Shown: piece by piece, positions 1 through 64,000 of the stretch
How positions within the stretch are numbered: position 1 is the stretch's first letter
How the letters are laid out: every line of letters starts with the position of its first letter
NCBI GenBank assembly: GCA_017640665.1
Contig: JAEPQE010000001.1
Location: 1,195,262 to 1,259,261 of the forward strand
Direction of reading: 5' to 3'
DNA from: Balneolaceae bacterium
GTDB taxonomy: Bacteria > Bacteroidota > Rhodothermia > Balneolales > Balneolaceae
DNA: 64,000 bases
Position numbers and translations under genes: made by a program
The notes under the pieces: model-generated
Databases searched by the model: none
The model's input: only the letters and a program-made list of their open reading frames with translations
What the model was told of the DNA's origin: nothing

Positions 1-1450
1 TTGCGCCGGCAGCTTCCAGCATTTCAGCCCCGGTTTCCATCATGTCTTTACACATGGATTCTTCATTTTCAGAGTAATCGATATCAATCTCAACTAATGG
101 CATACCCCATTCATCTGTATCTGTTTTACTCAGACTAATTTTGTTTTCAAACCTTGGGAGTACTTCACCCATGGCGGTCATGCCAATGCTCCATCCTCCT
201 AATTCGGAAATTTGGTCTTTTAGGTCTGCCCCGATTGGAGACTTATTCTTATCCATACTTCCTAAACCTCGTCCACTCCACATCCCAAAGGAATATCCTC
301 GTAGAAAGTCTTTCTGTGTATTATCACCAACATTTCGGAAGCGTGGTATATACAGACTGGTTGGCTTTCGTCCAAAGAAGTACGAATCTTTAAAATCATC
401 AATCTGTCCACTGGCTCGGATTCTGTAATTATGGAACATCAGATAATGACCTAAGGTGCCACTATCATTCCCAATCCCATTTGGGAAGCGGTCGCTTTTT
501 GAGTTCATGAGAAGTAACAGAGAGTTAATTGCTCCAGCGTTTATCGAGATCACATTTGCAGTATATTCTATTACTTCTTTCGTATTTGAATCGATAACGC
601 GAACACCTGATGCCCTTCTTGTTTCATTGTTATACATGATTTCCTGTACTACAGAAAAAGGGCGTAAGGTCATATTCCCTGTTGCCGCGGCTGCCGGTAT
701 TGTTACTGAATTAGCGCTGAAATATCCTCCATAAGGGCAACCTCTTTCGCACCTGCTTCGGTACATACATACTCTGCCGTTATGAGGTTGTGATAGATTA
801 GCTACACGGGCAAAAATTACGTTTCTCTCTGGAAAGGAACTCTCAATACTTGAAATACAGTGCTTTTCAATATCATTGAATGGCATTGGCGGCAAAAACT
901 CGCCATCCGGTACGGCATCTAGTCCGTCTTTATTTCCACTTATTCCGGCAAATTTTTCTACATGAGAATACCAGGGAGCCAGATCTTCGTATCGAATCGG
1001 CCAGTCAACGCCATGCCCATCTTTTGAGTTAGCCTCGAAATCAAACTTCGCCCATCGTTGTACATGACGGGCCCACATCAATGACTTGCCACCAACCTGA
1101 TATCCTCTGATCCAGTCGAATGGCTTAGTTTGTACATAAGGGTGTTCAGAATCTTTTACGAAATGATGTTGAGTTGCTTCCCGAAATGCATAGCATTTAC
1201 TTACCACAGGGTTGTCTTTCACTATTTTCGGGCTTAACGTATTTCGATATGGAAATTCCCAAACTTCTTTCATTGCTGTTTCATAGCCTGAGATATGCTC
1301 AATATTTCTACCCCGCTCCAAAACGAGCGTTTTTAATCCTTTTTCACAAAACTCTTTCGCCACCCAGCTACCAGACATCCCGGCTCCAATAACGATCGCA
1401 TCGAAATGGTTCTGCTTTTTTGCTTTTAGATTAAGGTTAGTTGCTTCCAC
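1..1450 (-). CDS. GMC-family FAD-dependent oxidoreductase (partial, C-terminus outside window)
   Basis: About 483 residues are visible; the gene runs off the left edge, so the C-terminal catalytic His region is missing here. The N-terminus has a dinucleotide-binding GxGxxG (GAGMSG, residues 22-27) followed by a strand ending LVLERG, typical of FAD-binding GMC flavoproteins. A GGKSLMWAR stretch and a Cys-containing RCERGCPYGG segment fit the glucose/choline dehydrogenase-like branch seen in Bacteroidota. The proposed start is a GTG at 1450, three bases after the stop of the upstream TIM-barrel gene and in the same frame, which suggests translational coupling. No signal peptide is visible. The substrate is probably a sugar or polyol, inferred from the TIM-barrel neighbour and the adjacent xylose locus. 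Confidence 0.85.
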   Translation of the reverse strand, partial: MEATNLNLKAKKQNHFDAIVIGAGMSGSWVAKEFCEKGLKTLVLERGRNIEHISGYETAMKEVWEFPYRNTLSPKIVKDNPVVSKCYAFREATQHHFVKDSEHPYVQTKPFDWIRGYQVGGKSLMWARHVQRWAKFDFEANSKDGHGVDWPIRYEDLAPWYSHVEKFAGISGNKDGLDAVPDGEFLPPMPFNDIEKHCISSIESSFPERNVIFARVANLSQPHNGRVCMYRSRCERGCPYGGYFSANSVTIPAAAATGNMTLRPFSVVQEIMYNNETRRASGVRVIDSNTKEVIEYTANVISINAGAINSLLLLMNSKSDRFPNGIGNDSGTLGHYLMFHNYRIRASGQIDDFKDSYFFGRKPTSLYIPRFRNVGDNTQKDFLRGYSFGMWSGRGLGSMDKNKSPIGADLKDQISELGGWSIGMTAMGEVLPRFENKISLSKTDTDEWGMPLVEIDIDYSENEESMCKDMMETGAEMLEAAGA

Positions 1451-1453
1451 AAG

Positions 1454-2401
1454 TTAATTGAGCTCTTCTCGTACTTTTTCCAGAAGAGATTTAGTGAGTT
1501 TTATGCCTTGATTGGCAGGAATAGAATCCCCTTCATATTCTATCCCAACATACCCGTTGTTAAATCCCGATTCCTTAATGATTTTAAAGAGACGGATATA
1601 GTCCATGCTCGATTCATTCCCGTCTTCATCAAAATTAAATGTTTTAGCACTTACACCTTTCGCGTAAGGCATCAGTTCTTTTGTCCCTTCATAAATATCA
1701 TATTGAGCAACGCACGGAGTATTCCATAAGGCATCCCCCTCACGTTTATAACAGAAATTCCCAAAATCAGGTAAAGTACCCGCCCAGTCACTATTTACCT
1801 GTTTCAAAACATGAGCTAATCTGCCACCATGAGAAGAATGACTTCCATGATTTTCAACGATTACCGAAACGCCTGCATTCTTTCCATATTCAGCCAAAGT
1901 ACCCAGGCTATTAATCGAGGCTTCAGTCCATGTTTCTAAATCCAAGGCTCCGTGAAGATTAACTCGCACGGAATGACATTCAAGAAATTTTGCTGCGTCG
2001 ATCCATTTGAAATGTTTTTCGACACTTTCTTTTCTCACGCTTTCATCTTCAGAAGAAAGAAAGCCCCCGTGATCAACCATGATTAAGACAGAGGTTACAC
2101 CATGATCATCAGCCCTGTTTTTAAGATCCGCCAGATATTTAAAATCAGTTGCCTTATCAGGAAAGAACTGGGTTACATATTCAACGGCACCTATTCCATA
2201 CTCTTTTTTGGCTATTACCGGGAAATTAAGATGATCTATTTCCCCAGAGAATAATTCTTTATTCAGGCACCATTCTGCTAAAGAAATAGTAAAATTAAAA
2301 CTCTGATTGATCATAGACTTAAGTTTACTAAGTTGGGGTACAAGTAAGGCTCCGGAAGTAAACAGGCCCGCTTTATTGATAAATTCTTTTCGTGAAATCA
2401 T
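1454..2401 (-). CDS. Exported sugar phosphate isomerase/epimerase-like TIM-barrel protein
   Basis: A 315-residue protein of the xylose isomerase-like TIM barrel superfamily (AP_endonuc_2 fold). The N-terminus (SRKEFINKAG followed by a hydrophobic stretch to about residue 25) resembles a Tat or Sec export signal, common in family members paired with GMC oxidoreductases or Gfo/Idh/MocA proteins. Likely metal ligands are the Glu in VIVENHG, the Asp in LPDFGNF and the Glu near the C-terminus in GIEYEGDS. It lies directly upstream of, and is probably co-transcribed with, the GMC oxidoreductase, and is divergent from the LacI regulator. Its promoter must lie in 2402-2560, the spacer that also carries the candidate operator. 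The reaction is unknown; sugar or keto-sugar isomerisation is inferred. Confidence 0.8.
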   Translation of the reverse strand: MISRKEFINKAGLFTSGALLVPQLSKLKSMINQSFNFTISLAEWCLNKELFSGEIDHLNFPVIAKKEYGIGAVEYVTQFFPDKATDFKYLADLKNRADDHGVTSVLIMVDHGGFLSSEDESVRKESVEKHFKWIDAAKFLECHSVRVNLHGALDLETWTEASINSLGTLAEYGKNAGVSVIVENHGSHSSHGGRLAHVLKQVNSDWAGTLPDFGNFCYKREGDALWNTPCVAQYDIYEGTKELMPYAKGVSAKTFNFDEDGNESSMDYIRLFKIIKESGFNNGYVGIEYEGDSIPANQGIKLTKSLLEKVREELN

Positions 2402-2531
2402 AAAAAGTATAATTGACGGAATTAATAAAATTATTTTATCAAATACTCACTTTGTGTAGTTAAAACCTTTTGGTTCTCGAATATTAAGGATCAGGTTTTT
2501 ACTGAGTAAACGATTTCCTATCTTTTGTGCA

Positions 2532-2547
2532 AAATTTGCTCAAATTT
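2532..2547. promoter_or_regulatory. Candidate LacI-type operator palindrome
   Basis: The 16-base sequence AAATTTG-CT-CAAATTT is a perfect 7-bp inverted repeat around a 2-bp centre. It lies 13 bases before the ATG of the LacI gene and in the spacer shared with the divergent TIM-barrel gene. Its left half plus centre (AAATTTGCTC) recurs in both orientations before xylB (3572-3613). Size and symmetry fit LacI-family operators, although the centre is CT rather than the usual CG. Autoregulation by the neighbouring LacI protein is inferred. Confidence 0.55.
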
Positions 2548-2560
2548 AAACAGAGGATTT

Positions 2561-3559
2561 ATGAAGGTTACGCTGAAGGATATATCAGATGCAACTGGCT
2601 TTTCAGTTTCTACTATCTCCAGAGCTGTTAGAGGCGAGGGGCGAATTTCTGAAGAAAACAGAAGGAAAATTCTGGCAAGTGCTCACGAATTGGGCTATCC
2701 ATTACCTATCAATGGAAGATCAATGCCTGAAGATCAACCACCTTATGTGGCGTTAATTACCCAATTCAGAGAAGGAGAGTTTTACTCCTCATTCAGCTTA
2801 GGATTTATGAAGGCAGCCCATAAAAAGAAAATCATCCTGAGTGTATTCGGGGTTGATCAGGATCTTAAATCTGTTTCGAAATTAATTGAACAACTAAGAG
2901 CAATAGGCTATACCGGTGCCGTAATTTTTGCTCCTGAGTTGAGCGAAGAAGAATACCGTCATATTCTGCACTCCACACCCAGTGATTTCCCTATCATTTC
3001 ATGTTCAAATATTGACAATTCTATACTTGATACTGTAACTTTTGATGCCTATCAGGGGGCAGCATTAGTGGCAAAGCACTTCCATTCCAAAGGATATAAA
3101 AAACTGGGAATTATAGAAGGCCCTTCCGAAATGCCGGAATCAAGATTCCGCTCAAATGGGTTTAATGATTTTGTTACTCATGTTGCCGATGAAAACCTTA
3201 TCTGGAGCTACCGTGGGGACTATACGCTGGAATCTGGTAATCATGCATTTGAAGTGTTTCACGGTTTAGAGGAAAAACCAGAAGCAGTTTTTGCAACAAA
3301 CGATGCAATGGCGTTGGGTTTTATGGAAACTGCCAGTAAATATGGATATAAAATTCCAGAAGATGTAGCAGTAGCCGGGTACGATAACCTTCCGATATGC
3401 GAAAGCCATTATCCGAAAATAACTTCTGTAAATACGGACTATACTCGCCTTGCCGAAAATACTATAGATAACCTGCTTTCAAGATTAGAAAAGCCTGACG
3501 AGCATCAGGGGATTGTGAGCCTGGTACCTGTTACGTTAATAGCCAGGGAGTCGAGTTAG
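2561..3559 (+). CDS. LacI-family transcriptional regulator of the xylose/xylan locus
   Basis: A 332-residue repressor-type regulator. The N-terminus (KVTLKDISDATGFSVSTISRAVRG) is the classic LacI helix-turn-helix and hinge start, followed by a periplasmic-binding-protein-like effector domain to the C-terminus, including the conserved FATNDAMALG and DVAVAGYDNLP segments. I chose the ATG at 2561 over an upstream in-frame TTG (2525) because LacI proteins begin right at this motif and an AGAGGA Shine-Dalgarno sits 4-9 bases before it; the TTG would add residues encoded by the operator itself. The gene precedes xylB and xylA, so xylose or a xylo-oligosaccharide is the likely effector. Confidence 0.9.
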   Translation: MKVTLKDISDATGFSVSTISRAVRGEGRISEENRRKILASAHELGYPLPINGRSMPEDQPPYVALITQFREGEFYSSFSLGFMKAAHKKKIILSVFGVDQDLKSVSKLIEQLRAIGYTGAVIFAPELSEEEYRHILHSTPSDFPIISCSNIDNSILDTVTFDAYQGAALVAKHFHSKGYKKLGIIEGPSEMPESRFRSNGFNDFVTHVADENLIWSYRGDYTLESGNHAFEVFHGLEEKPEAVFATNDAMALGFMETASKYGYKIPEDVAVAGYDNLPICESHYPKITSVNTDYTRLAENTIDNLLSRLEKPDEHQGIVSLVPVTLIARESS

Positions 3560-3571
3560 GAGGCGCGTGGC

Positions 3572-3613
3572 AATGAGCAAATTTTACCATTATTACGGAA
3601 AAATTTGCTCATT
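3572..3613. promoter_or_regulatory. Inverted repeat between lacI-type gene and xylB (operator pair or terminator)
   Basis: Perfect 14-bp arms (AATGAGCAAATTTT at 3572-3585 and its complement at 3600-3613) flank a 14-base loop. Each arm contains the decamer AAATTTGCTC of the palindrome at 2532-2547, so the pair may be two half-matching operators in front of xylB. A T-rich run follows (about 3614-3628), so a terminator for the regulator gene is also possible. The shared decamer favours a regulatory role; both may be true. Confidence 0.5.
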
Positions 3614-3760
3614 ATTGTTTCTTTTTTCTCCTCAATTAAATATACTTCGGCTCTTTTCCAAAGCTAGATAAATCAGAATATGAAGTCAGATATGTGCCGG
3701 AAAGTTGGAGTGGCTACATAGAAATGTTTTTGAAAAGAAAACCTTAAAGCAAGATTAACG

Positions 3761-5251
3761 ATGTTTCTTGGTATTGATTTAGGAAGTTCCTCAATAAAAC
3801 TCTCCCTGCTTGATGCAGCAGAAGGAAGAGTAATCGCCTCTCTTGGATACCCTAAAGAAGAACTTGCTATAAATGCTCCCCACCAAGGGTGGGCAGAACA
3901 GGAGCCCGAAATGTGGTGGCGCAATTTTCTGGAAGCCTACTCCATTTTGGTTAAAGAACATTCGATCGATACTAGAAAAATTCAAGCTATAGGCATCTCT
4001 TACCAAATGCATGGGCTTGTACTTGTAGACAAGAACTTTGAAGTATTACGAGCGTCAATCATTTGGTGCGATAGCCGGGCTGTGGAAGTAGGCAATAAAG
4101 CGTTTGAGTCTTTAGGATCAGAGTATTGTTTGCCGCACTTGTTAAACTCTCCCGGAAACTTTACAGCTTCTAAACTGGCATGGGTAAAACAAAACGAACC
4201 CGAAGTTTACGCTAAAGGATTTAAGTTTATGCTTCCCGGTGATTATATCGCCATGCGATTAACAGGGACGCCAACAACTACTGAAGCAGGGCTGTCAGAG
4301 GGTGTTTTTTGGGATTTCAAGAATAGAGAAGTAAGCAAAGAACTACTTAGTGAATATGAAATCTCTGAAGATTTGATCCCGGAAATCGTACCTGCAATTG
4401 GTTCAGACTTAAAGATTCAGAAAAGTATAGCAAATAAGCTGGGTCTTTCTGAGGGCGTAGCAATTACCTATCGGGGCGGGGATCAGCCTAATAACGCCTT
4501 TTCATTGAATGTACTCAATCCAGGAGAAACAGCGTCAACCGCAGGCACATCCGGGGTGATATATGCTGTGACCGATAAAAACGCCTACGATCAAAAATCC
4601 CGAATTAATACTTTTTTGCATGTAAACGATACAGTTGAGACTCCACGAAATGGTGTGCTGATTTGCATTAATGGAACAGGTATTCTTTATAACTGGCTTC
4701 GAAGAATTCTTAACACCGGCAATGGTAATATCGATTACATCCAAATGAACGAAATGGTGGGCTCGATAGCACCAGGCTCAGATGGACTTACTTGCCTTCC
4801 CTTTGGAAATGGATCTGAGCGAATTTTTGAAAACCGAATTGTAGGTTCCCATCTGCTGAATATGGATTTCAACCGACACCAAACCAGCCATATTCTCAGA
4901 GCGTCAGTTGAGGGTATAGTGTACGCTCTGAATCTAGGTTTTGAAATGTTGAAAGATCTTGGAATTCCGCAAAAAAGGATACGAGCGGGGCATGCAAATT
5001 TGTTTCTGAGCCAAACGTTCCGGGAAATATTTGTGAACGTTACAGGCCTTCCCCTGGAACTTTATAACACTGACGGAGCAGCCGGTGCAGCCCGGGGTGC
5101 AGCATTAGGTTCGGGCTTTTACTCATCACCGGAAGAAGCCTTTTCAAACCTGGAGCAAATAGCTGTAATTGAACCTGATTCCAAATTGGTTGAAACGTAT
5201 AAAGAACTTTTTGAAGCCTGGAAGCAAGAAATTGAAAAACACTCATTTTAA
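3761..5251 (+). CDS. xylB: Xylulokinase
   Basis: A 496-residue FGGY-family kinase that phosphorylates D-xylulose to xylulose 5-phosphate in the cytosol. The N-terminal phosphate loop IDLGSSSIK is at residues 5-12, QMHGLV is the conserved substrate-side motif, and D241 in GGDQPNNAF is the expected catalytic base. Length matches the family (about 480-500). It sits 36 bases upstream of xylA, so the two are probably one operon, preceded by the candidate operator repeats at 3572-3613. The pairing with xylose isomerase makes xylulose the likely substrate rather than another FGGY substrate. Confidence 0.95.
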   Translation: MFLGIDLGSSSIKLSLLDAAEGRVIASLGYPKEELAINAPHQGWAEQEPEMWWRNFLEAYSILVKEHSIDTRKIQAIGISYQMHGLVLVDKNFEVLRASIIWCDSRAVEVGNKAFESLGSEYCLPHLLNSPGNFTASKLAWVKQNEPEVYAKGFKFMLPGDYIAMRLTGTPTTTEAGLSEGVFWDFKNREVSKELLSEYEISEDLIPEIVPAIGSDLKIQKSIANKLGLSEGVAITYRGGDQPNNAFSLNVLNPGETASTAGTSGVIYAVTDKNAYDQKSRINTFLHVNDTVETPRNGVLICINGTGILYNWLRRILNTGNGNIDYIQMNEMVGSIAPGSDGLTCLPFGNGSERIFENRIVGSHLLNMDFNRHQTSHILRASVEGIVYALNLGFEMLKDLGIPQKRIRAGHANLFLSQTFREIFVNVTGLPLELYNTDGAAGAARGAALGSGFYSSPEEAFSNLEQIAVIEPDSKLVETYKELFEAWKQEIEKHSF

Positions 5252-5287
5252 TTAAAACAGAAGAACATTCTGAATAACAAAACGCGT

Positions 5288-6616
5288 ATGAAACCACTGA
5301 TTGGAGATAAAGAATATTTTAAAGGAGTTGGGAAAATCGAATTTGAAGGAAAAGATTCGGACAATCCATTAGCATTTAAATACTACGACGAGAATAAAGT
5401 AGTGGCCGGAAAATCAATGAAGGAGCACTTTAAATTTGCGGTTGCTTACTGGCATACACTTACCGGAACCGGCGGCGACCCATTTGGTCCCGGAACGAAA
5501 GAGTTTCCATGGGCAGTGAATTCAGATCCGTATCAAAATGCTAAAGACAAAATGGATGCTGCTTTTGAGTTCATCACTAAGCTGGGTGTACCCTACTATT
5601 GTTTTCACGATTTCGACTTAATAGGTGAAGGCGATACCATTGCTGAATCAGAAAAAAGATTAGACTACATCACCGATTACGCAAAAGAAAAGCAGGATGC
5701 TTCTGGTGTAAAGCTTCTTTGGGGAACGGCAAATTGCTTCAGCAATCCAAGATATATGAATGGAGCGTCAACTAATCCGGAGTTTGATGTGGTTGCTTTT
5801 GCAGGAGCGCAAATTAAAAACGCGCTGGATGCTACCATCAAACTGGGTGGCGAAAACTATGTGTTCTGGGGAGGTCGCGAAGGATATATGTCTCTGTTGA
5901 ATACGCAAATGGGACGCGAGTTGGATCACATGGCGAAGTTTCTTCACATGGCGAAAGATTACGCAAGAGCTCAGGGCTTTGAAGGAACATTTTTTATTGA
6001 GCCTAAGCCGATGGAGCCGTCTAAGCACCAATATGACTTTGATTCTGCTACAGTTCTTGGCTTCCTCACTAAATACGACCTGATGGATGATTTCAAGCTA
6101 AATATTGAAGTGAATCATGCAACGCTCGCACAGCATACATTTGAGCATGAACTTCAGATAGCTGCCGATAACGGTCTTCTTGGTAGTATTGATGCGAACC
6201 GTGGTGACTACCAAAACGGGTGGGATACTGATCAGTTCCCTGTTGATGTATTCGAAATTACACAAGCGATGCTCGTTATTCTTCAGGCAGGTGGACTTCA
6301 GGGTGGCGGCATCAATTTTGATGCGAAAACAAGAAGGAATTCAACCGATTTGGTTGATTTGTTCCACGCACACATTGGGGGTATGGATGTATTTGCGAGA
6401 GCATTAATTGCTGCGGATGCAATCCTAACTAAATCCCCGTTCAAAGCTATGAGAACAGAGCGCTACAGTTCGTTCGATTCAGGTAAAGGAGCTGAATTTG
6501 AAGCAGGCAAACTTTCCTTCGAAGACCTGTACAATCACGCAGTAGAAAACCAGGATATTGAGCAGAAGAGTGGCAAGCAGGAACTCTACGAGAATATTAT
6601 AAATCAGTTTGTTTGA
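5288..6616 (+). CDS. xylA: Xylose isomerase
   Basis: A 442-residue class II xylose isomerase that interconverts D-xylose and D-xylulose. The proton-shuttle region [13 protein letters not shown] carries H107, and the metal/substrate motif [13 protein letters not shown] is intact, as is the VFWGGREGY segment. Length is typical of the long (class II) form. It follows xylB by 36 bases, and a strong intrinsic terminator lies just after the stop (6625-6662), so xylBA probably ends here while the downstream glycoside hydrolase genes use another promoter or read-through. Confidence 0.97.
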
Positions 6617-6624
6617 TCCAAATC

Positions 6625-6662
6625 AAGCCTATTGATGTAAGTCAATAGGCTTTTTGTTTTTT
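6625..6662 (+). terminator. Intrinsic terminator after xylA
   Basis: A perfect 11-bp stem (AAGCCTATTGA at 6625-6635, complement at 6642-6652) with a 6-base loop, followed by TTTTTGTTTTTT. It lies 8 bases after the xylA stop and before the xylanase gene. Confidence 0.85.
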
Positions 6663-6688
6663 AAAATCTTAGTAAACCTGGATACTTT

Positions 6689-7807
6689 ATGAGTAAATCA
6701 TTCTTTCTTTTTCTTGCAGCCCTTATTGTTACCTGCTCACCTCAAGAAAAACCAGAAACCGAACAAACTTTGGCATCTGCATATCAGGATTATTTCTATA
6801 TCGGTGCAGCACTCAACACAAGCCAGTATAATGGCACTGATCAACGTGGAATTCCTATTGTTAAAAAGCACTTCAATTCCATTACTCCTGAAAATGATTT
6901 AAAATGGGATCGTATCCACCCGCAGCCAAACCGATTCAACTTTGAGGAAGCTGATCAATTCGTAGAGTTCGGAGAAAAAAATGACATGTTCATAGTAGGT
7001 CACGTTTTGGTATGGCATAGCCAAACTCCTGATTGGGTGTTCGAGGATGAAAATGGGGAGGAGCTTTCTAGAGAAGCATTGCTCGAACGGATGGAAAATC
7101 ATATCACTACAATCGTTACCAGATATAAAGGCCGGGTAAATGGTTGGGATGTTGTGAACGAAGCTTTGAACGATGATGGGAGTCTTCGTGAATCAAAGTG
7201 GTATCAAATTATCGGGGCTGACTTCATAGCCAAAGCTTTCGAGTTTGCTCAGGCAGCCGATCCGGATGCCGAACTCTATTACAACGATTATAGTCTGTTT
7301 CTTCCTGAAAAAGCTGATGGAGCCGTTCGACTTGTAAAAGAAATTCAGGAACAAGGAATAAAAGTAACCGGAATTGGAATTCAGGGACATTATATGATTG
7401 GCGGACCTTCTGGAGAAGAAGTAGAGACCAGTATCAAAAAGTTCAAAGAATTGGGAGTTGTAGCAATCACAGAACTGGATGTGGATGTACTTCCAGCAGC
7501 ATTTCAATTTATGGGAGCTGATATAAGTATGAGGGCTGATCTACGAGATGAATTGAACCCTTATACCGAGGGCATGCCTGACTCCATCAAACAAGCCCAG
7601 ATCGACCGATATACAGAGTACTTTGAAGTATTTATGAGACACAGAGACGCTATCAACAGAGTTACTACCTGGGGAGTTACCGATGGTGATTCCTGGAAAA
7701 ATGGTTGGCCGGTTTCGGGTAGAACGAACTACGCCTTACTATTCGATCGCCAGGGAAATGAAAAAGAAGTAGCAAAAGTATTGATGGAACTCCCATCAAA
7801 AAAATAA
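6689..7807 (+). CDS. Endo-1,4-beta-xylanase, GH10, probable lipoprotein
   Basis: A 372-residue glycoside hydrolase family 10 enzyme that cleaves internal beta-1,4 bonds of xylan or large xylo-oligosaccharides. The acid/base is E158 in WDVVNEAL and the nucleophile is E262 in ITELDVD; the HVLVWHSQTPDW motif is intact. The N-terminus has a short hydrophobic segment ending IVTC at residue 16, a loose lipobox, suggesting anchoring in a membrane, either periplasmic or surface exposed. It has no extra binding domain, unlike the second GH10 enzyme at 11593. The next gene starts 22 bases downstream. Confidence 0.93.
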   Translation: MSKSFFLFLAALIVTCSPQEKPETEQTLASAYQDYFYIGAALNTSQYNGTDQRGIPIVKKHFNSITPENDLKWDRIHPQPNRFNFEEADQFVEFGEKNDMFIVGHVLVWHSQTPDWVFEDENGEELSREALLERMENHITTIVTRYKGRVNGWDVVNEALNDDGSLRESKWYQIIGADFIAKAFEFAQAADPDAELYYNDYSLFLPEKADGAVRLVKEIQEQGIKVTGIGIQGHYMIGGPSGEEVETSIKKFKELGVVAITELDVDVLPAAFQFMGADISMRADLRDELNPYTEGMPDSIKQAQIDRYTEYFEVFMRHRDAINRVTTWGVTDGDSWKNGWPVSGRTNYALLFDRQGNEKEVAKVLMELPSKK

Positions 7808-7829
7808 GAATAGATTTAAGAACTTAGCT

Positions 7830-10145
7830 TTGGATACACCTCTATATAAAGACCCTTCAAAAAGCCCGGAAGAACGGGTAAAAGACTTATTATCTCAAAT
7901 GACATTGGCAGAAAAAGCTGCGCAAATGGTAGGGATTTGGAATGAGAAAAAAGATACACTGGTAAGTGAGAGTGGTCATTTTGATATCGAAAAAGCCCGT
8001 AAGCATTTTGGTCACGGGAACGGAATTGGCCAGGTAGGTCGACCAAGTGATGCGGGTAAAGATGAAGAAGCTAGTCATGAAGCCGGGTTTGATGCCCGCC
8101 AAACGGTGGAGTTAACCAATGCCATCCAGAAGTTTTTTATTGAGGAAAGTCGATTGGGAATTCCTGTGGTTTTTCATGAAGAATGCCTTCATGGCCTTGC
8201 TTCAAAATGGGCAACAAGCTTCCCTCAACCAATCGGTTTAGGAGGAACCTTCAATCCGGAACTAGTAGAGAAACTCTATGCTACGACGGCTGAAGAAGCC
8301 CGGGTAAGGGGGGCGCACCAGGCGTTGACTCCGGTAGTTGATGTTGCCAGAGATCCTCGCTGGGGACGAGTGGAAGAGACCTTCGGGGAAGACCCATTTC
8401 TGGTTTCTCAATTAGGAGTTGCAGCAGTTAAAGGCTTTCAAGGGGATGCGGAATTCGATAATAAAAAACATGTGATGGCTACGCTCAAACATTTTGCAGC
8501 GCATGGTGAGCCGGAATCCGGGCAGAATTGTGGTCCGGTCAATATTTCCGAACGAGTGCTTAGAGAAACTTTTCTGGTGCCGTTCAAGGAATCTGTAGAA
8601 CAAGCGAATGTGGTCAGTATCATGGCCTCTTACAACGAAATTGATGCCATTCCTTCCCACGCAAATCCCTGGTTATTAAAAGATGTGCTACGAGACGAAT
8701 GGGGATTTAAAGGCTTTGTGGTTTCCGATTATTATGCCATCTGGGAACTGAATGATCGTCCGGACACGCATGGGCACGGCATTGCCAAAGACAAAAAGCA
8801 TGCAGCCGAATTGGCAATAAAAGCCGGGGTCAATATTGAGCTCCCGGAACCGGATTGCTATAATCATATTGAAGAATTAGTTGGTGAAGACCGTTTGAGT
8901 GAAGCTATGCTCGACGAATTAGTCGGTCCAATGCTCTACTGGAAATTTAAAATGGGTTTGTTCGATGACCCTTATCTCGATCCTGAGCATGCAGAAAAAA
9001 TCTCCGGATCAGAAACGAATAAAGAACTTGCTCTTCAAGCGGCCCGGGAAACGCTCACGTTGTTAAAGAATGAAGGTGATATACTTCCTCTTGACCCAAC
9101 TTCTACCAAAAAAATTGCTGTTATTGGTCCAAATGCTACCCGAAGTCTTTTGGGTGGATACAGCGGTGCTCCAAAAACTAATATAACCATTTTAGACGGA
9201 ATCCAATCCAAAGCTAAGGAACTCGGTGTGGATGTCATATATAGTGAAGGTTGCAAAATAACGGTCGGCGGTCGGTGGGAAGAAGACGCAGTTGTTGTTC
9301 CAACTCCTGAAGAAAACAGAGTCAGAATTGCCCAGGCAGTAAAGGATGTGGAAGATGCTGAAGTAATTGTACTTGCCATCGGAGGTAACGATCAGACATC
9401 CCGCGAAGCGTGGAGCGCTCATCATATGGGAGATCGAACGGAGTTGGATTTGTTCGGTGAACAGGATGAATTAGTAGATGCGATGGTCGCCACCGGAAAA
9501 CCAGTGATCGCTTTAGTTGTTAACGGTCGGCCACTCAGTATAAATAATGTGGCTGAGAAAGCGCAGGGAATTTTTGAGTGTTGGTATTTGGGTCAGGAAG
9601 GTGGGAATGCAGTGGCAGAAGTGCTTTTCGGGGAATACAATCCAGGAGGAAAACTTCCAATCTCAATTCCGAAATCTGTAGGTCAGCTGCCTGTTTATTA
9701 TAATCATCGGCCTTCTGCCAGGCGCGGATTTTTGTTTGATGATGCCAAGCCTTTATTCACGTTTGGGTATGGATTGAGCTACACCAGCTTTGAGCTCTCG
9801 AATGCAAAACTGAACGAAAGTACTATTAGAGCTGAAGGCTCAACTTCAGTTTCTGTGGATGTGACCAATACCGGCGATTGTGAAGGCTCCGAAGTGGTTC
9901 AGATGTACATCCGAGACTGTTTTAGTTCGGTTACACGTCCCGTTAAAGAACTAAAGGGCTTCCAAAAAGTGTGGTTGAAGCCTGGAGAAACCAAAACTCT
10001 TTCCATCCCCATTACTAAAAAATCACTAGCGTTTTATGATATCAGTATGAATTACGTAGTGGAACCAGGTGATTTTGATATCATGATTGGGACTTCTTCC
10101 CGGGATGAAGATCTCACCAAACTAACCCTAACCGTGAAAGAGTAA
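7830..10145 (+). CDS. Glycoside hydrolase family 3 (beta-xylosidase/beta-glucosidase)
   Basis: A 771-residue GH3 enzyme with the N-terminal TIM-barrel domain (residues about 1-370), an alpha/beta sandwich domain and a C-terminal fibronectin III-like domain (about 660-771). The nucleophile is D300 in FVVSDYYAI; KHFAAHGEPESG is the conserved substrate-binding stretch. There is no signal peptide, so it probably acts in the cytosol on imported oligosaccharides. The proposed start is TTG (7830), because the conserved YKDPSKSPEERVKDLLSQMTLAEK N-terminus begins immediately after it and no ATG fits. The xylan context favours beta-xylosidase over beta-glucosidase; sequence alone does not decide. Confidence 0.92.
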   Translation: MDTPLYKDPSKSPEERVKDLLSQMTLAEKAAQMVGIWNEKKDTLVSESGHFDIEKARKHFGHGNGIGQVGRPSDAGKDEEASHEAGFDARQTVELTNAIQKFFIEESRLGIPVVFHEECLHGLASKWATSFPQPIGLGGTFNPELVEKLYATTAEEARVRGAHQALTPVVDVARDPRWGRVEETFGEDPFLVSQLGVAAVKGFQGDAEFDNKKHVMATLKHFAAHGEPESGQNCGPVNISERVLRETFLVPFKESVEQANVVSIMASYNEIDAIPSHANPWLLKDVLRDEWGFKGFVVSDYYAIWELNDRPDTHGHGIAKDKKHAAELAIKAGVNIELPEPDCYNHIEELVGEDRLSEAMLDELVGPMLYWKFKMGLFDDPYLDPEHAEKISGSETNKELALQAARETLTLLKNEGDILPLDPTSTKKIAVIGPNATRSLLGGYSGAPKTNITILDGIQSKAKELGVDVIYSEGCKITVGGRWEEDAVVVPTPEENRVRIAQAVKDVEDAEVIVLAIGGNDQTSREAWSAHHMGDRTELDLFGEQDELVDAMVATGKPVIALVVNGRPLSINNVAEKAQGIFECWYLGQEGGNAVAEVLFGEYNPGGKLPISIPKSVGQLPVYYNHRPSARRGFLFDDAKPLFTFGYGLSYTSFELSNAKLNESTIRAEGSTSVSVDVTNTGDCEGSEVVQMYIRDCFSSVTRPVKELKGFQKVWLKPGETKTLSIPITKKSLAFYDISMNYVVEPGDFDIMIGTSSRDEDLTKLTLTVKE

Positions 10146-10169
10146 TCATTCACACAAAGAGGCGGAACT

Positions 10170-11570
10170 ATGAGCACCAATTCGAAACACGTTTCATTTA
10201 TTGAAAAAGTAGGTTATAGTGCTGGAGACGCGGCATCTAATCTCTTTTTCCAAACTTTTATCGTATATCTGCTTTTCTTTTACACGGATATATTTGGGAT
10301 ATCTGCAGCAGCAGCCGGAACCATGTTTTTGGTGACACGAATTTTCGATGCGGTAAACGATCCAGTAATGGGAATGATCGCTGATCGTACACAAACAAAG
10401 TACGGGAAATTCAGACCCTATTTGATGTGGTTAGCAATACCTTTTGGTGTGCTCGGTTTTTTCATGTTTATGACCCCAGACTTTTCGGAAGGTGGAAAAA
10501 TTGTATATGCCTATATCACTTATACATTGATGATGATTATGTACACGGCGATCAATGTGCCCTATTCAGCACTTATGGGAGTAATTACTCCCAATGCAGA
10601 AGAGCGTACCGTTGTTTCTTCTTATCGTTTTGTGGCCGCATATTGTGGGTTGTTAATCGTAACCGGATTCACCGAGCCTTTGGTAGAATTTTTTGGTGGA
10701 GGGGATGACATTGCAAGCAAACGAATTGGCTGGATGTGGACGATGGGACTTTACGGAGCTATCGCTGCCGGTTTGTTTCTATTTTCATTTTTTTCTACTA
10801 AAGAGCGGGTTCTTCCACCAAAAGATCAGGAGATTGATTTCAAAGCAGATGGAAAAGACTTATTTGGAAACATTCCCTGGGTGTTGATAGGACTCTCAAC
10901 CGTTTTCCAGCTTACTTTTTTGGTAATTCGGGGGGGATCTTTTGCCTTTTATATTAATTACTACATTGGCGATCACTCGCTTACCCTATTTGGTCAAACC
11001 ATCGAACTGGGGTTAAATTATTTTCTTACATCCGGTGCTTTGGCAACCTTAGTTGGTGCAATTTTAACAAGTAAGGTTACCAACCTGATCGATAAGAAAT
11101 ACTCTTATGGAGCTTTTTTAGGGATAGCAGCACTACTAAGTATCGCTTTTTTCTTTTTAAGTCCTGACCAAATAGGTCTGATTTACGGAGTAAATATAGT
11201 TGCGAGTTTTTTACTCGGACCAGTGGCTGTATTGCAATGGGCAATGTATACTGATACTGCCGATTACGGAGAATGGAAATTTGGTCGTCGGGCTACGGGA
11301 TTAATTATGGCGGCCTCTCTTTTTGCTCTTAAACTCGGGGTTGCTCTCGGCGGAGCTATTACGGGCTGGGTTCTTTCAGGTTATGGGTTCGAATCCGGGG
11401 TTGACCAAACTACCGAATCTCTCGAAGGTATTTTAATGCTGGTAAGCATCATCCCGGCCATATTTGGAGTGGCATGTTTTGTGATTATGTTTTTCTATCC
11501 GCTTACCAACCAAAAGATGAAAGAGATCGAAGCGGATTTAATAGCTCGAAGAGGGATTGCCTCAGAATAA
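10170..11570 (+). CDS. GPH-family sugar:cation symporter (MFS-type), probable xyloside importer
   Basis: A 466-residue integral membrane protein with about 12 hydrophobic segments. The segment after the second helix, DRTQTKYGKFRPYLMW, is the signature of the glycoside-pentoside-hexuronide:cation symporter family (XynB/XylP/YicJ-like). An AGAGG Shine-Dalgarno stands a few bases before the ATG. It lies 24 bases after the GH3 gene, so a co-transcribed pair of importer plus cytosolic glycosidase is likely. Xylobiose or longer xylosides as substrate is inferred from context. Confidence 0.92.
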   Translation: MSTNSKHVSFIEKVGYSAGDAASNLFFQTFIVYLLFFYTDIFGISAAAAGTMFLVTRIFDAVNDPVMGMIADRTQTKYGKFRPYLMWLAIPFGVLGFFMFMTPDFSEGGKIVYAYITYTLMMIMYTAINVPYSALMGVITPNAEERTVVSSYRFVAAYCGLLIVTGFTEPLVEFFGGGDDIASKRIGWMWTMGLYGAIAAGLFLFSFFSTKERVLPPKDQEIDFKADGKDLFGNIPWVLIGLSTVFQLTFLVIRGGSFAFYINYYIGDHSLTLFGQTIELGLNYFLTSGALATLVGAILTSKVTNLIDKKYSYGAFLGIAALLSIAFFFLSPDQIGLIYGVNIVASFLLGPVAVLQWAMYTDTADYGEWKFGRRATGLIMAASLFALKLGVALGGAITGWVLSGYGFESGVDQTTESLEGILMLVSIIPAIFGVACFVIMFFYPLTNQKMKEIEADLIARRGIASE

Positions 11571-11592
11571 CTGTATTCAGAAAAAAAGTAAT

Positions 11593-13947
11593 ATGTATTT
11601 AAGAAACCGCTCGTTCATACAATCAGTTCTACTCATAGTCTTAATATTTTATTCAATAAAAGATGTGCAAGCTCAGTCAGCAATCGATTATGCAAACAAT
11701 GGAAGTTTTGAAGACTTTGCTACAGGTGTTTTATCCGGAAGCGATTTAGGCTGGACTTTTAACACAAATGCAAATGGAGCAATAAGTACTTTTGAAATTA
11801 TTGAAGATTCCCAGGATAGCGATGGAAGAGCTTTAAAAATATCTATTGGAGATTTTAATAATGGGGATGACTGGAATATCGAAGCAGTAAATGATAATCT
11901 GGTGGTAACTGCAGGTATTACATACAGTATCTCTGTTTGGTTAAAAGCAGATTTAATAAGTCGCACTGCAAGGATGTATATGGGGCTGCCAGCTAGTGGT
12001 GATTGGGCAAGGTTTGGCCAATTTGATGCTGTCTTGGATACCGTTTGGACAAAGTATGAACTTGAATACACTGCTACTCAGCTAGATGAAGAAAATACAA
12101 TGAGGTTCGAGATCCCGCTAAACTTTGCAGACAACACAGGTGGAGCTATTTATGTCGATAACCTGAAAGTACTTGGAGTTGATCCTGATGGACCACAAAA
12201 CCCAAACGGTAGTTTTGAAGATTCAGAGGTTACAGAAAGGGCAGATACTGCGGAGGTTACTGGCTGGGTGTTCGAGCTTCAGGATACAGGTGAAGCTACT
12301 TTCGCCATTGTAGATGACATAGTTAAAGATGGCGAAAGGGCATTAAGAGTAGATATAACGACTCAGGGCTCAAATGATTGGAGTATACAGGCTATCAATG
12401 AGCTGTTTAGAGTAGAAGAAGGTGTTGAATATACTTTTTCGGCTTGGGCTAAAGCCAGTGAGGCAGGAGGAACTGCAAGTTTTACCGTTGGAAATCCGGC
12501 TTTCATGGAATTTGGAAGGATTGGTAGTGAACAAGTGAGTTTAACTACCGAATGGCAGGAGTTTTCATTTAAGTTTGAGGGCGGTACTTCAGATACAGTA
12601 GGGCGAGCTCCTATTCACTTGAGCTTAGCAGGAAATGCTGGAAAAAGTATTTGGATTGACAGTGTTAGAATCCAAAAACCCATTGAACCGGATACGGTCT
12701 ACCAGCCAATAGCCAGAGACAAACCAAAGTTTTTAGGCAATGTTTATAGCCCTAATCAGGCGCCAAGGTTTGAGCAATACTGGAATCAGGTAACACCCGA
12801 AAATGCCGGGAAGTGGGGCTCGGTTGAAGATACAAGAGACGTGATGAACTGGTCGCAAATGGATGACGCTGCGAGTTTGGCTCAGGAAAATGGATTTCCT
12901 TTAAAATTCCATGTACTGGTTTGGGGAGATCAACAACCTCTTTGGCTAAAATCACTGTCACAGGAAGAGCAACTGAAAGAAATTACAGAATGGTTTGAAG
13001 CAGTCGCTGAACGGTATCCTCAGCTGGAATGGGTTGAAGTGGTTAATGAGCCTCTGCACGATCCACCTTCTGACGATCCCAACGATGATGATAGTGGAGG
13101 TTATATTGAAGCACTTGGAGGTTCCGGAACAACAGGCTGGGATTGGATCATTACTTCTTTTGAAATGGCACGGGAAATTTTCCCGGATTCCGTAAAGTTG
13201 ATTATGAACGATTATAGTATTCTGGGGAATACATCAAATACAGCCGCTTATAAAAGCATAATTGAGTTGCTTCAGGATCGTGATCTTATTGATGGAATCG
13301 GTGTTCAGGCACATGCTTTTTCTACAAAAAATTCCAATGAGTTTGGATTAAATAACAGCTTAAATTCACTTGGAGAAACAGGTTTACCAATCCAGATTAC
13401 AGAGCTGGATATAGATGGAAATCCAGACGGGAGTAACGCTCAATCTGATCAGGCGCAGCTCGATGAATATAAACGAATATTTCCACTGTTTTGGGAGCAC
13501 GAATTTGTAGAAGGAATAACACTTTGGGGGTGGCAAATCGGGCATTGGAGAACCGAACAGGAGGCATTCATTATACACGCTAATAATGAAGAAAGACCAG
13601 CACTTACATGGTTGCGGGAATACGTTGAAAGTACTGAGTTGATCGTGTCTAATGAGGAAAGCTCAGATAGCAAGTTATCAGCCGATAGTTTCGAATTATC
13701 CCAAAACTATCCAAATCCTTTCAATCCTTCTACTCAGATAGCTTACTCAGTGCCCTATACTTCTGATGTTTCAATAAAAGTTTATGATATCACCGGAAGA
13801 GTGGTTCAGATACTTATCGACAGGCAACATAATGTGGGAAGTTATACAGTCAACTTTAACGCTTCTACACTTTCTACAGGAATTTATTTCTATGAAATTC
13901 GGTCAGGCACTTTCCGGAAAGTGAAGAAGATGATGCTTATTAAATAG
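11593..13947 (+). CDS. Secreted modular GH10 xylanase with two CBMs and a T9SS sorting domain
   Basis: A 784-residue modular enzyme: signal peptide (1-28), two tandem carbohydrate-binding modules of the CBM4/9 type (about 30-198 and 205-365, each opening with an N-G-S-F-E-D repeat), a GH10 catalytic domain (about 375-688) and a C-terminal type IX secretion sorting domain (about 705-784, containing QNYPNPFNPSTQI and ending KKMMLIK). The acid/base is E486 in VVNEPL and the nucleophile is E604 in ITELDIDG. I use ATG 11593 because the signal peptide starts there; a TTG at 11557 would overlap the transporter gene. The product is expected at the cell surface or released, attacking polymeric xylan. 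Confidence 0.93.
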   Translation: MYLRNRSFIQSVLLIVLIFYSIKDVQAQSAIDYANNGSFEDFATGVLSGSDLGWTFNTNANGAISTFEIIEDSQDSDGRALKISIGDFNNGDDWNIEAVNDNLVVTAGITYSISVWLKADLISRTARMYMGLPASGDWARFGQFDAVLDTVWTKYELEYTATQLDEENTMRFEIPLNFADNTGGAIYVDNLKVLGVDPDGPQNPNGSFEDSEVTERADTAEVTGWVFELQDTGEATFAIVDDIVKDGERALRVDITTQGSNDWSIQAINELFRVEEGVEYTFSAWAKASEAGGTASFTVGNPAFMEFGRIGSEQVSLTTEWQEFSFKFEGGTSDTVGRAPIHLSLAGNAGKSIWIDSVRIQKPIEPDTVYQPIARDKPKFLGNVYSPNQAPRFEQYWNQVTPENAGKWGSVEDTRDVMNWSQMDDAASLAQENGFPLKFHVLVWGDQQPLWLKSLSQEEQLKEITEWFEAVAERYPQLEWVEVVNEPLHDPPSDDPNDDDSGGYIEALGGSGTTGWDWIITSFEMAREIFPDSVKLIMNDYSILGNTSNTAAYKSIIELLQDRDLIDGIGVQAHAFSTKNSNEFGLNNSLNSLGETGLPIQITELDIDGNPDGSNAQSDQAQLDEYKRIFPLFWEHEFVEGITLWGWQIGHWRTEQEAFIIHANNEERPALTWLREYVESTELIVSNEESSDSKLSADSFELSQNYPNPFNPSTQIAYSVPYTSDVSIKVYDITGRVVQILIDRQHNVGSYTVNFNASTLSTGIYFYEIRSGTFRKVKKMMLIK

Positions 13948-14122
13948 CAAATTGCTTTCACAATAAGATAAATAGCTTGCCTTGAAAAGGAGGACTATTT
14001 TTATATTAAATTTTTAACAAAATAGTCGAACATACAGCTCAAAAAAGCGCTTACAGTACTTTAAAGTAGGTTTTTCGATTGAAAAAGATTGATTTCAAGA
14101 AGTATAAATTGCAGTTTGAGGC

Positions 14123-14782
14123 ATGCACTCACTCAAACTTGAAAAGCTAAATCAGTCTTTATCTTCGTCTCTTGTAGATGCCCGGCTTGCCTACATTTTA
14201 AACAAGTTTATGAACAGAGCATTAGTAACCACCTCGTTTGGAGCAACCTCTGTTTTACTCCTCCACATTCTTGCCCGTGTAAAACCGGGATTTCCAATTC
14301 ACTTTGTAGATACAGGGTTTTTATTTCAGGAAACCCACGAATATATGGAAGGGCTTATCCGCATGCTCGACCTAAATGTAATAACACACAAACCCGATGT
14401 AAGCAAACACGAAGCTGCAAAAATCGAGCGCCTGTGGGAAACCGATCCGGATGCTTGCTGCGGCACAAATAAGGTAGCTCCCTTAGAAAAAGTAAAGGAG
14501 AAACATGCTGTCTGGATTTCAGGGTTATTGGGTTACCAGAATGGGTATCGTTCGGGCTTAGATATCTTTCAGGAGAGGAGTGATATCTACCGTTTCTATC
14601 CATTAATTGATTGGACTGAAGCTCAGGTGAAAGACTATTTTGAATACTTTGGACTGCCACACCATCCGTTAGAACGAATGGGTTTCAGCTCTTTGGGGTG
14701 TACGCATTGTACCGTTAAGGGAACGGGCAGAGATGGTAGGTGGAGTGGGTTAGATAAGTCTGAGTGTGGCCTACATACTTAA
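14123..14782 (+). CDS. cysH: APS/PAPS reductase
   Basis: A 219-residue member of the phosphoadenylyl/adenylyl-sulfate reductase family, which reduces activated sulfate to sulfite in the cytosol. The conserved FVDTGFLFQETHEY, RFYPLIDWT and C-terminal ECGLH motifs are present; the last carries the catalytic Cys. The paired Cys motifs DACCGTNK and GCTHCT indicate a [4Fe-4S] cluster, the mark of plant/bacterial-type APS reductases. It stands alone with no other cys gene beside it and overlaps the convergent cutA gene by 12 bases at the 3' end. I saw no SAM-riboswitch-like structure in the 175-base upstream gap. Confidence 0.92.
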   Translation: MHSLKLEKLNQSLSSSLVDARLAYILNKFMNRALVTTSFGATSVLLLHILARVKPGFPIHFVDTGFLFQETHEYMEGLIRMLDLNVITHKPDVSKHEAAKIERLWETDPDACCGTNKVAPLEKVKEKHAVWISGLLGYQNGYRSGLDIFQERSDIYRFYPLIDWTEAQVKDYFEYFGLPHHPLERMGFSSLGCTHCTVKGTGRDGRWSGLDKSECGLHT

Positions 14783-15112
14783 TTCAGCTTTCGATTCTGT
14801 AGTGAGCCAGTCGAGGTAATCTTTGTTTCCTTCATCTTCAGTAATGGTCATAGACACCACACAGGGACAATCGTAACTATGCAATTCTTTAACCCGCTCT
14901 GTAAGCTTTTGAACTTTCGAGTAGTGCGTTTTTGCAATTAAAACACACTCCTTTGCTTCTTCAACTTTCCCCTGCCAGCGGTATATCGATTCCATCCCAT
15001 CAATAATATTGACGCAGGCCACCAGATGGTTTTCTACTAAATCGAGGCCAATTTTTTTTGCTTCTTTTTTGTTTGATGTGGTGATATAAATGTATCGAAG
15101 ATTGTAGTACAT
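14771..15112 (-). CDS. cutA: Divalent-cation tolerance protein CutA
   Basis: A 113-residue CutA1-family protein, a small trimeric cytosolic protein associated with copper and divalent-cation tolerance, of unclear biochemical role. Family features visible are YITTSNKKEAKKIGLDLVENHLVACVNII, the YRWQGKVEEAKECVLIAKT core and SYDCPCVVSM near the C-terminus. Length is typical. It is convergent with cysH and overlaps its end by 12 bases. Confidence 0.92.
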   Translation of the reverse strand: MYYNLRYIYITTSNKKEAKKIGLDLVENHLVACVNIIDGMESIYRWQGKVEEAKECVLIAKTHYSKVQKLTERVKELHSYDCPCVVSMTITEDEGNKDYLDWLTTESKAELSM

Positions 15113-15242
15113 AATGATTAGTTAAAGTGAGCAGAAGTATCCTTAAAATAGAATTCTTACTAAGAAGAGAAAGTAGAATTAATTGGGTATCAAAAATGGA
15201 TTTTAAATTCTATAACCCTTAACTTTGCAAGCTCTGAAATTT

Positions 15243-15326
15243 GCGAGAGTGGCGGAATTGGTAGACGCGCTAGATTTAGGATCTAGTATCTTAATCGATG
15301 TGGGGGTTCGAGTCCCCCCTCTCGTA
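15243..15326 (+). tRNA. tRNA-Leu (anticodon UAG)
   Basis: An 84-base class II tRNA. The acceptor arms GCGAGAG and CTCTCGT pair with one G-U at the end, discriminator A at 15326. The anticodon stem CTAGA/TCTAG encloses loop TTTAGGA, giving anticodon UAG (reads CUA). A long variable arm and the T-loop GGTTCGAGTCC are present. CCA is not encoded. It lies 62 bases before the trigger factor gene and may be co-transcribed with it. Confidence 0.97.
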
Positions 15327-15388
15327 CTTTCCTATCTAAACTATCCTGTTTTTTACTTATTGAATCCACAAAACAAAGCGGAGCACAC

Positions 15389-16666
15389 GTGAACATTTCT
15401 GTGAAAGAAATTACTTCTGTAGATAAAGAAGTAACCCTTAAAGCTAACCGGGAAGAACTACAGCCAAAATTCGATAAAGCCTTTAAAAAATATCAGGGGC
15501 AAATTACATTGCCGGGCTTCCGTCCGGGCAGGGTACCTCTATCTCTGGTGAAGAAGAGGTTTGGGAACGACATCGAGATTGAAGAAATCAATAAATACAT
15601 TCAGGAGGTTTTTGAAAAGGATGTAGTAGAAGAGCACAAACCGGTTGGTGAAACTCAGATGATTGATTTCCAATGGGAAAACGACGAGTTGGAAGTAGTC
15701 TTCAAAATTGGTGCAAAGCCGGAGATTGAGCTTATTGATCTCAAAAAGGCAAAAGTGAATAAGATGGTTCATGACGTGACCGATAAAGAAGTTGAAGAAG
15801 AGATTGAGCGAAGTCTTGAGCGTGAGAGTAGCTGGGAAGATGTAGATGCCAAAATCTCCAAAGACCATCGCGTAGTAGTGGATGTTGAGTCTGTTACACA
15901 TGGCGATGTGGATGAAGATCAGACACTGGATTTACGTGAAGAAAGTACAGCAGATTTTCTGAAGGCGTTGAAAGGGCATAAGGTTGGCGATGTTGCTGAA
16001 ATGAAGATGGATCACGATGATCATAAAGACGAGATTAAAATAACCGTTAAAAAAGTTCAAAAGCCTATAAAAGCTGAACTGGATGAAGAATTCATCAAAA
16101 AGAATAGTAACGGCGAAGCCAAGAACGAAGATGAATTCAAGAGTTTCATCAAAAGCAGAATGCAGCAGTATTACGACCAGACTGCAGACGATATGTTCAA
16201 GAGTGAAGTAGTTGAAACCTTAGTTGATGCGCACGAATTTGATGTGCCGGATGCATTTGCCGAGCAGGTTAAGAGCTCGTATGTGCAACAGCTAAAGCAA
16301 CAGTATGGCGATAAACTACCGGAAGACTTTGATGAGCAGTCATATAGAGAAGAAATGAGCGAACAGGCTAAGACGGAATCCAAGTGGTACTTCATCAGCC
16401 AGAAATTGCAAGAAACATTTGAAGATATCGAAATAAAACCCGAAGATATCGATGAGTTCATTTCCATTGAAGCTGCACGATATGGTGCGACTGTTGATCA
16501 GCTGAAAGGCTATTACGCTCAAAACCCGAATATGCTCGAATCACTCCGAAGTAGTATCAGAGAGAATAAAGTATTCGACAAACTTCAGGATGAGGTAACC
16601 ATCAAAGAGCTGGACAAAGACGCCTATCAGAAGTATCAGGAAAAGAAGTCGAAGAAAAAGAAATAA
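15389..16666 (+). CDS. tig: Trigger factor (ribosome-associated chaperone)
   Basis: A 425-residue trigger factor that binds nascent chains at the ribosome exit. The ribosome-binding signature GFRPGRVPLSLVKKRFG is at about residues 43-59; the middle PPIase-like region (about 150-240) is rich in Asp/Glu and diverged, and the C-terminal helical arm ends in a Lys-rich tail. The start is GTG (15389), which fits the conserved MNISVKEI opening. It precedes clpP by 15 bases and clpX follows, the widely conserved tig-clpP-clpX order. Confidence 0.95.
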   Translation: MNISVKEITSVDKEVTLKANREELQPKFDKAFKKYQGQITLPGFRPGRVPLSLVKKRFGNDIEIEEINKYIQEVFEKDVVEEHKPVGETQMIDFQWENDELEVVFKIGAKPEIELIDLKKAKVNKMVHDVTDKEVEEEIERSLERESSWEDVDAKISKDHRVVVDVESVTHGDVDEDQTLDLREESTADFLKALKGHKVGDVAEMKMDHDDHKDEIKITVKKVQKPIKAELDEEFIKKNSNGEAKNEDEFKSFIKSRMQQYYDQTADDMFKSEVVETLVDAHEFDVPDAFAEQVKSSYVQQLKQQYGDKLPEDFDEQSYREEMSEQAKTESKWYFISQKLQETFEDIEIKPEDIDEFISIEAARYGATVDQLKGYYAQNPNMLESLRSSIRENKVFDKLQDEVTIKELDKDAYQKYQEKKSKKKK

Positions 16667-16681
16667 TTCATTTAGACAGCC

Positions 16682-17335
16682 ATGATTAAGCAACCTATTT
16701 TTGAACAACCCCTTTACGAAAACGGTCATCACGCCATAGAGAGCAATTTGGTTCCGATGGTGATTGAAACCACAAGCCGTGGAGAGCGAGCCTATGACAT
16801 TTACTCGCGCTTATTAAAAGACCGGATTATCATTTTGGGGAGCGCAATCAATGATGTGGTTGCAAGTACCATTGTGGCACAGATGTTATTTTTAGAATCT
16901 GAAGATCCCGAAAAAGACATTAATCTTTATATCAACAGCCCCGGTGGAGTTGTGTCTTCCGGCTTGGCGATTTATGATACTATGCAGCACATCAAATGCG
17001 ATGTTGCCACCACGTGCATGGGTATGGCAGCAAGTATGGGCGCAGTGCTACTTACAGCCGGAACTGCAGGAAAAAGAAGTTGTCTTCCAAATGCACGGGT
17101 GATGATTCACCAGCCTTTGGGTGGCGTTCAGGGTCAGGCCAGCGATATCGAAATTGAAGCCAGAGAAATTCTGCGTACCAAAAAACAACTAAGTCAGATC
17201 ATTGCAGACCACGCTGGTAAAACACTGGATGATATCCTGCAGGATTCTGACCGAAATAACTGGATGACGGCTGACGAAGCTAAGAAATATGGCTTAGTTG
17301 ATAATGTGATTGCACGGGCACCAGCTGCTAAATAG
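16682..17335 (+). CDS. clpP: ATP-dependent Clp protease proteolytic subunit
   Basis: A 217-residue serine peptidase of the ClpP family that forms the proteolytic chamber used by ClpX. The catalytic Ser lies in GMAASMGA and the His in MIHQPLGG, with the conserved YINSPGG oxyanion loop. Length is within the family range, with a short N-terminal extension ([14 protein letters not shown]) that may be removed on maturation. It sits between tig (15 bases upstream) and clpX (26 bases downstream), consistent with one operon. Confidence 0.97.
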
Positions 17336-17361
17336 TAAGATTTTTATTAAGTTTAGCTGAT

Positions 17362-18615
17362 ATGAGCGATAACGAAAAAAATAACGACATCGTAAATTGT
17401 TCGTTTTGCGGGCGCTCCAGCCTCGAAGTAAACAGTATGGTTGCAGGTCCGGGCGTATATGTTTGCGACCGATGTGTGGAAGACGCTTCAAGCATAATCA
17501 AAAGTGATTTAGCTTCTTTGGCTCGTCGTCGCGAAAAAACATACAAACCCCTTCTTAAACCGGTTGAGATTAAGGCAAAGCTTGACGAGTATGTAATTGG
17601 TCAGGAGCAAGCTAAGAAGACGCTATCTGTTGCGGTATACAATCACTACAAAAGAATCAGCAACGAAAGTCTGGAACTGGACGATACGCTTATCGAAAAA
17701 AGTAATATTGCTCTGCTTGGACCCACAGGAAGCGGAAAAACGTTGCTTGCCCGTACGCTTGCTAAAGTGATTGATGTTCCATTCACTATTGCTGATGCCA
17801 CCGTTCTTACCGAAGCCGGTTATGTGGGCGAAGATGTTGAAAGTATTTTAAGCAATTTGCTACAAGCTGCAGATTATGATGTAGAGCGAGCCAAGCGTGG
17901 TATCGTTTATATTGATGAAGTAGACAAAGTAGCCCGCAAAAGTGATAACCCTTCCATTACAAGAGATGTAAGTGGAGAAGGAGTTCAACAAGCGCTGCTA
18001 AAGATTTTAGAGGGAACAGTAGCCAATATTCCACCTAAAGGAGGAAGAAAGCATCCTGAGCAAAGTTTTATTCAGCTGGATACCTCCAACATTCTATTCA
18101 TTTGTGGTGGAGCTTTTGCAGGATTGGAAGAAATTATTTCGCGCCGACTTTCAACCAGCGCGATGGGCTTCCATACCAAAGAACAGGTTAAGTTTGATAA
18201 AGAAGACCCTGAGATTTTCACCTACATCGAGCCGGAAGACTTACAAAAGTTCGGCTTAATTCCTGAACTGATTGGTCGAATTCCTGTTATCAGTGGATTA
18301 CATGAACTTTCTGATGAAGCTTTACTCGATATCCTTCAAACTCCAAAAAACGCCATTGTAAAGCAGTACAAAAAGCTGTTCAAAATGGAGAGTGTTGAGC
18401 TTGAGTTTGAAGAGGAAGCCCTGAAAGCTATTGTTAAAAAGGCGAAAGCCCGAAAAACCGGCGCCCGTGGATTGCGCTCTATTCTTGAGGCATCCATGCT
18501 CGATATTATGTTCACCCTTCCATCCATGAAGAATGTGAAGAAGTGTATCATCACCAAAGAGACCATTGAAAAGAAAGCACCGCCTGTGTACGAAAAGCAG
18601 AAAGCTTCTGCATGA
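17362..18615 (+). CDS. clpX: ATP-dependent Clp protease ATP-binding subunit
   Basis: A 417-residue AAA+ unfoldase that feeds substrates to ClpP. The N-terminal zinc-binding domain has CSFC and CDRC pairs (residues about 13-38). Walker A is GPTGSGKT, Walker B is VYIDEVDK, and the pore loop region GYVGEDVE and arginine-finger region are conserved. Length is typical. A terminator hairpin follows the stop at 18622-18650, closing the tig-clpP-clpX unit. Confidence 0.97.
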
Positions 18616-18621
18616 GTTTAG

Positions 18622-18650
18622 AAGTCGGCACCACAATGCTGACTTTTTTG
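18622..18650 (+). terminator. Intrinsic terminator after clpX
   Basis: An 8-bp stem AAGTCGGC/GCTGACTT (one G-U pair) with an 8-base loop, followed by TTTTTTG. It starts 7 bases after the clpX stop. Confidence 0.75.
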
Positions 18651-18702
18651 TTTTAGGTGATTCCTCCCGCTTCATTATATTGCCACCCAACTAAATCATT
18701 CT

Positions 18703-20004
18703 ATGAATCTCTTCGCGCAATCCGGCTGGATTAAACTTTTACTGATTGTATTTCTTCTGCTGTTGGGAGCAGGATCTTTGGTGTACAATAATTATCTGGT
18801 TGGGAAGATTCTGGATCAGGAGCGCGTTAGTGTAGAACTATGGGCGAAGGCGATTGAGTTTAATGCACTCCCGGTTCATCAACAGGCGAATGCACAGTTG
18901 ATTGATGTTGCTATAGCATTACAGCAGAACCCGGATGTTCCTGATAGTTTAGTAGAGAAATTACTTGAGGTGGAAAGTCTCCGGAGTTCGCGCGATTTCG
19001 TGACCGATGAGCTAATTCTTGATGAAGCCGGGAACTTTAAGGTTCCGGCAGTACTGGTTGATTCCAACGATGTACTTCTGGGATATCGCAATGTAGAGGC
19101 GTCGAAACTGAAAACTCAGAGGGATAGCATTGCTTTAGTACGGAACCTGAAAGAGTTTAATACCCCTGTTAAAATTGTGATCGGTGATGAGAATACGGAA
19201 CTAGCTCAATTTGTGTATTATGGAGAAAGCCCTACGGTACGTCTGTTGAGGTATTTTCCTTACCTTCAAATTGTGATACTGAGCTTACTGCTTGGAATCG
19301 GTTATACTACCTATAAAAGCATAACCCGTACTGAGCAATCCAACCTTTGGGTGGGGATGGCTAAAGAAGCAGCTCATCAACTGGGAACACCAATTTCGAG
19401 TTTGTACGGCTGGATTCACTTGTTTAAAGACGAATACGGAGAAGATGAATCTGCGTCAAAATTAATCACCGAAATTGAAAATGATGTACAGCGCCTGAGT
19501 GATGTGGCTGAACGTTTTGGAAAAATTGGGTCTTCACCTGAACTTAATGTTATTGAAATTCACCCTAGCCTGGAAGAAGTTGTTAGCTATATGGAGCGCC
19601 GACTTCCAAAACTTGGCAAAGGAGTTGAAGTAAGGAAATCGTTAAACGCAGAGGCCAAAGTCAGCCTAAATCCTGAGTTATTCCAGTGGGCGATTGAAAA
19701 TCTGGTTAAGAATGCGATGGATGCCCTGAATAAAAAAGACAAAAATGCATTTATATCAATTAGTTCTGAAGTAAAGGGCTCAGATGTAATTATTGATATC
19801 GAAGATTCCGGAAGCGGCATCGAACTTAATCAATTTAAAACGGTATTTCGTCCGGGTTTTAGTACAAAAAAGAGAGGATGGGGATTAGGGTTGAGTCTCA
19901 CCAAAAGAATTATTGAAGAGTATCACTCAGGTAAAGTTTTTGTGTTTAAATCAGAGCCTGGCAACGGAACTACGATGCGGATTATCCTGAAAGTTCAGGA
20001 TTAA
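18703..20004 (+). CDS. Sensor histidine kinase
   Basis: A 433-residue membrane kinase: helix 1 (about 9-29), a periplasmic sensor domain (about 30-180), helix 2 (about 183-203), then a cytosolic kinase core. The phospho-acceptor is H225 in AAHQLGTPISS; the ATPase domain shows the N box NLVKNAMDAL, G1 DSGSGI, F box FRPGFSTK and G2 GWGLGL. The AHQLGTPI H-box is a variant common in Bacteroidota. No response regulator gene lies next to it; the nearest regulatory gene is the convergent ECF sigma factor. The signal is unknown. Confidence 0.92.
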   Translation: MNLFAQSGWIKLLLIVFLLLLGAGSLVYNNYLVGKILDQERVSVELWAKAIEFNALPVHQQANAQLIDVAIALQQNPDVPDSLVEKLLEVESLRSSRDFVTDELILDEAGNFKVPAVLVDSNDVLLGYRNVEASKLKTQRDSIALVRNLKEFNTPVKIVIGDENTELAQFVYYGESPTVRLLRYFPYLQIVILSLLLGIGYTTYKSITRTEQSNLWVGMAKEAAHQLGTPISSLYGWIHLFKDEYGEDESASKLITEIENDVQRLSDVAERFGKIGSSPELNVIEIHPSLEEVVSYMERRLPKLGKGVEVRKSLNAEAKVSLNPELFQWAIENLVKNAMDALNKKDKNAFISISSEVKGSDVIIDIEDSGSGIELNQFKTVFRPGFSTKKRGWGLGLSLTKRIIEEYHSGKVFVFKSEPGNGTTMRIILKVQD

Positions 20005-20008
20005 TCAG

Positions 20009-20575
20009 CTAATCGTCAGTATATCCACGCTTTTTTGCGTATTCGTAGAGCTCTGTTTTAAGCAGATTTCTGCCACGATGAAGCCTTGAACGTATAGTAC
20101 CAATTGGAACGTCCAGCATATTCGAAATCTCTTCGTAGGTGAAGCCATCCACATCACACAAAAGAACAACTGTTCTGAAATCTTCGGGTAGCTTAGCTAA
20201 CGCCTTTGAGAAATTGTCATCCATTAAATCCCGAAAGATGAGATGCTCTAAATCGGATGTATCAGTGCGTTCTGCACGAATATTCTCGTAGAAAGAAGAT
20301 ACCTCATCGTAATCAACCTGCTGGGGCTTCTTTAAGTTCTTACGATAGTTGTTGATGAATGAGTTCTTGAGAATCCTGAAAAGCCATGCCTTGGCATTGG
20401 TTCCTTTCTCATAGCTGTCAAAAAATCGAAATGCTTTTACAATAGTATCCTGAACAAGATCTTCCGAGTCGCTTGGATCAGAAGTAAGCCTGAGCCCAAA
20501 ATTATATAGCGAATCTAAGTGAGGAATTATCTCATCGTTAAACTCTTGTTGTTTTTTTTTATGGTTCTTGCTCAA
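20009..20575 (-). CDS. ECF-type RNA polymerase sigma factor
   Basis: A 188-residue sigma-70 family protein with region 2 (about 20-90: YNFGLRLTSDPSDSEDLVQDTIVKAFRFFDSY) and region 4 (about 125-180: ALAKLPEDFRTVVLLCDVDGFTYEEISNMLDVPIGTIRSRLHRGR), and no region 3, as in extracytoplasmic-function sigma factors. It directs RNA polymerase to a stress or envelope regulon that cannot be read from the sequence. No anti-sigma factor gene is adjacent. It is convergent with the histidine kinase, 4 bases apart. Confidence 0.93.
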   Translation of the reverse strand: MSKNHKKKQQEFNDEIIPHLDSLYNFGLRLTSDPSDSEDLVQDTIVKAFRFFDSYEKGTNAKAWLFRILKNSFINNYRKNLKKPQQVDYDEVSSFYENIRAERTDTSDLEHLIFRDLMDDNFSKALAKLPEDFRTVVLLCDVDGFTYEEISNMLDVPIGTIRSRLHRGRNLLKTELYEYAKKRGYTDD

Positions 20576-20731
20576 ATTCTACCCTTTTAAAAATAATACA
20601 ATAGTAAGTACGTAAATTTTTGATACTTATATAAATTATTTTTTAGAAATTTAATAATAATACACCAATATTATAACTAACTAAGTACCAAGAGGATAAT
20701 AGAAATTGTTGATGATAAGGTTTGTTATAGA

Positions 20732-21463
20732 CTAAGCGCCGAGAAAACTAATCACCAAAACATCATATAACGCGTGTGTCCAGGCAGCTACTCCAAAGCC
20801 TCTCCATATATATAACCCATTTAAAATAAGACCGAAGAGAAAACGATAGGCAAAAGAACTGAAAGTAAAAAGATCACCCATCGAGCCTACATAGTGAACG
20901 GCACTAAAAAGAAGTGCGGAAAGAGTAATTGCTGCTGTAACGGCAGCCCACTTCTTTCCAAAAATCTTGTTAAACAGAAGCACGAACAAAGAGACCAGAA
21001 TAACCCTGAAAAAAAGTTCTTCATACAATCCTGCTCCCAAAGAAAGCGCCAACTTCTGTAAATAGGAAAGAGATTGAATCGGGTCACTTGCACTCATATT
21101 GAAAATGAGGGAAACAAGCGTATTACTGATGAAAGCCACTACAATAGCATAAACCAGGCATTCAATCAGCATAATCGGGAAATACGAAAATCGAAGTTCT
21201 TTAAGGCGCTCCCGTTCTTTGTATAGGATAAAAAAGCCGAGCAACATCATCACCAACAAAGAAAAAGAGACGGCATTAACTCCAAAGTAAGTGAAGAGGG
21301 ATTTCATCCATACATCCACACTTATTCGAACAATATGTTCAGCATTGGGTTGGGAAATTAGAATAAGACCTTCATAAATAAGAAAAAGAGGAAGGCTAAA
21401 CAGGAAGCTGTAAAGCAGGGTGTGGGTGTTTGACAGGTATTGCTTTACAGGGTTGCTCATCAA
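20732..21463 (-). CDS. CPBP-family intramembrane metalloprotease
   Basis: A 243-residue polytopic membrane protein with about 7-8 hydrophobic segments. The glutamate motif EELFFRVIL (around residue 140) is the CPBP/Abi (CAAX protease-like) active-site motif 1; later His residues occur in SAVHYVG and AAWTHALYD, matching motifs 2 and 3. The start overlaps the stop of the LysM/RlpA gene by 4 bases, so the two are translationally coupled. The substrate is unknown; roles in prenyl-protein processing or self-immunity are known for other members. Confidence 0.88.
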   Translation of the reverse strand: MMSNPVKQYLSNTHTLLYSFLFSLPLFLIYEGLILISQPNAEHIVRISVDVWMKSLFTYFGVNAVSFSLLVMMLLGFFILYKERERLKELRFSYFPIMLIECLVYAIVVAFISNTLVSLIFNMSASDPIQSLSYLQKLALSLGAGLYEELFFRVILVSLFVLLFNKIFGKKWAAVTAAITLSALLFSAVHYVGSMGDLFTFSSFAYRFLFGLILNGLYIWRGFGVAAWTHALYDVLVISFLGA

Positions 21464-22419
21464 CTTTCGGTATATATAGAAACTGTTGGGTTAGAAATTG
21501 AGTCGAGACCTAATATTCGGAAAGCCTGCGCAGAAAGTTTCAAACCGGATTCTGTAATACGATCGTTAATCCGTACGTAAAGTCCGCTTTTAGTTTCAGG
21601 ATTTTCGATATAGATGATGGTTCCCAGTGCAATATTTGAATGAGCAGCTGTGAGTTCTTTGGGATCGTATAACTCACCGTTGGTAGTAGTGTTTCCCAAC
21701 TCATCAGAGCCGTAAGAAGAAACACCTACACTTCCTAAATCCTGAAGAGAAGCTTTATTCTCATACGGGTTGTCATACGAGCGGGATGGTGGTAGAAGTA
21801 CCGTAATTTTTTGATTGCGGTCGAGAGCAGCAATATTTACTTGCGGATTTAATTCCTGAAGCTCCCGTTGTGTCATTTTAAATTTTTCCAGAATTGAGGT
21901 TGAAGTCTCCCCACTTTGAACAGTATATACAGCAAAGGAACCTTGTGGCTGGGACTCTTCAGAAAATTCAGAAGCAGATGGAGCCACGCTATCTACCAAC
22001 TTGCGAACACTTAACTGTTGCCCAATACTTAATAAATCACTTGTAAGGTTATTCAGGTCTTTCAATTCCTGAACGGTCATGGTATGTTGCCGGGCAATTA
22101 CGGTAAGATTATCTCCGCTTTTTACGGTGTAATAGGTATTCTCTTGTGGAGCTGAAATCTCAATTAATGACTTAGCAGGGGGCTCTGTAGCCGCGGGCTG
22201 ATCGCTTACCGAAGTGTAATAGATTAGTTCATCTCCTATAGAGATAGCATTGTCAGACAAGTTATTCCATTGCTGCAACTCGGCTACAGTAACATTCAGG
22301 AGTTTGGAAATCCCGTACAAAGTTTCGCCTTGTTTAACCGTGTACGTTTGTTGCTCCTGAGCTGAAAGAGAAATACTCAGTAAAAATATTAATCCAAAAA
22401 AAGAGAGAGAAAGCTTCAT
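21460..22419 (-). CDS. LysM and RlpA-like double-psi beta-barrel protein
   Basis: A 319-residue exported protein: signal peptide (1-20, ending SLSAQ), three LysM peptidoglycan-binding repeats (about 24-67, 94-138 and 163-208) and a C-terminal RlpA-like double-psi beta-barrel (about 228-318) with TNGELYDPKELTAAH and VRINDR segments. It probably binds septal or sidewall peptidoglycan; some RlpA proteins are lytic transglycosylases, but whether this one is active is unknown. It lies in a tight minus-strand run with the TPR gene (2 bases upstream) and CPBP protease (4-base overlap). Confidence 0.9.
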   Translation of the reverse strand: MKLSLSFFGLIFLLSISLSAQEQQTYTVKQGETLYGISKLLNVTVAELQQWNNLSDNAISIGDELIYYTSVSDQPAATEPPAKSLIEISAPQENTYYTVKSGDNLTVIARQHTMTVQELKDLNNLTSDLLSIGQQLSVRKLVDSVAPSASEFSEESQPQGSFAVYTVQSGETSTSILEKFKMTQRELQELNPQVNIAALDRNQKITVLLPPSRSYDNPYENKASLQDLGSVGVSSYGSDELGNTTTNGELYDPKELTAAHSNIALGTIIYIENPETKSGLYVRINDRITESGLKLSAQAFRILGLDSISNPTVSIYTES

Positions 22420-22421
22420 AA

Positions 22422-22748
22422 TTAATCTTCTAATTCTAATTCCAGAGCAAGTAAAGCTCCCTGAAGTTCTGATTTCGCATGTTGATCATTTGCCTGTTCA
22501 GCAATTTTGATCCCTTCTTTATAGGTATTCAGCGCCTTTTTGTTCTCATTAATTTCAGTATACAATTTGGCGAGATGATAATAAACGCCCACATAGCCTG
22601 GATCAGTATTCACAATGTTTTCAAAAAGAACCAGTGCTTTAGTTACCTGATTGATTTTGAGAAGTTCCAAAGCAAGTGCAAACCTGGAAAAAGAATCATT
22701 GGGATTCTCTTTAACCCGCGCTGCCAATGTTGGAATTTTTGAGCTCAC
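22422..22748 (-). CDS. Small TPR-repeat protein
   Basis: A 108-residue cytosolic protein with about two to three tetratricopeptide repeats (SFSRFALALELLKINQVTKALVLFENIVNTDPGYVGVYYHLAKLYTEINENKKALNTYKEGIKIAEQ). No enzyme domain. It overlaps the aroC stop by one base and precedes the LysM/RlpA gene by 2 bases, so it is probably in the same transcript. A scaffold role is inferred only from the repeats. Confidence 0.85.
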   Translation of the reverse strand: MSSKIPTLAARVKENPNDSFSRFALALELLKINQVTKALVLFENIVNTDPGYVGVYYHLAKLYTEINENKKALNTYKEGIKIAEQANDQHAKSELQGALLALELELED

Positions 22749-23932
22749 TATGGATTATAATTTTTAAACCGCTCTTCAATTTCACTGATGGAATCTCCAC
22801 CAAATTTCTCAAGAAAAGCATTCGCGATTACCGGCGCTAAAGCACACTCTGCAACAACAACAGCACGAGGGAGGGCACAAACATCAGATCGCTCGTATCG
22901 GGTCTCTGTTTCTGTTAGCGAATGCATATCTATAGTACTGAGCGGATTTAACATGGTTGGAATGGGCTTCATCACTCCGCGCACAATGATAGGCATGCCG
23001 GTGCTCATTCCTCCTTCGATCCCTCCCATTCGGTTAGTTCTACGCTTGAACGTATCTCCATTATGGGTGATTTCATCATGGACATTATGCCCGGGTCTTG
23101 CTCCAGACTCGAACCCAAGTCCGATTTCAACCCCTTTCATTGCCTGGGTTCCCATAATAGCCTGGGCGATCATTCCATCTAGCTTTCGGTCCCATTGGGT
23201 GTAACTCCCCAGTCCCACAGGAACTCCGGTGATAACAATCTCATAGACTCCACCCAGTGAAGAACCCGCCTTTCGATATTTTTTGATTTCATCAACCATA
23301 GCATCTGAGAGCTTCGAATCCAGGCAGCGAACATCGGATTCGTCAGCTGTCTTATACACTAGCTCAGCTCCTTTTTCAGCGATCGGGTCTGTTATTTCGC
23401 GAACCTGATTCCATGAAGTATACCCAGCTTCTCCAATTCTGAGAACGTGGCCGCCAATTTCAATTCCAAAGTGCTTGAGAAATTTTCGGGCAATTCCGGT
23501 GCATGCAACACGCATTCCAGTTTCCCGTGCACTTGAACGCTCAATTACAGGACGAATGTCATCAAACCGGTACTTTTGAGCCCCAACTAAATCAGCATGT
23601 CCGGGTCTGGGTAATGTGATTTTTTCAATGCCGTCAGCTTCGGTTTCTTTATTCATTACAACCGGCCAGCCATCTTTATCTTTTTGGAAAGCGCGATTTT
23701 CCATATACAAAGCAACCGGACCGCCAATGGTTTTTCCAAATCGCACTCCTGAACTTATAATGGCTCTGTCTTTCTCGAAAGCCATGCGGCCACCTCGTCC
23801 ATATCCTTCTTGTCTTCGTGCGAGGTGCTCAGCAATTTCATCTTCTGTGATTGCTAAACCTGCCGGAAGTCCTTCAACAATGCCGGTTAAACCGGGTCCA
23901 TGAGACTCACCGGCTGTAAAATATCTGATCAT
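22748..23932 (-). CDS. aroC: Chorismate synthase
   Basis: A 394-residue FMN-dependent enzyme that makes chorismate from EPSP, the last step of the shikimate pathway. The family signatures GESHGPGL near the N-terminus, RRQEGYGRGGRM, and the DVCALPRAVVVAE segment near the C-terminus are intact. Length is slightly above the average (about 360-390). Its ATG overlaps the stop of the upstream channel gene (TGATG), implying coupled translation. Confidence 0.97.
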   Translation of the reverse strand: MIRYFTAGESHGPGLTGIVEGLPAGLAITEDEIAEHLARRQEGYGRGGRMAFEKDRAIISSGVRFGKTIGGPVALYMENRAFQKDKDGWPVVMNKETEADGIEKITLPRPGHADLVGAQKYRFDDIRPVIERSSARETGMRVACTGIARKFLKHFGIEIGGHVLRIGEAGYTSWNQVREITDPIAEKGAELVYKTADESDVRCLDSKLSDAMVDEIKKYRKAGSSLGGVYEIVITGVPVGLGSYTQWDRKLDGMIAQAIMGTQAMKGVEIGLGFESGARPGHNVHDEITHNGDTFKRRTNRMGGIEGGMSTGMPIIVRGVMKPIPTMLNPLSTIDMHSLTETETRYERSDVCALPRAVVVAECALAPVIANAFLEKFGGDSISEIEERFKNYNP

Positions 23933-24282
23933 CAGTTAGTTTCTAAATTTTCGAGTTTTTTCTGCATAGCACATTGTATAAATAACTCACTTCCGGATAG
24001 AAGAAGAGTTTGCGAGGCTATATATGACATCACACAAGTGCCAAATATAAAGATACCCATGGTGAAAAGGCGACCTTCAATAGAAAGAGATTTAATTTCG
24101 GTAAAGCCAATAGTAGAAATAGTAATAAAGGTCATATACAAGCCATCAAAAAACTGCATGTTCTCGATGAAATGATAGCCGATTGTGCCTATTATAAATA
24201 TTACGATCATTACAAGAGAGGCAATGCTTATACGAATTAAAGCAGGGTTTTCAACAACCGCAGAATAGAGCTTGTTGTTCAT
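23932..24282 (-). CDS. Small two-helix potassium channel-like protein
   Basis: A 116-residue membrane protein with two hydrophobic helices flanking a pore loop (FITISTIGFTEI), the K+-selectivity-filter type T-x-G-F form. There is no cytosolic RCK/TrkA domain and no voltage sensor, so it is a minimal pore-only protein. It lies between porQ (1-base gap) and aroC (1-base overlap). Function as a K+ channel is inferred from the filter; the GF in place of GYG occurs in other bacterial channels. Confidence 0.75.
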   Translation of the reverse strand: MNNKLYSAVVENPALIRISIASLVMIVIFIIGTIGYHFIENMQFFDGLYMTFITISTIGFTEIKSLSIEGRLFTMGIFIFGTCVMSYIASQTLLLSGSELFIQCAMQKKLENLETN

Positions 24283-24283
24283 G

Positions 24284-25270
24284 TTAATCTAATTGAGAGC
24301 TCACACTAATTTGAACAATTCCTCCAACGCTGCTATACGAGCTTCGGCTTAGATCGATATCAATTCCCCGAACTTTGAGACCTACGCCCAGACTTACTCC
24401 GGCAAAATCAAATGAGTCGCTCGTTTTGGTTTGCTCATGAAGCAGACGGTTGTAGCCCAGTCTCAGCTTAAAATTATCACTAAATGCGGCTTCTCCACCA
24501 AAAATCACATGACGAAAAAGGTTATCTGTGAACGAAGGTTGTTCGGTTTCTCCAGGCACTCGTAAATCCCAATCGTTTAATTGGCGGAGGGTAAGATGCA
24601 GGTGAAAAGGAAAATTTTCCGGCTTTTTCGAAATCCCAGCTGAGATATCGAAAGGAATATCTTCCCGGAAACCGTTGTAATAATCGATTTGATCGCCAAG
24701 ATTTCTAAATGAAACGCCGGCACTAAAATTGGATTCCCGGTCGAGATAGAATAATCCACCAGAGGCGGTAACAGCGCTGGAATTATAGTTCTGATAAGAA
24801 GAGTGGATAAAATCAACAGCAACTCCGGCTGATAGTTTTTCAGAAAGCATAGTACTTAAGCCGGTCGTAAATGATAAGTCGCCGGCACGAAGGCTACCTA
24901 AGTTATTTCCATCCTCATCAAATTCATTCAAGTCTCCATAACCGGCGTATCGGATTCCAAATCCCAAAGTCCCAATATTTTTTATATCATATGCGCCGTT
25001 AGCAAAACCAATTCGTGAATCGGCCAGATAGTTTACAAAAGTAGCAGAAACATTTTTAGAAGATGCAGGTGTTAAGTAGGCAGGATTTAAATAAAAGACA
25101 GAGGAATTAGCATCAAAAAGCCCAACATGATTTCCACCCAGAGCCGCAGCATTTGCAGAAGGAGTAATTTCTAAAAACCTGAAAATTGCCGAATTATTGG
25201 TTTGTGCAAAAGCTTGTGACCCAATAAAAAAGAAGATCGACAAACAAAAGATGTTGCGTATCTTAAGCAT
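24284..25270 (-). CDS. porQ: Type IX secretion system protein PorQ-like
   Basis: A 328-residue exported protein with a signal peptide (1-22, ending AFAQ) and a beta-barrel pattern of alternating strands. The opening FLEITPSANAAALGGNHVGL and LNPAYLTP segments match the PorQ/PorV family of outer-membrane proteins, which act in T9SS with PorU/PorZ at the cell surface. This agrees with the T9SS sorting domain on the xylanase at 11593. No other T9SS gene is adjacent. PorQ rather than PorV is chosen from length and motif; homology search would confirm. Confidence 0.8.
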   Translation of the reverse strand: MLKIRNIFCLSIFFFIGSQAFAQTNNSAIFRFLEITPSANAAALGGNHVGLFDANSSVFYLNPAYLTPASSKNVSATFVNYLADSRIGFANGAYDIKNIGTLGFGIRYAGYGDLNEFDEDGNNLGSLRAGDLSFTTGLSTMLSEKLSAGVAVDFIHSSYQNYNSSAVTASGGLFYLDRESNFSAGVSFRNLGDQIDYYNGFREDIPFDISAGISKKPENFPFHLHLTLRQLNDWDLRVPGETEQPSFTDNLFRHVIFGGEAAFSDNFKLRLGYNRLLHEQTKTSDSFDFAGVSLGVGLKVRGIDIDLSRSSYSSVGGIVQISVSSQLD

Positions 25271-25378
25271 GTTTTTACGAATGACAATTAATACTAATGT
25301 TTTGTAATATAATTAAATGATTAGGCAAGTATTTAACATAATTATTACCAACTCCGGAGAGAACGAAGCTTTTATTTG

Positions 25379-26116
25379 ATGGATTCAATTAAACAATTTG
25401 GCCAGTATTCGGTCTTACTTTATCAAGCTTTACGATCTATCCCGGAGTTTAGTACTTATCGCAAGAATCTTTTCAGCGAGTTCGTAAAAGTTGGCTATGA
25501 GTCTATCCCTATTATTATACTCACGGGATTTTTTACTGGAGCTGTGTTAACTCTTCAAACTGCGTATCAGCTGGATACTGATTTATATCCTACATCAATA
25601 GTGGGTTCAATCGTTGGTCAGTCTATTGTAATTGAGTTAGCTGCTGTAATCGGTGGATTGGTACTTGCGGGAAAAGTAGGAGCCAGAATATCTACAGAAC
25701 TCGGCACGATGCGAGTAAGTGAACAGATTGATGCTCTGGAATCTATGGGCTTCAATTCGGTAACCTTTTTAGTGGTGCCGAGAGTGCTGGCGGGAATTTG
25801 TATGTTTCCGGTACTGTATGTAGTTGCTGCAACAACGGGGATTCTTGGTGGGATTCTGGCAGGTTCTTTGGATGGGATTTTACCTGCAGCCGAATTTATG
25901 CAGGGAGCACGGCAGTTTTTCTATCCCGAAGACGTGATTTTTGGAACCGTAAAATCATTCGTTTTTGGTTTTGTGATTACCTCTATTTCATGCTACAAAG
26001 GATATTTTGCCTTTGGCGGAGCAGAAGGGGTTGGAACGGCGACTACCCAGGCAACGGTACTAGGTTGTATCTTTGTATTGTTATCAGATTTTGTACTTGC
26101 AGCCATATTGCTTTAG
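25379..26116 (+). CDS. mlaE: MlaE-family lipid ABC transporter permease
   Basis: A 245-residue integral membrane protein of the MlaE permease family, part of a complex moving phospholipids between the inner and outer membranes. Conserved segments are IILTGFFTGAVLTLQ, VIGGLVLAGKVGARISTELGTMRVSEQIDALESMG and GGAEGVGTATTQATV. ATG 25379 is preferred over the TTG three bases earlier. It is followed by mlaF (3 bases) and mlaD (11 bases), a complete permease-ATPase-substrate-binding trio without an MlaB or MlaC gene. Confidence 0.93.
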   Translation: MDSIKQFGQYSVLLYQALRSIPEFSTYRKNLFSEFVKVGYESIPIIILTGFFTGAVLTLQTAYQLDTDLYPTSIVGSIVGQSIVIELAAVIGGLVLAGKVGARISTELGTMRVSEQIDALESMGFNSVTFLVVPRVLAGICMFPVLYVVAATTGILGGILAGSLDGILPAAEFMQGARQFFYPEDVIFGTVKSFVFGFVITSISCYKGYFAFGGAEGVGTATTQATVLGCIFVLLSDFVLAAILL

Positions 26117-26119
26117 AAT

Positions 26120-26872
26120 ATGATTGAAATTAAAAATCTTACTAAAAGTTTTGGAGATAACCTGATTTGGGAAGATGTTTCTTTTCAGATTGAAGATGGA
26201 GAGACTCTAGCAATAATTGGCAAATCAGGCTGTGGTAAATCGGTAATGCTAAAACACTTGAATGCATTATTATATCCTGATTCTGGCAAAATTTATATTG
26301 ATGGGAGTGATCTCTTTTGCCTTTCCTATTCAGAATTAAGAAAAATGAGGCAGCGCTTTGGAATTCTTTTTCAGGGTGCGGCTCTATTTGATTCGATTAG
26401 TACTTTTGAAAACATAGCGTTTCCTCTTCGGTACTTTACTGATCAGAGTGAGGATGAAATCCGGGCAAATGTGGAAGAAGCACTTGAGATGGTAAATCTG
26501 GTTGGAGCTGGAGATAAACCAACATCCTCCCTTTCGGGAGGAATGAGAAAACGGGTGGGAGTAGCTCGGGCTATTATTTTAAAGCCTCAGTATTTGCTAT
26601 ATGACGAACCCACATCTGGTCTTGATCCTCAAACATCAGAAGAAATAAATGAACTAATTGTTCACATGGCTGATAGCCTGGATATTACTTCTGTGGTTAT
26701 TACACATGATATGCATAGCGTGTTAACTATTGCCGAAAAAGTTGCTTTTTTAGACGAACAGAAACTAAGTTGGTTTGGAACGGTAGAAGAATTACAAGAC
26801 AGTGATTACGAACCATTAGTGGAATTTACTACGGCAAGTGAATATCAGATTACGAAATCGCAAACATTCTAA
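26120..26872 (+). CDS. mlaF: MlaF-like ABC transporter ATP-binding protein
   Basis: A 250-residue ATPase with Walker A GKSGCGKS, signature LSGGMRKRVGVARA and Walker B LLYDEPTSGLD followed by the H-loop VITHDM. The LSGGMRKRVG form is characteristic of MlaF/Ttg2A ATPases of lipid importers/exporters. It lies 3 bases after mlaE and powers that permease. Confidence 0.95.
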   Translation: MIEIKNLTKSFGDNLIWEDVSFQIEDGETLAIIGKSGCGKSVMLKHLNALLYPDSGKIYIDGSDLFCLSYSELRKMRQRFGILFQGAALFDSISTFENIAFPLRYFTDQSEDEIRANVEEALEMVNLVGAGDKPTSSLSGGMRKRVGVARAIILKPQYLLYDEPTSGLDPQTSEEINELIVHMADSLDITSVVITHDMHSVLTIAEKVAFLDEQKLSWFGTVEELQDSDYEPLVEFTTASEYQITKSQTF

Positions 26873-26883
26873 AGGAATACACT

Positions 26884-27807
26884 TTGAATAAGTTAAGTAA
26901 TGAACTGAAAATCGGATTGGTTGTACTGGCATCTATTTTTATTGCCTATCTCGGTTTCCGTATAATGAAGGATGAGCCTTTCTTTTCCAGTACAAATATG
27001 GTTTACACTAAGTACCAGAAAGTTGATGGACTAATAAAAGGGAGCAACGTTTTTCTAAATGGGTTTAAGGTAGGAACTGTAAAAGAAATGAGTTTCATTC
27101 CGGATGGAGATAGCACATTGGTTGCTATGAGTATCACCGAGCCTATAACTATACCTGTCGGATCAAAAGCAAGATTAGCTACGCCCGATTTTATTGGAAC
27201 TGCAACCATCGAAATTATAAAATCCGATAATCAGCAAATTATAGAGTGGGGAGATTATATAGAAGGAATTCAAAAAGAAGGGTTACTTGAATCGTTCACA
27301 GAGAAGGCATCTTCGATGAGTGATTCTGTTGCAATTTCCATCAACAAAATAAACTCTATTCTTACGAAAGCTGAATCTATTGACGAAACAGAAATAAATA
27401 GTACCATAAGCAGCTTTAGGGAAACAGGAGAGACTATTCAAGAAATCATCACAAAAAGACAAGCTGATATTGATTCTATGATCATTGATGCCAGAAAAAC
27501 AATGGGCACACTAAGCGAACTGAGTGATGGTTCTAAGGGGAATCTTGAGAGTACACTAGCAAATCTGGAAAAATTCAGCAACGAGTTGGATGCCTTGAGC
27601 TCAGAACTACAAGCGAGTTCTGAGTCTATCAACAGTATTCTATCTAAAATTGATATTGGTGAGGGTTCGCTTGGTAAAATGGTGAACGACCCTTCACTGT
27701 ACAATAATCTGGATAGTCTTACCGTAAATCTCAATGAGCTTATCAAAGGAATACAGGAAGATCCTAAGCGCTACCTTAAGCACATGCGCCTCGTAGAGAT
27801 ATTTTAA
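26884..27807 (+). CDS. mlaD: MCE-domain protein (MlaD-like)
   Basis: A 307-residue protein with an N-terminal membrane helix (about 9-25), one MCE domain (about 35-115, with VDGLIKGSNVFLNGFKVGTVKEM) and a long helical/coiled-coil C-terminal part (about 140-290). It is the periplasmic lipid-carrying ring subunit of the Mla complex. The start is TTG at 26884. A final DPKRYLKHMRLVEIF tail is typical of Bacteroidota homologues. Confidence 0.92.
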   Translation: MNKLSNELKIGLVVLASIFIAYLGFRIMKDEPFFSSTNMVYTKYQKVDGLIKGSNVFLNGFKVGTVKEMSFIPDGDSTLVAMSITEPITIPVGSKARLATPDFIGTATIEIIKSDNQQIIEWGDYIEGIQKEGLLESFTEKASSMSDSVAISINKINSILTKAESIDETEINSTISSFRETGETIQEIITKRQADIDSMIIDARKTMGTLSELSDGSKGNLESTLANLEKFSNELDALSSELQASSESINSILSKIDIGEGSLGKMVNDPSLYNNLDSLTVNLNELIKGIQEDPKRYLKHMRLVEIF

Positions 27808-27872
27808 TACTTATCAGGCATCACAGGCTTTCAATTACTTAGGTATTGGCTTATATTTCCCAGCTTACGACT

Positions 27873-27891
27873 TGGAGCGGTAGTTGCTCCA
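27873..27891. other. Short hairpin downstream of mlaD
   Basis: TGGAGC (27873-27878) and GCTCCA (27886-27891) pair around a 7-base loop. No T-run follows on the plus strand, so it is not a convincing terminator. It lies between mlaD and the foldase gene. Confidence 0.3.
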
Positions 27892-27943
27892 TGAAAGAAA
27901 TTGAAATACAAATATTTTAAGTACGATTTAGAGGATACCTATT

Positions 27944-29716
27944 ATGGGTGTAATGGGAAAATTTAGAGACAACACCGGAGTTGTCTTATGGATTCTGATT
28001 GGTTCTTTTGGACTTTTATGGGTAGTAATGGATGTTTTTGATCCAAATGCGCTATCAGCAACTCCAAGAGCATTAGGAACTGTAAATGGTGAAGCAATTA
28101 GCTACGACGAATACAATAGCCGCATTCAATATTATTCTAATGCATACACACAGCAAACGGGAGCTTCAATGTCTGCCGAAACACGTGCTGTGTACGAGTC
28201 TCAGGTTTGGGAAGATTTGGTGAGTGCTGCTTTGCTTGAACAAAAAATGGATGAGCTTGGAATCACAGTAACCGATCAGGAATTGCTTGATATGGTATAT
28301 GGTGATAATCCTGATCCATTAATTCGGCAATATTTTGCACGTGAAGATGGTACCATTGATCCTTTTGCAGTACAAAATATCCTGGGTTCAGGAGACTATA
28401 CACAGGAAGCAATTGCTATCGAACTTCAGCTTCGGCAAAAGAGACGTCAGGATAAACTTAGAAACTTTATTACTGCCGGACTTCAGGTTACCGATCAGGA
28501 TGTAATGAACGAGTACATCAAGAGAAACAGTTTTGCAGAGTTCTCATACATCCGCTTCCCGTATAATGAAATTGCTGAAACTGAAATCGAAGTATCAGAC
28601 TCTGATCTTCGGGCTTATTATAACGACAATAAAGAGAAGTACGAGCAGGAAGAATCTTACCGTGCAAAATTTGTTTCATTCAGCACACTTCCTACGGCTG
28701 AAGATTCAGCTACGATTATTGATGAGGTTTCGGACCTCAGAGAAGACTTCGCCGCAGCCGAAGAAGACTCAGCCTTCCTGATTCGTCAGCAATCAACAAC
28801 TGCGTTTAATAACGTATTTGTGAAAGAGTCTGAAATTCGTGAAGACTATGCTCCCGTACTCGATGTTGCAGTTGGTGAGGTTACTCAGGTGATAAACTTG
28901 TCAACCAGTGCGGCGGTAATTAAGAAAATTGCTGAGCAAGGTGATGAAATTAAATTCGCTGTTCTTTCACGACAATTTGAAGCACTTCCATCTACTGTTG
29001 ACGATGCCGCAGAAAATGCGGATGAATTCCAGTATTTCGCTACCGAAGAAAGTAGTTTTGAAGAAGAAGCTGAACGCGCAGGACTAACCGTTCAGGAAGT
29101 TTTTGCAACCAAAGGCAACTCTTTCATTTCAGGGTTAGGATCAAGCCAGCAAGCACTAGACTTTTTCGACCGTGCGGATGAAGGCGATGTGTCTACTCCC
29201 CTTGAATTGGATTCGAGATTCGTTGTTATCAAACTTGAAGAGAAAACCCCGGCAGGATATCGTCCATTTGACGAAGTAAGAGCTCAAATTGAAATTCAGG
29301 TTAAAAACGATAAACGAAAAGAAGCTACCGTTGCTAAAATCAAAGATATGATGGCCGGTAACGGATCTCTCGAAGCTTTAAGTTCAGCCTCTTCTAAGGA
29401 AGTGCAAAGTATGGATAACCTGGCGGCAAGCAGTGTGGTTATTACCGGAGCAGGAAGAGAGCCGGGAATTATTGGTGCAATTTTCAGCATGAATGAAGGA
29501 CAGACTTCAGGTGTATTGGAAGGGTTGAACGGAGCCTATGTTGTTGAAGTGACTGGATTAACAAAGCCTGATCCTTCTACATTGGATGCAACTACTGCTA
29601 ATCAAATCAGAACTCAGCTGGAGCAGCAGGTAAATCAGAAGTACCTTTCTATTTGGTTAGAAGAATTGAAAGACGAAGCAGAGATTACTGATAACAGAGC
29701 CCGCGTTCTGAGATAA
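27944..29716 (+). CDS. SurA_N/PpiD-like periplasmic foldase
   Basis: A 590-residue protein with one N-terminal membrane anchor (about 12-32) and a large periplasmic part. Residues about 45-195 match the SurA N-terminal chaperone fold (VNGEAISYDEYNSRIQYYSN, ELLDMVYGDNPDPLIRQYFA), followed by one or two parvulin-like regions that look diverged; the usual SHILV-type opening is not seen. This fits a PpiD-like, inner-membrane-anchored chaperone that assists outer-membrane protein folding, possibly without strong isomerase activity. A terminator follows at 29736-29766. Confidence 0.85.
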   Translation: MGVMGKFRDNTGVVLWILIGSFGLLWVVMDVFDPNALSATPRALGTVNGEAISYDEYNSRIQYYSNAYTQQTGASMSAETRAVYESQVWEDLVSAALLEQKMDELGITVTDQELLDMVYGDNPDPLIRQYFAREDGTIDPFAVQNILGSGDYTQEAIAIELQLRQKRRQDKLRNFITAGLQVTDQDVMNEYIKRNSFAEFSYIRFPYNEIAETEIEVSDSDLRAYYNDNKEKYEQEESYRAKFVSFSTLPTAEDSATIIDEVSDLREDFAAAEEDSAFLIRQQSTTAFNNVFVKESEIREDYAPVLDVAVGEVTQVINLSTSAAVIKKIAEQGDEIKFAVLSRQFEALPSTVDDAAENADEFQYFATEESSFEEEAERAGLTVQEVFATKGNSFISGLGSSQQALDFFDRADEGDVSTPLELDSRFVVIKLEEKTPAGYRPFDEVRAQIEIQVKNDKRKEATVAKIKDMMAGNGSLEALSSASSKEVQSMDNLAASSVVITGAGREPGIIGAIFSMNEGQTSGVLEGLNGAYVVEVTGLTKPDPSTLDATTANQIRTQLEQQVNQKYLSIWLEELKDEAEITDNRARVLR

Positions 29717-29735
29717 ATTTTCTGAACAGAATTTG

Positions 29736-29766
29736 AAAGGCGAAGACATTAGTTTTCGCCTTTTTT
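29736..29766 (+). terminator. Intrinsic terminator after the foldase gene
   Basis: A 9-bp stem AAAGGCGAA/TTCGCCTTT (29736-29744 with 29755-29763) and a 10-base loop, continuing into a T-run. It begins 20 bases after the stop. Confidence 0.8.
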
Positions 29767-29812
29767 ATTGATTTAAGTTTTACACCAGCAATAAGCTTGG
29801 TAATTTAAGGGT

Positions 29813-30943
29813 ATGAAAGAAGTCACCAAAAATGAAAAAGATATACTCTGGATGCAGCAGGCGTTAGACCTTGCCCGAAAGGGAGAAGGTTACGTTTCAC
29901 CAAATCCTATGGTGGGTTGTGTGATTGTTTCAAAAGACGGGGAGCGGATAGGGGCCGGATATCACCAGAAATATGGTGAGTCTCATGCCGAAGTGAATGC
30001 GGTTGAATCAATAAAGAATAAGAAAGAACTCAAGGGAGCAACAGTATATGTAACCCTGGAACCTTGCGCTCATTTTGGTAAAACTCCACCCTGCTCCACC
30101 ATGCTTGCCAAGTTACCTATATCCAGAGTGGTTGTAGCCCATCAGGATCCGAATGCGAAGGTAAATGGAGCCGGACTTTCGGAAATCAGAAACGCGGGTA
30201 TTCAGGTTGATGTGGGAGTGATGAAAGAAGAAGCGGAAAGGTTGAACGAGTTTTTTATCCATCACCAAACCTATGGCAGACCTTTTATCACATTAAAAAT
30301 AGCCCAAACAGCCGATGGATTCACTGCAGCAGCAGATGGAGATTCGAAATGGATATCGTGTAAAGAATCGAGAAGATTGGTTCACATTTGGAGAGCTAAA
30401 TACGACGCAGTTTTAGTTGGCAGAGCGACGGCAATAGCTGACAATCCTTCCTTAACGGTACGGCATGTATCAGGCAGGCAGCCAAAAAGAATCGTAATTG
30501 ATGGCCCTTATGAGTTACCCAAAGAGCTGAATCTGTTTTCTGATAAATTTGAGGAAAAGACTATCGTGATCACCTGGAATAAAAAAGCCTCTGAAACAGA
30601 TGCCGATCCGATGCTAAAACTAATGAAGCAGAATTATTTCCGGGGTGGAGTTATTCAGGTTTCAAAGAAAGAGAGCCATGCGAACCTGAAACAGGCTTTT
30701 AAAGAGTTAGGGCAGCGCGGGGTTACATCCATATTAGTGGAAGGTGGTCAGCAGCTTTCTTCAGCTTTGTTAAGAGAAGGACTGGTTGATAAACTTGAAT
30801 TATTTATCGCTCCAAAACTGTTAGGCGCAGGAACCCGATCGGTATTAAATTTGGGTATCAACAAAATGCGGGATATTGCCGGACTTAAAGATGTGAAGTG
30901 GACGAAAGTCGGAGATGATATGCTGCTAACCGGATATTTTTAA
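29813..30943 (+). CDS. ribD: Bifunctional riboflavin deaminase/reductase
   Basis: A 376-residue two-domain enzyme of riboflavin synthesis. The N-terminal deaminase domain (about 10-150) carries the zinc motifs HAEVNAVE and PCAHFGKTPPC. The C-terminal reductase domain (about 155-376) has the NADPH-binding EGGQQLSSALL stretch. It precedes ribE by 12 bases; no other riboflavin genes and no FMN riboswitch are seen nearby. Confidence 0.96.
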   Translation: MKEVTKNEKDILWMQQALDLARKGEGYVSPNPMVGCVIVSKDGERIGAGYHQKYGESHAEVNAVESIKNKKELKGATVYVTLEPCAHFGKTPPCSTMLAKLPISRVVVAHQDPNAKVNGAGLSEIRNAGIQVDVGVMKEEAERLNEFFIHHQTYGRPFITLKIAQTADGFTAAADGDSKWISCKESRRLVHIWRAKYDAVLVGRATAIADNPSLTVRHVSGRQPKRIVIDGPYELPKELNLFSDKFEEKTIVITWNKKASETDADPMLKLMKQNYFRGGVIQVSKKESHANLKQAFKELGQRGVTSILVEGGQQLSSALLREGLVDKLELFIAPKLLGAGTRSVLNLGINKMRDIAGLKDVKWTKVGDDMLLTGYF

Positions 30944-30955
30944 AAACTCAGAATT

Positions 30956-31561
30956 ATGTTTACAGGAATTGTTCAGGAAACAGGAAAAATAACCTCAGTT
31001 AAGAGCTTAAATGGAGGTGGACAGGAAACTACGATTTCATGTTCTTTTGCAGAAACCTGTCACATTGATGAAAGTATTGCCATTAATGGAGCTTGCCACA
31101 CGGTAACTTCTTTTGATAAACACACTTTTACAGTACAAAGTGTGGAAGAAACACTTCGCAAGACAACGATGGGAGATTTATCAGAGAATGAGGAAGTGAA
31201 CCTTGAACGCTCTTTAACTCTTCAAACCGGGATTGAGGGGCACCTTGTTCAGGGACATGTGGATACAGTAGGTGAAATTTCTTCGATGGAAAAGGAAGAA
31301 ACTGGCTGGCTTATCTCAGTTCAATTCGGCAAGGAATTTGAAAATATGATTGTGGGTCGGGGTAGTATCACAATGGAGGGAATCAGCCTTACCATCGCAA
31401 GAGAAGAAGGGAATGAGTTCATAGTGGCGATCATCCCATATACCTGGGAGCACACCAATCTGAAAAATAAGAAGATTGGAGATCACGTGAATCTGGAGTT
31501 CGATGTAATTGGAAAGTACGTTGTAAAATATCTTGCAAGTATTGGGCGAGACAGCCTGTAA
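30956..31561 (+). CDS. ribE: Riboflavin synthase alpha chain
   Basis: A 201-residue enzyme that dismutates two 6,7-dimethyl-8-ribityllumazines into riboflavin. It starts with the diagnostic MFTGIVQETG and contains two lumazine-binding repeats (about 1-95 and 96-190), the second with HLVQGHVDTVG. It lies 12 bases after ribD. Its stop is immediately next to the stop of the convergent LptD-like gene. Confidence 0.97.
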   Translation: MFTGIVQETGKITSVKSLNGGGQETTISCSFAETCHIDESIAINGACHTVTSFDKHTFTVQSVEETLRKTTMGDLSENEEVNLERSLTLQTGIEGHLVQGHVDTVGEISSMEKEETGWLISVQFGKEFENMIVGRGSITMEGISLTIAREEGNEFIVAIIPYTWEHTNLKNKKIGDHVNLEFDVIGKYVVKYLASIGRDSL

Positions 31562-34210
31562 TTAATTCCTGGGACGATCAGAGCCTCTCTCCAGATTTTT
31601 AAGCACAGGTAGCTTTTGAAAGAGGGTTTGAATCTGTGAGCTATTCACTGTAAGTCGGAATAAATAGAATTGGTTTTCTCCGAAAGGACTGATCCGGAAG
31701 GACAAATCCCAACACTCAAGATTTCGGTTTAATGCAAATTGGGTAGGGGTTAATTTCTCCTCTATAAAATCGTAACCCAGACTAGTGCTAAAACGCCACT
31801 TTGGAGTCAGGTTAAAGCTAATATTGCTTGCATTGATGGTGGCATTTTTACGTGGAGATTGATTAAAACGGTAGGTCCAGTCATATCTGAATCGGAGTGT
31901 TAAACTCCAGGGGGAGTTAAGCGGAGCTACAGGTTCATAGCCAAATCCCGGGTCTATCGTACTGAAAATCCCTTGGTTAAATGGGTCGTAGGTACGGCGA
32001 TAAATTGGAGTAAAGGTATTTAACCTCCCATTTCCTCCTCTAAAAGAAGTACTGGCAGAGATATTAAAATTCTCGATTTGTGCGAGCCGCCCTTCTTCTT
32101 TAATTAGAAGGCGATCAATAGTACCACCAGACTCATTTCTTTGATAAAAGGAGAAACGGGCCCCGGCTACAATGCTGATCCCATCGATGGCACTGGATCG
32201 GAATGAGGTAGTTAGTTGACTAAGGTTCAAACTATCAGCGGCAAAATTATAAGAAGAGCTTAACGAGAGGTTATCAATCAGCTTTAAGTTCTTTTCGGTC
32301 ACTTCTCCGGTAGTATCTCTTTTTACAATCTTGGTTTCAAAAATATTCTGAATATTTACTGAAAGAGTCCGCTGCTCCCCACTTCCTGGCCCACTAAAAA
32401 CCTCATTCTGGAAGATGCTGTACTGACGAGTATTGCCTAGCGTATCGGTTTGTACGGTTCTGTAATATCCGAATTGTTCTTCGCTGAAATCGGGGCGGTA
32501 ACTAAGACTCAGTCTGGGTTGAAACGTATGTCTGAAGCCTTCCATGCTTCCAATTTTGCGATTTGATAATCCATAAATAGTTGTAGAAAGGGAAAAGGAA
32601 GTACTGAAATCACGTGCAGCTTCAAATCCATTTATCTTTTCTGTTTCTATTCTGTTCGAATCTGCATTAAACGTCTGACGAATAGAAGTAGGATACCAGT
32701 ATTCATTGACGTTTATGCTGGCAGAAGAATTGATAAACTGACTTGGAAATAGCTGCCCAATACTTAAGGCTGCTGTTTGTTGGAAACCAAAACGGAAGTG
32801 GTCATTATCACCTGTGGCTTCCTGATAGGCTGATGGATCAAAAAGAGCGTCTAAAAAAGTGGTTTCGGCAGAGTCTGCATCAATTGGCTGATAATCAAAA
32901 TCAGATTTTAGGCTGTTGTTATATCGGATGGAAATATTTTCGTACCACTTAGGCTCATTACCGGATGCGGAACCTTTAAAAGGTGAGAAAGTTTTCAAAC
33001 TGAAGTTAGCATTAGGCCCTGTAAGGGAGGTAGAATTATTCGAAAAATTCTGAACTAACTGCGCACTTGTACCCAAATTAAATAGTCCTTCGGGGTGTTT
33101 ATAGGTATAACTAGCTTTTGAGTTTGAAGTAGCATTTGCTCGTTCTTCTATATCAAGGGAGTTCTGGCGATAATAGTCCTGCGTACGAAGGTTAATATTT
33201 GCAGATAGCGAAGCATAGGGCGAAATAGTTTGGCTATGTTGAATTCCCAGCGATTTGTTGATTTGACGAGTAAAACCGGGATCAGTGGACTCTAATCCCT
33301 GGTCTCTTGAGTATCCGAGGTTAATAGACCCATTATATTTATCCGTTTTTCGGTATTGATTTCGGTTTTGTACTGCAAAGGTCCCGGAAGTATAAATATC
33401 AGCACTTACCAGAGTAGTGAAATAATCACTTACATATTGAAACCACCCAACATTATTCAATCCAATCCCACGTGAAGCCTGAGCATCAAAAATATAAGTT
33501 GGTGTAAGCAAACCAGACTGCTTTTGATCAATCCCGGATGGGACGTACCCAAATGGAAAAACAAGCGGATAAGGAATATCCAAAATATAAAGCCGGGCAT
33601 TGGTAAAGAAAATCTCGTCCTGATCTACTACTTTCATTTTTTTTGCTTTGATGTAGTAATACAAGTAATCGGGTGGGCAAGTTGAGTAAATACCATCTTC
33701 AATAAATACTTCGGTCTCACTAACATTCTTTACTTTGGAGCCAATAAGATGACCTTCTCCCACCTCTACTCGTGCAGCTTCAAACTTTCCTTTTTTGGTT
33801 TTATAGTTGAAAAGAATACGATTACTTCGAATTTCATCGCTGTCGCGAGTAAGCACGGGCATAGATAGGGTGTCTTCGGGGGCTGAAGCAGTGGCTTCAA
33901 CCGTATTAAGTTCAAGATCCATTTCAATTTCACCTGAAGTTAACGTTCCAGAAGGGTGGGTGACTTTAGAAGATCCAAATAAGGTGGCAGTTCTTCCGGT
34001 TCTGAAATCAACAATAAGAGAATCGTTAGATTGAAATTCTACCGCATCGGGGGGGGTAGTTCGGTCATTAGATGGAGGAGTTACTTGTGGACGACTATTA
34101 GTAGAATCAGGACTAGTTTGTTGCGCTGAGAGTGCGGAAGCGGTAAAAAAGCAGATCAGGCCAATACTGAAAACATATCTACCTATGTATGTGACCGGAC
34201 CATCCCGCAT
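31562..34210 (-). CDS. lptD: LptD-like outer-membrane LPS-assembly protein
   Basis: An 882-residue exported protein: signal peptide (about 1-29, ending SALSAQ), an N-terminal OstA/LptA-like beta-jellyroll region (about 50-190, with FRTGRTATLFGSSKVTH and EADTVEATA-like repeats) and a long beta-barrel C-terminal region (about 220-882). This matches the Bacteroidota/Balneolota LptD that inserts lipopolysaccharide into the outer membrane with LptE. It is upstream of nothing obviously related; the ROK kinase gene lies 12 bases before it on the same strand. The pair and FtsB/DivIC may share a transcript. Confidence 0.85.
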   Translation of the reverse strand: MRDGPVTYIGRYVFSIGLICFFTASALSAQQTSPDSTNSRPQVTPPSNDRTTPPDAVEFQSNDSLIVDFRTGRTATLFGSSKVTHPSGTLTSGEIEMDLELNTVEATASAPEDTLSMPVLTRDSDEIRSNRILFNYKTKKGKFEAARVEVGEGHLIGSKVKNVSETEVFIEDGIYSTCPPDYLYYYIKAKKMKVVDQDEIFFTNARLYILDIPYPLVFPFGYVPSGIDQKQSGLLTPTYIFDAQASRGIGLNNVGWFQYVSDYFTTLVSADIYTSGTFAVQNRNQYRKTDKYNGSINLGYSRDQGLESTDPGFTRQINKSLGIQHSQTISPYASLSANINLRTQDYYRQNSLDIEERANATSNSKASYTYKHPEGLFNLGTSAQLVQNFSNNSTSLTGPNANFSLKTFSPFKGSASGNEPKWYENISIRYNNSLKSDFDYQPIDADSAETTFLDALFDPSAYQEATGDNDHFRFGFQQTAALSIGQLFPSQFINSSASINVNEYWYPTSIRQTFNADSNRIETEKINGFEAARDFSTSFSLSTTIYGLSNRKIGSMEGFRHTFQPRLSLSYRPDFSEEQFGYYRTVQTDTLGNTRQYSIFQNEVFSGPGSGEQRTLSVNIQNIFETKIVKRDTTGEVTEKNLKLIDNLSLSSSYNFAADSLNLSQLTTSFRSSAIDGISIVAGARFSFYQRNESGGTIDRLLIKEEGRLAQIENFNISASTSFRGGNGRLNTFTPIYRRTYDPFNQGIFSTIDPGFGYEPVAPLNSPWSLTLRFRYDWTYRFNQSPRKNATINASNISFNLTPKWRFSTSLGYDFIEEKLTPTQFALNRNLECWDLSFRISPFGENQFYLFRLTVNSSQIQTLFQKLPVLKNLERGSDRPRN

Positions 34211-34222
34211 GTGAAAAATTAA

Positions 34223-35167
34223 TTAAGAAAAAGAATTGAAAGCCAATCCTGCGGCTCCAAGCAGAGAACTATCATTACCGAGGTCTTCATATACCAGTTC
34301 AAATCCATCCTGAAAAGGTGCCATCATATGTTTTTTGACAATTTCCCGGGCAGGATCAAACAACCATTTGCCAGCTTTAGAAACGCCACCACTTAACACA
34401 TATTTTCGAATATCCATCATGTGCGTATAATTGATGATAGCGTATCCAAGGCGTTGACCCGTTTTCTCGAGTATTTCGATTGCTAATTCGTTGCCAAGAT
34501 TTGCTTCCTGCGTTAAATCTACAGGCTCCAGCTTATCGAAATCGCGGTTAAATTTTCTATACAGATCATTATCAGGATTTTGAATAATCATATCCGAAGC
34601 AAAACGGCTCAAAAACCTTTGTCCCAAATAGGCCTCAATAGTTCCACGAGTTACGCTATTAGATAAGGGTCCATGATAATCAATAATTACATGACCAAGT
34701 TCTGCAGCCATTCCCCGGGTTCCTTTGAAGAGCTTTTTATTAAAGATGATCCCCCCGCCAACGCCGGTTCCTAGCGTAATCATAATAAAACTGTCATACT
34801 TTTGACCAATTCCAAAGTGTAAAGAACCTAATGCTGCAACATTAGCATCATTTTCAATCCTACACGGTAGTCCAGTTCTCGAGCTTATTTCATCAGCGGC
34901 GTTAATATTCTCCCACCCAGCCAGATTTGGGGCATGAGTAACCGTGGTTTGTTCATTATTAATCATTCCAGGCAATCCCATTCCAATACCGATGACACCT
35001 TCTTTTTTAGTTAACTCCAGAATAGTGCCACCAATACGGTCTAAAAGATGATCCTTACCAAGATCAGCATGGGTAGGTGTCGAGCTCTGTTCAATGATAC
35101 CAAGTTCTTTATCTACAACAGCGGTTTTAATATTTGTACCGCCAAGATCAATAGCAATCGCTTTCAT
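34223..35167 (-). CDS. ROK-family sugar kinase (glucokinase-like)
   Basis: A 314-residue sugar kinase of the ROK family. The ATP-binding AIDLGGTNIKTAVVD and the GxGxGGG motif (TLGTGVGGGIIF) are intact, and the catalytic Asp lies in IENDANVAALG. The usual zinc-binding CxCGxxGC after ELGH is replaced by SNSVTRGT (around residues 163-170), so no zinc site is expected there, while the His of ELGH remains. Glucose or another hexose is the likely substrate by family. Confidence 0.9.
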   Translation of the reverse strand: MKAIAIDLGGTNIKTAVVDKELGIIEQSSTPTHADLGKDHLLDRIGGTILELTKKEGVIGIGMGLPGMINNEQTTVTHAPNLAGWENINAADEISSRTGLPCRIENDANVAALGSLHFGIGQKYDSFIMITLGTGVGGGIIFNKKLFKGTRGMAAELGHVIIDYHGPLSNSVTRGTIEAYLGQRFLSRFASDMIIQNPDNDLYRKFNRDFDKLEPVDLTQEANLGNELAIEILEKTGQRLGYAIINYTHMMDIRKYVLSGGVSKAGKWLFDPAREIVKKHMMAPFQDGFELVYEDLGNDSSLLGAAGLAFNSFS

Positions 35168-35212
35168 TCACAAAAATTTAGTCTGTCAATCAGTGTTTCT
35201 TTGTAAACCAGG

Positions 35213-35518
35213 TTAGTTTTCCGGTTTTATTTTGTATACAGTCTCTCCGGGTTTACGCATTCCATACTCTTCGCGGGCAATTTTCTCCAAAAGAGCAGGA
35301 TCTTTTTCCAGTAATTCCGTCTTTTCCTTCAATTCTTCTGATTTTACCGCTAATTCCTCGGTACGCAACTCTAACTCTTGTTTCCGATCGTTAAGCTCCC
35401 ATCTTGTCTTCAGGCTATACACATCAATAAAAGAAAACCAAACTAGGACAAATGCAGTTAAAAGCATGGCTAGAAAAGATTTATTCCAACGAAGGGGATT
35501 GAATAGATCCGAACTCAT
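35213..35518 (-). CDS. FtsB/DivIC-family septum formation protein
   Basis: A 101-residue bitopic protein with one membrane helix (about 15-33) followed by a Leu/Glu-rich coiled coil (about 40-75) and the family ending EKIAREEYGMRKPGETVYKI. It acts in the divisome with FtsL- and FtsQ-type partners. Length is typical. It sits 45 bases upstream of the ROK gene on the same strand and is divergent from the nuclease gene. Confidence 0.9.
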   Translation of the reverse strand: MSSDLFNPLRWNKSFLAMLLTAFVLVWFSFIDVYSLKTRWELNDRKQELELRTEELAVKSEELKEKTELLEKDPALLEKIAREEYGMRKPGETVYKIKPEN

Positions 35519-35601
35519 AGATGATTTATATAGAATTAACTTGAGGGTACAGAAAAATACATTAATTTGATATTTAATAATAATTCAATACACCCGAATC
35601 C

Positions 35602-37518
35602 ATGATTCGTAAAATATTTCTTCTTTTTGGATTGATCTCGGTAGCATTTCTACGCGAAGGCATGGCACAAAACTCTGGCGAAGAGTGGATTAAGGTATAC
35701 TTTAATATGCCTGCTGGAACTGAATTTTCTGAAGGAAATCATGAATGGGATTTAATAGGTACGCTTGAATCCTTGATCGATTCTGCCAAAACCAGTGTAG
35801 ATTTAAATATTTATGATTTAGAGCATCCAAGGGTAGCTTATGCTTTGGTTCGTGCCAAAGAACGGGGAGTACGAATTCGAATCGTTACGGACAACCACAA
35901 TAGGGATGACAGCAGAGAAGTAGATGCAGAAATGTGGAAGGTTTTGGGATCAGCAGGAATAATATCTATTGATGATGACGGAGACGTTTACTGGGAGACC
36001 GGCAATATCGAAGACAATAATCTAGTGAACGCCGGAGCGGATATGCATAATAAATTTGCGGTCATTGATTACCTCTCCCCTTCAAAAAATGATGATATTG
36101 TATGGACAGGCTCAACGAATCTGACGTACACTGGTGCCTATAATACCAACAACGTGGTAGTGATTAAAGATGATGAAGTTGCTCAGGTATATATTGAGGA
36201 GTTCAACCAAATGTGGGGAAGTGAAGGAAGTATGCCAGATCCTTCCCAATCGCTGTTTCATAAAGACAAAAGAGATGTAAGTAAGCATATATTCGATGTA
36301 AATGGCACAAAGATCGAAATTTATTTTGCCCCAATTAATCGTGATAAGAGTAAGCCAAGCATTAGTGATCGGCTTGTTAATTTGATAAAAGAAGAAGCGC
36401 AGACCGATATCAAATTTCAGGCATTTTCGATTACTCCAAACATTCCATTAAGTAAGGCAATGTGGGAGGCATCTTCTACAGGAGAAATAAAGCTAGAAGG
36501 GGTGATTGACCCGGCGTTTTATAGTCGTTATCGAAATGCAGGCGATATCTGGGGTTCGCCGGAGGCAAGGCTCTCAAATCGAATGATTTTGCCCGCAAAG
36601 GAGACACGTAAACTGCATCATAAGGTTATGTTAATTGATGCAGAAAACCCTGACCCTGATGATGTAGCAGTGGTAGTAACCGGGTCGTACAACTTTTCGA
36701 ACAATGCGGAATTCAATAACGACGAAAATATTTTGATCATCTATTCAGATGAAATAGCAGAACAATATGCAGCAGATTTTTCAGGTGCTCTATTAAGAGC
36801 CAAAGAAGAAATGGAAGCCCCGGCTCCACCTGTAGATCAAAATAAATGGTACTCAATATACGCGATCAGAGATGGGGGCTTTTTTGAAATTGAAATCCTG
36901 CCAGGGTTCGGATACCCTGTTCGTTTACTTGGGGTAGATGTCCCTTCCATTTTTGCAGGAGAAGACTCTTCCGAGTACTTCTCAGGTCCGGCTGCCGAGT
37001 ACCTCCGAAATCTGGTTGAAGGAAGAAAAGTAAAGGTTAAGGGTGCCGGAAAAGAAGCTCCGGAGTCATGGTATGGTGCATTTCGTGCCTATGTTGAGGT
37101 GGACTACGATGGAAATTCTTTACCGCTAAATCAAACGATGCTCAAAAACGGATATGGGGTTTATTCCAGGTATTACGCCCAGCACCCTGATTCTGTCGCG
37201 GCGTTTCAGTCCTATCAATCTGCCGCACAGGAAGCTAAAGAAGGAATGTGGAGATATCCGGATAAGGTAGGAACAATAGTCCCACGACTAAAAGAAGCTG
37301 GTAAAGGTGATGTTGCCGAGGTTGTATATCCCATCAACATAAATACAGCAGATCAGGCTACACTCCAGTTGCTTCCTGGAATAGGTGAAGCATATGCTAA
37401 AAGAATCATAGAATACCGTGAGCAAAACGGTGGCTTTAAATCCATCAACGAACTTATGAAGATTCGTGGAATCGGTGAAAAAAGGCTGCAACGACTTCGC
37501 CCGGTTGTGACTATTTAA
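35602..37518 (+). CDS. Secreted PLD-family nuclease with SNase and HhH domains
   Basis: A 638-residue exported protein: signal peptide (about 1-22, ending GMAQ), two phospholipase D-type domains with complete HKD motifs (H149 in MHNKFAVID and H339 in LHHKVMLID), a staphylococcal-nuclease-like domain (about 410-550, with VRLLGVDVPS and a WRYP ending) and a C-terminal helix-hairpin-helix DNA-binding pair (about 572-638, ININTADQATLQLLPGIGE). The order resembles a combination of PLD nuclease, SNase and ComEA-like domains. A role in degrading or taking up extracellular DNA is inferred. The SNase domain has diverged, so its activity is uncertain. Confidence 0.85.
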   Translation: MIRKIFLLFGLISVAFLREGMAQNSGEEWIKVYFNMPAGTEFSEGNHEWDLIGTLESLIDSAKTSVDLNIYDLEHPRVAYALVRAKERGVRIRIVTDNHNRDDSREVDAEMWKVLGSAGIISIDDDGDVYWETGNIEDNNLVNAGADMHNKFAVIDYLSPSKNDDIVWTGSTNLTYTGAYNTNNVVVIKDDEVAQVYIEEFNQMWGSEGSMPDPSQSLFHKDKRDVSKHIFDVNGTKIEIYFAPINRDKSKPSISDRLVNLIKEEAQTDIKFQAFSITPNIPLSKAMWEASSTGEIKLEGVIDPAFYSRYRNAGDIWGSPEARLSNRMILPAKETRKLHHKVMLIDAENPDPDDVAVVVTGSYNFSNNAEFNNDENILIIYSDEIAEQYAADFSGALLRAKEEMEAPAPPVDQNKWYSIYAIRDGGFFEIEILPGFGYPVRLLGVDVPSIFAGEDSSEYFSGPAAEYLRNLVEGRKVKVKGAGKEAPESWYGAFRAYVEVDYDGNSLPLNQTMLKNGYGVYSRYYAQHPDSVAAFQSYQSAAQEAKEGMWRYPDKVGTIVPRLKEAGKGDVAEVVYPININTADQATLQLLPGIGEAYAKRIIEYREQNGGFKSINELMKIRGIGEKRLQRLRPVVTI

Positions 37519-37519
37519 A

Positions 37520-37554
37520 AAGAAAACCCCGTCCGAGGTCAATCGAACGGGGTT
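37520..37554 (-). terminator. Terminator after tRNA-Lys (minus strand)
   Basis: AACCCCGTCCGA (37525-37536) pairs with TCGAACGGGGTT (37543-37554) with one mismatch and a 6-base loop. On the minus strand the stem is followed by TTTTCTTTTT, so it terminates the tRNA-Lys transcript; there is no T-run on the plus strand. Confidence 0.75.
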
Positions 37555-37604
37555 GGTCAAGAGAGAGTCAATATGAACTCTTTAAGGGGATATATAAATT
37601 TGTG

Positions 37605-37677
37605 TGATCCGGGAGGGACTCGAACCCTCGACCCACGGCTTAAAAGGCAGTTGCTCTACCAACTGAGCTACCGGATC
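37605..37677 (-). tRNA. tRNA-Lys (anticodon UUU)
   Basis: A 73-base cloverleaf on the minus strand. Acceptor GATCCGG pairs fully with CCGGATC, discriminator A. The anticodon loop CTTTTAA gives anticodon UUU. The T arm is GAGGG-TTCGAGT-CCCTC. The anticodon stem ACTGC/GCCGT has one T-C mismatch (positions 29 and 41). CCA is not encoded. Confidence 0.95.
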
Positions 37678-37753
37678 GGTCACAGACTCCAAAGATAAGG
37701 CTTTTACTAGGTTCTTTTCAATTCAAAATTGAGAAAACCTTATTAAAAGTTCT

Positions 37754-38248
37754 TCATTGATCTGAATTTGGTCCGGATTTTAAAATGACAACCAAATCTT
37801 CCTCTAAGCTGGAAATAGGTTCTTCTATTATCCTTCCATATTCTTTATTTCGCCTGACAATAATAAAAGTTGGAGTAAGCTTCAAGTCCCAACGCTCTAC
37901 GAGATCACTTGGCTCTGCTTTTTTTCTGCTAACAGCAATGTACTCAACCTTGATTTTTGCGTTGTTAGCCTCCTCAAGAGTTTTTATAAAAGCCGGAATT
38001 TGTTTTTTGCTGTCGTGGCACCAGGTTCCAAAAAGCACATGAATAGTAACCGAATCCTGAATTTCACTAAGATATTTAATCGCTTCGGGGTTCGGGGAAT
38101 ATCGTTTAGTATAAATATCAAAAACCCGATGTTGAGTGCGAACTTCTTCGGCAGTTGTTGGCCCGATGATATCAGGTGTTTGGGCAATTGATGAAATAGA
38201 GGTAAAAAGCATCATCAAAAAAAGGATAAAGAAAAATGTGCGCTTCAT
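37754..38248 (-). CDS. Exported thioredoxin-fold protein with CxxS motif
   Basis: A 164-residue exported protein: signal peptide (1-22, MKRTFFFILFLMMLFTSISS to IAQ) and a thioredoxin-like domain with the active-site stretch GTWCHDSKKQIPAF. The motif is CxxS, with only one Cys, so a disulfide-forming dithiol role is unlikely. I use the ATG at 38248 because the signal peptide begins there; longer in-frame starts would overlap the divergent HIT gene. Related Bacteroidota proteins carry a similar WCxDSK motif. Confidence 0.8.
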   Translation of the reverse strand: MKRTFFFILFLMMLFTSISSIAQTPDIIGPTTAEEVRTQHRVFDIYTKRYSPNPEAIKYLSEIQDSVTIHVLFGTWCHDSKKQIPAFIKTLEEANNAKIKVEYIAVSRKKAEPSDLVERWDLKLTPTFIIVRRNKEYGRIIEEPISSLEEDLVVILKSGPNSDQ

Positions 38249-38319
38249 TATTTTGTGCATAAGCAATTCTGTTTTCCAGATAGTATCTTCAGCAAGATAG
38301 TGTTTACTAAATAAATAAG

Positions 38320-38718
38320 ATGGCAAGTATTTTTACCAAAATCATAAACGGCGAAATCCCCTGTTACAAAATTGCAGAAAATGAAGCTTATTTCGCTTTT
38401 TTGGATATCAATCCGATTGCTGAGGGGCATACACTGATAGTTCCTAAAAAGGAAGTGGATTACGTTTTTGATCTGGAAGATGAAGTTCTTTCAGGATTGA
38501 TGAGTTTTTCTAAGAAAGTAGCACTCGCAATTGATGATGCACTGGGTACCATTCGAACAGGGGTTATTGTAGAAGGAATGGAAGTTCCGCATGCGCACAT
38601 TCATTTGGTTCCAATTTACTATGAAGGTCAACCAGTGAGCCTTGGACGTAAAACAGAAGTGAGCAAAGAACGGATGGAAGAACTCGCACAATTAATCAGT
38701 AAGTCGGTGAAAGCATGA
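38320..38718 (+). CDS. HIT-family nucleotide hydrolase
   Basis: A 132-residue histidine triad protein. The triad HAHIHLVP is near the C-terminus (about residues 91-98), with the FLDINPIAEGHTLIVPK core upstream. Members hydrolyse AMP-linked phosphoramidates or dinucleotide polyphosphates; the actual substrate is unknown. It overlaps the aroQ start by 4 bases, so the HIT, aroQ and flippase genes form a coupled run. Confidence 0.95.
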   Translation: MASIFTKIINGEIPCYKIAENEAYFAFLDINPIAEGHTLIVPKKEVDYVFDLEDEVLSGLMSFSKKVALAIDDALGTIRTGVIVEGMEVPHAHIHLVPIYYEGQPVSLGRKTEVSKERMEELAQLISKSVKA

Positions 38719-39149
38719 AGATTTTAATCATAAATGGTCCGAATTTGAATTTACTGGGCACCCGCGATACCAATGTATACGGTACTGGCACGCTGGACGA
38801 GCTGAATACTTTTTTGCAGGAAAGCTTTCCAGAACATGACTTAGAATTTTTCCAAAGCAATGTGGAAGGTGAAATTGTCAACAAGCTGCAACAGGCAATG
38901 ACGGATGGAACACGAGGTCTGGTTACGAACCTGGGAGCTTACACTCATACCTCGGTTGCTCTTCGGGATGCCCTGGAACCAATCACCTTTCCAAAAGTAG
39001 AAGTTCATATTTCCAATATTCATGCACGTGAAGAATTCCGTGAAAAATCTCTGACCGGTGAAGTAATGAATGGCATCATTACCGGTTTTGGGAAGCACAG
39101 TTATGTGCTTGGGATTCAGGCTGTGGAACATCTATCCTCCAACGGGTGA
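38715..39149 (+). CDS. aroQ: Type II 3-dehydroquinate dehydratase
   Basis: A 144-residue enzyme that dehydrates 3-dehydroquinate to 3-dehydroshikimate. The family opening INGPNLNLLGTRDTNVYGTGTLDEL, the NLGAYTHTSVALRDAL segment and the catalytic-His region VHISNIHAREEFREKS are intact. It overlaps the HIT gene start by 4 bases and the flippase start by 4. With aroC at 22748 it is the second shikimate-pathway gene in the window. Confidence 0.97.
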   Translation: MKILIINGPNLNLLGTRDTNVYGTGTLDELNTFLQESFPEHDLEFFQSNVEGEIVNKLQQAMTDGTRGLVTNLGAYTHTSVALRDALEPITFPKVEVHISNIHAREEFREKSLTGEVMNGIITGFGKHSYVLGIQAVEHLSSNG

Positions 39150-40621
39150 GAAAACTCAAAGAACTATTTTCTGATACACTTATTTACGGCATCAGCAGTG
39201 TGTTTGCCCGTTTTATAAACTATCTCCTTGTTCCACTCTACACTGGAGTTTTTGAGCCTGATCGCTATGGTGTTATCAGTTTAGTCTATGTAGCTATTGT
39301 GCTGCTCAATATTTTCTTTACTATGGGGATGGAATCGTCTTATATCCGGTATGGAAAAGATCGTGAGCAAGCCAAGGGGTATTTTAAAACCATTCAGCTA
39401 TTCCTTTTTGGAGCATCAATAGTACTTGTTACCATTCTGTGGCTTTTCGAGCCCTTACTTTCTCCATTACTGAGCCTTGGGGTTGATGAGCATTCTATAT
39501 TTCTGATGATGCTCGGAATCCTGTTCTTTGATACCCTGTCGATTGTTCCTTTTGCCGAACTCAGACTTTCACAACGAGCGTGGCTTTTTGCTGCCCTAAG
39601 AACCGGGAATGTGCTGATCAATATCGGACTGAACTTGTATTTGATACTAAGTTTGAATTATGGGATCGAAGCTGTTTTCATCAGTAATTTGGCTGCCTCA
39701 GGGATAACAACGGCAGTTATTTTGCTGATTACATTTCCCATGTTCAAAGGCGCATGGAATACTGAATTTTTACAGAAAGCATTTTCATTTGGACTTCCCT
39801 TCATTCCAGCCGGATTAGGATATGCTATAAATGAGGGGTTGGATCGTTTCTTTCTTAAGGGGATGTCCGAATCCGAAATTCTGGATATTTATGGTGCAGG
39901 TTTCACTTCCGAAGATCTTATCGGTATTTACAGCGCATGTTACAAACTGGCAGTGTTCATGCTGTTACTGGTTCAGATGTTTCGCATGGCATGGCAACCG
40001 TTTTTTATGCGCCAAAGTGAAGAAGAAGATGCTCCCTCCCTGTTTGCCCAAACCTTCACTTTTTTCAATGTAGCTGCTGCAGTTATCTTTTTGATGGTTT
40101 CCCTGTTTCTGGAGCAGATCGTGTCCATTAAAATTCCATTTCTGGATGCTTACTTGATTGGGAAAGATTATTGGATGGGGCTATCCATCGTTCCGTTTTT
40201 GTTGATGGCTTATTGGTTTCAGGGCTGGTACGTAAACTTCTCAGCAGGAATTTTCATCGCCGAAAAAACAAAACGACTTGCTCAAATTACCTTAACGGGA
40301 GCAGCTGTTACTATTATTGTTAACCTGATACTGATTCCTATATACGGCATGCTGGGGTCTGCGCTGGCAACATTGCTTAGTTATTTAGTAATGGCAATGC
40401 TGATTTATCGATATTCGGTTTCATCCTTTGATGTACCCTATAAACTGTGGCAAGGATTTGCCGTAGTTGGAGTTACAGCGCTTGCCGTTTTTGGAAAGTC
40501 CTTTTTATCTGACCGATTTTTTTCAGACATTACCACTTCAGTACTATTATTTATAAGTGCTTTGTTTTTGATCAGCGTATTGAGTTTCGGAGATCGATTG
40601 ATAGTAAAAAAAGACAGCTGA
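39146..40621 (+). CDS. Polysaccharide biosynthesis flippase (MATE/Wzx-like)
   Basis: A 491-residue membrane protein with about 12-14 hydrophobic segments, of the polysaccharide transport/oligosaccharide flippase type (N-terminal FSDTLIYGISSVFARFINYLLVPLYTGVF). It probably moves lipid-linked glycans across the inner membrane. The start is GTG at 39146, overlapping the aroQ stop in GTGA, so translation is coupled. No glycosyltransferase cluster is adjacent. Confidence 0.88.
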   Translation: MRKLKELFSDTLIYGISSVFARFINYLLVPLYTGVFEPDRYGVISLVYVAIVLLNIFFTMGMESSYIRYGKDREQAKGYFKTIQLFLFGASIVLVTILWLFEPLLSPLLSLGVDEHSIFLMMLGILFFDTLSIVPFAELRLSQRAWLFAALRTGNVLINIGLNLYLILSLNYGIEAVFISNLAASGITTAVILLITFPMFKGAWNTEFLQKAFSFGLPFIPAGLGYAINEGLDRFFLKGMSESEILDIYGAGFTSEDLIGIYSACYKLAVFMLLLVQMFRMAWQPFFMRQSEEEDAPSLFAQTFTFFNVAAAVIFLMVSLFLEQIVSIKIPFLDAYLIGKDYWMGLSIVPFLLMAYWFQGWYVNFSAGIFIAEKTKRLAQITLTGAAVTIIVNLILIPIYGMLGSALATLLSYLVMAMLIYRYSVSSFDVPYKLWQGFAVVGVTALAVFGKSFLSDRFFSDITTSVLLFISALFLISVLSFGDRLIVKKDS

Positions 40622-40658
40622 TCCTGATAGTATAAAGTCGGTTTAAAAAGGGATTACA

Positions 40659-41474
40659 ATGAGTAGCCAATACAAAGTTGGAATATATGTAGACGCCGTT
40701 AATGTGACTATGAATGGCGGATATGGGTTGAGATACGATACACTTCGAAAATTTGCTTGTCGTGGAGGGGGGCTACCTTCCCGCCTGAATGTGTATTTAT
40801 GTTATGATGAAGAGCGCCTCAAAACAGATTCGGAATATAAAGCACGGAATAAACGCTTTTGCGAAATGCTCCGTGACTTCGAGTACAAGGTAATTGAGAA
40901 ACCCATTCAGGTTTATACCAATAATGAAACCGGTGAGAAATCCTCTAAATCAACCATCGATATGGATATGGCGGTGGATATGTTGGTTCAGGCAGATTAT
41001 TTAGATAAAATTGTGTTATTGAGTAGCAACGGGAGTTATTGTAGTGCAGTAAATGCCATTCAGAACAAAGGCTGCAAGGTAGAGTTAATTGGATTTGATA
41101 ACGTCTCATCCGGTCTTAAAAAATCTGTCGATTCCTATGTTTCTGGCTATCTGATTCCAAAAATGCTTCCGGTTGAATCGCCATATCCCTGGGGCGATGC
41201 CGGCTCCCGGGTGCGGGGGGTTTGCTATGATTTCTCCCATCAGGATGGATACGGCTTTATGAGATTCCAGTCGGAATTCAGCGACAATCTTTGGATCACA
41301 GATTCCCGTGACTGTGACTCTCCCTATAAAACCGTGTTTGCCCACATCTCCCAGTTCGAAGACGACCTTGATTCCAACCACATCCCCAGTCGTGACTTAA
41401 TCTTCGAATTCGATATCATCGAAAATGATAAAGGTCTCGTCGCTGAGAATATCGTGTTGGTGAGTGGGAATTGA
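40659..41474 (+). CDS. NYN-domain protein fused to a cold-shock-like domain
   Basis: A 271-residue cytosolic protein. The N-terminal NYN/LabA (PIN-like) domain (about 5-165) shows YVDAVNV (first acidic motif) and DMDMAVDML (second). The third motif, normally SGDGDF, reads SSNGSY (about residues 127-132), so the usual Asp residues are gone and nuclease activity is doubtful. Residues about 185-268 look like a cold-shock domain (GVCYDFSHQDGYGFMRF, VFAHISQFEDD, FEFDIIENDKGLVAENIVLV), predicting RNA binding. It follows the flippase by 37 bases with its own spacing and is not clearly an operon member. Confidence 0.8.
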   Translation: MSSQYKVGIYVDAVNVTMNGGYGLRYDTLRKFACRGGGLPSRLNVYLCYDEERLKTDSEYKARNKRFCEMLRDFEYKVIEKPIQVYTNNETGEKSSKSTIDMDMAVDMLVQADYLDKIVLLSSNGSYCSAVNAIQNKGCKVELIGFDNVSSGLKKSVDSYVSGYLIPKMLPVESPYPWGDAGSRVRGVCYDFSHQDGYGFMRFQSEFSDNLWITDSRDCDSPYKTVFAHISQFEDDLDSNHIPSRDLIFEFDIIENDKGLVAENIVLVSGN

Positions 41475-41520
41475 TTTTTTTGATCAAATAAGCTTTATAT
41501 ATAATTGGTATCTAAGACTA

Positions 41521-41662
41521 TCTCCCTTTGGAGGGAGACAGAAATCACGCATACGGGGTTTCAGAGGGAGGATGGTGGCAGAAAGAAATTAAGAGCCAGA
41601 CATGGTCCTCTCCCTGATTCATACGCAAGCGCATGAATCTGTCCCTCCCTAAGGAGGGACAG
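41521..41662. repeat. REP-like hairpin cluster
   Basis: Three hairpins: TCTCCCT-ttgg-AGGGAGA (41521-41538), GATTCAT.CGC/GCG.ATGAATC (41616-41639, one mismatch) and CTGTCCCTCC-ctaa-GGAGGGACAG (41639-41662). The outer hairpins are related and lie in inverted orientation, as in palindromic intergenic elements. It fills most of the gap between the convergent NYN and Gfo/Idh/MocA genes. Confidence 0.65.
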
Positions 41663-41684
41663 ATTACTTCTTTTCAAATAAAGA

Positions 41685-42665
41685 TCAAATCTTCCCCAAA
41701 ACCTTATCCATCACCCAATTTGCTTTAGCTCCGGTATGACCAGTACTTGGACAATTACCTATTCCTCTTAGTTCATCCACAATGGTTTGGATCAATGGTT
41801 GTTGAACATGTTGAGGATATGGGATACTAAACTCCTGTCGTTTTGAATCAGTCTCGAGAACTATTGGAGTTGTATCATTAAAACAACAGAATGTAATTGT
41901 TCCTTTATCTCCGATAATCTGCACCTGATCTTTCTGATGGCTGGCTAAAGAGGTGAATGTCCAGCTTCCACTCCCAATCAAACCACTTTCAAATTTGAAG
42001 GAAGCGGTAACAGTATCTTCAGCTGCATTTTGTCTAAGCGCATTGGAAGCTATTCCGACTATATCAACAAAATCACCAAAATAGTAAGCCAACAAATCCA
42101 ATTGATGAGAAGCGAGATCATGAAAATGTCCACCGCCGGAAATTTCAGGATTTACTCTCCAGTTTAAGTTAGGATCAGCATCAGCGATTTTTGGAGATTT
42201 TAGTAGTGTCAGGTTTACCACGGTAATGGTTCCAATTATCCCGGACTCAATCAGTTCTTTTACTTTTAAAAAATAAGGGAGTTGCCGACGATAATAAGCA
42301 ACAAAAAGTGGGACACCAGCTTTCTCACAGGCTTCAATCATCTGCTGACATTCTGCGTAGGTTCTGCCCATTGGTTTTTCTACATAGATCGGTTTTCCCG
42401 CTTGAGCAACTTTCAACACATATTCAAGATGTGAGTTTGGTGGGGTAGCTACATAAACAGCATTTACTTCCGGGTCATTGATGAGGTCATCAGCATCAGA
42501 ATACCAGACCGGAACTTGATGACGGTACGCATAATCTTCAGCTCTCTCTGCATTCCGGCGCATAACGGTCACCAGCTCAGAATGCTCAATTTTTGAAAAA
42601 GCCGGTCCGCTTTTTACCTCACAGACATCCCCGCAACCAATAATTCCCCATTTGATTTTATTCAT
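41685..42665 (-). CDS. Gfo/Idh/MocA-family oxidoreductase
   Basis: A 326-residue NAD(P)-dependent oxidoreductase. The Rossmann motif WGIIGCGDV opens the protein, and YVEKPMGRTYAEC is the conserved E-K-P substrate-side motif, with a His-containing GGGHFHDLASHQLD later. No export signal. I use the ATG at 42665 because the motif begins four residues later; a longer start is possible but adds an unconserved stretch. Substrate (sugar or inositol derivative) unknown. Confidence 0.9.
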   Translation of the reverse strand: MNKIKWGIIGCGDVCEVKSGPAFSKIEHSELVTVMRRNAERAEDYAYRHQVPVWYSDADDLINDPEVNAVYVATPPNSHLEYVLKVAQAGKPIYVEKPMGRTYAECQQMIEACEKAGVPLFVAYYRRQLPYFLKVKELIESGIIGTITVVNLTLLKSPKIADADPNLNWRVNPEISGGGHFHDLASHQLDLLAYYFGDFVDIVGIASNALRQNAAEDTVTASFKFESGLIGSGSWTFTSLASHQKDQVQIIGDKGTITFCCFNDTTPIVLETDSKRQEFSIPYPQHVQQPLIQTIVDELRGIGNCPSTGHTGAKANWVMDKVLGKI

Positions 42666-42784
42666 GGGTTTAAGGTATAAAAAAACTATTAGTCTTATAT
42701 AAAGCTCATGAGTTAAAAATGGGGTCAACCTGAACATGATTCAGGGTCTTAAGGAGTAGCTCATAATCCATAAGTTATTTCTTC

Positions 42785-42886
42785 CCACTTTTGTTCAGGC
42801 AAAAGTGGAGCAAAACCTGCTATTCCTTCATAACTCCAGTTCCGGGTTATTCTGATATTGTTATACAAAAATCACCCCTTGAGGGG
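42785..42886. repeat. Intergenic hairpins upstream of the AT-rich patch
   Basis: CCACTTTTG-ttcagg-CAAAAGTGG (42785-42808) is a perfect 9-bp hairpin, followed by a GC-rich stretch and a second hairpin CCCCT-tg-AGGGG (42875-42886). Both resemble palindromic intergenic elements. The rest of the 416-base gap 42666-43081 shows nothing I can name, beyond an AT-rich stretch at about 42990-43080 that probably holds the promoter of the next gene. Confidence 0.5.
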
Positions 42887-43081
42887 AGATGAAAGTTCAA
42901 GCAGGTACTTTGAACTTTGTTGTCAAGCCGATACCTATTCAGCTCTTTGTCCTAGTTTACTAGAGTAGATATGTGCCTTATCCATAGACGTATAAAAAAT
43001 ATATTTTTATATATGTAACAATCAGGACTCATTTACCTCTTATTAATTGTAATTGTTAAATATTAAAGCAAGTGTACAGAA

Positions 43082-44263
43082 ATGAATAAAAGAAAATGGC
43101 TGGTTAGGGTGCTTATTTTGAGTATTTTTTTGATAACAGGTCAAGCATGTACCACAAATAGTGATAATGATTTTAGTCCAATTAAAGAAAAAGGAAAAAC
43201 ATTGCTCCCAAATCTAAATATGGAAAAATTTATTCCCGAAAATTCTTTAGGAGGTGAAATCAGATCAAAAACTGAGGGTGCCACAACGATTGAGTGGGAA
43301 TCTATTGAAAAACTTCTTAAACAAGCCCAGGACCAAACAGAAGCAGAATTAATAGCCGTATTTAGTATAAGAGACTCTATGGGAGTATGGTATAATTATT
43401 ATTTACAACCGTTAGGCTTTTCACCACAAGCAATGGAAGAAGCGAATGGCAAAACACAACTTTTTGTGTATGAGCTAGATAAAGATGGTATTGGCTCTGT
43501 TCCAAGAATTGCAATTGCGGTTATACCTAAAGGTGAACAGGCATTTGAAGAAATGGAAAATTGGATCTTACCCAAAGTTGATACAGAACCAGAGCAGGAG
43601 AAGCTCAAAAGTACCTGTGAATATGTAAAAGTAGCACCTGCTGCTACGGTATGCTGGAGAGGAGGATGTACGTACTATCCACCTATTTATGAGTGGGATT
43701 GTAGCGGAGGAGGCTCTAGTAATCCATCTTGGAATTGGCCAACTGATGATGGAGATAAAAGTGGTGGTAGTGGTTCTGGTGGAATAGAGGAAAATACCAA
43801 AACAGATTGTAATCCATTGGAACTATATCTTTGTGGCCCTCCTTCTGGAGTGCCCGTAGATGTCTATGATCGATTAACCGTTGAAGAAAAGAAACTGTGC
43901 TGGCAAAACCCAACGAGATGTATAGGTGTTTATAACTTATCTATTGAGGCTTTTGAATGGGCAGCTAGCGTTCATACATCTGGAGCACATAATGGGACTC
44001 AAGATGCACTTAGGCATGCAATGTGGAACGCATTAATGACCTATGACTATGACAAAGAATATGCAAAAAAATGGGGTGATGCCCATGAATCGGGATCAAG
44101 CGATCCCAGAGAAACGATAATGGATTTATATAACAACTCGGTAGGGAGAGAAATAGGTGAAGAGCTAAAAAATCAGAATGAGCCTAGAAATAATCTTAAA
44201 GAAGCAATACTTAATGCTTCAAGGAATGGTGAATTATGTGTGGATTTTACAAAATGCGGTTAA
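43082..44263 (+). CDS. Lipoprotein with DUF6973-like C-terminal domain
   Basis: A 393-residue lipoprotein: signal with lipobox TGQAC (Cys at residue 23), an unrecognised middle part with a Cys-rich segment (about 180-210, followed by a Gly/Ser-rich linker) and a C-terminal domain (about 265-393) with HNGTQDALRHAMWNALM, WGDAHESGSS and MDLYNNSVGREIG. This His/Trp/Asp pattern resembles DUF6973-type domains found at the ends of exported, toxin-like proteins. Enzyme activity is unknown; a metal-dependent hydrolase is one possibility. The 3' end overlaps the next gene by 10 bases. The region is visibly AT-richer than its neighbours. Confidence 0.7.
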   Translation: MNKRKWLVRVLILSIFLITGQACTTNSDNDFSPIKEKGKTLLPNLNMEKFIPENSLGGEIRSKTEGATTIEWESIEKLLKQAQDQTEAELIAVFSIRDSMGVWYNYYLQPLGFSPQAMEEANGKTQLFVYELDKDGIGSVPRIAIAVIPKGEQAFEEMENWILPKVDTEPEQEKLKSTCEYVKVAPAATVCWRGGCTYYPPIYEWDCSGGGSSNPSWNWPTDDGDKSGGSGSGGIEENTKTDCNPLELYLCGPPSGVPVDVYDRLTVEEKKLCWQNPTRCIGVYNLSIEAFEWAASVHTSGAHNGTQDALRHAMWNALMTYDYDKEYAKKWGDAHESGSSDPRETIMDLYNNSVGREIGEELKNQNEPRNNLKEAILNASRNGELCVDFTKCG

Positions 44264-44580
44264 ATATCTTTATTCTGGTATTGTTATTTATTTCATGCAC
44301 ATCAAATTCTACATTAGTAAATATTTCTAATGAAAGTGAGGTAAAAATTGATACTCTCGAAGTATTTGTTACGGGGAATACTTATCTAGTATTAAATATA
44401 CTTCCAAAAGAAAAAAGAGAATTAAAAGTTGATGTAACTGGAGAATCGGATATTGAAATCAGAATAAAAGGTAGGGACAAAGAAACGGTAGAAGTGTACT
44501 TGGAACCAGGCTCTGGTGGAATTGTTGATATAGGAGTTAATAGCGATTCTTTAGTTTATTTTTTTCATCGTGACATTTAA
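44254..44580 (+). CDS. Small probable lipoprotein, unrecognised
   Basis: About 108 residues: hydrophobic signal followed by a Cys in FISCTSN, a possible lipobox, then a beta-rich domain (LVNISNESEVKIDTLEVFV). I recognise no family. The start at 44254 is chosen because the signal begins there; it overlaps the stop of the preceding gene by 10 bases. Its position after a toxin-like lipoprotein raises the possibility of a protective partner, which is speculative. Confidence 0.6.
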   Translation: MRLNIFILVLLFISCTSNSTLVNISNESEVKIDTLEVFVTGNTYLVLNILPKEKRELKVDVTGESDIEIRIKGRDKETVEVYLEPGSGGIVDIGVNSDSLVYFFHRDI

Positions 44581-44581
44581 A

Positions 44582-45070
44582 ATGCAAGTAATACGACTGT
44601 TTTTTTATACTTCTACTATTATTTCCATGATTAGTAGTATTAGCTTAACTAAGACAGAGTGGAATACTTCCAAGGAGTCTTATTCAAAAGAATTGGCAGT
44701 AGATTTTATTACAAGTTCTAACTATAAATGCCCTGATAATCTTGAAAACTCGAATAATCATTCTCTAGAAGTTATTGAAGTATTCTTAAATTCAGAAGGA
44801 TATGAAATCAAGAAAAATAATGACGAAATTGCAGAGATGAGAATCGAGCAGGTTACTGTGATGAAAACTAGTTCAGATGGCTATGCATGTAATAAGTTGA
44901 ACTCTTTTGCAGATCAATGGTTAGATAGAGACTCGAATTGGAAGTATACCTATTATAAAGTAGGATCAACCTATTTTTTGTCAAGATGGTATGATGGGAA
45001 TATATTAGGATTTAGTCCCCTTTTCGTTTTCAATTCAAGTTTTGAGTTAATTAGCGCAGGAGCTTATTAA
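44582..45070 (+). CDS. Small exported protein, unrecognised
   Basis: A 162-residue protein with a hydrophobic N-terminus (about 5-22) consistent with a signal peptide. Two Cys residues (in KCPDN and YACNK) lie in the mature part. No family recognised. ATG 44582 is preferred to the GTG at 44570, which overlaps the upstream stop; the ATG begins one base after it. AT-rich like its two neighbours and probably in the same transcript. Confidence 0.55.
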   Translation: MQVIRLFFYTSTIISMISSISLTKTEWNTSKESYSKELAVDFITSSNYKCPDNLENSNNHSLEVIEVFLNSEGYEIKKNNDEIAEMRIEQVTVMKTSSDGYACNKLNSFADQWLDRDSNWKYTYYKVGSTYFLSRWYDGNILGFSPLFVFNSSFELISAGAY

Positions 45071-45082
45071 ATTTTTTTTTCA

Positions 45083-45132
45083 CTTCGCTCCAATGCTCTG
45101 CGTTGGAGTGTAATGGTTGCGAAGCAAGAGCA
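45083..45132. repeat. Nested hairpin element downstream of the AT-rich patch
   Basis: CTTCGC (45083-45088) pairs with GCGAAG (45119-45124), CTCCAA (45088-45093) with TTGGAG (45103-45108), and TGCTCT (45094-45099) with AGAGCA (45127-45132). The alternative pairings give a REP-like structure. It begins 12 bases after the stop of the exported-protein gene. Between 45133 and 45230 I see no gene or clear element. Confidence 0.45.
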
Positions 45133-45230
45133 TGGTAACAAGTTCAAATTGAATGAAAGCAATAGCGGCCCCCCTCACTTCTATGATTCAAACTTTAGTG
45201 CTTCCGTGTTTTTGTGGCATTTAAACAAAA

Positions 45231-45266
45231 AAATCCCGCTTACGAAATGAATCATAAGCGGGATTT
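45231..45266. terminator. Bidirectional terminator between the AT-rich patch and mdh
   Basis: A perfect 12-bp stem AAATCCCGCTTA (45231-45242) with its complement (45255-45266), 12-base loop, with A and T runs on both sides. It can end mdh transcription (minus) and transcripts coming from the left. Confidence 0.75.
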
Positions 45267-45305
45267 AAAGTGCAAGTAGTGAAGACCTTAGTCCTCGTTT
45301 GTTAC

Positions 45306-46262
45306 TTATTTGTTTTGAAGTGCTTTGAATTCTTCCAAAGTACCTCGTACTGCTTTCGCAGATTCTTTAAGAAGATCGCTTTCTGAATCGGTTAATTCAA
45401 CTTCAATTACTTCTTTAATTCCACCTTTGCCCAGTTTAACCGGTACGCCGATGTAGAGATCCTCAATTCCGTATTCGCCATCGATATGAGCGCATACCGG
45501 GAAAATACGATTCTGATCTAGTAAAATTGCTTCAACCATTTGAGCAGCAGCTGCTCCCGGTGCATACCATGCTGAAGTTCCCATCAAACCAACCAATTCG
45601 CCGCCGCCTTTTTTTGCACGGTCAACGATTTCATTCAATCGCTCTTCTTTAATGAAGTGAGTGATTGGCATCCCGGAAAGGGTAGTAAATCTTGGAAGAG
45701 GAACCATGGTATCACCATGCCCACCCATCAATAATGCCTGGATATCTTTTGGCGATACATTTAACTCTTCGGCGATGAACGCACGGTATCGTGCAGTATC
45801 AAGAATTCCCGCCATTCCCATGACTTTTTCATAAGGAAGTCCGGAAGCATCTTTGGCAACCTGCACCATCACATCCAGCGGATTTGAAACCACGATGATA
45901 ATGGTGTCAGGAGAGTATTTAACTAGCTGCTCAGTCACACTTCTTACAATATTTGCGTTTATAGAAAGCAGGTCATCACGGCTCATTCCAGGTCGGCGAG
46001 GTACTCCTGCGGTTATCACACATACATCAGAACCGGCTGTATCAGCGTAATCAGTTGTTCCTTTCACACGGGTATCAAAAAGAGAAATCGGAGAAACCTG
46101 CCATTGGTCAAGTGCCCGACCTTTAGATGGATAAAATGTTTTGTCGCCGTCTTTTCTCTCAAGATCTACGGCAATTACTTCTTTGGCGAAATCACGTTGA
46201 GCTACACTTAGTGCCACGGTTGACCCTACGTTACCCCCCGCTCCTACTACTGTTACTTTCAT
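45306..46262 (-). CDS. mdh: Malate dehydrogenase
   Basis: A 318-residue NAD-dependent malate dehydrogenase of the LDH/MDH type, converting malate and oxaloacetate in the TCA cycle. The N-terminus VTVVGAGGNVGST holds the NAD motif; the active-site His is in GGHGDTMVP; the substrate Arg residues lie in GVPRRPGMSRDDLL. Length matches. A bidirectional terminator lies 40 bases beyond the stop. Confidence 0.96.
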   Translation of the reverse strand: MKVTVVGAGGNVGSTVALSVAQRDFAKEVIAVDLERKDGDKTFYPSKGRALDQWQVSPISLFDTRVKGTTDYADTAGSDVCVITAGVPRRPGMSRDDLLSINANIVRSVTEQLVKYSPDTIIIVVSNPLDVMVQVAKDASGLPYEKVMGMAGILDTARYRAFIAEELNVSPKDIQALLMGGHGDTMVPLPRFTTLSGMPITHFIKEERLNEIVDRAKKGGGELVGLMGTSAWYAPGAAAAQMVEAILLDQNRIFPVCAHIDGEYGIEDLYIGVPVKLGKGGIKEVIEVELTDSESDLLKESAKAVRGTLEEFKALQNK

Positions 46263-46335
46263 GGATTTTTGCTTTTAAAATGTTAAGAGGCTTTTGTCTA
46301 AACGATAAGCCTTTCTTTGTTCTGTCTAAATTTAA

Positions 46336-46395
46336 AATTAAAAAATAAGAATGTAGAATTAATGAAGACGCTTTTACTATTCTTAATTTTTAATT
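46336..46395. repeat. AT-rich palindrome between nadK and mdh
   Basis: AATTAAAAAATAAGAAT (46336-46352) pairs with ATTCTTAATTTTTAATT (46379-46395) with one mismatch. It lies just beyond the nadK stop (46398, minus strand) and 74 bases before the mdh start. Its style matches the spacers at 50546 and 53038. Confidence 0.5.
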
Positions 46396-46397
46396 GA

Positions 46398-47273
46398 TCA
46401 ATTCTTGTTTCGTCTGGAATCTTGTCCCCACATCAGTTTTTTTCTGAGTGTTTCAAAATAATTCTGACCCGGGAGATTGATTAGATTAAACGCGAGTTTT
46501 GATTTAATAATTTCTACTTCCAATGGGAGATCCTGCTCCTCACAAACTACACCATCATAAGAAAAAAGAACTCCGCTTTGCTGAGGCTCCACTTTCACCG
46601 TTAAAGGTTTGTCCGCTCTTAAAACCAATGGTCGGGTTGTAAGCGTATGTGGATTAATAGGAGTAACTAATACCACTCCGGAACCCGGAACAACAATCGG
46701 CCCTCCCGAAGACAGATTATAGGCGGTTGATCCTGTGGATGAAGCTACAATTAGTCCATCAGCCCAATAAGTATTGATGAGGTCACCGTCATACTCAGCA
46801 CGGATATTTACCATAGAAGTGGTGTCTTTGCGGGTAAAAAGGAATTCATTCAACGCATAAAACTGATTCCCGTAATTATCAGTAGCTTTCAGGTAATGGC
46901 GTTTATCCAGTGTGTAATCCCCTTTCAAGACCTGATCCAGCGCTCCTTCCAACTCATCAGACTGGATGTTGGTCATAAATCCGAGCCGCCCACTGTTAAT
47001 TCCCAGAATGGGTTTTCCTGCTGTTCTTGAAATTCTGGCAGTATATAAAATGGTACCATCTCCGCCCATCACCACAACTACATCGCTTTGATTAATTGAA
47101 TCTTTATCTGATGTAGTGATGGAGAGTGATTCAGAAGACTCGATCTGAAGCTGGGTACAAACTTCATTACTCAGTAATAAATGAGCGTTGTTCTTCCCGG
47201 CCCATTCAATGGTGGAGTGAATGACATCTTTTACTTCGTACTTACCCGGATTTGCTACAACGGCGAGTTTCAT
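46398..47273 (-). CDS. nadK: NAD kinase
   Basis: A 291-residue ATP-NAD kinase that makes NADP in the cytosol. The GGDGTIL motif and the NGxxGFxT-like NSGRLGFMT segment are intact, as is the SSTGSTAYNLSSGGPIVVP stretch. Length typical. The upstream ddl gene ends 20 bases before its start on the same strand. Confidence 0.96.
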   Translation of the reverse strand: MKLAVVANPGKYEVKDVIHSTIEWAGKNNAHLLLSNEVCTQLQIESSESLSITTSDKDSINQSDVVVVMGGDGTILYTARISRTAGKPILGINSGRLGFMTNIQSDELEGALDQVLKGDYTLDKRHYLKATDNYGNQFYALNEFLFTRKDTTSMVNIRAEYDGDLINTYWADGLIVASSTGSTAYNLSSGGPIVVPGSGVVLVTPINPHTLTTRPLVLRADKPLTVKVEPQQSGVLFSYDGVVCEEQDLPLEVEIIKSKLAFNLINLPGQNYFETLRKKLMWGQDSRRNKN

Positions 47274-47293
47274 AATAAAAGAAGGTAATGATC

Positions 47294-48487
47294 TTAGCCT
47301 TTAATTCCCTTCAGGCCTTTAATCCCTTTAGCGGCTTTCTCACTTAGTAAGTTTGTGTCATAACTTCGGATTCGGCCATTTTTAGCTTGATGTCTTTTCA
47401 CCCCGATATCAATTAACTCTTCCATCAATTGGGTGAAGTTCAGATCTGATTTATCCCACAGATAAAAAGAGAATGAGCCCGGAATGGTATTTATTTCATT
47501 GAAGTATACTTCTTTGGTATCGGCATTCACGAGGAAGTCGAGTCGTGCCACACCAGCCGCATCAAAGGTTTTGAACGTATGAACGGCAAGAGTGCGAATT
47601 TGCTCGGTCAGCTCAGAAGAAATATCAGCAGGAATCACACGATCGGCAGAAGCCATTCCCTTCTCCGCACCGCCTCCACTTTGATATTTATCCTCGAAAG
47701 AAAGCGTTTCGGTGATTCCAAGTGGTCGTTCACAAACACTCGCTCTGCAATTTTCAGCAGTTCCTAAGACCGAGCAGTTAATTTCCATCAATGGATGTAT
47801 GGCTTCTTCCACTAGTAAATGAGCATCATAACGAAAGGCAGTTTCAACAGCTTCAATCAGCTCATCCCGATCATCTACTTTTTTAACGCCTATACTACTT
47901 CCAAGGTTTGCAGGCTTCACCACTAACGGAAACCCCAGCAATTTGGCTTCATCTAAAATAGTATTCTGATGCTGTTCCCAGTCACTTTCGTAAAAGTCTA
48001 AGCTATTTGTTACGGGAATATCATTCGCTTCACAAAGCTGTTTGGCTTTCACTTTATCCATTCCTACCGAAGAACCGAGCACTCCGCTTCCTGTATATGG
48101 AATGTTAAACATCTCACAAACACCTTGAAACGACCCATTCTCACCCTCACTGCCATGAAATGCACAAACCAATGAGTATACCGGAAAAGATTGAGGTTTT
48201 GAGAAAAGTCCGCTCTTTTCCTGTTCTTTGAGAAGTGTTCTGCCAATAGCATCTTTTACAAACGCGCAGGATAAAGCGTTTTCTTCCAGCTTCTTTATGT
48301 CTTTGTATTGAGATAAATCCTTGAGTGATTCTCCTGTTAGCCAGCGCCCTGATTTAGTAATGTAGAGTGGAATAATTTGATAAGAACTTTCTTCCAGAGA
48401 AGACATCACCTGCATGGCGCTTAGTACAGAAACTTCATGTTCCGGGGAAGCTCCACCGAAAGCAACGATTAAATTTTTGGCAGACAT
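47294..48487 (-). CDS. ddl: D-alanine--D-alanine ligase
   Basis: A 397-residue ATP-grasp enzyme that makes D-Ala-D-Ala for peptidoglycan in the cytosol. Conserved parts are FGGASPEHEVSVLSA, FHGSEGENGSFQG, the ATP-grasp loop PLVVKPANLGSSIGV and FNEINTIPGSFSFYLW. It is longer than most Ddl proteins at the C-terminus, which ends in a short Lys/Gly repeat (AAKGIKGLKGIKG). It precedes nadK by 20 bases. Confidence 0.95.
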   Translation of the reverse strand: MSAKNLIVAFGGASPEHEVSVLSAMQVMSSLEESSYQIIPLYITKSGRWLTGESLKDLSQYKDIKKLEENALSCAFVKDAIGRTLLKEQEKSGLFSKPQSFPVYSLVCAFHGSEGENGSFQGVCEMFNIPYTGSGVLGSSVGMDKVKAKQLCEANDIPVTNSLDFYESDWEQHQNTILDEAKLLGFPLVVKPANLGSSIGVKKVDDRDELIEAVETAFRYDAHLLVEEAIHPLMEINCSVLGTAENCRASVCERPLGITETLSFEDKYQSGGGAEKGMASADRVIPADISSELTEQIRTLAVHTFKTFDAAGVARLDFLVNADTKEVYFNEINTIPGSFSFYLWDKSDLNFTQLMEELIDIGVKRHQAKNGRIRSYDTNLLSEKAAKGIKGLKGIKG

Positions 48488-48648
48488 TTAAGTAGCTGGT
48501 TTATTAATTCGGGTCAAATATAGAGAGAAACGAGCTGTGAATTAAGGCAGATTAGATCAAATTGAAATAATTTAGACACAGACTCTATTTTGGGTTCTCT
48601 ATAAACAGGTTTATGTTCGTCTTGTTCCAATTAAAAAGTATTTGATCT

Positions 48649-49593
48649 TTGAAAAAGAAGAAGCTCGTATTAGCAAATGTGTTATTGGTGATTGTACCGG
48701 TCATTGCCTGTCTGATTGTTGCAGAAGTAATGCTCCGAGCTACGATGAAAACAGAACTCAGCGTTATTAACGATGAACGTTCTCTCATGTACACACATGA
48801 TGATACCTTGGGCTGGCTTCCATCAAAGAACTCGACCGGTACATTTAAAGGACTTAATGAAGTTTCGGTGCGGCATAACTCAAGAGGGTTTCGGGATGAG
48901 GAGCATATCCCCGGAGAAAAAAAGAGAATGTTAGTACTGGGTGATTCTTTTGTGTGGGGCTATGATGTAGAGGAAGAGGATAGGTTCACAGAGGTTTTGG
49001 ACGAAAAGCTGGAAGATACAGAGGTATTTAATCTTGGGATAAGTGGATTCGGGACTGATCAGGAATGGCTGTTGCTTCAGAAGAACTATGACTTTTATCA
49101 ACCCGATGTGGTATTCCTGATGTTCTGCACAGATAACGATCGGTTGGATAACCGAATGAATCTGCGCTACCAGTATTTCTATAAGCCGTACTTTGTTGAG
49201 GAGAAAGGTTCGTTAGTTGCTAAAGGAATACCCGTTCCCACCGGATACCGGCAGTTTGTAAATGATCATCCTTATGCTTCCAAATTTTATCTGGTTCGCT
49301 TGGCAGCAAGTTCCTACTACAATTTAAAGGGGTCCAAAATTTATCTTGATTCAGACCCAACGTTCGCGCTCATTAAATCAATGAAAAGCTATTCTGAACA
49401 AAGAGGGAGTGCTTTTTTCGTTGGACTTCAAAAAGGGGATAATTTAATCGAACAGTTTCTGGAAAGTGAAGATATAGGTTATGTGAATGTAGAGAATAAC
49501 TTCTTAAGAGGATGGCACTGGAACGAAGAAGGGCATGAATACGTAGCCAGATTGATAGAAGAATTTCTAATAAAAAATGATTTATCCTGGTGA
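48649..49593 (+). CDS. SGNH-like hydrolase with N-terminal membrane helix
   Basis: A 314-residue protein with a hydrophobic N-terminal helix (about 5-25, signal or anchor) and an SGNH/GDSL-like fold: LVLGDSFVWGYDV has the GDS nucleophile block, and the C-terminal HWNEEGHEYVARLI fits the D/N-x-x-H block. It might act on cell-surface glycans or esters. The start is TTG at 48649, the only start that keeps the helix; no Shine-Dalgarno is obvious. Confidence 0.75.
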   Translation: MKKKKLVLANVLLVIVPVIACLIVAEVMLRATMKTELSVINDERSLMYTHDDTLGWLPSKNSTGTFKGLNEVSVRHNSRGFRDEEHIPGEKKRMLVLGDSFVWGYDVEEEDRFTEVLDEKLEDTEVFNLGISGFGTDQEWLLLQKNYDFYQPDVVFLMFCTDNDRLDNRMNLRYQYFYKPYFVEEKGSLVAKGIPVPTGYRQFVNDHPYASKFYLVRLAASSYYNLKGSKIYLDSDPTFALIKSMKSYSEQRGSAFFVGLQKGDNLIEQFLESEDIGYVNVENNFLRGWHWNEEGHEYVARLIEEFLIKNDLSW

Positions 49594-49645
49594 AGATTAT
49601 TCATAATTTGATTGGATTAACAAATATGGAAGCGCTTTTCAAAAC

Positions 49646-50542
49646 ATGAAAAAAGTAATTACAACAACAGATCAAATTGACTTTACACTGTCAGATTTAG
49701 AGGATATGCCGGTTCCTGAAAAGGTTATGCTGGTAAACCCTCAGTATTTTGAGGTTAAGTACATCATAAATCCTCACATGGAAGGGCATGTTGGGAGTAT
49801 CGACAAACAAGTAGCCATGGAGGAGTGGATCAGGCTGAAAGAAGCGTATAGAAGTTTAGGGTTGTACGTACATGAAGTCCCCGGCGCTAAAGAGTTTCCT
49901 GATATGGTATTTTGTGCAAACCAGAGCCTTCCTAATATTACGGCTGATGGTACCAAACAGGTGGTAATGAGCGTGATGAATGCGGATCAACGAAAAGGTG
50001 AAGTCCCGTTGATTGAGAAAGTATACAGAGACAGCAGTTACGAGTTTTCGTATCTGGATGAAGATAAATTCCAGAGTTTTGAAGGAATGGGAGATGCCAT
50101 CTGGCATTTTAAAAAGAGACTGATTTGGGGAGGGTATGGATATCGGACTTCGATAGATGTATACGATATGATCTCTGAGATTTTTAATACCCCGGTTATT
50201 GCCCTCGAACTTACTGATCCGAGATTTTACCATCTGGATACATGCTTTTGTGTTTTGAATGAAGAAACGGTGATGATTTATTCGAAAGCGTTTACTGAGG
50301 AAGGGCTTCAATTAATTCATTCGATGTTCCCGAAGGTGATTGACACTAATGATCACGAAGCTGCAGAGCTTTTCGCTTGTAATGCAACATGTCCCGATGG
50401 CAAAAATGTGTTTATTCAAAAAGGATGTACAGAAGCTAATCAGGCAATGAGAGAAGCGGGTTTCACCGTTCACGAATTTAATACCGATGAATTCCTGAAA
50501 AGCGGTGGCAGTGTTTTTTGTATGAAAATGCTGTTGTGGTAA
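49646..50542 (+). CDS. Dimethylarginine dimethylaminohydrolase-like amidinotransferase-family protein
   Basis: A 298-residue protein of the arginine deiminase/amidinotransferase superfamily, DDAH-like. The catalytic Cys is C292 in GGSVFCMKM; the His lies in DPRFYHLDTCF, and substrate Asp/Asn residues in FPDMVFCANQS. It probably hydrolyses a guanidino compound such as a methylated arginine. It lies 52 bases after the SGNH gene, and the AT palindrome follows the stop by 3 bases. Confidence 0.9.
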   Translation: MKKVITTTDQIDFTLSDLEDMPVPEKVMLVNPQYFEVKYIINPHMEGHVGSIDKQVAMEEWIRLKEAYRSLGLYVHEVPGAKEFPDMVFCANQSLPNITADGTKQVVMSVMNADQRKGEVPLIEKVYRDSSYEFSYLDEDKFQSFEGMGDAIWHFKKRLIWGGYGYRTSIDVYDMISEIFNTPVIALELTDPRFYHLDTCFCVLNEETVMIYSKAFTEEGLQLIHSMFPKVIDTNDHEAAELFACNATCPDGKNVFIQKGCTEANQAMREAGFTVHEFNTDEFLKSGGSVFCMKMLLW

Positions 50543-50545
50543 TGA

Positions 50546-50611
50546 TTAATTTTGAATTTTAAATTATGAATGTTAAATCCAAATAATTCAAAATTCAAAA
50601 TTCAAAATTAA
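50546..50611. repeat. AT-rich palindrome before the acylase gene
   Basis: TTAATTTTGAATTTT (50546-50560) is the exact complement of the arm at 50597-50611; the right side contains a short tandem repeat of ATTCAAA. It ends two bases before the ATG of the acylase gene, so the spacer doubles as the 5' untranslated region. Confidence 0.5.
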
Positions 50612-50613
50612 GA

Positions 50614-53031
50614 ATGAGCTTAGTAAAGCCTCTTATTTCGTTAATAGTATTGGTTGTACTTGCAATCTCACTCAACACCAAATTCGGTTCAGTTCCCCCA
50701 CTTGGAAAGTTTTTTGATCCTGATGCCGGGTTTTGGGCAAACGCGGAGCGCTCTCTTCCTGATACGGATGAATTAAACCTCGATGCAATTCAGGGAGAAG
50801 TTTCCGTCTATTTTGATGAACGCAGAGTACCTCACATCTTTGCTGAAAGTGAATACGACCTGTACTTCGTACAAGGCTATGTCACAGCCCGAGATCGGTT
50901 GTTCCAGATGGAAATGCAGACGTATGATGCTGCCGGTCGGTTATCAGAACGCTTAGGAGACCGAACTCTTAATAGAGATTTAAGCACCCGGAGAATGGGG
51001 ATGCCTTATGGTGCAGAAAAGGCCATTGAGTTAATAAAAGAAGACGAGAAAACCTGGTCAGCATTGAATGCATATTCAGAAGGAGTAAATGCATATATCT
51101 CTTCACTTTCCCCAAAGAAGTATCCCATAGAATATAAAATTCTGGATTTTGCTCCTGAAGAATGGACTCCCATCAAAACGGCTCATCTGTTAAAGAATAT
51201 GACGCGAACGCTCGCCGGTGGGAGCAATGATGATCGCACCAGCAACACGATGGCTTACTTTGGAGATGATTTTATCGAGAAGTTTTTCGATGTCAAACCT
51301 GGGCTAAATGATCCGATCATTCCACCTTCTAAAACCTGGGATTTCGATCGGGTTCCTGTTCATACTCCGGATACCTTGTTTAAGCCTGCATCGGCTTTGG
51401 AGTTGGAAAATTTTGATCGCCCCGAAGGAGTTGGAAGTAATAACTGGGCGGTTAGTGGAGAAAAAACTGCATCAGGTTTTCCCATTCTCTCAAATGATCC
51501 GCATCTTGGGCTAACACTTCCTTCCATCTGGTACGAAGTTCAACTTCATGCCCCGGGTTTAAATACTTACGGGGTTTCGTTACAAGGAGCACCAGGTGTA
51601 ATTATTGGTTTCAATGAAAACGCGGCTTGGGGAACAACTAATACCGGCGCAGATGTGATGGATTGGTATGAAATCAAATTCAAAGACGGCTCAAAGCAGG
51701 AATACTGGTATGATGGGGAGTGGAAACCTACAACCATGAGGGTTGAGGAAATTAAAGTGCGTGGACAGGAAACGGTTTTCGATACAGTAATTTACACCCA
51801 TCATGGTCCGGTATCCGAGATAGAATCTGACATCAACGAAGAGCGTGAGCCAACGTACCACGCTTTGCGATGGATTGCCCATGAACCATCCAACGATCTA
51901 AAGACTTTTTTCGGGTTTAACCGAATGGAAAGCTATGATGATTTCAAAGAGGCAGCTTCCCATTTTGTAGCTCCGGCTCAGAATTTTATTTTTTCTAATA
52001 ATGAAGGTGACATTGCGACCTGGATCAGCGGGAAGTTTCCTAATAAATGGAAATTTCAGGGCAGAACAGTGGGTGATGGTACTGATCCGCTGTACGACTG
52101 GCAGGGATGGATTCCAACCGAGCATAATCCGAACATCAAAAATCCAGAGCGTGGTTTCGTAAGCTCCGCGAATCAGGAATCTGCGGCACCTGATTATCCC
52201 TACTATTTAGACGATGATTTTGCTCCCTTCGAACGAGGGCGGCGCATCAATGAGTTGCTGGCAGGGATGGAAAATATCACCAAAGAAGATATTCGCAGGA
52301 TGCAGATGGACAACTATAGCTATCACGCAGCAACCATTTTGCCAGAGATGCTGGAATGGATTAATCGTGAGCGTTTATCGGATACAGAGCTTGAAATTCT
52401 AGCCGAGGCAGAAGCTTGGGATTATTTAAATAAGGCGGAGTTAAAAGCTCCGGGAATTTTTCGTTGGTGGTGGAGTAACTTCTATAATGGAATCTTGAGC
52501 GATGAATATAGTACAACCGATGCGTCGTTGCGCTGGCCGTCCAGAGACCGGTTGATTGAAGTCATAAAGTCGGAACCAGAGTTTGAATTTTTTGATAACA
52601 TCGAAACAGAAGAAGTGGAATCCAGACAACGAGTTGTTACCGATGCTTTTAAAGAAACAGTAGAAGAGCTTACGGATGCTTACGGTGAATTTGGTGATAA
52701 CTGGAATTGGGGTGTGGTAATCAATAACGATGTTGACCATATTGCTTTTATACCTGGATTCGGAGCTGAAAATGTGTATTCCAGTGGGAATTCAGAATCG
52801 ATTAATGCGACTCGTGGAAGTTGGGGGCCGTCCTGGCGAATGGTGGTAGAGCTTGGTCTCGAAGTAAAGGGCTGGGGAGTATATCCCGGTGGAGCTTCCG
52901 GAAATCCCGGCTCTCCAAATTACGATTCAATGCTCGAAGCCTGGCGGGTTGGTGAACTTTATGAATTGAAATTTATGAAAGAACCACCGGAAGAATATCT
53001 GTACGAACTGAAATTTTCTTCTAATGATTAA
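50614..53031 (+). CDS. Penicillin acylase-family amidohydrolase
   Basis: An 805-residue Ntn-hydrolase precursor: N-terminal helix (about 5-20), alpha part, and beta chain starting at the nucleophile Ser, S275 in GVGSNNWAVSG. Such proteins self-cleave before this Ser and hydrolyse amides such as N-acyl homoserine lactones or penicillins. Conserved SNDPHLG and GFNENAAWGTTNTGAD motifs are intact. It is periplasmic by prediction. The AT palindrome occupies the upstream spacer. The physiological substrate is unknown. Confidence 0.92.
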   Translation: MSLVKPLISLIVLVVLAISLNTKFGSVPPLGKFFDPDAGFWANAERSLPDTDELNLDAIQGEVSVYFDERRVPHIFAESEYDLYFVQGYVTARDRLFQMEMQTYDAAGRLSERLGDRTLNRDLSTRRMGMPYGAEKAIELIKEDEKTWSALNAYSEGVNAYISSLSPKKYPIEYKILDFAPEEWTPIKTAHLLKNMTRTLAGGSNDDRTSNTMAYFGDDFIEKFFDVKPGLNDPIIPPSKTWDFDRVPVHTPDTLFKPASALELENFDRPEGVGSNNWAVSGEKTASGFPILSNDPHLGLTLPSIWYEVQLHAPGLNTYGVSLQGAPGVIIGFNENAAWGTTNTGADVMDWYEIKFKDGSKQEYWYDGEWKPTTMRVEEIKVRGQETVFDTVIYTHHGPVSEIESDINEEREPTYHALRWIAHEPSNDLKTFFGFNRMESYDDFKEAASHFVAPAQNFIFSNNEGDIATWISGKFPNKWKFQGRTVGDGTDPLYDWQGWIPTEHNPNIKNPERGFVSSANQESAAPDYPYYLDDDFAPFERGRRINELLAGMENITKEDIRRMQMDNYSYHAATILPEMLEWINRERLSDTELEILAEAEAWDYLNKAELKAPGIFRWWWSNFYNGILSDEYSTTDASLRWPSRDRLIEVIKSEPEFEFFDNIETEEVESRQRVVTDAFKETVEELTDAYGEFGDNWNWGVVINNDVDHIAFIPGFGAENVYSSGNSESINATRGSWGPSWRMVVELGLEVKGWGVYPGGASGNPGSPNYDSMLEAWRVGELYELKFMKEPPEEYLYELKFSSND

Positions 53032-53037
53032 TTTTAA

Positions 53038-53080
53038 ATGCTCAATGTTAAATGATAGACTTTCATTTAACATTGAGCAT
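53038..53080. repeat. AT-rich 17-bp perfect hairpin before 53101
   Basis: ATGCTCAATGTTAAATG (53038-53054) with its exact complement at 53064-53080 and a 9-base loop. There is no T-run, so it is not an obvious terminator. It lies between the acylase stop and the next start. Confidence 0.6.
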
Positions 53081-53100
53081 TAAGCATTTAAAATTTTACT

Positions 53101-53439
53101 ATGCTACAAACTGTACTCATTGCAATTACTGCCTTTCTTCTAAATATCATCTTCCCTTGGTGGAGTATTGCTATTCCAGGATTAATTTTTGGATATTTGT
53201 TTAAGAAAAAAGCACATGTTTCTTTTGGCTGGGGATTTTTAGCTGTCTTTCTACTTTGGGGAGGACAGGCGCTCTACATCCATTTCGCAAACAACGGAAT
53301 TCTTTCTACAAGAATCGCTGAAATGTTAGGAGTGGGTTCTCCATACTTAGTGATTTTAATTACCGGAGTTCTTGGAGGTTTGGTAAGTGGATTTGCTACT
53401 TTGACTGGAACGCTGTTTAATAAGAAAGTCCCTTCTTGA
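53101..53439 (+). CDS. Small membrane protein, unrecognised
   Basis: A 112-residue protein with three to four hydrophobic segments and few charged residues. No family recognised. It follows the acylase gene by 69 bases and the spacer contains the perfect 17-bp hairpin. Real coding is supported by its regular hydrophobic pattern. Confidence 0.65.
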   Translation: MLQTVLIAITAFLLNIIFPWWSIAIPGLIFGYLFKKKAHVSFGWGFLAVFLLWGGQALYIHFANNGILSTRIAEMLGVGSPYLVILITGVLGGLVSGFATLTGTLFNKKVPS

Positions 53440-53580
53440 GTGACCCTGATTCCCAAGTGTAAGAGAACATAAGCCAAATTGGAATAAAGGATGAAGCCTG
53501 AGCTTCTACCTTCATCTTCCCTTCACATTTATTGACTAGCTAGCTGTCTCAATCTTAAATCAAAAAAAGAGAGGCTTTCC

Positions 53581-54048
53581 ATGACAGCAAAAGCACGATT
53601 AGGCTGGTTAACTATAATCCTCCTGATCCTTCCAATACTAGTATGCGCGCAAAACCGCCCCAACAGGGGAATGGTAAACTGGAGTAGTGATACTCCCTAT
53701 GTAAGAATGTATAATCCTCAAACGGTTCAAACAGTAACAGTCACGGTCCAAAAAGTGGAAATATTTACCCCTGAAAAAGGAATGTCAATGGGGATTCACC
53801 TAACAGCCAATCTGAATGATGAGCTGCTTAACGTACATCTGGGACCGGCATGGTTTATTAAAAATCAGGAATTACAAATTATTGAAGGAGATGAACTGGA
53901 AATAACCGGTTCGATGATCACTTTCGAAGGCAGTGAAGCACTCATTGCCAAAACTGTAAAACTAAAAGAAGATACATTAACCCTGAGGGATGATACCGGG
54001 CGACCAGTTTGGGCAGGATGGAAAAGAGGTCGAAGAATGATGAATTGA
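53581..54048 (+). CDS. Small exported protein with predicted OB-like core, unrecognised
   Basis: A 155-residue protein with a signal peptide (about 1-23, ending LVCAQ) and a beta-rich mature part (QTVTVTVQKVEIFTPEKG, LNVHLGPAWFIKNQELQIIEGDELEITGSMI) that looks like a small OB-fold. The GPAWFI pattern recalls periplasmic proteins of the MamS type, but I am not sure. No partner nearby. Confidence 0.7.
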   Translation: MTAKARLGWLTIILLILPILVCAQNRPNRGMVNWSSDTPYVRMYNPQTVQTVTVTVQKVEIFTPEKGMSMGIHLTANLNDELLNVHLGPAWFIKNQELQIIEGDELEITGSMITFEGSEALIAKTVKLKEDTLTLRDDTGRPVWAGWKRGRRMMN

Positions 54049-54076
54049 GGTTTTTACACTAAAAGCAATAACCGTT

Positions 54077-56734
54077 CTACTCACTCTTCAAGTTCTTTAT
54101 AGGGTTTGCTCTGGCCGCGTTCACAGATTGGAAACCTATGGTGAACCATGCGATTAATACTGTGATTATGCTGCCCAGCAACAGAATTTGCCATCCAATT
54201 TGAATTTGATAGGCAAACTCACCCAGCCAGCGATTCATAACCAGCCATGAGATCGGGAGAGAAATACCAATCGCAATTAGAATGAGTTTTGCAAAATCAT
54301 AAGAAATTAGAAGCACAATATTGGTCACTGTTGCTCCTAACACTTTACGTATCCCGATTTCTTTTGATCGTTGAACAGCTGTATACGATGCCAATCCAAA
54401 CAGACCTAAACAGGCAATGAAAATCGCTATTGTTGCAAATAAGCTGAACAACGTTCCGGTTTGTTGTTCGGAGTTATAGATACTGTTGAACTCATCATTA
54501 AGGAAACTATACTCAAAAAACGTTTCGGGAAGAATGGAGCTAACTGTGTTTTCAATGGAGGTAATTAAATCAGAGAGATCTTTAGTTTGTACACGTGCAA
54601 GAACTTTAAGACTGGAATAGGAGAAGCCCTCGTAGTTTACAAGAATAAGAGGCTCGACGGATTTATGAAGAGACTCGTAATTAAAGTTTTCTACTACACC
54701 ATAAACCTTTCCATAGCTATTTTCGCCATACGCTCTGCTTCTTAATTCCTGATCCACAGCTTCTTCAGGAGACCATCCAAATAATTCCGCGGCTGCTTCA
54801 TTTATGATTAACGACATCCGTTCACCCCGGGCACTTCCTGGAATAATATTACCACCGGCTATAAGATTGATTTCCATGGTTGATAAAAAGTCCTCATCAA
54901 TTTCCATAGTATTTACGATTTGGCGGGTTTCTTCTGTCTGACCTTTATTAAAGGTTCTCGCTCCAACTCCTCTAATAGGTAAATGGGAAGCCAGAGAAAC
55001 CTGAGATATTCCATCAAGTGTGGCAATTTCTTGTTTAAGAGTTTCCAGCGAAACGCCCGAATCGTCTGGCTTGTCAACAGATAGTGTTAGTACCTGTTCT
55101 TTAGTGTATCCCAGTTTTTTGTTCTGTATGAAGTCGAGCTGCTCATAAATAACGAGCGTACTCACAATTAAAATTATCGAGATACAGAACTGAATTACAA
55201 CCAGACCTTTCCTTAACCACGCTCCTGAACCAGAAGCTTTATGACTTCCCTTTAGTACGCGTGCAGGTTCAAATCGCGATAGCATAAACGACGGATAACT
55301 TCCGGATAAAAAACTCACGCCCAAACCTATAGAGATTAGGAGGATCAGCAAGGTGTAATTTTCAAACCAGTTCAATGATAACTCCTTTCCGGTCAGATCA
55401 TTAAAAAAGGGTGTAAGATAGCTAACCGCCAGTATGGATATAAAAAGTCCAATTAGTGTAATAAACACGGTTTCTCCCATAAACTGACCAATCAACTGAT
55501 TTCGGTATGCCCCGAGAGTTTTTCTCATCCCAACTTCTTTAGCCCGGTCACTGGCTCTGGCGGTAGCAAGATTCATATAGTTGATGCAAGCTATGATAAC
55601 GATAAGAAACGCGATGCCTGAGAATATGTACACATACCGTATATCTCCGCCCGGAATAATTTCACCATTAAAGGGCGATTTCAGGTAAACATTATTAAAA
55701 GGGATAGCGGTGAGAAAAGGTTGAGCATCCCGACCCCCAAAATATGCTGAAACTTCCCGGTCTATATCCTCCTGAAGAAGATTCATCTGATCAGCGCTTT
55801 TAAGCAACAAATAGGTATGATAGGCAGATCGATTCCAGGCTAAAGTAGAAGCCTCTGGTAACGAAGAAAAAGAAGCCAGGAGATCGAATTGTATATGTGA
55901 GTTGTTCGGGACGTCTTCAACAACACCAGCCACCTGATACACCTGTTGGTCACTTCCTGCAATAAGTGTTTCACCAACTACATTTATGTTGTCAAAGTAT
56001 TTTTCTGCAGTGCTTTTTGTAAGAACAATAGAGTTAGGTTTGGTAAGGGCATCATCGGGATTACCATAAAGCAATTCAAAAGAGAAGACATCAAAGAACG
56101 TTGAGTCAGCGAAGAAGAACATTGACTCATGAAAAATCTGTCCATCCACATTAACCCGCGATTCTTTGGCGCTGTTCTTTTTTAAACGGACAAACTCCTG
56201 CACGTATGGGATCCCTTCTTTCAGACCTGGGCCAGCAAAAGTAGTGGCTCTTGCAGTCGGGATTTGAGTTTCACCAAACACCCAGGTCATACCCACTTTA
56301 GCAATTCGGTCAGAATTATCATGAAAGGAATCATAGCTCACTTCGTCACGAATCCATAGAAATATGAGCATAAAACAGGTGAGTCCGATAGCCAGACCGG
56401 AAATATTAATAAACGAGTATGCTTTGTGTTTAAGAATGTTTCGGTAGGCAATTTTAAAGTAGTTCGAAATCATGGCAAAGTGGTCTTTTTGATAGTGTAA
56501 AGTTGAGGGAGTCTTCTCAATGATAAATCGTAGCTTCAGGGTACTGATGACCTCCCATACGTGAATGAAGTCAGAAATAGGTTTTGAATATTGAGTTCTT
56601 CGGTACCGATACATCTCTTCAAGATCACCTCGTATCTGCTCATCCAGTTCATTCGGGCAGCAAATAGAAAGCAACCTGTTTAACCATTCAGGTGGTTTGT
56701 TTTGATATTCTTCAGGTTCTGGAGTCAAGTTCAC
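54077..56734 (-). CDS. MacB-like ABC transporter permease with prefix domain
   Basis: An 885-residue membrane protein: N-terminal prefix domain (about 1-80; PPEWLNRLLSICCPNELDEQIRGDLEEMY, the permease prefix type paired with PadR regulators), then two MacB-type modules, each with a periplasmic region and a FtsX-like four-helix permease domain (helices about 112-132, 380-400, 425-450, 475-500 and the last three about 760-870). There is no ATPase domain in the protein or beside it. The PadR gene lies 7 bases upstream. The cargo is unknown. Confidence 0.9.
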   Translation of the reverse strand: MNLTPEPEEYQNKPPEWLNRLLSICCPNELDEQIRGDLEEMYRYRRTQYSKPISDFIHVWEVISTLKLRFIIEKTPSTLHYQKDHFAMISNYFKIAYRNILKHKAYSFINISGLAIGLTCFMLIFLWIRDEVSYDSFHDNSDRIAKVGMTWVFGETQIPTARATTFAGPGLKEGIPYVQEFVRLKKNSAKESRVNVDGQIFHESMFFFADSTFFDVFSFELLYGNPDDALTKPNSIVLTKSTAEKYFDNINVVGETLIAGSDQQVYQVAGVVEDVPNNSHIQFDLLASFSSLPEASTLAWNRSAYHTYLLLKSADQMNLLQEDIDREVSAYFGGRDAQPFLTAIPFNNVYLKSPFNGEIIPGGDIRYVYIFSGIAFLIVIIACINYMNLATARASDRAKEVGMRKTLGAYRNQLIGQFMGETVFITLIGLFISILAVSYLTPFFNDLTGKELSLNWFENYTLLILLISIGLGVSFLSGSYPSFMLSRFEPARVLKGSHKASGSGAWLRKGLVVIQFCISIILIVSTLVIYEQLDFIQNKKLGYTKEQVLTLSVDKPDDSGVSLETLKQEIATLDGISQVSLASHLPIRGVGARTFNKGQTEETRQIVNTMEIDEDFLSTMEINLIAGGNIIPGSARGERMSLIINEAAAELFGWSPEEAVDQELRSRAYGENSYGKVYGVVENFNYESLHKSVEPLILVNYEGFSYSSLKVLARVQTKDLSDLITSIENTVSSILPETFFEYSFLNDEFNSIYNSEQQTGTLFSLFATIAIFIACLGLFGLASYTAVQRSKEIGIRKVLGATVTNIVLLISYDFAKLILIAIGISLPISWLVMNRWLGEFAYQIQIGWQILLLGSIITVLIAWFTIGFQSVNAARANPIKNLKSE

Positions 56735-56741
56735 CTCAGTC

Positions 56742-57062
56742 TTATGATGTTTTTGGTATAAGCTTCCAGAGACTGGCTCGTAATGCTTTTGCCGCTTCTA
56801 AAGCATCCATTCCCTTTTCAGTGCATTCGAATAATCTTTTTTGGCGACCACCCCTTTCTGAAGTAGCCCCACCCATTTTAGAAATCAAGAACCCTTTTTT
56901 TTCTAAACGATAGAGTGTTGTATGAATAGAGCTGATGCTCATTAACTTACCGGTATGAGTTTCAAGCTCTTTAGCTATTGTTACCGTATAAGCTTCATTT
57001 CCCAGCACCACTGCTGTAATTAAAACCAGCTCCTCAAAAGCTCCGAGTTCTGTAATTTTCAT
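56742..57062 (-). CDS. PadR-family transcriptional regulator
   Basis: A 106-residue winged-helix regulator (MKITELGAFEELVLITAVVLG, ISSIHTTLYRLEKKGFLISKMGGATSERGGRQKRLFECTEKG), the PadR DNA-binding domain. ATG 57062 is preferred over a longer start because the family opening begins there. It lies 7 bases before the ABC permease gene, which it probably controls. Confidence 0.9.
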   Translation of the reverse strand: MKITELGAFEELVLITAVVLGNEAYTVTIAKELETHTGKLMSISSIHTTLYRLEKKGFLISKMGGATSERGGRQKRLFECTEKGMDALEAAKALRASLWKLIPKTS

Positions 57063-57483
57063 AAATCTATTTCTATCGTATTTGTAAGACAAATGCACAT
57101 CTAACACGAATCATCGAATCATTAGTTACAGAAAAAATAGAATCGGGCTGATTTTTTACTGAAAGGAAGTGAAAGGAACCAGAATTATTATCCTTATTCT
57201 GTTAAAATTAATTTCAGAAAGAATGTGCATTAAATGTGGAAAAGTAAATTAGTTTCAAATTGAATCAATTCCCCTCACTTGTTATCTTAACGAAACTTCA
57301 ACAAAGCTTTTATACCCATTTTATTGTTAGCAACCCATAGCTTTGAGAAATCAACCAAGCGAACCAAAAACAGGTCGCAGAGTTGATGCATTTTTTTAGT
57401 TCAACATATTTTCAAAAAATCCGACGCGTGTTACGTAGTCGGATTTTTTTTGATCCCCTACTCATTCAAACCAAAAGTTAACC
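57063..57483. promoter_or_regulatory. 421-base gap: PadR promoter region and carA leader
   Basis: No ORF of substance. The left part (57063-57200) should hold the divergent promoters. The right part is a leader of about 250 bases that ends in the hairpin at 57414-57451 and includes a weaker hairpin GTTGA...TCAAC (about 57383-57405). No known riboswitch motif was recognised. Confidence 0.4.
57414..57451 (+). terminator. Terminator-like hairpin in the carA leader
   Basis: AAAAAATCCGAC (57414-57425) pairs with GTCGGATTTTTT (57438-57449); the loop contains a small CGT/ACG pair. It is followed by T-rich DNA. It stands 33 bases before the carA ATG with no plus-strand gene ahead, so it may be an attenuator or end a short leader or small RNA. 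Confidence 0.6.
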
Positions 57484-58605
57484 ATGTCACTCCAACCAAG
57501 AAAAAAAGCCATCCTTGCATTAAGTGATGGAACGGTAGCGCACGGCTGGGCTGTCGGATACGAAGGCATCACCGGCGGAGAGTTGTGTTTTAATACCAGT
57601 ATGACCGGCTACCAAGAAATTTTTACCGACCCTAGTTATTACGGTCAGCTCATGATGATGACCTATCCTCATATCGGAAATTACGGGACTATGCCCAGAG
57701 ACGACGAGCATAGAAAAGTGATGGTAGCTGGAATCATTACCCGGGCTTTTTCCTGGGAGTTTAGCAATCCAATGGCAGATCGAAGCCTGCAGGAGTATCT
57801 CGAAGACAACGAAATTGTAGGGATTTCGGGTGTAGATACACGGGCTCTGGTTCGCCACATCCGTGAGAAGGGAGTGATGAATGCGGTAATTTCATCCACT
57901 GAACTGGATGAGGAAAAGCTAGTTCAAATGGCAAAAGACTGGGATGATATGGAAGGTCTGGAATTGGCGACTAAAGTAACGCGCGCCGAAGCCCAAACTT
58001 TCCAACCGGAAGGAGAATCCGATTTTAAAGTGGCAGCGTTTGATTACGGAATCAAACAGAATATCATAAACAGTCTGGTTGCCAGAGGATGTACGTTGAG
58101 AGTATTTCCGGCGCAGTCTTCGCTCGAAGAAGTGAAAGCCTGGGATGCTGATGGATTCTTTTTCTCGAATGGTCCCGGCGATCCCAACCCAACAGGAGAT
58201 TATGCCCTTGAAATAGTGAACTATGCAAAGTCAACCGGAAAGCCCATGTTTGGAATCTGTTTGGGTCACCAGTTGATGGCTATGAGCGAAGGTATTGAAG
58301 TTGGGAAGATGTTTGTAGGACACCGTGGTGCGAATCATCCCGTCAAAAATCTGGAAACAGGACTGGTGGAAATTTCAACTCAAAATCATGGTTTCGCCGT
58401 GACTGAAAGTAGTGTGAAATCCGAAGTAGCAGAAGTTACCCACATCAACCTGAATGATCAGACTGTGGAAGGACTACGATTTAAGAACTTTCCGGGGTTT
58501 TCAGTACAATATCACCCGGAAGCATCACCCGGACCACATGATTCCGCTTACCTCTTCGATCAGTTTATAGATTTGATGGAAGAAAAGAAAGGAGTTGAAA
58601 TATGA
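57484..58605 (+). CDS. carA: Carbamoyl-phosphate synthase small subunit
   Basis: A 373-residue glutamine amidotransferase subunit that hands ammonia to CarB for carbamoyl phosphate. The N-terminal domain has FNTSMTGYQEIFTDPSY; the class I glutaminase domain has nucleophile Cys in GICLGHQLMA and the His/Glu in QYHPEAS. Length typical. It precedes carB by 196 bases, an unusually long gap filled by a REP-like element. Confidence 0.97.
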   Translation: MSLQPRKKAILALSDGTVAHGWAVGYEGITGGELCFNTSMTGYQEIFTDPSYYGQLMMMTYPHIGNYGTMPRDDEHRKVMVAGIITRAFSWEFSNPMADRSLQEYLEDNEIVGISGVDTRALVRHIREKGVMNAVISSTELDEEKLVQMAKDWDDMEGLELATKVTRAEAQTFQPEGESDFKVAAFDYGIKQNIINSLVARGCTLRVFPAQSSLEEVKAWDADGFFFSNGPGDPNPTGDYALEIVNYAKSTGKPMFGICLGHQLMAMSEGIEVGKMFVGHRGANHPVKNLETGLVEISTQNHGFAVTESSVKSEVAEVTHINLNDQTVEGLRFKNFPGFSVQYHPEASPGPHDSAYLFDQFIDLMEEKKGVEI

Positions 58606-58615
58606 TTCAAAAATT

Positions 58616-58733
58616 CCCCTTCAGGATTGAAGGGGTGTCTGAGCCGAATGGCGAGGACGGGGTAGTCGAAAGATTGGGACACCCCAGATCATTTTGCTAA
58701 ACACAAAATGATCATCCCCTCTAAAAGAGGGGA
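58616..58733. repeat. REP-like hairpin cluster between carA and carB
   Basis: Four stems: CCCCTTCA-ggat-TGAAGGGG (58616-58635), GGGGTGTC (58632-58639) with GACACCCC (58678-58685), GATCATTTTG-ctaaaca-CAAAATGATC (58687-58713) and TCCCCTCT-aaa-AGAGGGGA (58715-58733). The outer edges are related inverted repeats (ATTCCCC/GGGGAAT). It lies inside a probable operon. Confidence 0.7.
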
Positions 58734-58801
58734 ATGTCAAAAACCTGAACATAGATTGTAAACAAGCGAAGGGTTTTAATCCTTCAACAAACATACGAAC
58801 A

Positions 58802-61630
58802 ATGCCAAGACGCGACGACATACACAAAATTCTTATTATCGGATCAGGACCAATTGTAATTGGTCAGGCATGCGAATTTGATTATTCCGGATCACAAGCC
58901 TGCCGTTCATTACAGGAAGAGGGTTACGAGATTGTGCTCATAAATTCGAATCCGGCTACCATAATGACGGATCCCATTATGGCAGATGCCATTTACATGC
59001 TGCCAATGACAACCGCATCGATACGAGAGATTGTCGAGAAAGAAAAGCCGGATGCGGTACTTCCTACAATGGGAGGTCAGACCGGTCTGAATCTTTGCAG
59101 GGATTTGGAGAAGCAAGGTTTTTGGGATGAACGTGGCATCAAGATCATTGGGGTTGATATTGATGCGGTTGAATTGACTGAAGATCGTCAGCTGTTTCGT
59201 GATAAAATGGAAGAAATCGGGATCGAACAATGTCGTAGTCGTCAGGCGGAGTCGCTTCTAGATGCAAAAGAAATCAAAGAAGAACTTGGTGGACTTCCGA
59301 TTGTAATCCGACCTTCATTTACGATGGGAGGTGCCGGAGGGGGTATCGTTTGGGATGAAAAAGACTTCGACAAAATGGTGCTTCGTGGACTGGAAATGAG
59401 TCCGGTACATTCTGTATTAATTGAAGAATGTATTTTTGGTTGGAAGGAATATGAGCTGGAGCTACTCAGAGATGCCAATGACAATGTGGTTATCATCTGT
59501 TCCATTGAAAATATGGACCCGATGGGAGTTCATACAGGAGATTCCGTTACAGTTGCTCCAACTCAAACACTCACCGATAAACAACTTCAGATTCTGAGAG
59601 ATGCCGCAATCAAAATGATGCGGTCGATAGGAACCTTTGCTGGAGGATGTAATGTGCAGTTCGCGATGGAGCCCGGAAGTGATCGTTTTGTAGCGATTGA
59701 GATCAACCCGAGGGTAAGTCGATCTTCGGCACTTGCTTCTAAAGCAACCGGGTATCCGATTGCAAAAGTGGCTACTAAACTGGCTGTGGGTTACACTTTA
59801 GACGAATTAAAGAATCAAATTACCGGAACAACATCTGCATGTTTCGAGCCTTCCATTGATTATGTGGTGTGTAAAGTTCCACGCTTCAACTTCGACAAAT
59901 TTCCTGGAGTAGATGAAGAACTTTCCACTCAGATGAAAGCGGTAGGTGAAGTGATGAGTATTGGGCGAAATTTTCCGGAAGCACTGAACAAAGCCTGGCA
60001 GAGCATGGAAGTTGGCCGTGATGGTCTTGGCGCTGATGGCTACGAAGAAATCAACCGGAAAGAAGTGAGGGAGCGATTGATGAAGCCCTATTGGGATCGC
60101 TCGCTACAGATTCGGAATGCTTTTAAACTTGGAGCTTCAGTTGAAGAGATAGCCGACATCACCAAGGTGGATTCCTGGTTCCTACAGCAAATCAGATATA
60201 TGGTTTCTTTGGAAAACCGTACCGAAGGACAAAGTCTGGATGAAATTTCTAAAGATGATTTCTTTGAACTCAAACAAGCTGGTTTTTCTGATGCTCAAAT
60301 TGCCTGGTTATCGAGCAAAAGCGGGGAAAAAGTAACAGAGAATGAAGTCAGAACCAGAAGACTCGAACTTGGTTTAAAACCATCCTTCAAATTGGTAGAT
60401 ACCTGTGCGGCAGAGTTTCCTGCGCAGACGCCATACTACTATTCCGCTTACGAAGGCGAGAACGAAAGTGTGGTTTCAGACCGTAAGAAAGTAATTATCC
60501 TGGGGAGTGGTCCGAACAGAATCGGTCAGGGAATTGAGTTCGATTACTCTTGCGTGCACGCTGTACTTGCAACAAAAGAAATGGGTTACGAAGCGATTAT
60601 GATTAACTGTAATCCGGAAACGGTTTCCACCGACTTCGATATTGCCGACAAGCTATATTTTGAGCCGGTGTTTTGGGAAAGAGTACTGGATATTTATGAG
60701 CATGAAAAAGCGGAAGGAGTGATTATTCAGGTTGGAGGGCAGACTGCCCTGAAATTAGGAAAGCGATTTGTAGAAGCCGGAATTAAAATTTTTGGTACCG
60801 ATTTCGAGATGATAGATTTCGCGGAAGATCGTGGGGAATTTTCTGATCTGCTCACCCGATTGGATATTCCATTCCCTCAATATGGAACGGCAACAGATGT
60901 AGATGGAGCCCTTAAAATAGCAGATAGAATCGGGTATCCGGTTCTAATACGTCCAAGCTATGTATTGGGGGGACAAGGAATGAGAATTGCTGTGAAGCAA
61001 GAAGAGCTTGAAAAATATGTAGCCAATATTCTTAAAACACATCCTGAAAATGCCTTTCTAATCGACAAATATTTAGAGCATGCAATCGAAGTTGATGTAG
61101 ACTCAGTTTATGATGGTGACCAGCTCCATATATCGGGAATGATGCAGCACATTGAACCGGCCGGAGTTCATTCTGGGGATTCTACAGCCGTATTACCACC
61201 GTATTCATTAAGTCAGGAGATTCAGGATACGATTGCTGCGTATCAGGAGCGGATCGCCGAGGCAATGGAAATTCAGGGGTTCCTGAATGTTCAGTACGCG
61301 GTTAAAGATGATAAGGTGTATGTGCTCGAAGCAAACCCAAGAACTACCAGAACCGTACCATTTTTAGCAAAAGCGAATCAGGTGCCTGAGGCAGCCATCG
61401 GAACCAAAGTAATGCTGGGTGCTAAGCTCAAAGACTTCGATCTTAAATCCAAACTCACCAATTGGGCCATTAAAGAGCCGGTATTTCCATTCGATAAATT
61501 CCCGGGAGTAAAGAAAGAACTAGGTCCTGAGATGAAATCCACGGGGGAAAGCATTTACTTCGCCGATGACTTCGAGGACGAACACTTCAGAAAACCCTAT
61601 GAGTTTAAGAGTTTGTACTTGAGTAAGTAG
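58802..61630 (+). CDS. carB: Carbamoyl-phosphate synthase large subunit, short form
   Basis: A 942-residue CarB with two ATP-grasp halves: the first half (about 1-550, with QACEFDYSG and [12 protein letters not shown]) and the second half (about 560-940, with [11 protein letters not shown] and [11 protein letters not shown]). The protein ends at [16 protein letters not shown] just after the MKSTGE segment; the C-terminal MGS-like allosteric domain (about 130 residues, where UMP and ornithine act in E. coli) is absent. Most CarB proteins are about 1060-1080 residues. Short forms occur in Bacteroidota by my recollection. Confidence 0.95.
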
Positions 61631-61632
61631 GG

Positions 61633-62970
61633 TTAGTTTAAAGTACTTTTAGTAAGGCCTCCAAAACCAACATTCAATGTCAATAATGATACAATGTTGT
61701 TGTTTGAAAGGACTTCATCAAATCGTTCACCTAGACTGTACGTTAGTATGATATCTTTACTCAGTTCATAGCTAATGGTACCTATCGACTGAAAATCTGA
61801 TTTCTTGCTAACGGAATATTGAATTGTTCCACCGCCATTTGTACTTGTAGGTGTTTCTGTTTCACTATTTCTGCTTACAAATTCCAAACGAAAAGAAATT
61901 CGGTTAAAATCCCCTGATGCAGCTAGTCCAAAATCCGTACTAGTTTGGAAGACTTCCTGGGTAGGGAAATAGGTTTTGTAGTAATCAAGATCGTATGAGG
62001 TGCTTCTGAAAACGCCCAAAATTTTTAGAAACTTCCATTGCTCGCTTTTAAAACGGAATCCTGGGGTAATCCATAGGCTTCGTTTTGGGGCAAAAGTATC
62101 ATCAAAAGTATTGGTTGGAAAGTTTAAGAGAGTGGCATACCCAATATCTATAGAAAGACCGTCCCGAAGATTCAAATATTCTTTGAATTGACCTACAAGT
62201 GAATCGGCTGCAAGTCCTGTTTCCGGGTTTGATAAAGTTCCCGTCACCATTGCATTAAAGGCGTCAAGATAGGAGTCGGTATCGTTGGGATTGAATTCAA
62301 GTGTTGTTGCAGAAGCAATGACTAAATCAGATTGTTTGTTAGCCTGATCTTCTTTCTCGGGTCCAAAGCTAGTGTAGACAATTCCTCTAATGAAGGGAGA
62401 CATTTTCTCAAGAAATTCTTCCCGGGTTTCGAAATCGATCTTTTCTGCTTCCGCAATAATTCTGGAGCTCATTTTTTTTAGTTCACGGATTTCCTCCCGA
62501 TAGCTGGCTACTGTTTTCTTGTCGCTCTCGTTACTAAAGTAGATCGTAGTTCTGTAACCTATCCCAATTGCATTTGTTGAGGTACTGTCTTCCAATAAAA
62601 AGTTTTGTGTACTGGCGATCGAAAAAGAGGAGTTCCTCCAAAGTTGAGCCAGGTATTCTTCAAAAGAAGTAGAATAGAGATACTTTTCCAGGCTAAGGCT
62701 ATGATCTTTAAACCAGTAAGGGGAGAATTCCATCCCGAAATTATCGGGTACAACAATTTCGTTATTTTCATCCATAAAATTAGATAGTAAGGTTGTTTCT
62801 AAAGCTTTGGCTGATTTCGGATATAAAAAAGCACTTGGCTGTACTCCAAGAACAACGGAAGCAGGGGAAGAAGGAGCTTTGATATCGTTAATTCCGGTAG
62901 AATTTTCTTGTCCCAGAATAATTCCTGAGCTAAGAATCAGCCCTCCAAAACAAAGAAATATTTTTTTCAT
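61633..62970 (-). CDS. Exported protein, probable outer-membrane beta-barrel, unrecognised
   Basis: A 445-residue protein with a signal peptide (about 1-20, MKKIFLCFGGLILSSGIILG) and an alternating beta pattern through much of its length, ending in a strand-like LLTLNVGFGGLTKSTLN, typical of outer-membrane barrels. No family recognised. It overlaps the 119-residue gene upstream by 4 bases and is probably the last gene of a three-gene operon. Confidence 0.75.
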   Translation of the reverse strand: MKKIFLCFGGLILSSGIILGQENSTGINDIKAPSSPASVVLGVQPSAFLYPKSAKALETTLLSNFMDENNEIVVPDNFGMEFSPYWFKDHSLSLEKYLYSTSFEEYLAQLWRNSSFSIASTQNFLLEDSTSTNAIGIGYRTTIYFSNESDKKTVASYREEIRELKKMSSRIIAEAEKIDFETREEFLEKMSPFIRGIVYTSFGPEKEDQANKQSDLVIASATTLEFNPNDTDSYLDAFNAMVTGTLSNPETGLAADSLVGQFKEYLNLRDGLSIDIGYATLLNFPTNTFDDTFAPKRSLWITPGFRFKSEQWKFLKILGVFRSTSYDLDYYKTYFPTQEVFQTSTDFGLAASGDFNRISFRLEFVSRNSETETPTSTNGGGTIQYSVSKKSDFQSIGTISYELSKDIILTYSLGERFDEVLSNNNIVSLLTLNVGFGGLTKSTLN

Positions 62971-63326
62971 GGCTCAGGAAATTTAATTTTTAAAACAATA
63001 ATAGGCCTTGGTTCCTCTGATTTCGGTTTATCAAAAGGAACGATTACCTCGCCATTTACTAAAAAGTTAATAGTGATTCGGTCTTCCTGATCAGCAAGGT
63101 TATCTACATCACATACAACAATGGTCTTTTCCGAACGAAGGTCACTTCCCTTTCCTAATAATGCCGATCCTTCATCATCAATTTCAGGATCATTATTACC
63201 AGGTATATCAACTAAGGTGTAGGAGGTGTTTACGTCAGAAATAAAATCGACCGTGAAGGTTACGTCTTCATTATCTTGAACAGCTACAGAAAGGTTTTTA
63301 TATCGGTAGGTTTTTCTTTGGCTCAT
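62967..63326 (-). CDS. Small beta-rich protein, unrecognised
   Basis: A 119-residue protein without a clear signal peptide, acidic, with repeated beta strands (VTFTVDFISDV, RITINFLVNGEVIVPF, IIVLKIKFPEP). It overlaps both neighbours by 4 bases, which suggests tightly coordinated synthesis. Function unknown. Confidence 0.65.
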   Translation of the reverse strand: MSQRKTYRYKNLSVAVQDNEDVTFTVDFISDVNTSYTLVDIPGNNDPEIDDEGSALLGKGSDLRSEKTIVVCDVDNLADQEDRITINFLVNGEVIVPFDKPKSEEPRPIIVLKIKFPEP

Positions 63327-64000
63327 TTTTCCTCTTTTGGTTTAAGTTCTTCCTTTATGTTTATGACTTTTTTAAGCAGGTCGAACCAGAAAGGAGCTCC
63401 CATGCTAATAGCGAGTGCGGTAATCAGCCACCCAATTATGGAATACCAGTGCAACTGATTTCGAATAGCCTCCCAATAGCTTCCATGCGTTTCTATGTCC
63501 CAGCCCAATCCCAAAACCGAAGAAGCCATAGCAATTTCTTCCTGTTTTAGTCTTGCGATTTGCTGATATACTGAGTCGATTGCTATGAGATTTGGGTAAT
63601 TTTCTTTCAATAAATTGGCCAAAGAATCATCCACTGCTTTATTGAGTGCAATAATTAAAGAATCCTTCTTCACTGAATCAGTAATGGTGGTTAACTCTAT
63701 AAAGTCAGTCGCTTTGAGAGTCTTTTTTATGGTATCAGAATATTGGCTCGAATAGCTTTTTTTTATTTCACCGAGCTCTTTGGAAATCACGGTTTCATTT
63801 GGTTCATAGGTATTGGTACTGTCTTCTTTAAGAACAATCCGGCCTTGCTCATTTTCGTAAGAATCTATGAACTGGCGTGCCTGGGCTACGATGGCAGCGC
63901 GGGCTTGAGGATCATCATTAAGTTTTTTAACTATGGAAAACGTATCCACATTAAAAAAAGCGGCAGTGAGAAACCCAAGGACAATAAGTACAATTCGTAG
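63323..64000 (-). CDS. Multi-helix membrane protein, unrecognised (partial, N-terminus outside window)
   Basis: The open frame continues past the window edge: upstream of a GTG at 63949 the frame reads RIVLIVLGFLTAAFFNVDTFSIV, a membrane helix that belongs to the protein, so 63949 is not the start. The visible part has this helix, a soluble helical region (about 25-170) and a C-terminal helix (WYSIIGWLITALAISMGAPFWFDLLKKV) that resembles a widespread uncharacterised membrane family with an LGAPFWFDLL signature. It overlaps the 119-residue gene by 4 bases. Confidence 0.75.
   Translation of the reverse strand, partial: LRIVLIVLGFLTAAFFNVDTFSIVKKLNDDPQARAAIVAQARQFIDSYENEQGRIVLKEDSTNTYEPNETVISKELGEIKKSYSSQYSDTIKKTLKATDFIELTTITDSVKKDSLIIALNKAVDDSLANLLKENYPNLIAIDSVYQQIARLKQEEIAMASSVLGLGWDIETHGSYWEAIRNQLHWYSIIGWLITALAISMGAPFWFDLLKKVINIKEELKPKEEK

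Follow-up and report, generated by a model that had tools for sequence, protein, structure and literature searches.

In the 64,000-nucleotide stretch of Balneolaceae DNA analysed here (the window), one gene joins two phospholipase D (PLD)-like domains, a staphylococcal nuclease (SNase)-like domain and a ComEA-type helix-hairpin-helix (HhH) domain in a single chain. We favour, with a probability of about 0.68, the reading that the product is an exported PLD-type nuclease whose catalytically dead SNase domain, an OB fold, acts with the HhH domain to hold nucleic acid. The fusion is a real, modest and lineage-specific combination of domains that is ordinary in its parts. Apparently, a nuclease fold has come to serve as an accessory domain beside a different nuclease, in an exported enzyme limited to one lineage. 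If confirmed, the twin-HKD nucleases would gain a bacterial member that has DNA-binding arms within its own chain.

The open reading frame (35602-37518, + strand, ATG start) encodes a protein of 638 residues, whose domains and folds are supported by both sequence and structure models (Table 1). Pfam places PLDc_2 in two stretches (E 2.3e-37), SNase at E 9.4e-12 (45.8 bits, above the cut-off of 21) and HHH_3 at residues 578-636 (E 4.1e-22), and all three are found in each of the 13 sequences of alignment A1 (E ≤0.01). The full-length model has a mean pLDDT of 78.2 and a pTM of 0.74. Conservation was read from the query and 32 loci which, after removal of six identical copies, gave 27 distinct sequences, the query included; L001-L005 and L019, being the query itself or other PLD-family places in the same genome, had been excluded beforehand. 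The earlier note had described two complete HKD domains, an SNase-like domain and a ComEA-type HhH in one exported chain, and each of these elements is borne out, export as a prediction. The N-terminus is hydrophobic and ends AQN, as read by eye; most aligned orthologue rows, with start codons chosen by script, also show hydrophobic N-termini, and one orthologue (L035) has a LASC stretch resembling a lipobox. The protein thus appears to be exported, with a predicted periplasmic or secreted location. A T9SS sorting tail was looked for in Pfam at E up to 1, with no match to Por_Secre_tail or CHU_C; the chain terminates in the HhH domain.

Table 1. Features of the fusion gene and its immediate surroundings, in window positions
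Feature	Positions	Strand	Basis
Signal-peptide-like N-terminus, residues 1-23	35602..35670	+	By eye; pLDDT <50 at residues 6-26
PLD-like domain 1, residues 57-205; HKD1 H149-K151-D156, GSxN S171/N173	35770..36216	+	Pfam PLDc_2 (best stretch); invariant 27/27
PLD-like domain 2, residues ~230-400 (Pfam stretch ~265-394); HKD2 H339-K341-D346, GSxN S362/N364, E375	36289..36801	+	Second PLDc_2 stretch; invariant 27/27
SNase-fold (OB) domain, residues ~412-553, probably catalytically dead	36835..37260	+	Pfam SNase 440-551; domain model; residue loss
ComEA-type (HhH)2 domain, residues 576-638; GIG at 593-595 and 623-625	37327..37515	+	Pfam HHH_3; glycine conservation; pI 9.9
DivIC/FtsB-type septum protein gene, divergent neighbour (context, outside the system)	35213..35518	-	Pfam DivIC; adjoins in 13/13 orthologous loci
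tRNA-Lys, downstream, opposite strand (context)	37604..37677	-	

A nuclease fold with a degraded active site

Because the matches listed in the whole-chain fold search were PLD-type folds and polyphosphate kinase, the SNase part was modelled alone (pLDDT 85.3). The resulting model superimposes on staphylococcal nuclease with Z 17.1 over 132 aligned residues (rmsd 2.5-2.9). On the strength of this model, the SNase fold of residues 412-553 is hardly in doubt, and the objection that the region might be a different fold fails. The likeness to staphylococcal nuclease lies in this fold; in the fusion, on the other hand, the domain sits inside a PLD chain and has lost key residues.

We compared D21, R35, D40, T41, E43 and R87, which we take to be the active-site residues of staphylococcal nuclease; R35 to E43 were placed by alignment, R87 via the YG motif in that alignment and D21 in the multiple alignment, via its DG motif. 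Equivalents of D21, T41 and E43 are kept in none of the 27 distinct sequences, while R35 is kept in 17, D40 in 12 and R87 in nine, and no row retains more than three of the six. By comparison, all six are present in the alignment of a control, a free 216-residue SNase (L086) from a genome of the same order. Given this pattern of loss across every row, set against the complete control, the SNase domain is very probably catalytically dead and not a second nuclease. The description of the chain as holding two nuclease folds thus stands as regards the folds, and fails, very probably, as regards two working nucleases. That the chain is a double nuclease with an active SNase domain would be in keeping with the clear fold, the Pfam match and the retention of R35 and D40 in the query protein itself, yet the uniform absence of D21, T41 and E43 makes this very improbable indeed. 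Since R35, D40 and R87 are partly kept, the domain could conceivably still bind some phosphate or metal.

Of the four domains, the SNase part also shows the lowest conservation, with a mean top-residue frequency of 0.61 against 0.71-0.74. Constraint is nevertheless seen, as six of 142 positions are invariant. In the two of five pairs without saturated dS in this region, dN/dS is 0.05 and 0.16, values by which the region is under purifying selection. The residues are lost, yet the sequence is constrained, so the domain seems to be retained for a non-catalytic purpose. Precedent for dead SNase domains (Tudor-SN) was looked for in open-licence papers and not found. SNase hits of this kind should, as a caution, not be counted as active nucleases.

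The PLD pair and its probable substrate

Both HxKx4D...GSxN motifs are complete, and each is invariant at H, K, D, S and N throughout the conservation set. The full-length model is close to PLD3 (Z 30.2, 330 aligned, rmsd 3.4) and PLD4 (Z 29.6), at 16% identity. Its top Foldseek match, however, is phospholipase D 7e0m (Z 29.4), which ties with PLD3 by Z, as does F13, and phosphatidylserine synthases reach Z 27.3. The fold thus does not discriminate between the possible substrates. At the sequence level, the solved structures matched by the PLD part are the endonuclease 1byr (E 1.1e-8), a 'mitochondrial cardiolipin hydrolase' of the MitoPLD/Zucchini type, a name that is itself ambiguous as to substrate, and NucT. 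The family models of NCBIfam do not claim the protein: the best NucT model gives 34.8 bits against a cut-off of 297, and DISARM DrmC 37.4 bits against 133. With an overall pI of 4.6, the PLD pair is acidic, a point against the nuclease reading.

The first alternative to be weighed is a phospholipase or other lipid-active PLD, such as a transphosphatidylase, that merely carries nucleic-acid-binding modules. According to passages of PMC10783504, PLD nucleases typically have one HKD per chain, whereas lipid-active PLDs have both. The twin-HKD layout, typical of the lipid-active group and together with the 7e0m and F13 ties an argument for this alternative, thus counts against a nuclease. PLD3 and PLD4, however, are exceptions, and these show that the layout can belong to a nuclease. 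What tips the balance towards a nuclease is the sequence-level similarity to 1byr and NucT and the ComEA-type tail; the SNase fold in the same chain also speaks against a lipid enzyme. We thus regard a lipid enzyme as unlikely and infer nuclease activity for the PLD pair.

PLD chemistry cleaves phosphodiesters through a phosphohistidine intermediate step. In the nuclease that we favour, both HKD halves of the chain would combine into a single active site, cutting phosphodiester bonds by way of such a step. The C-terminal (HhH)2 domain would bind DNA, and the SNase domain, having lost the majority of the residues that bind metal and phosphate, would act as a binding or spacing module. The likely task of the enzyme would be to break down DNA outside the cell or in the periplasm, as a source of nucleotides or phosphate, or to clear such DNA. 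The DNA-processing reading given earlier to the chain is in this sense supported by its predicted domains.

Known systems resemble the fusion only in part. The single-HKD endonucleases NucT and Nuc share the HKD motif and sequence similarity within the PLD domains, and NucT is periplasmic; unlike the fusion, they have one HKD per chain, act as dimers and have neither SNase nor HhH domain. According to PMC5714352, PLD enzymes are thought to work via a phosphohistidine step on the histidine, and NucT is implicated in purine salvage and in transformation, with a modest effect on the latter. PLD3 and PLD4, twin-HKD 5' exonucleases, share the twin-HKD fold; on the other hand, they are mammalian and lysosomal and lack the SNase and HhH domains. 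PLD3, moreover, which acts on ssDNA as a 5' exonuclease, has HKE as its second motif (both from passages of PMC10783504), whereas both motifs of the fusion are HKD. A more specific proposal, which we put forward as a long shot, is that the dead SNase domain serves as an OB-fold DNA clamp. Together with the ComEA-type tail, it would complete a self-contained, exported enzyme able to remove one strand of the DNA that it has captured or to move along that DNA. Such an enzyme would correspond, in bacteria, to the PLD3-type exonucleases, but with an arm of its own for holding the substrate.

The HhH tail, the locus and DNA uptake

The HhH region is basic, and its glycines are well conserved (G595, G623 and G625 in 27/27, G593 in 23/27). 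Its matches among solved structures are 9yi2 (endonuclease/exonuclease/phosphatase family domain-containing protein 1) and two chains of ComE operon protein 1, with 8dss, a ComE operon protein 1, at 5.6e-12. The likeness to ComEA is confined to the (HhH)2 domain, the remainder of the chain not resembling it, and NCBIfam comE gives 71.1 bits against a cut-off of 152.35. The genome encodes, elsewhere, a separate ComEA-like protein of 164 residues with an N-terminal hydrophobic stretch, as well as a ComEC-type match.

These elements bear on the second alternative, a competence entry nuclease that would nick or convert incoming periplasmic DNA and pass it to ComEA/ComEC. There is a precedent in Helicobacter pylori NucT, for which such processing of incoming DNA has been suggested, with a modest effect on transformation (PMC5714352); NucM, the subject of PMC6384898, is an entry nuclease of another fold. 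A ComEA-type HhH in the chain and the two matches elsewhere in the genome would agree with such a role. The ComEC-type match says little, however, since 10 of 14 control genomes also have one, and a relative without a fusion match (G005) nevertheless retains a ComEA-like protein of 181 residues with a hydrophobic N-terminal stretch. Furthermore, no competence gene is found among the conserved neighbours across the 13 orthologous loci. The neighbours at the locus are RibD-type, lumazine-binding, LptD, ROK, DivIC, thioredoxin-like, HIT, dehydroquinase, polysaccharide synthesis and NYN genes. LptD is called in 12 of the 13 loci (in the other, L012, the end of the contig has probably truncated it), ROK in 11, and the downstream thioredoxin-like, HIT and dehydroquinase genes in nine. 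An operon with competence or nutrient-uptake genes was considered and dropped, none being seen among the neighbours.

The gene can also be lost. In G007, a remnant beside LptD and DivIC (L083, G007:C3:212334-212621) preserves pieces of residues 1-104 followed directly by 579-638, with frame breaks. Because the conserved locus is without competence genes and the gene has decayed in at least one relative, we consider scavenging or clearing of DNA likelier than a dedicated uptake role. The suggestion of a DNA-uptake nuclease, though possible, is thus not supported by the neighbours, by the separate ComEA-like protein and ComEC-type match or by the 74 of 128 genomes of the order without a fusion match, and we hold an entry nuclease to be improbable.

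The syntenic locus across orthologues favours vertical inheritance. An origin from a mobile element or phage was considered and rejected, on the grounds of this synteny and of plasmid and phage matches that are partial. By tblastn, no plasmid or phage record covers 80% of the query; among the 15 of 34 plasmid records listed the matches are to the PLD pair, and among the 10 of 15 phage records listed to the C-terminal HhH region.

A few minor features of the locus were also recorded. In four orthologous loci (L009, L010, L011 and L015), an opposite-strand open reading frame of 249-261 residues lies just downstream, touching or overlapping the orthologue's end; it has no match in the compared part of the window. 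A 12-pair hairpin lies directly 3' of the stop codon, at 37525-37554, where the scan reports a terminator-like site on the - strand. A promoter scan found four sites, against a mean of 5.6 in shuffled sequence, and is uninformative.

Distribution and relatives with other modules

An order-wide search finds a fusion match at E ≤ 1e-100 in 54 of 128 genomes (43 of 83 among those of good quality); some of the 74 genomes without a match at this threshold are incomplete. All but one of the 54 matches run to the end of the model, one of these (G431) with a single internal stop, and the remaining one (G057) meets a contig end and stops at position 547 of the model. In a phylum sample, with each genome scored on at most three candidates, 44 of 394 genomes match at 1e-40. 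The 32 within the order match over the whole length, and the 12 outside match in the PLD pair only, within positions 16-416; no sampled phylum genome outside the order carries the full architecture. A scan of one genome per species, which reaches close relatives only and thus covers other phyla poorly, gave 13 loci. Twelve are labelled Balneolaceae, Balneola, Gracilimonas or Fodinibius, and the 13th (M1805) shares its exact protein sequence with G035, which belongs to this order. By these searches, the domain combination is lineage-specific and, in the sampled genomes, confined to this bacterial order. As to whether the architecture is already common and characterised, it is common inside one order; searches of the open-licence literature, on the other hand, found no characterised case of the PLD-SNase-HhH combination (none of PMC3710099, PMC6384898 and PMC12419801 deals with the fusion).

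SNase is scarce in the order. There are 57 matches in 56 of 124 genomes, and 53 lie within frames of 576-739 residues, the size of the fusion. Those outside such frames are in G046 (216 residues), G457 (203), G449 (109) and, as one of two in that genome, G442 (304).

We extracted eleven further proteins that have a PLD pair like that of the fusion, some perhaps N-terminally short, and scanned ten of them (L077 was left out). The Por_Secre_tail sorting domain is above cut-off in eight, DUF5689 in three, and Pur_ac_phosph_N matches eight at E up to 0.01, three of them above cut-off; one of the ten has neither. The Vibrio coralliilyticus plasmid protein WP_021456969.1 (L078 2929-4380) is like the fusion in joining an HHH_3 match at its C-terminus to a PLD pair, although at 26.2 bits that match falls slightly short of the cut-off (27); it differs in its length of 483 residues, the absence of an SNase match and only ~29% identity over the PLD pair. 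It is annotated merely as phospholipase D-like. An exported PLD pair with exchangeable accessory modules seems, from these predicted architectures, to be a general theme, with the SNase-HhH tail as this order's version of it.

A possible source of that tail is a protein of the kind found in L087 (G442:C79), 291 residues of SNase-HhH without PLD domains; in the one draft genome that has it, the frame is still open where the 3.2 kb contig ends, and this contig may be a contaminant. As a query it found nothing at E 1e-15 in 296 phylum genomes, in a search without a positive control, and three plasmid records in the HhH part only. By eye, it has DGD and VDCPE motifs that are active-site-like.
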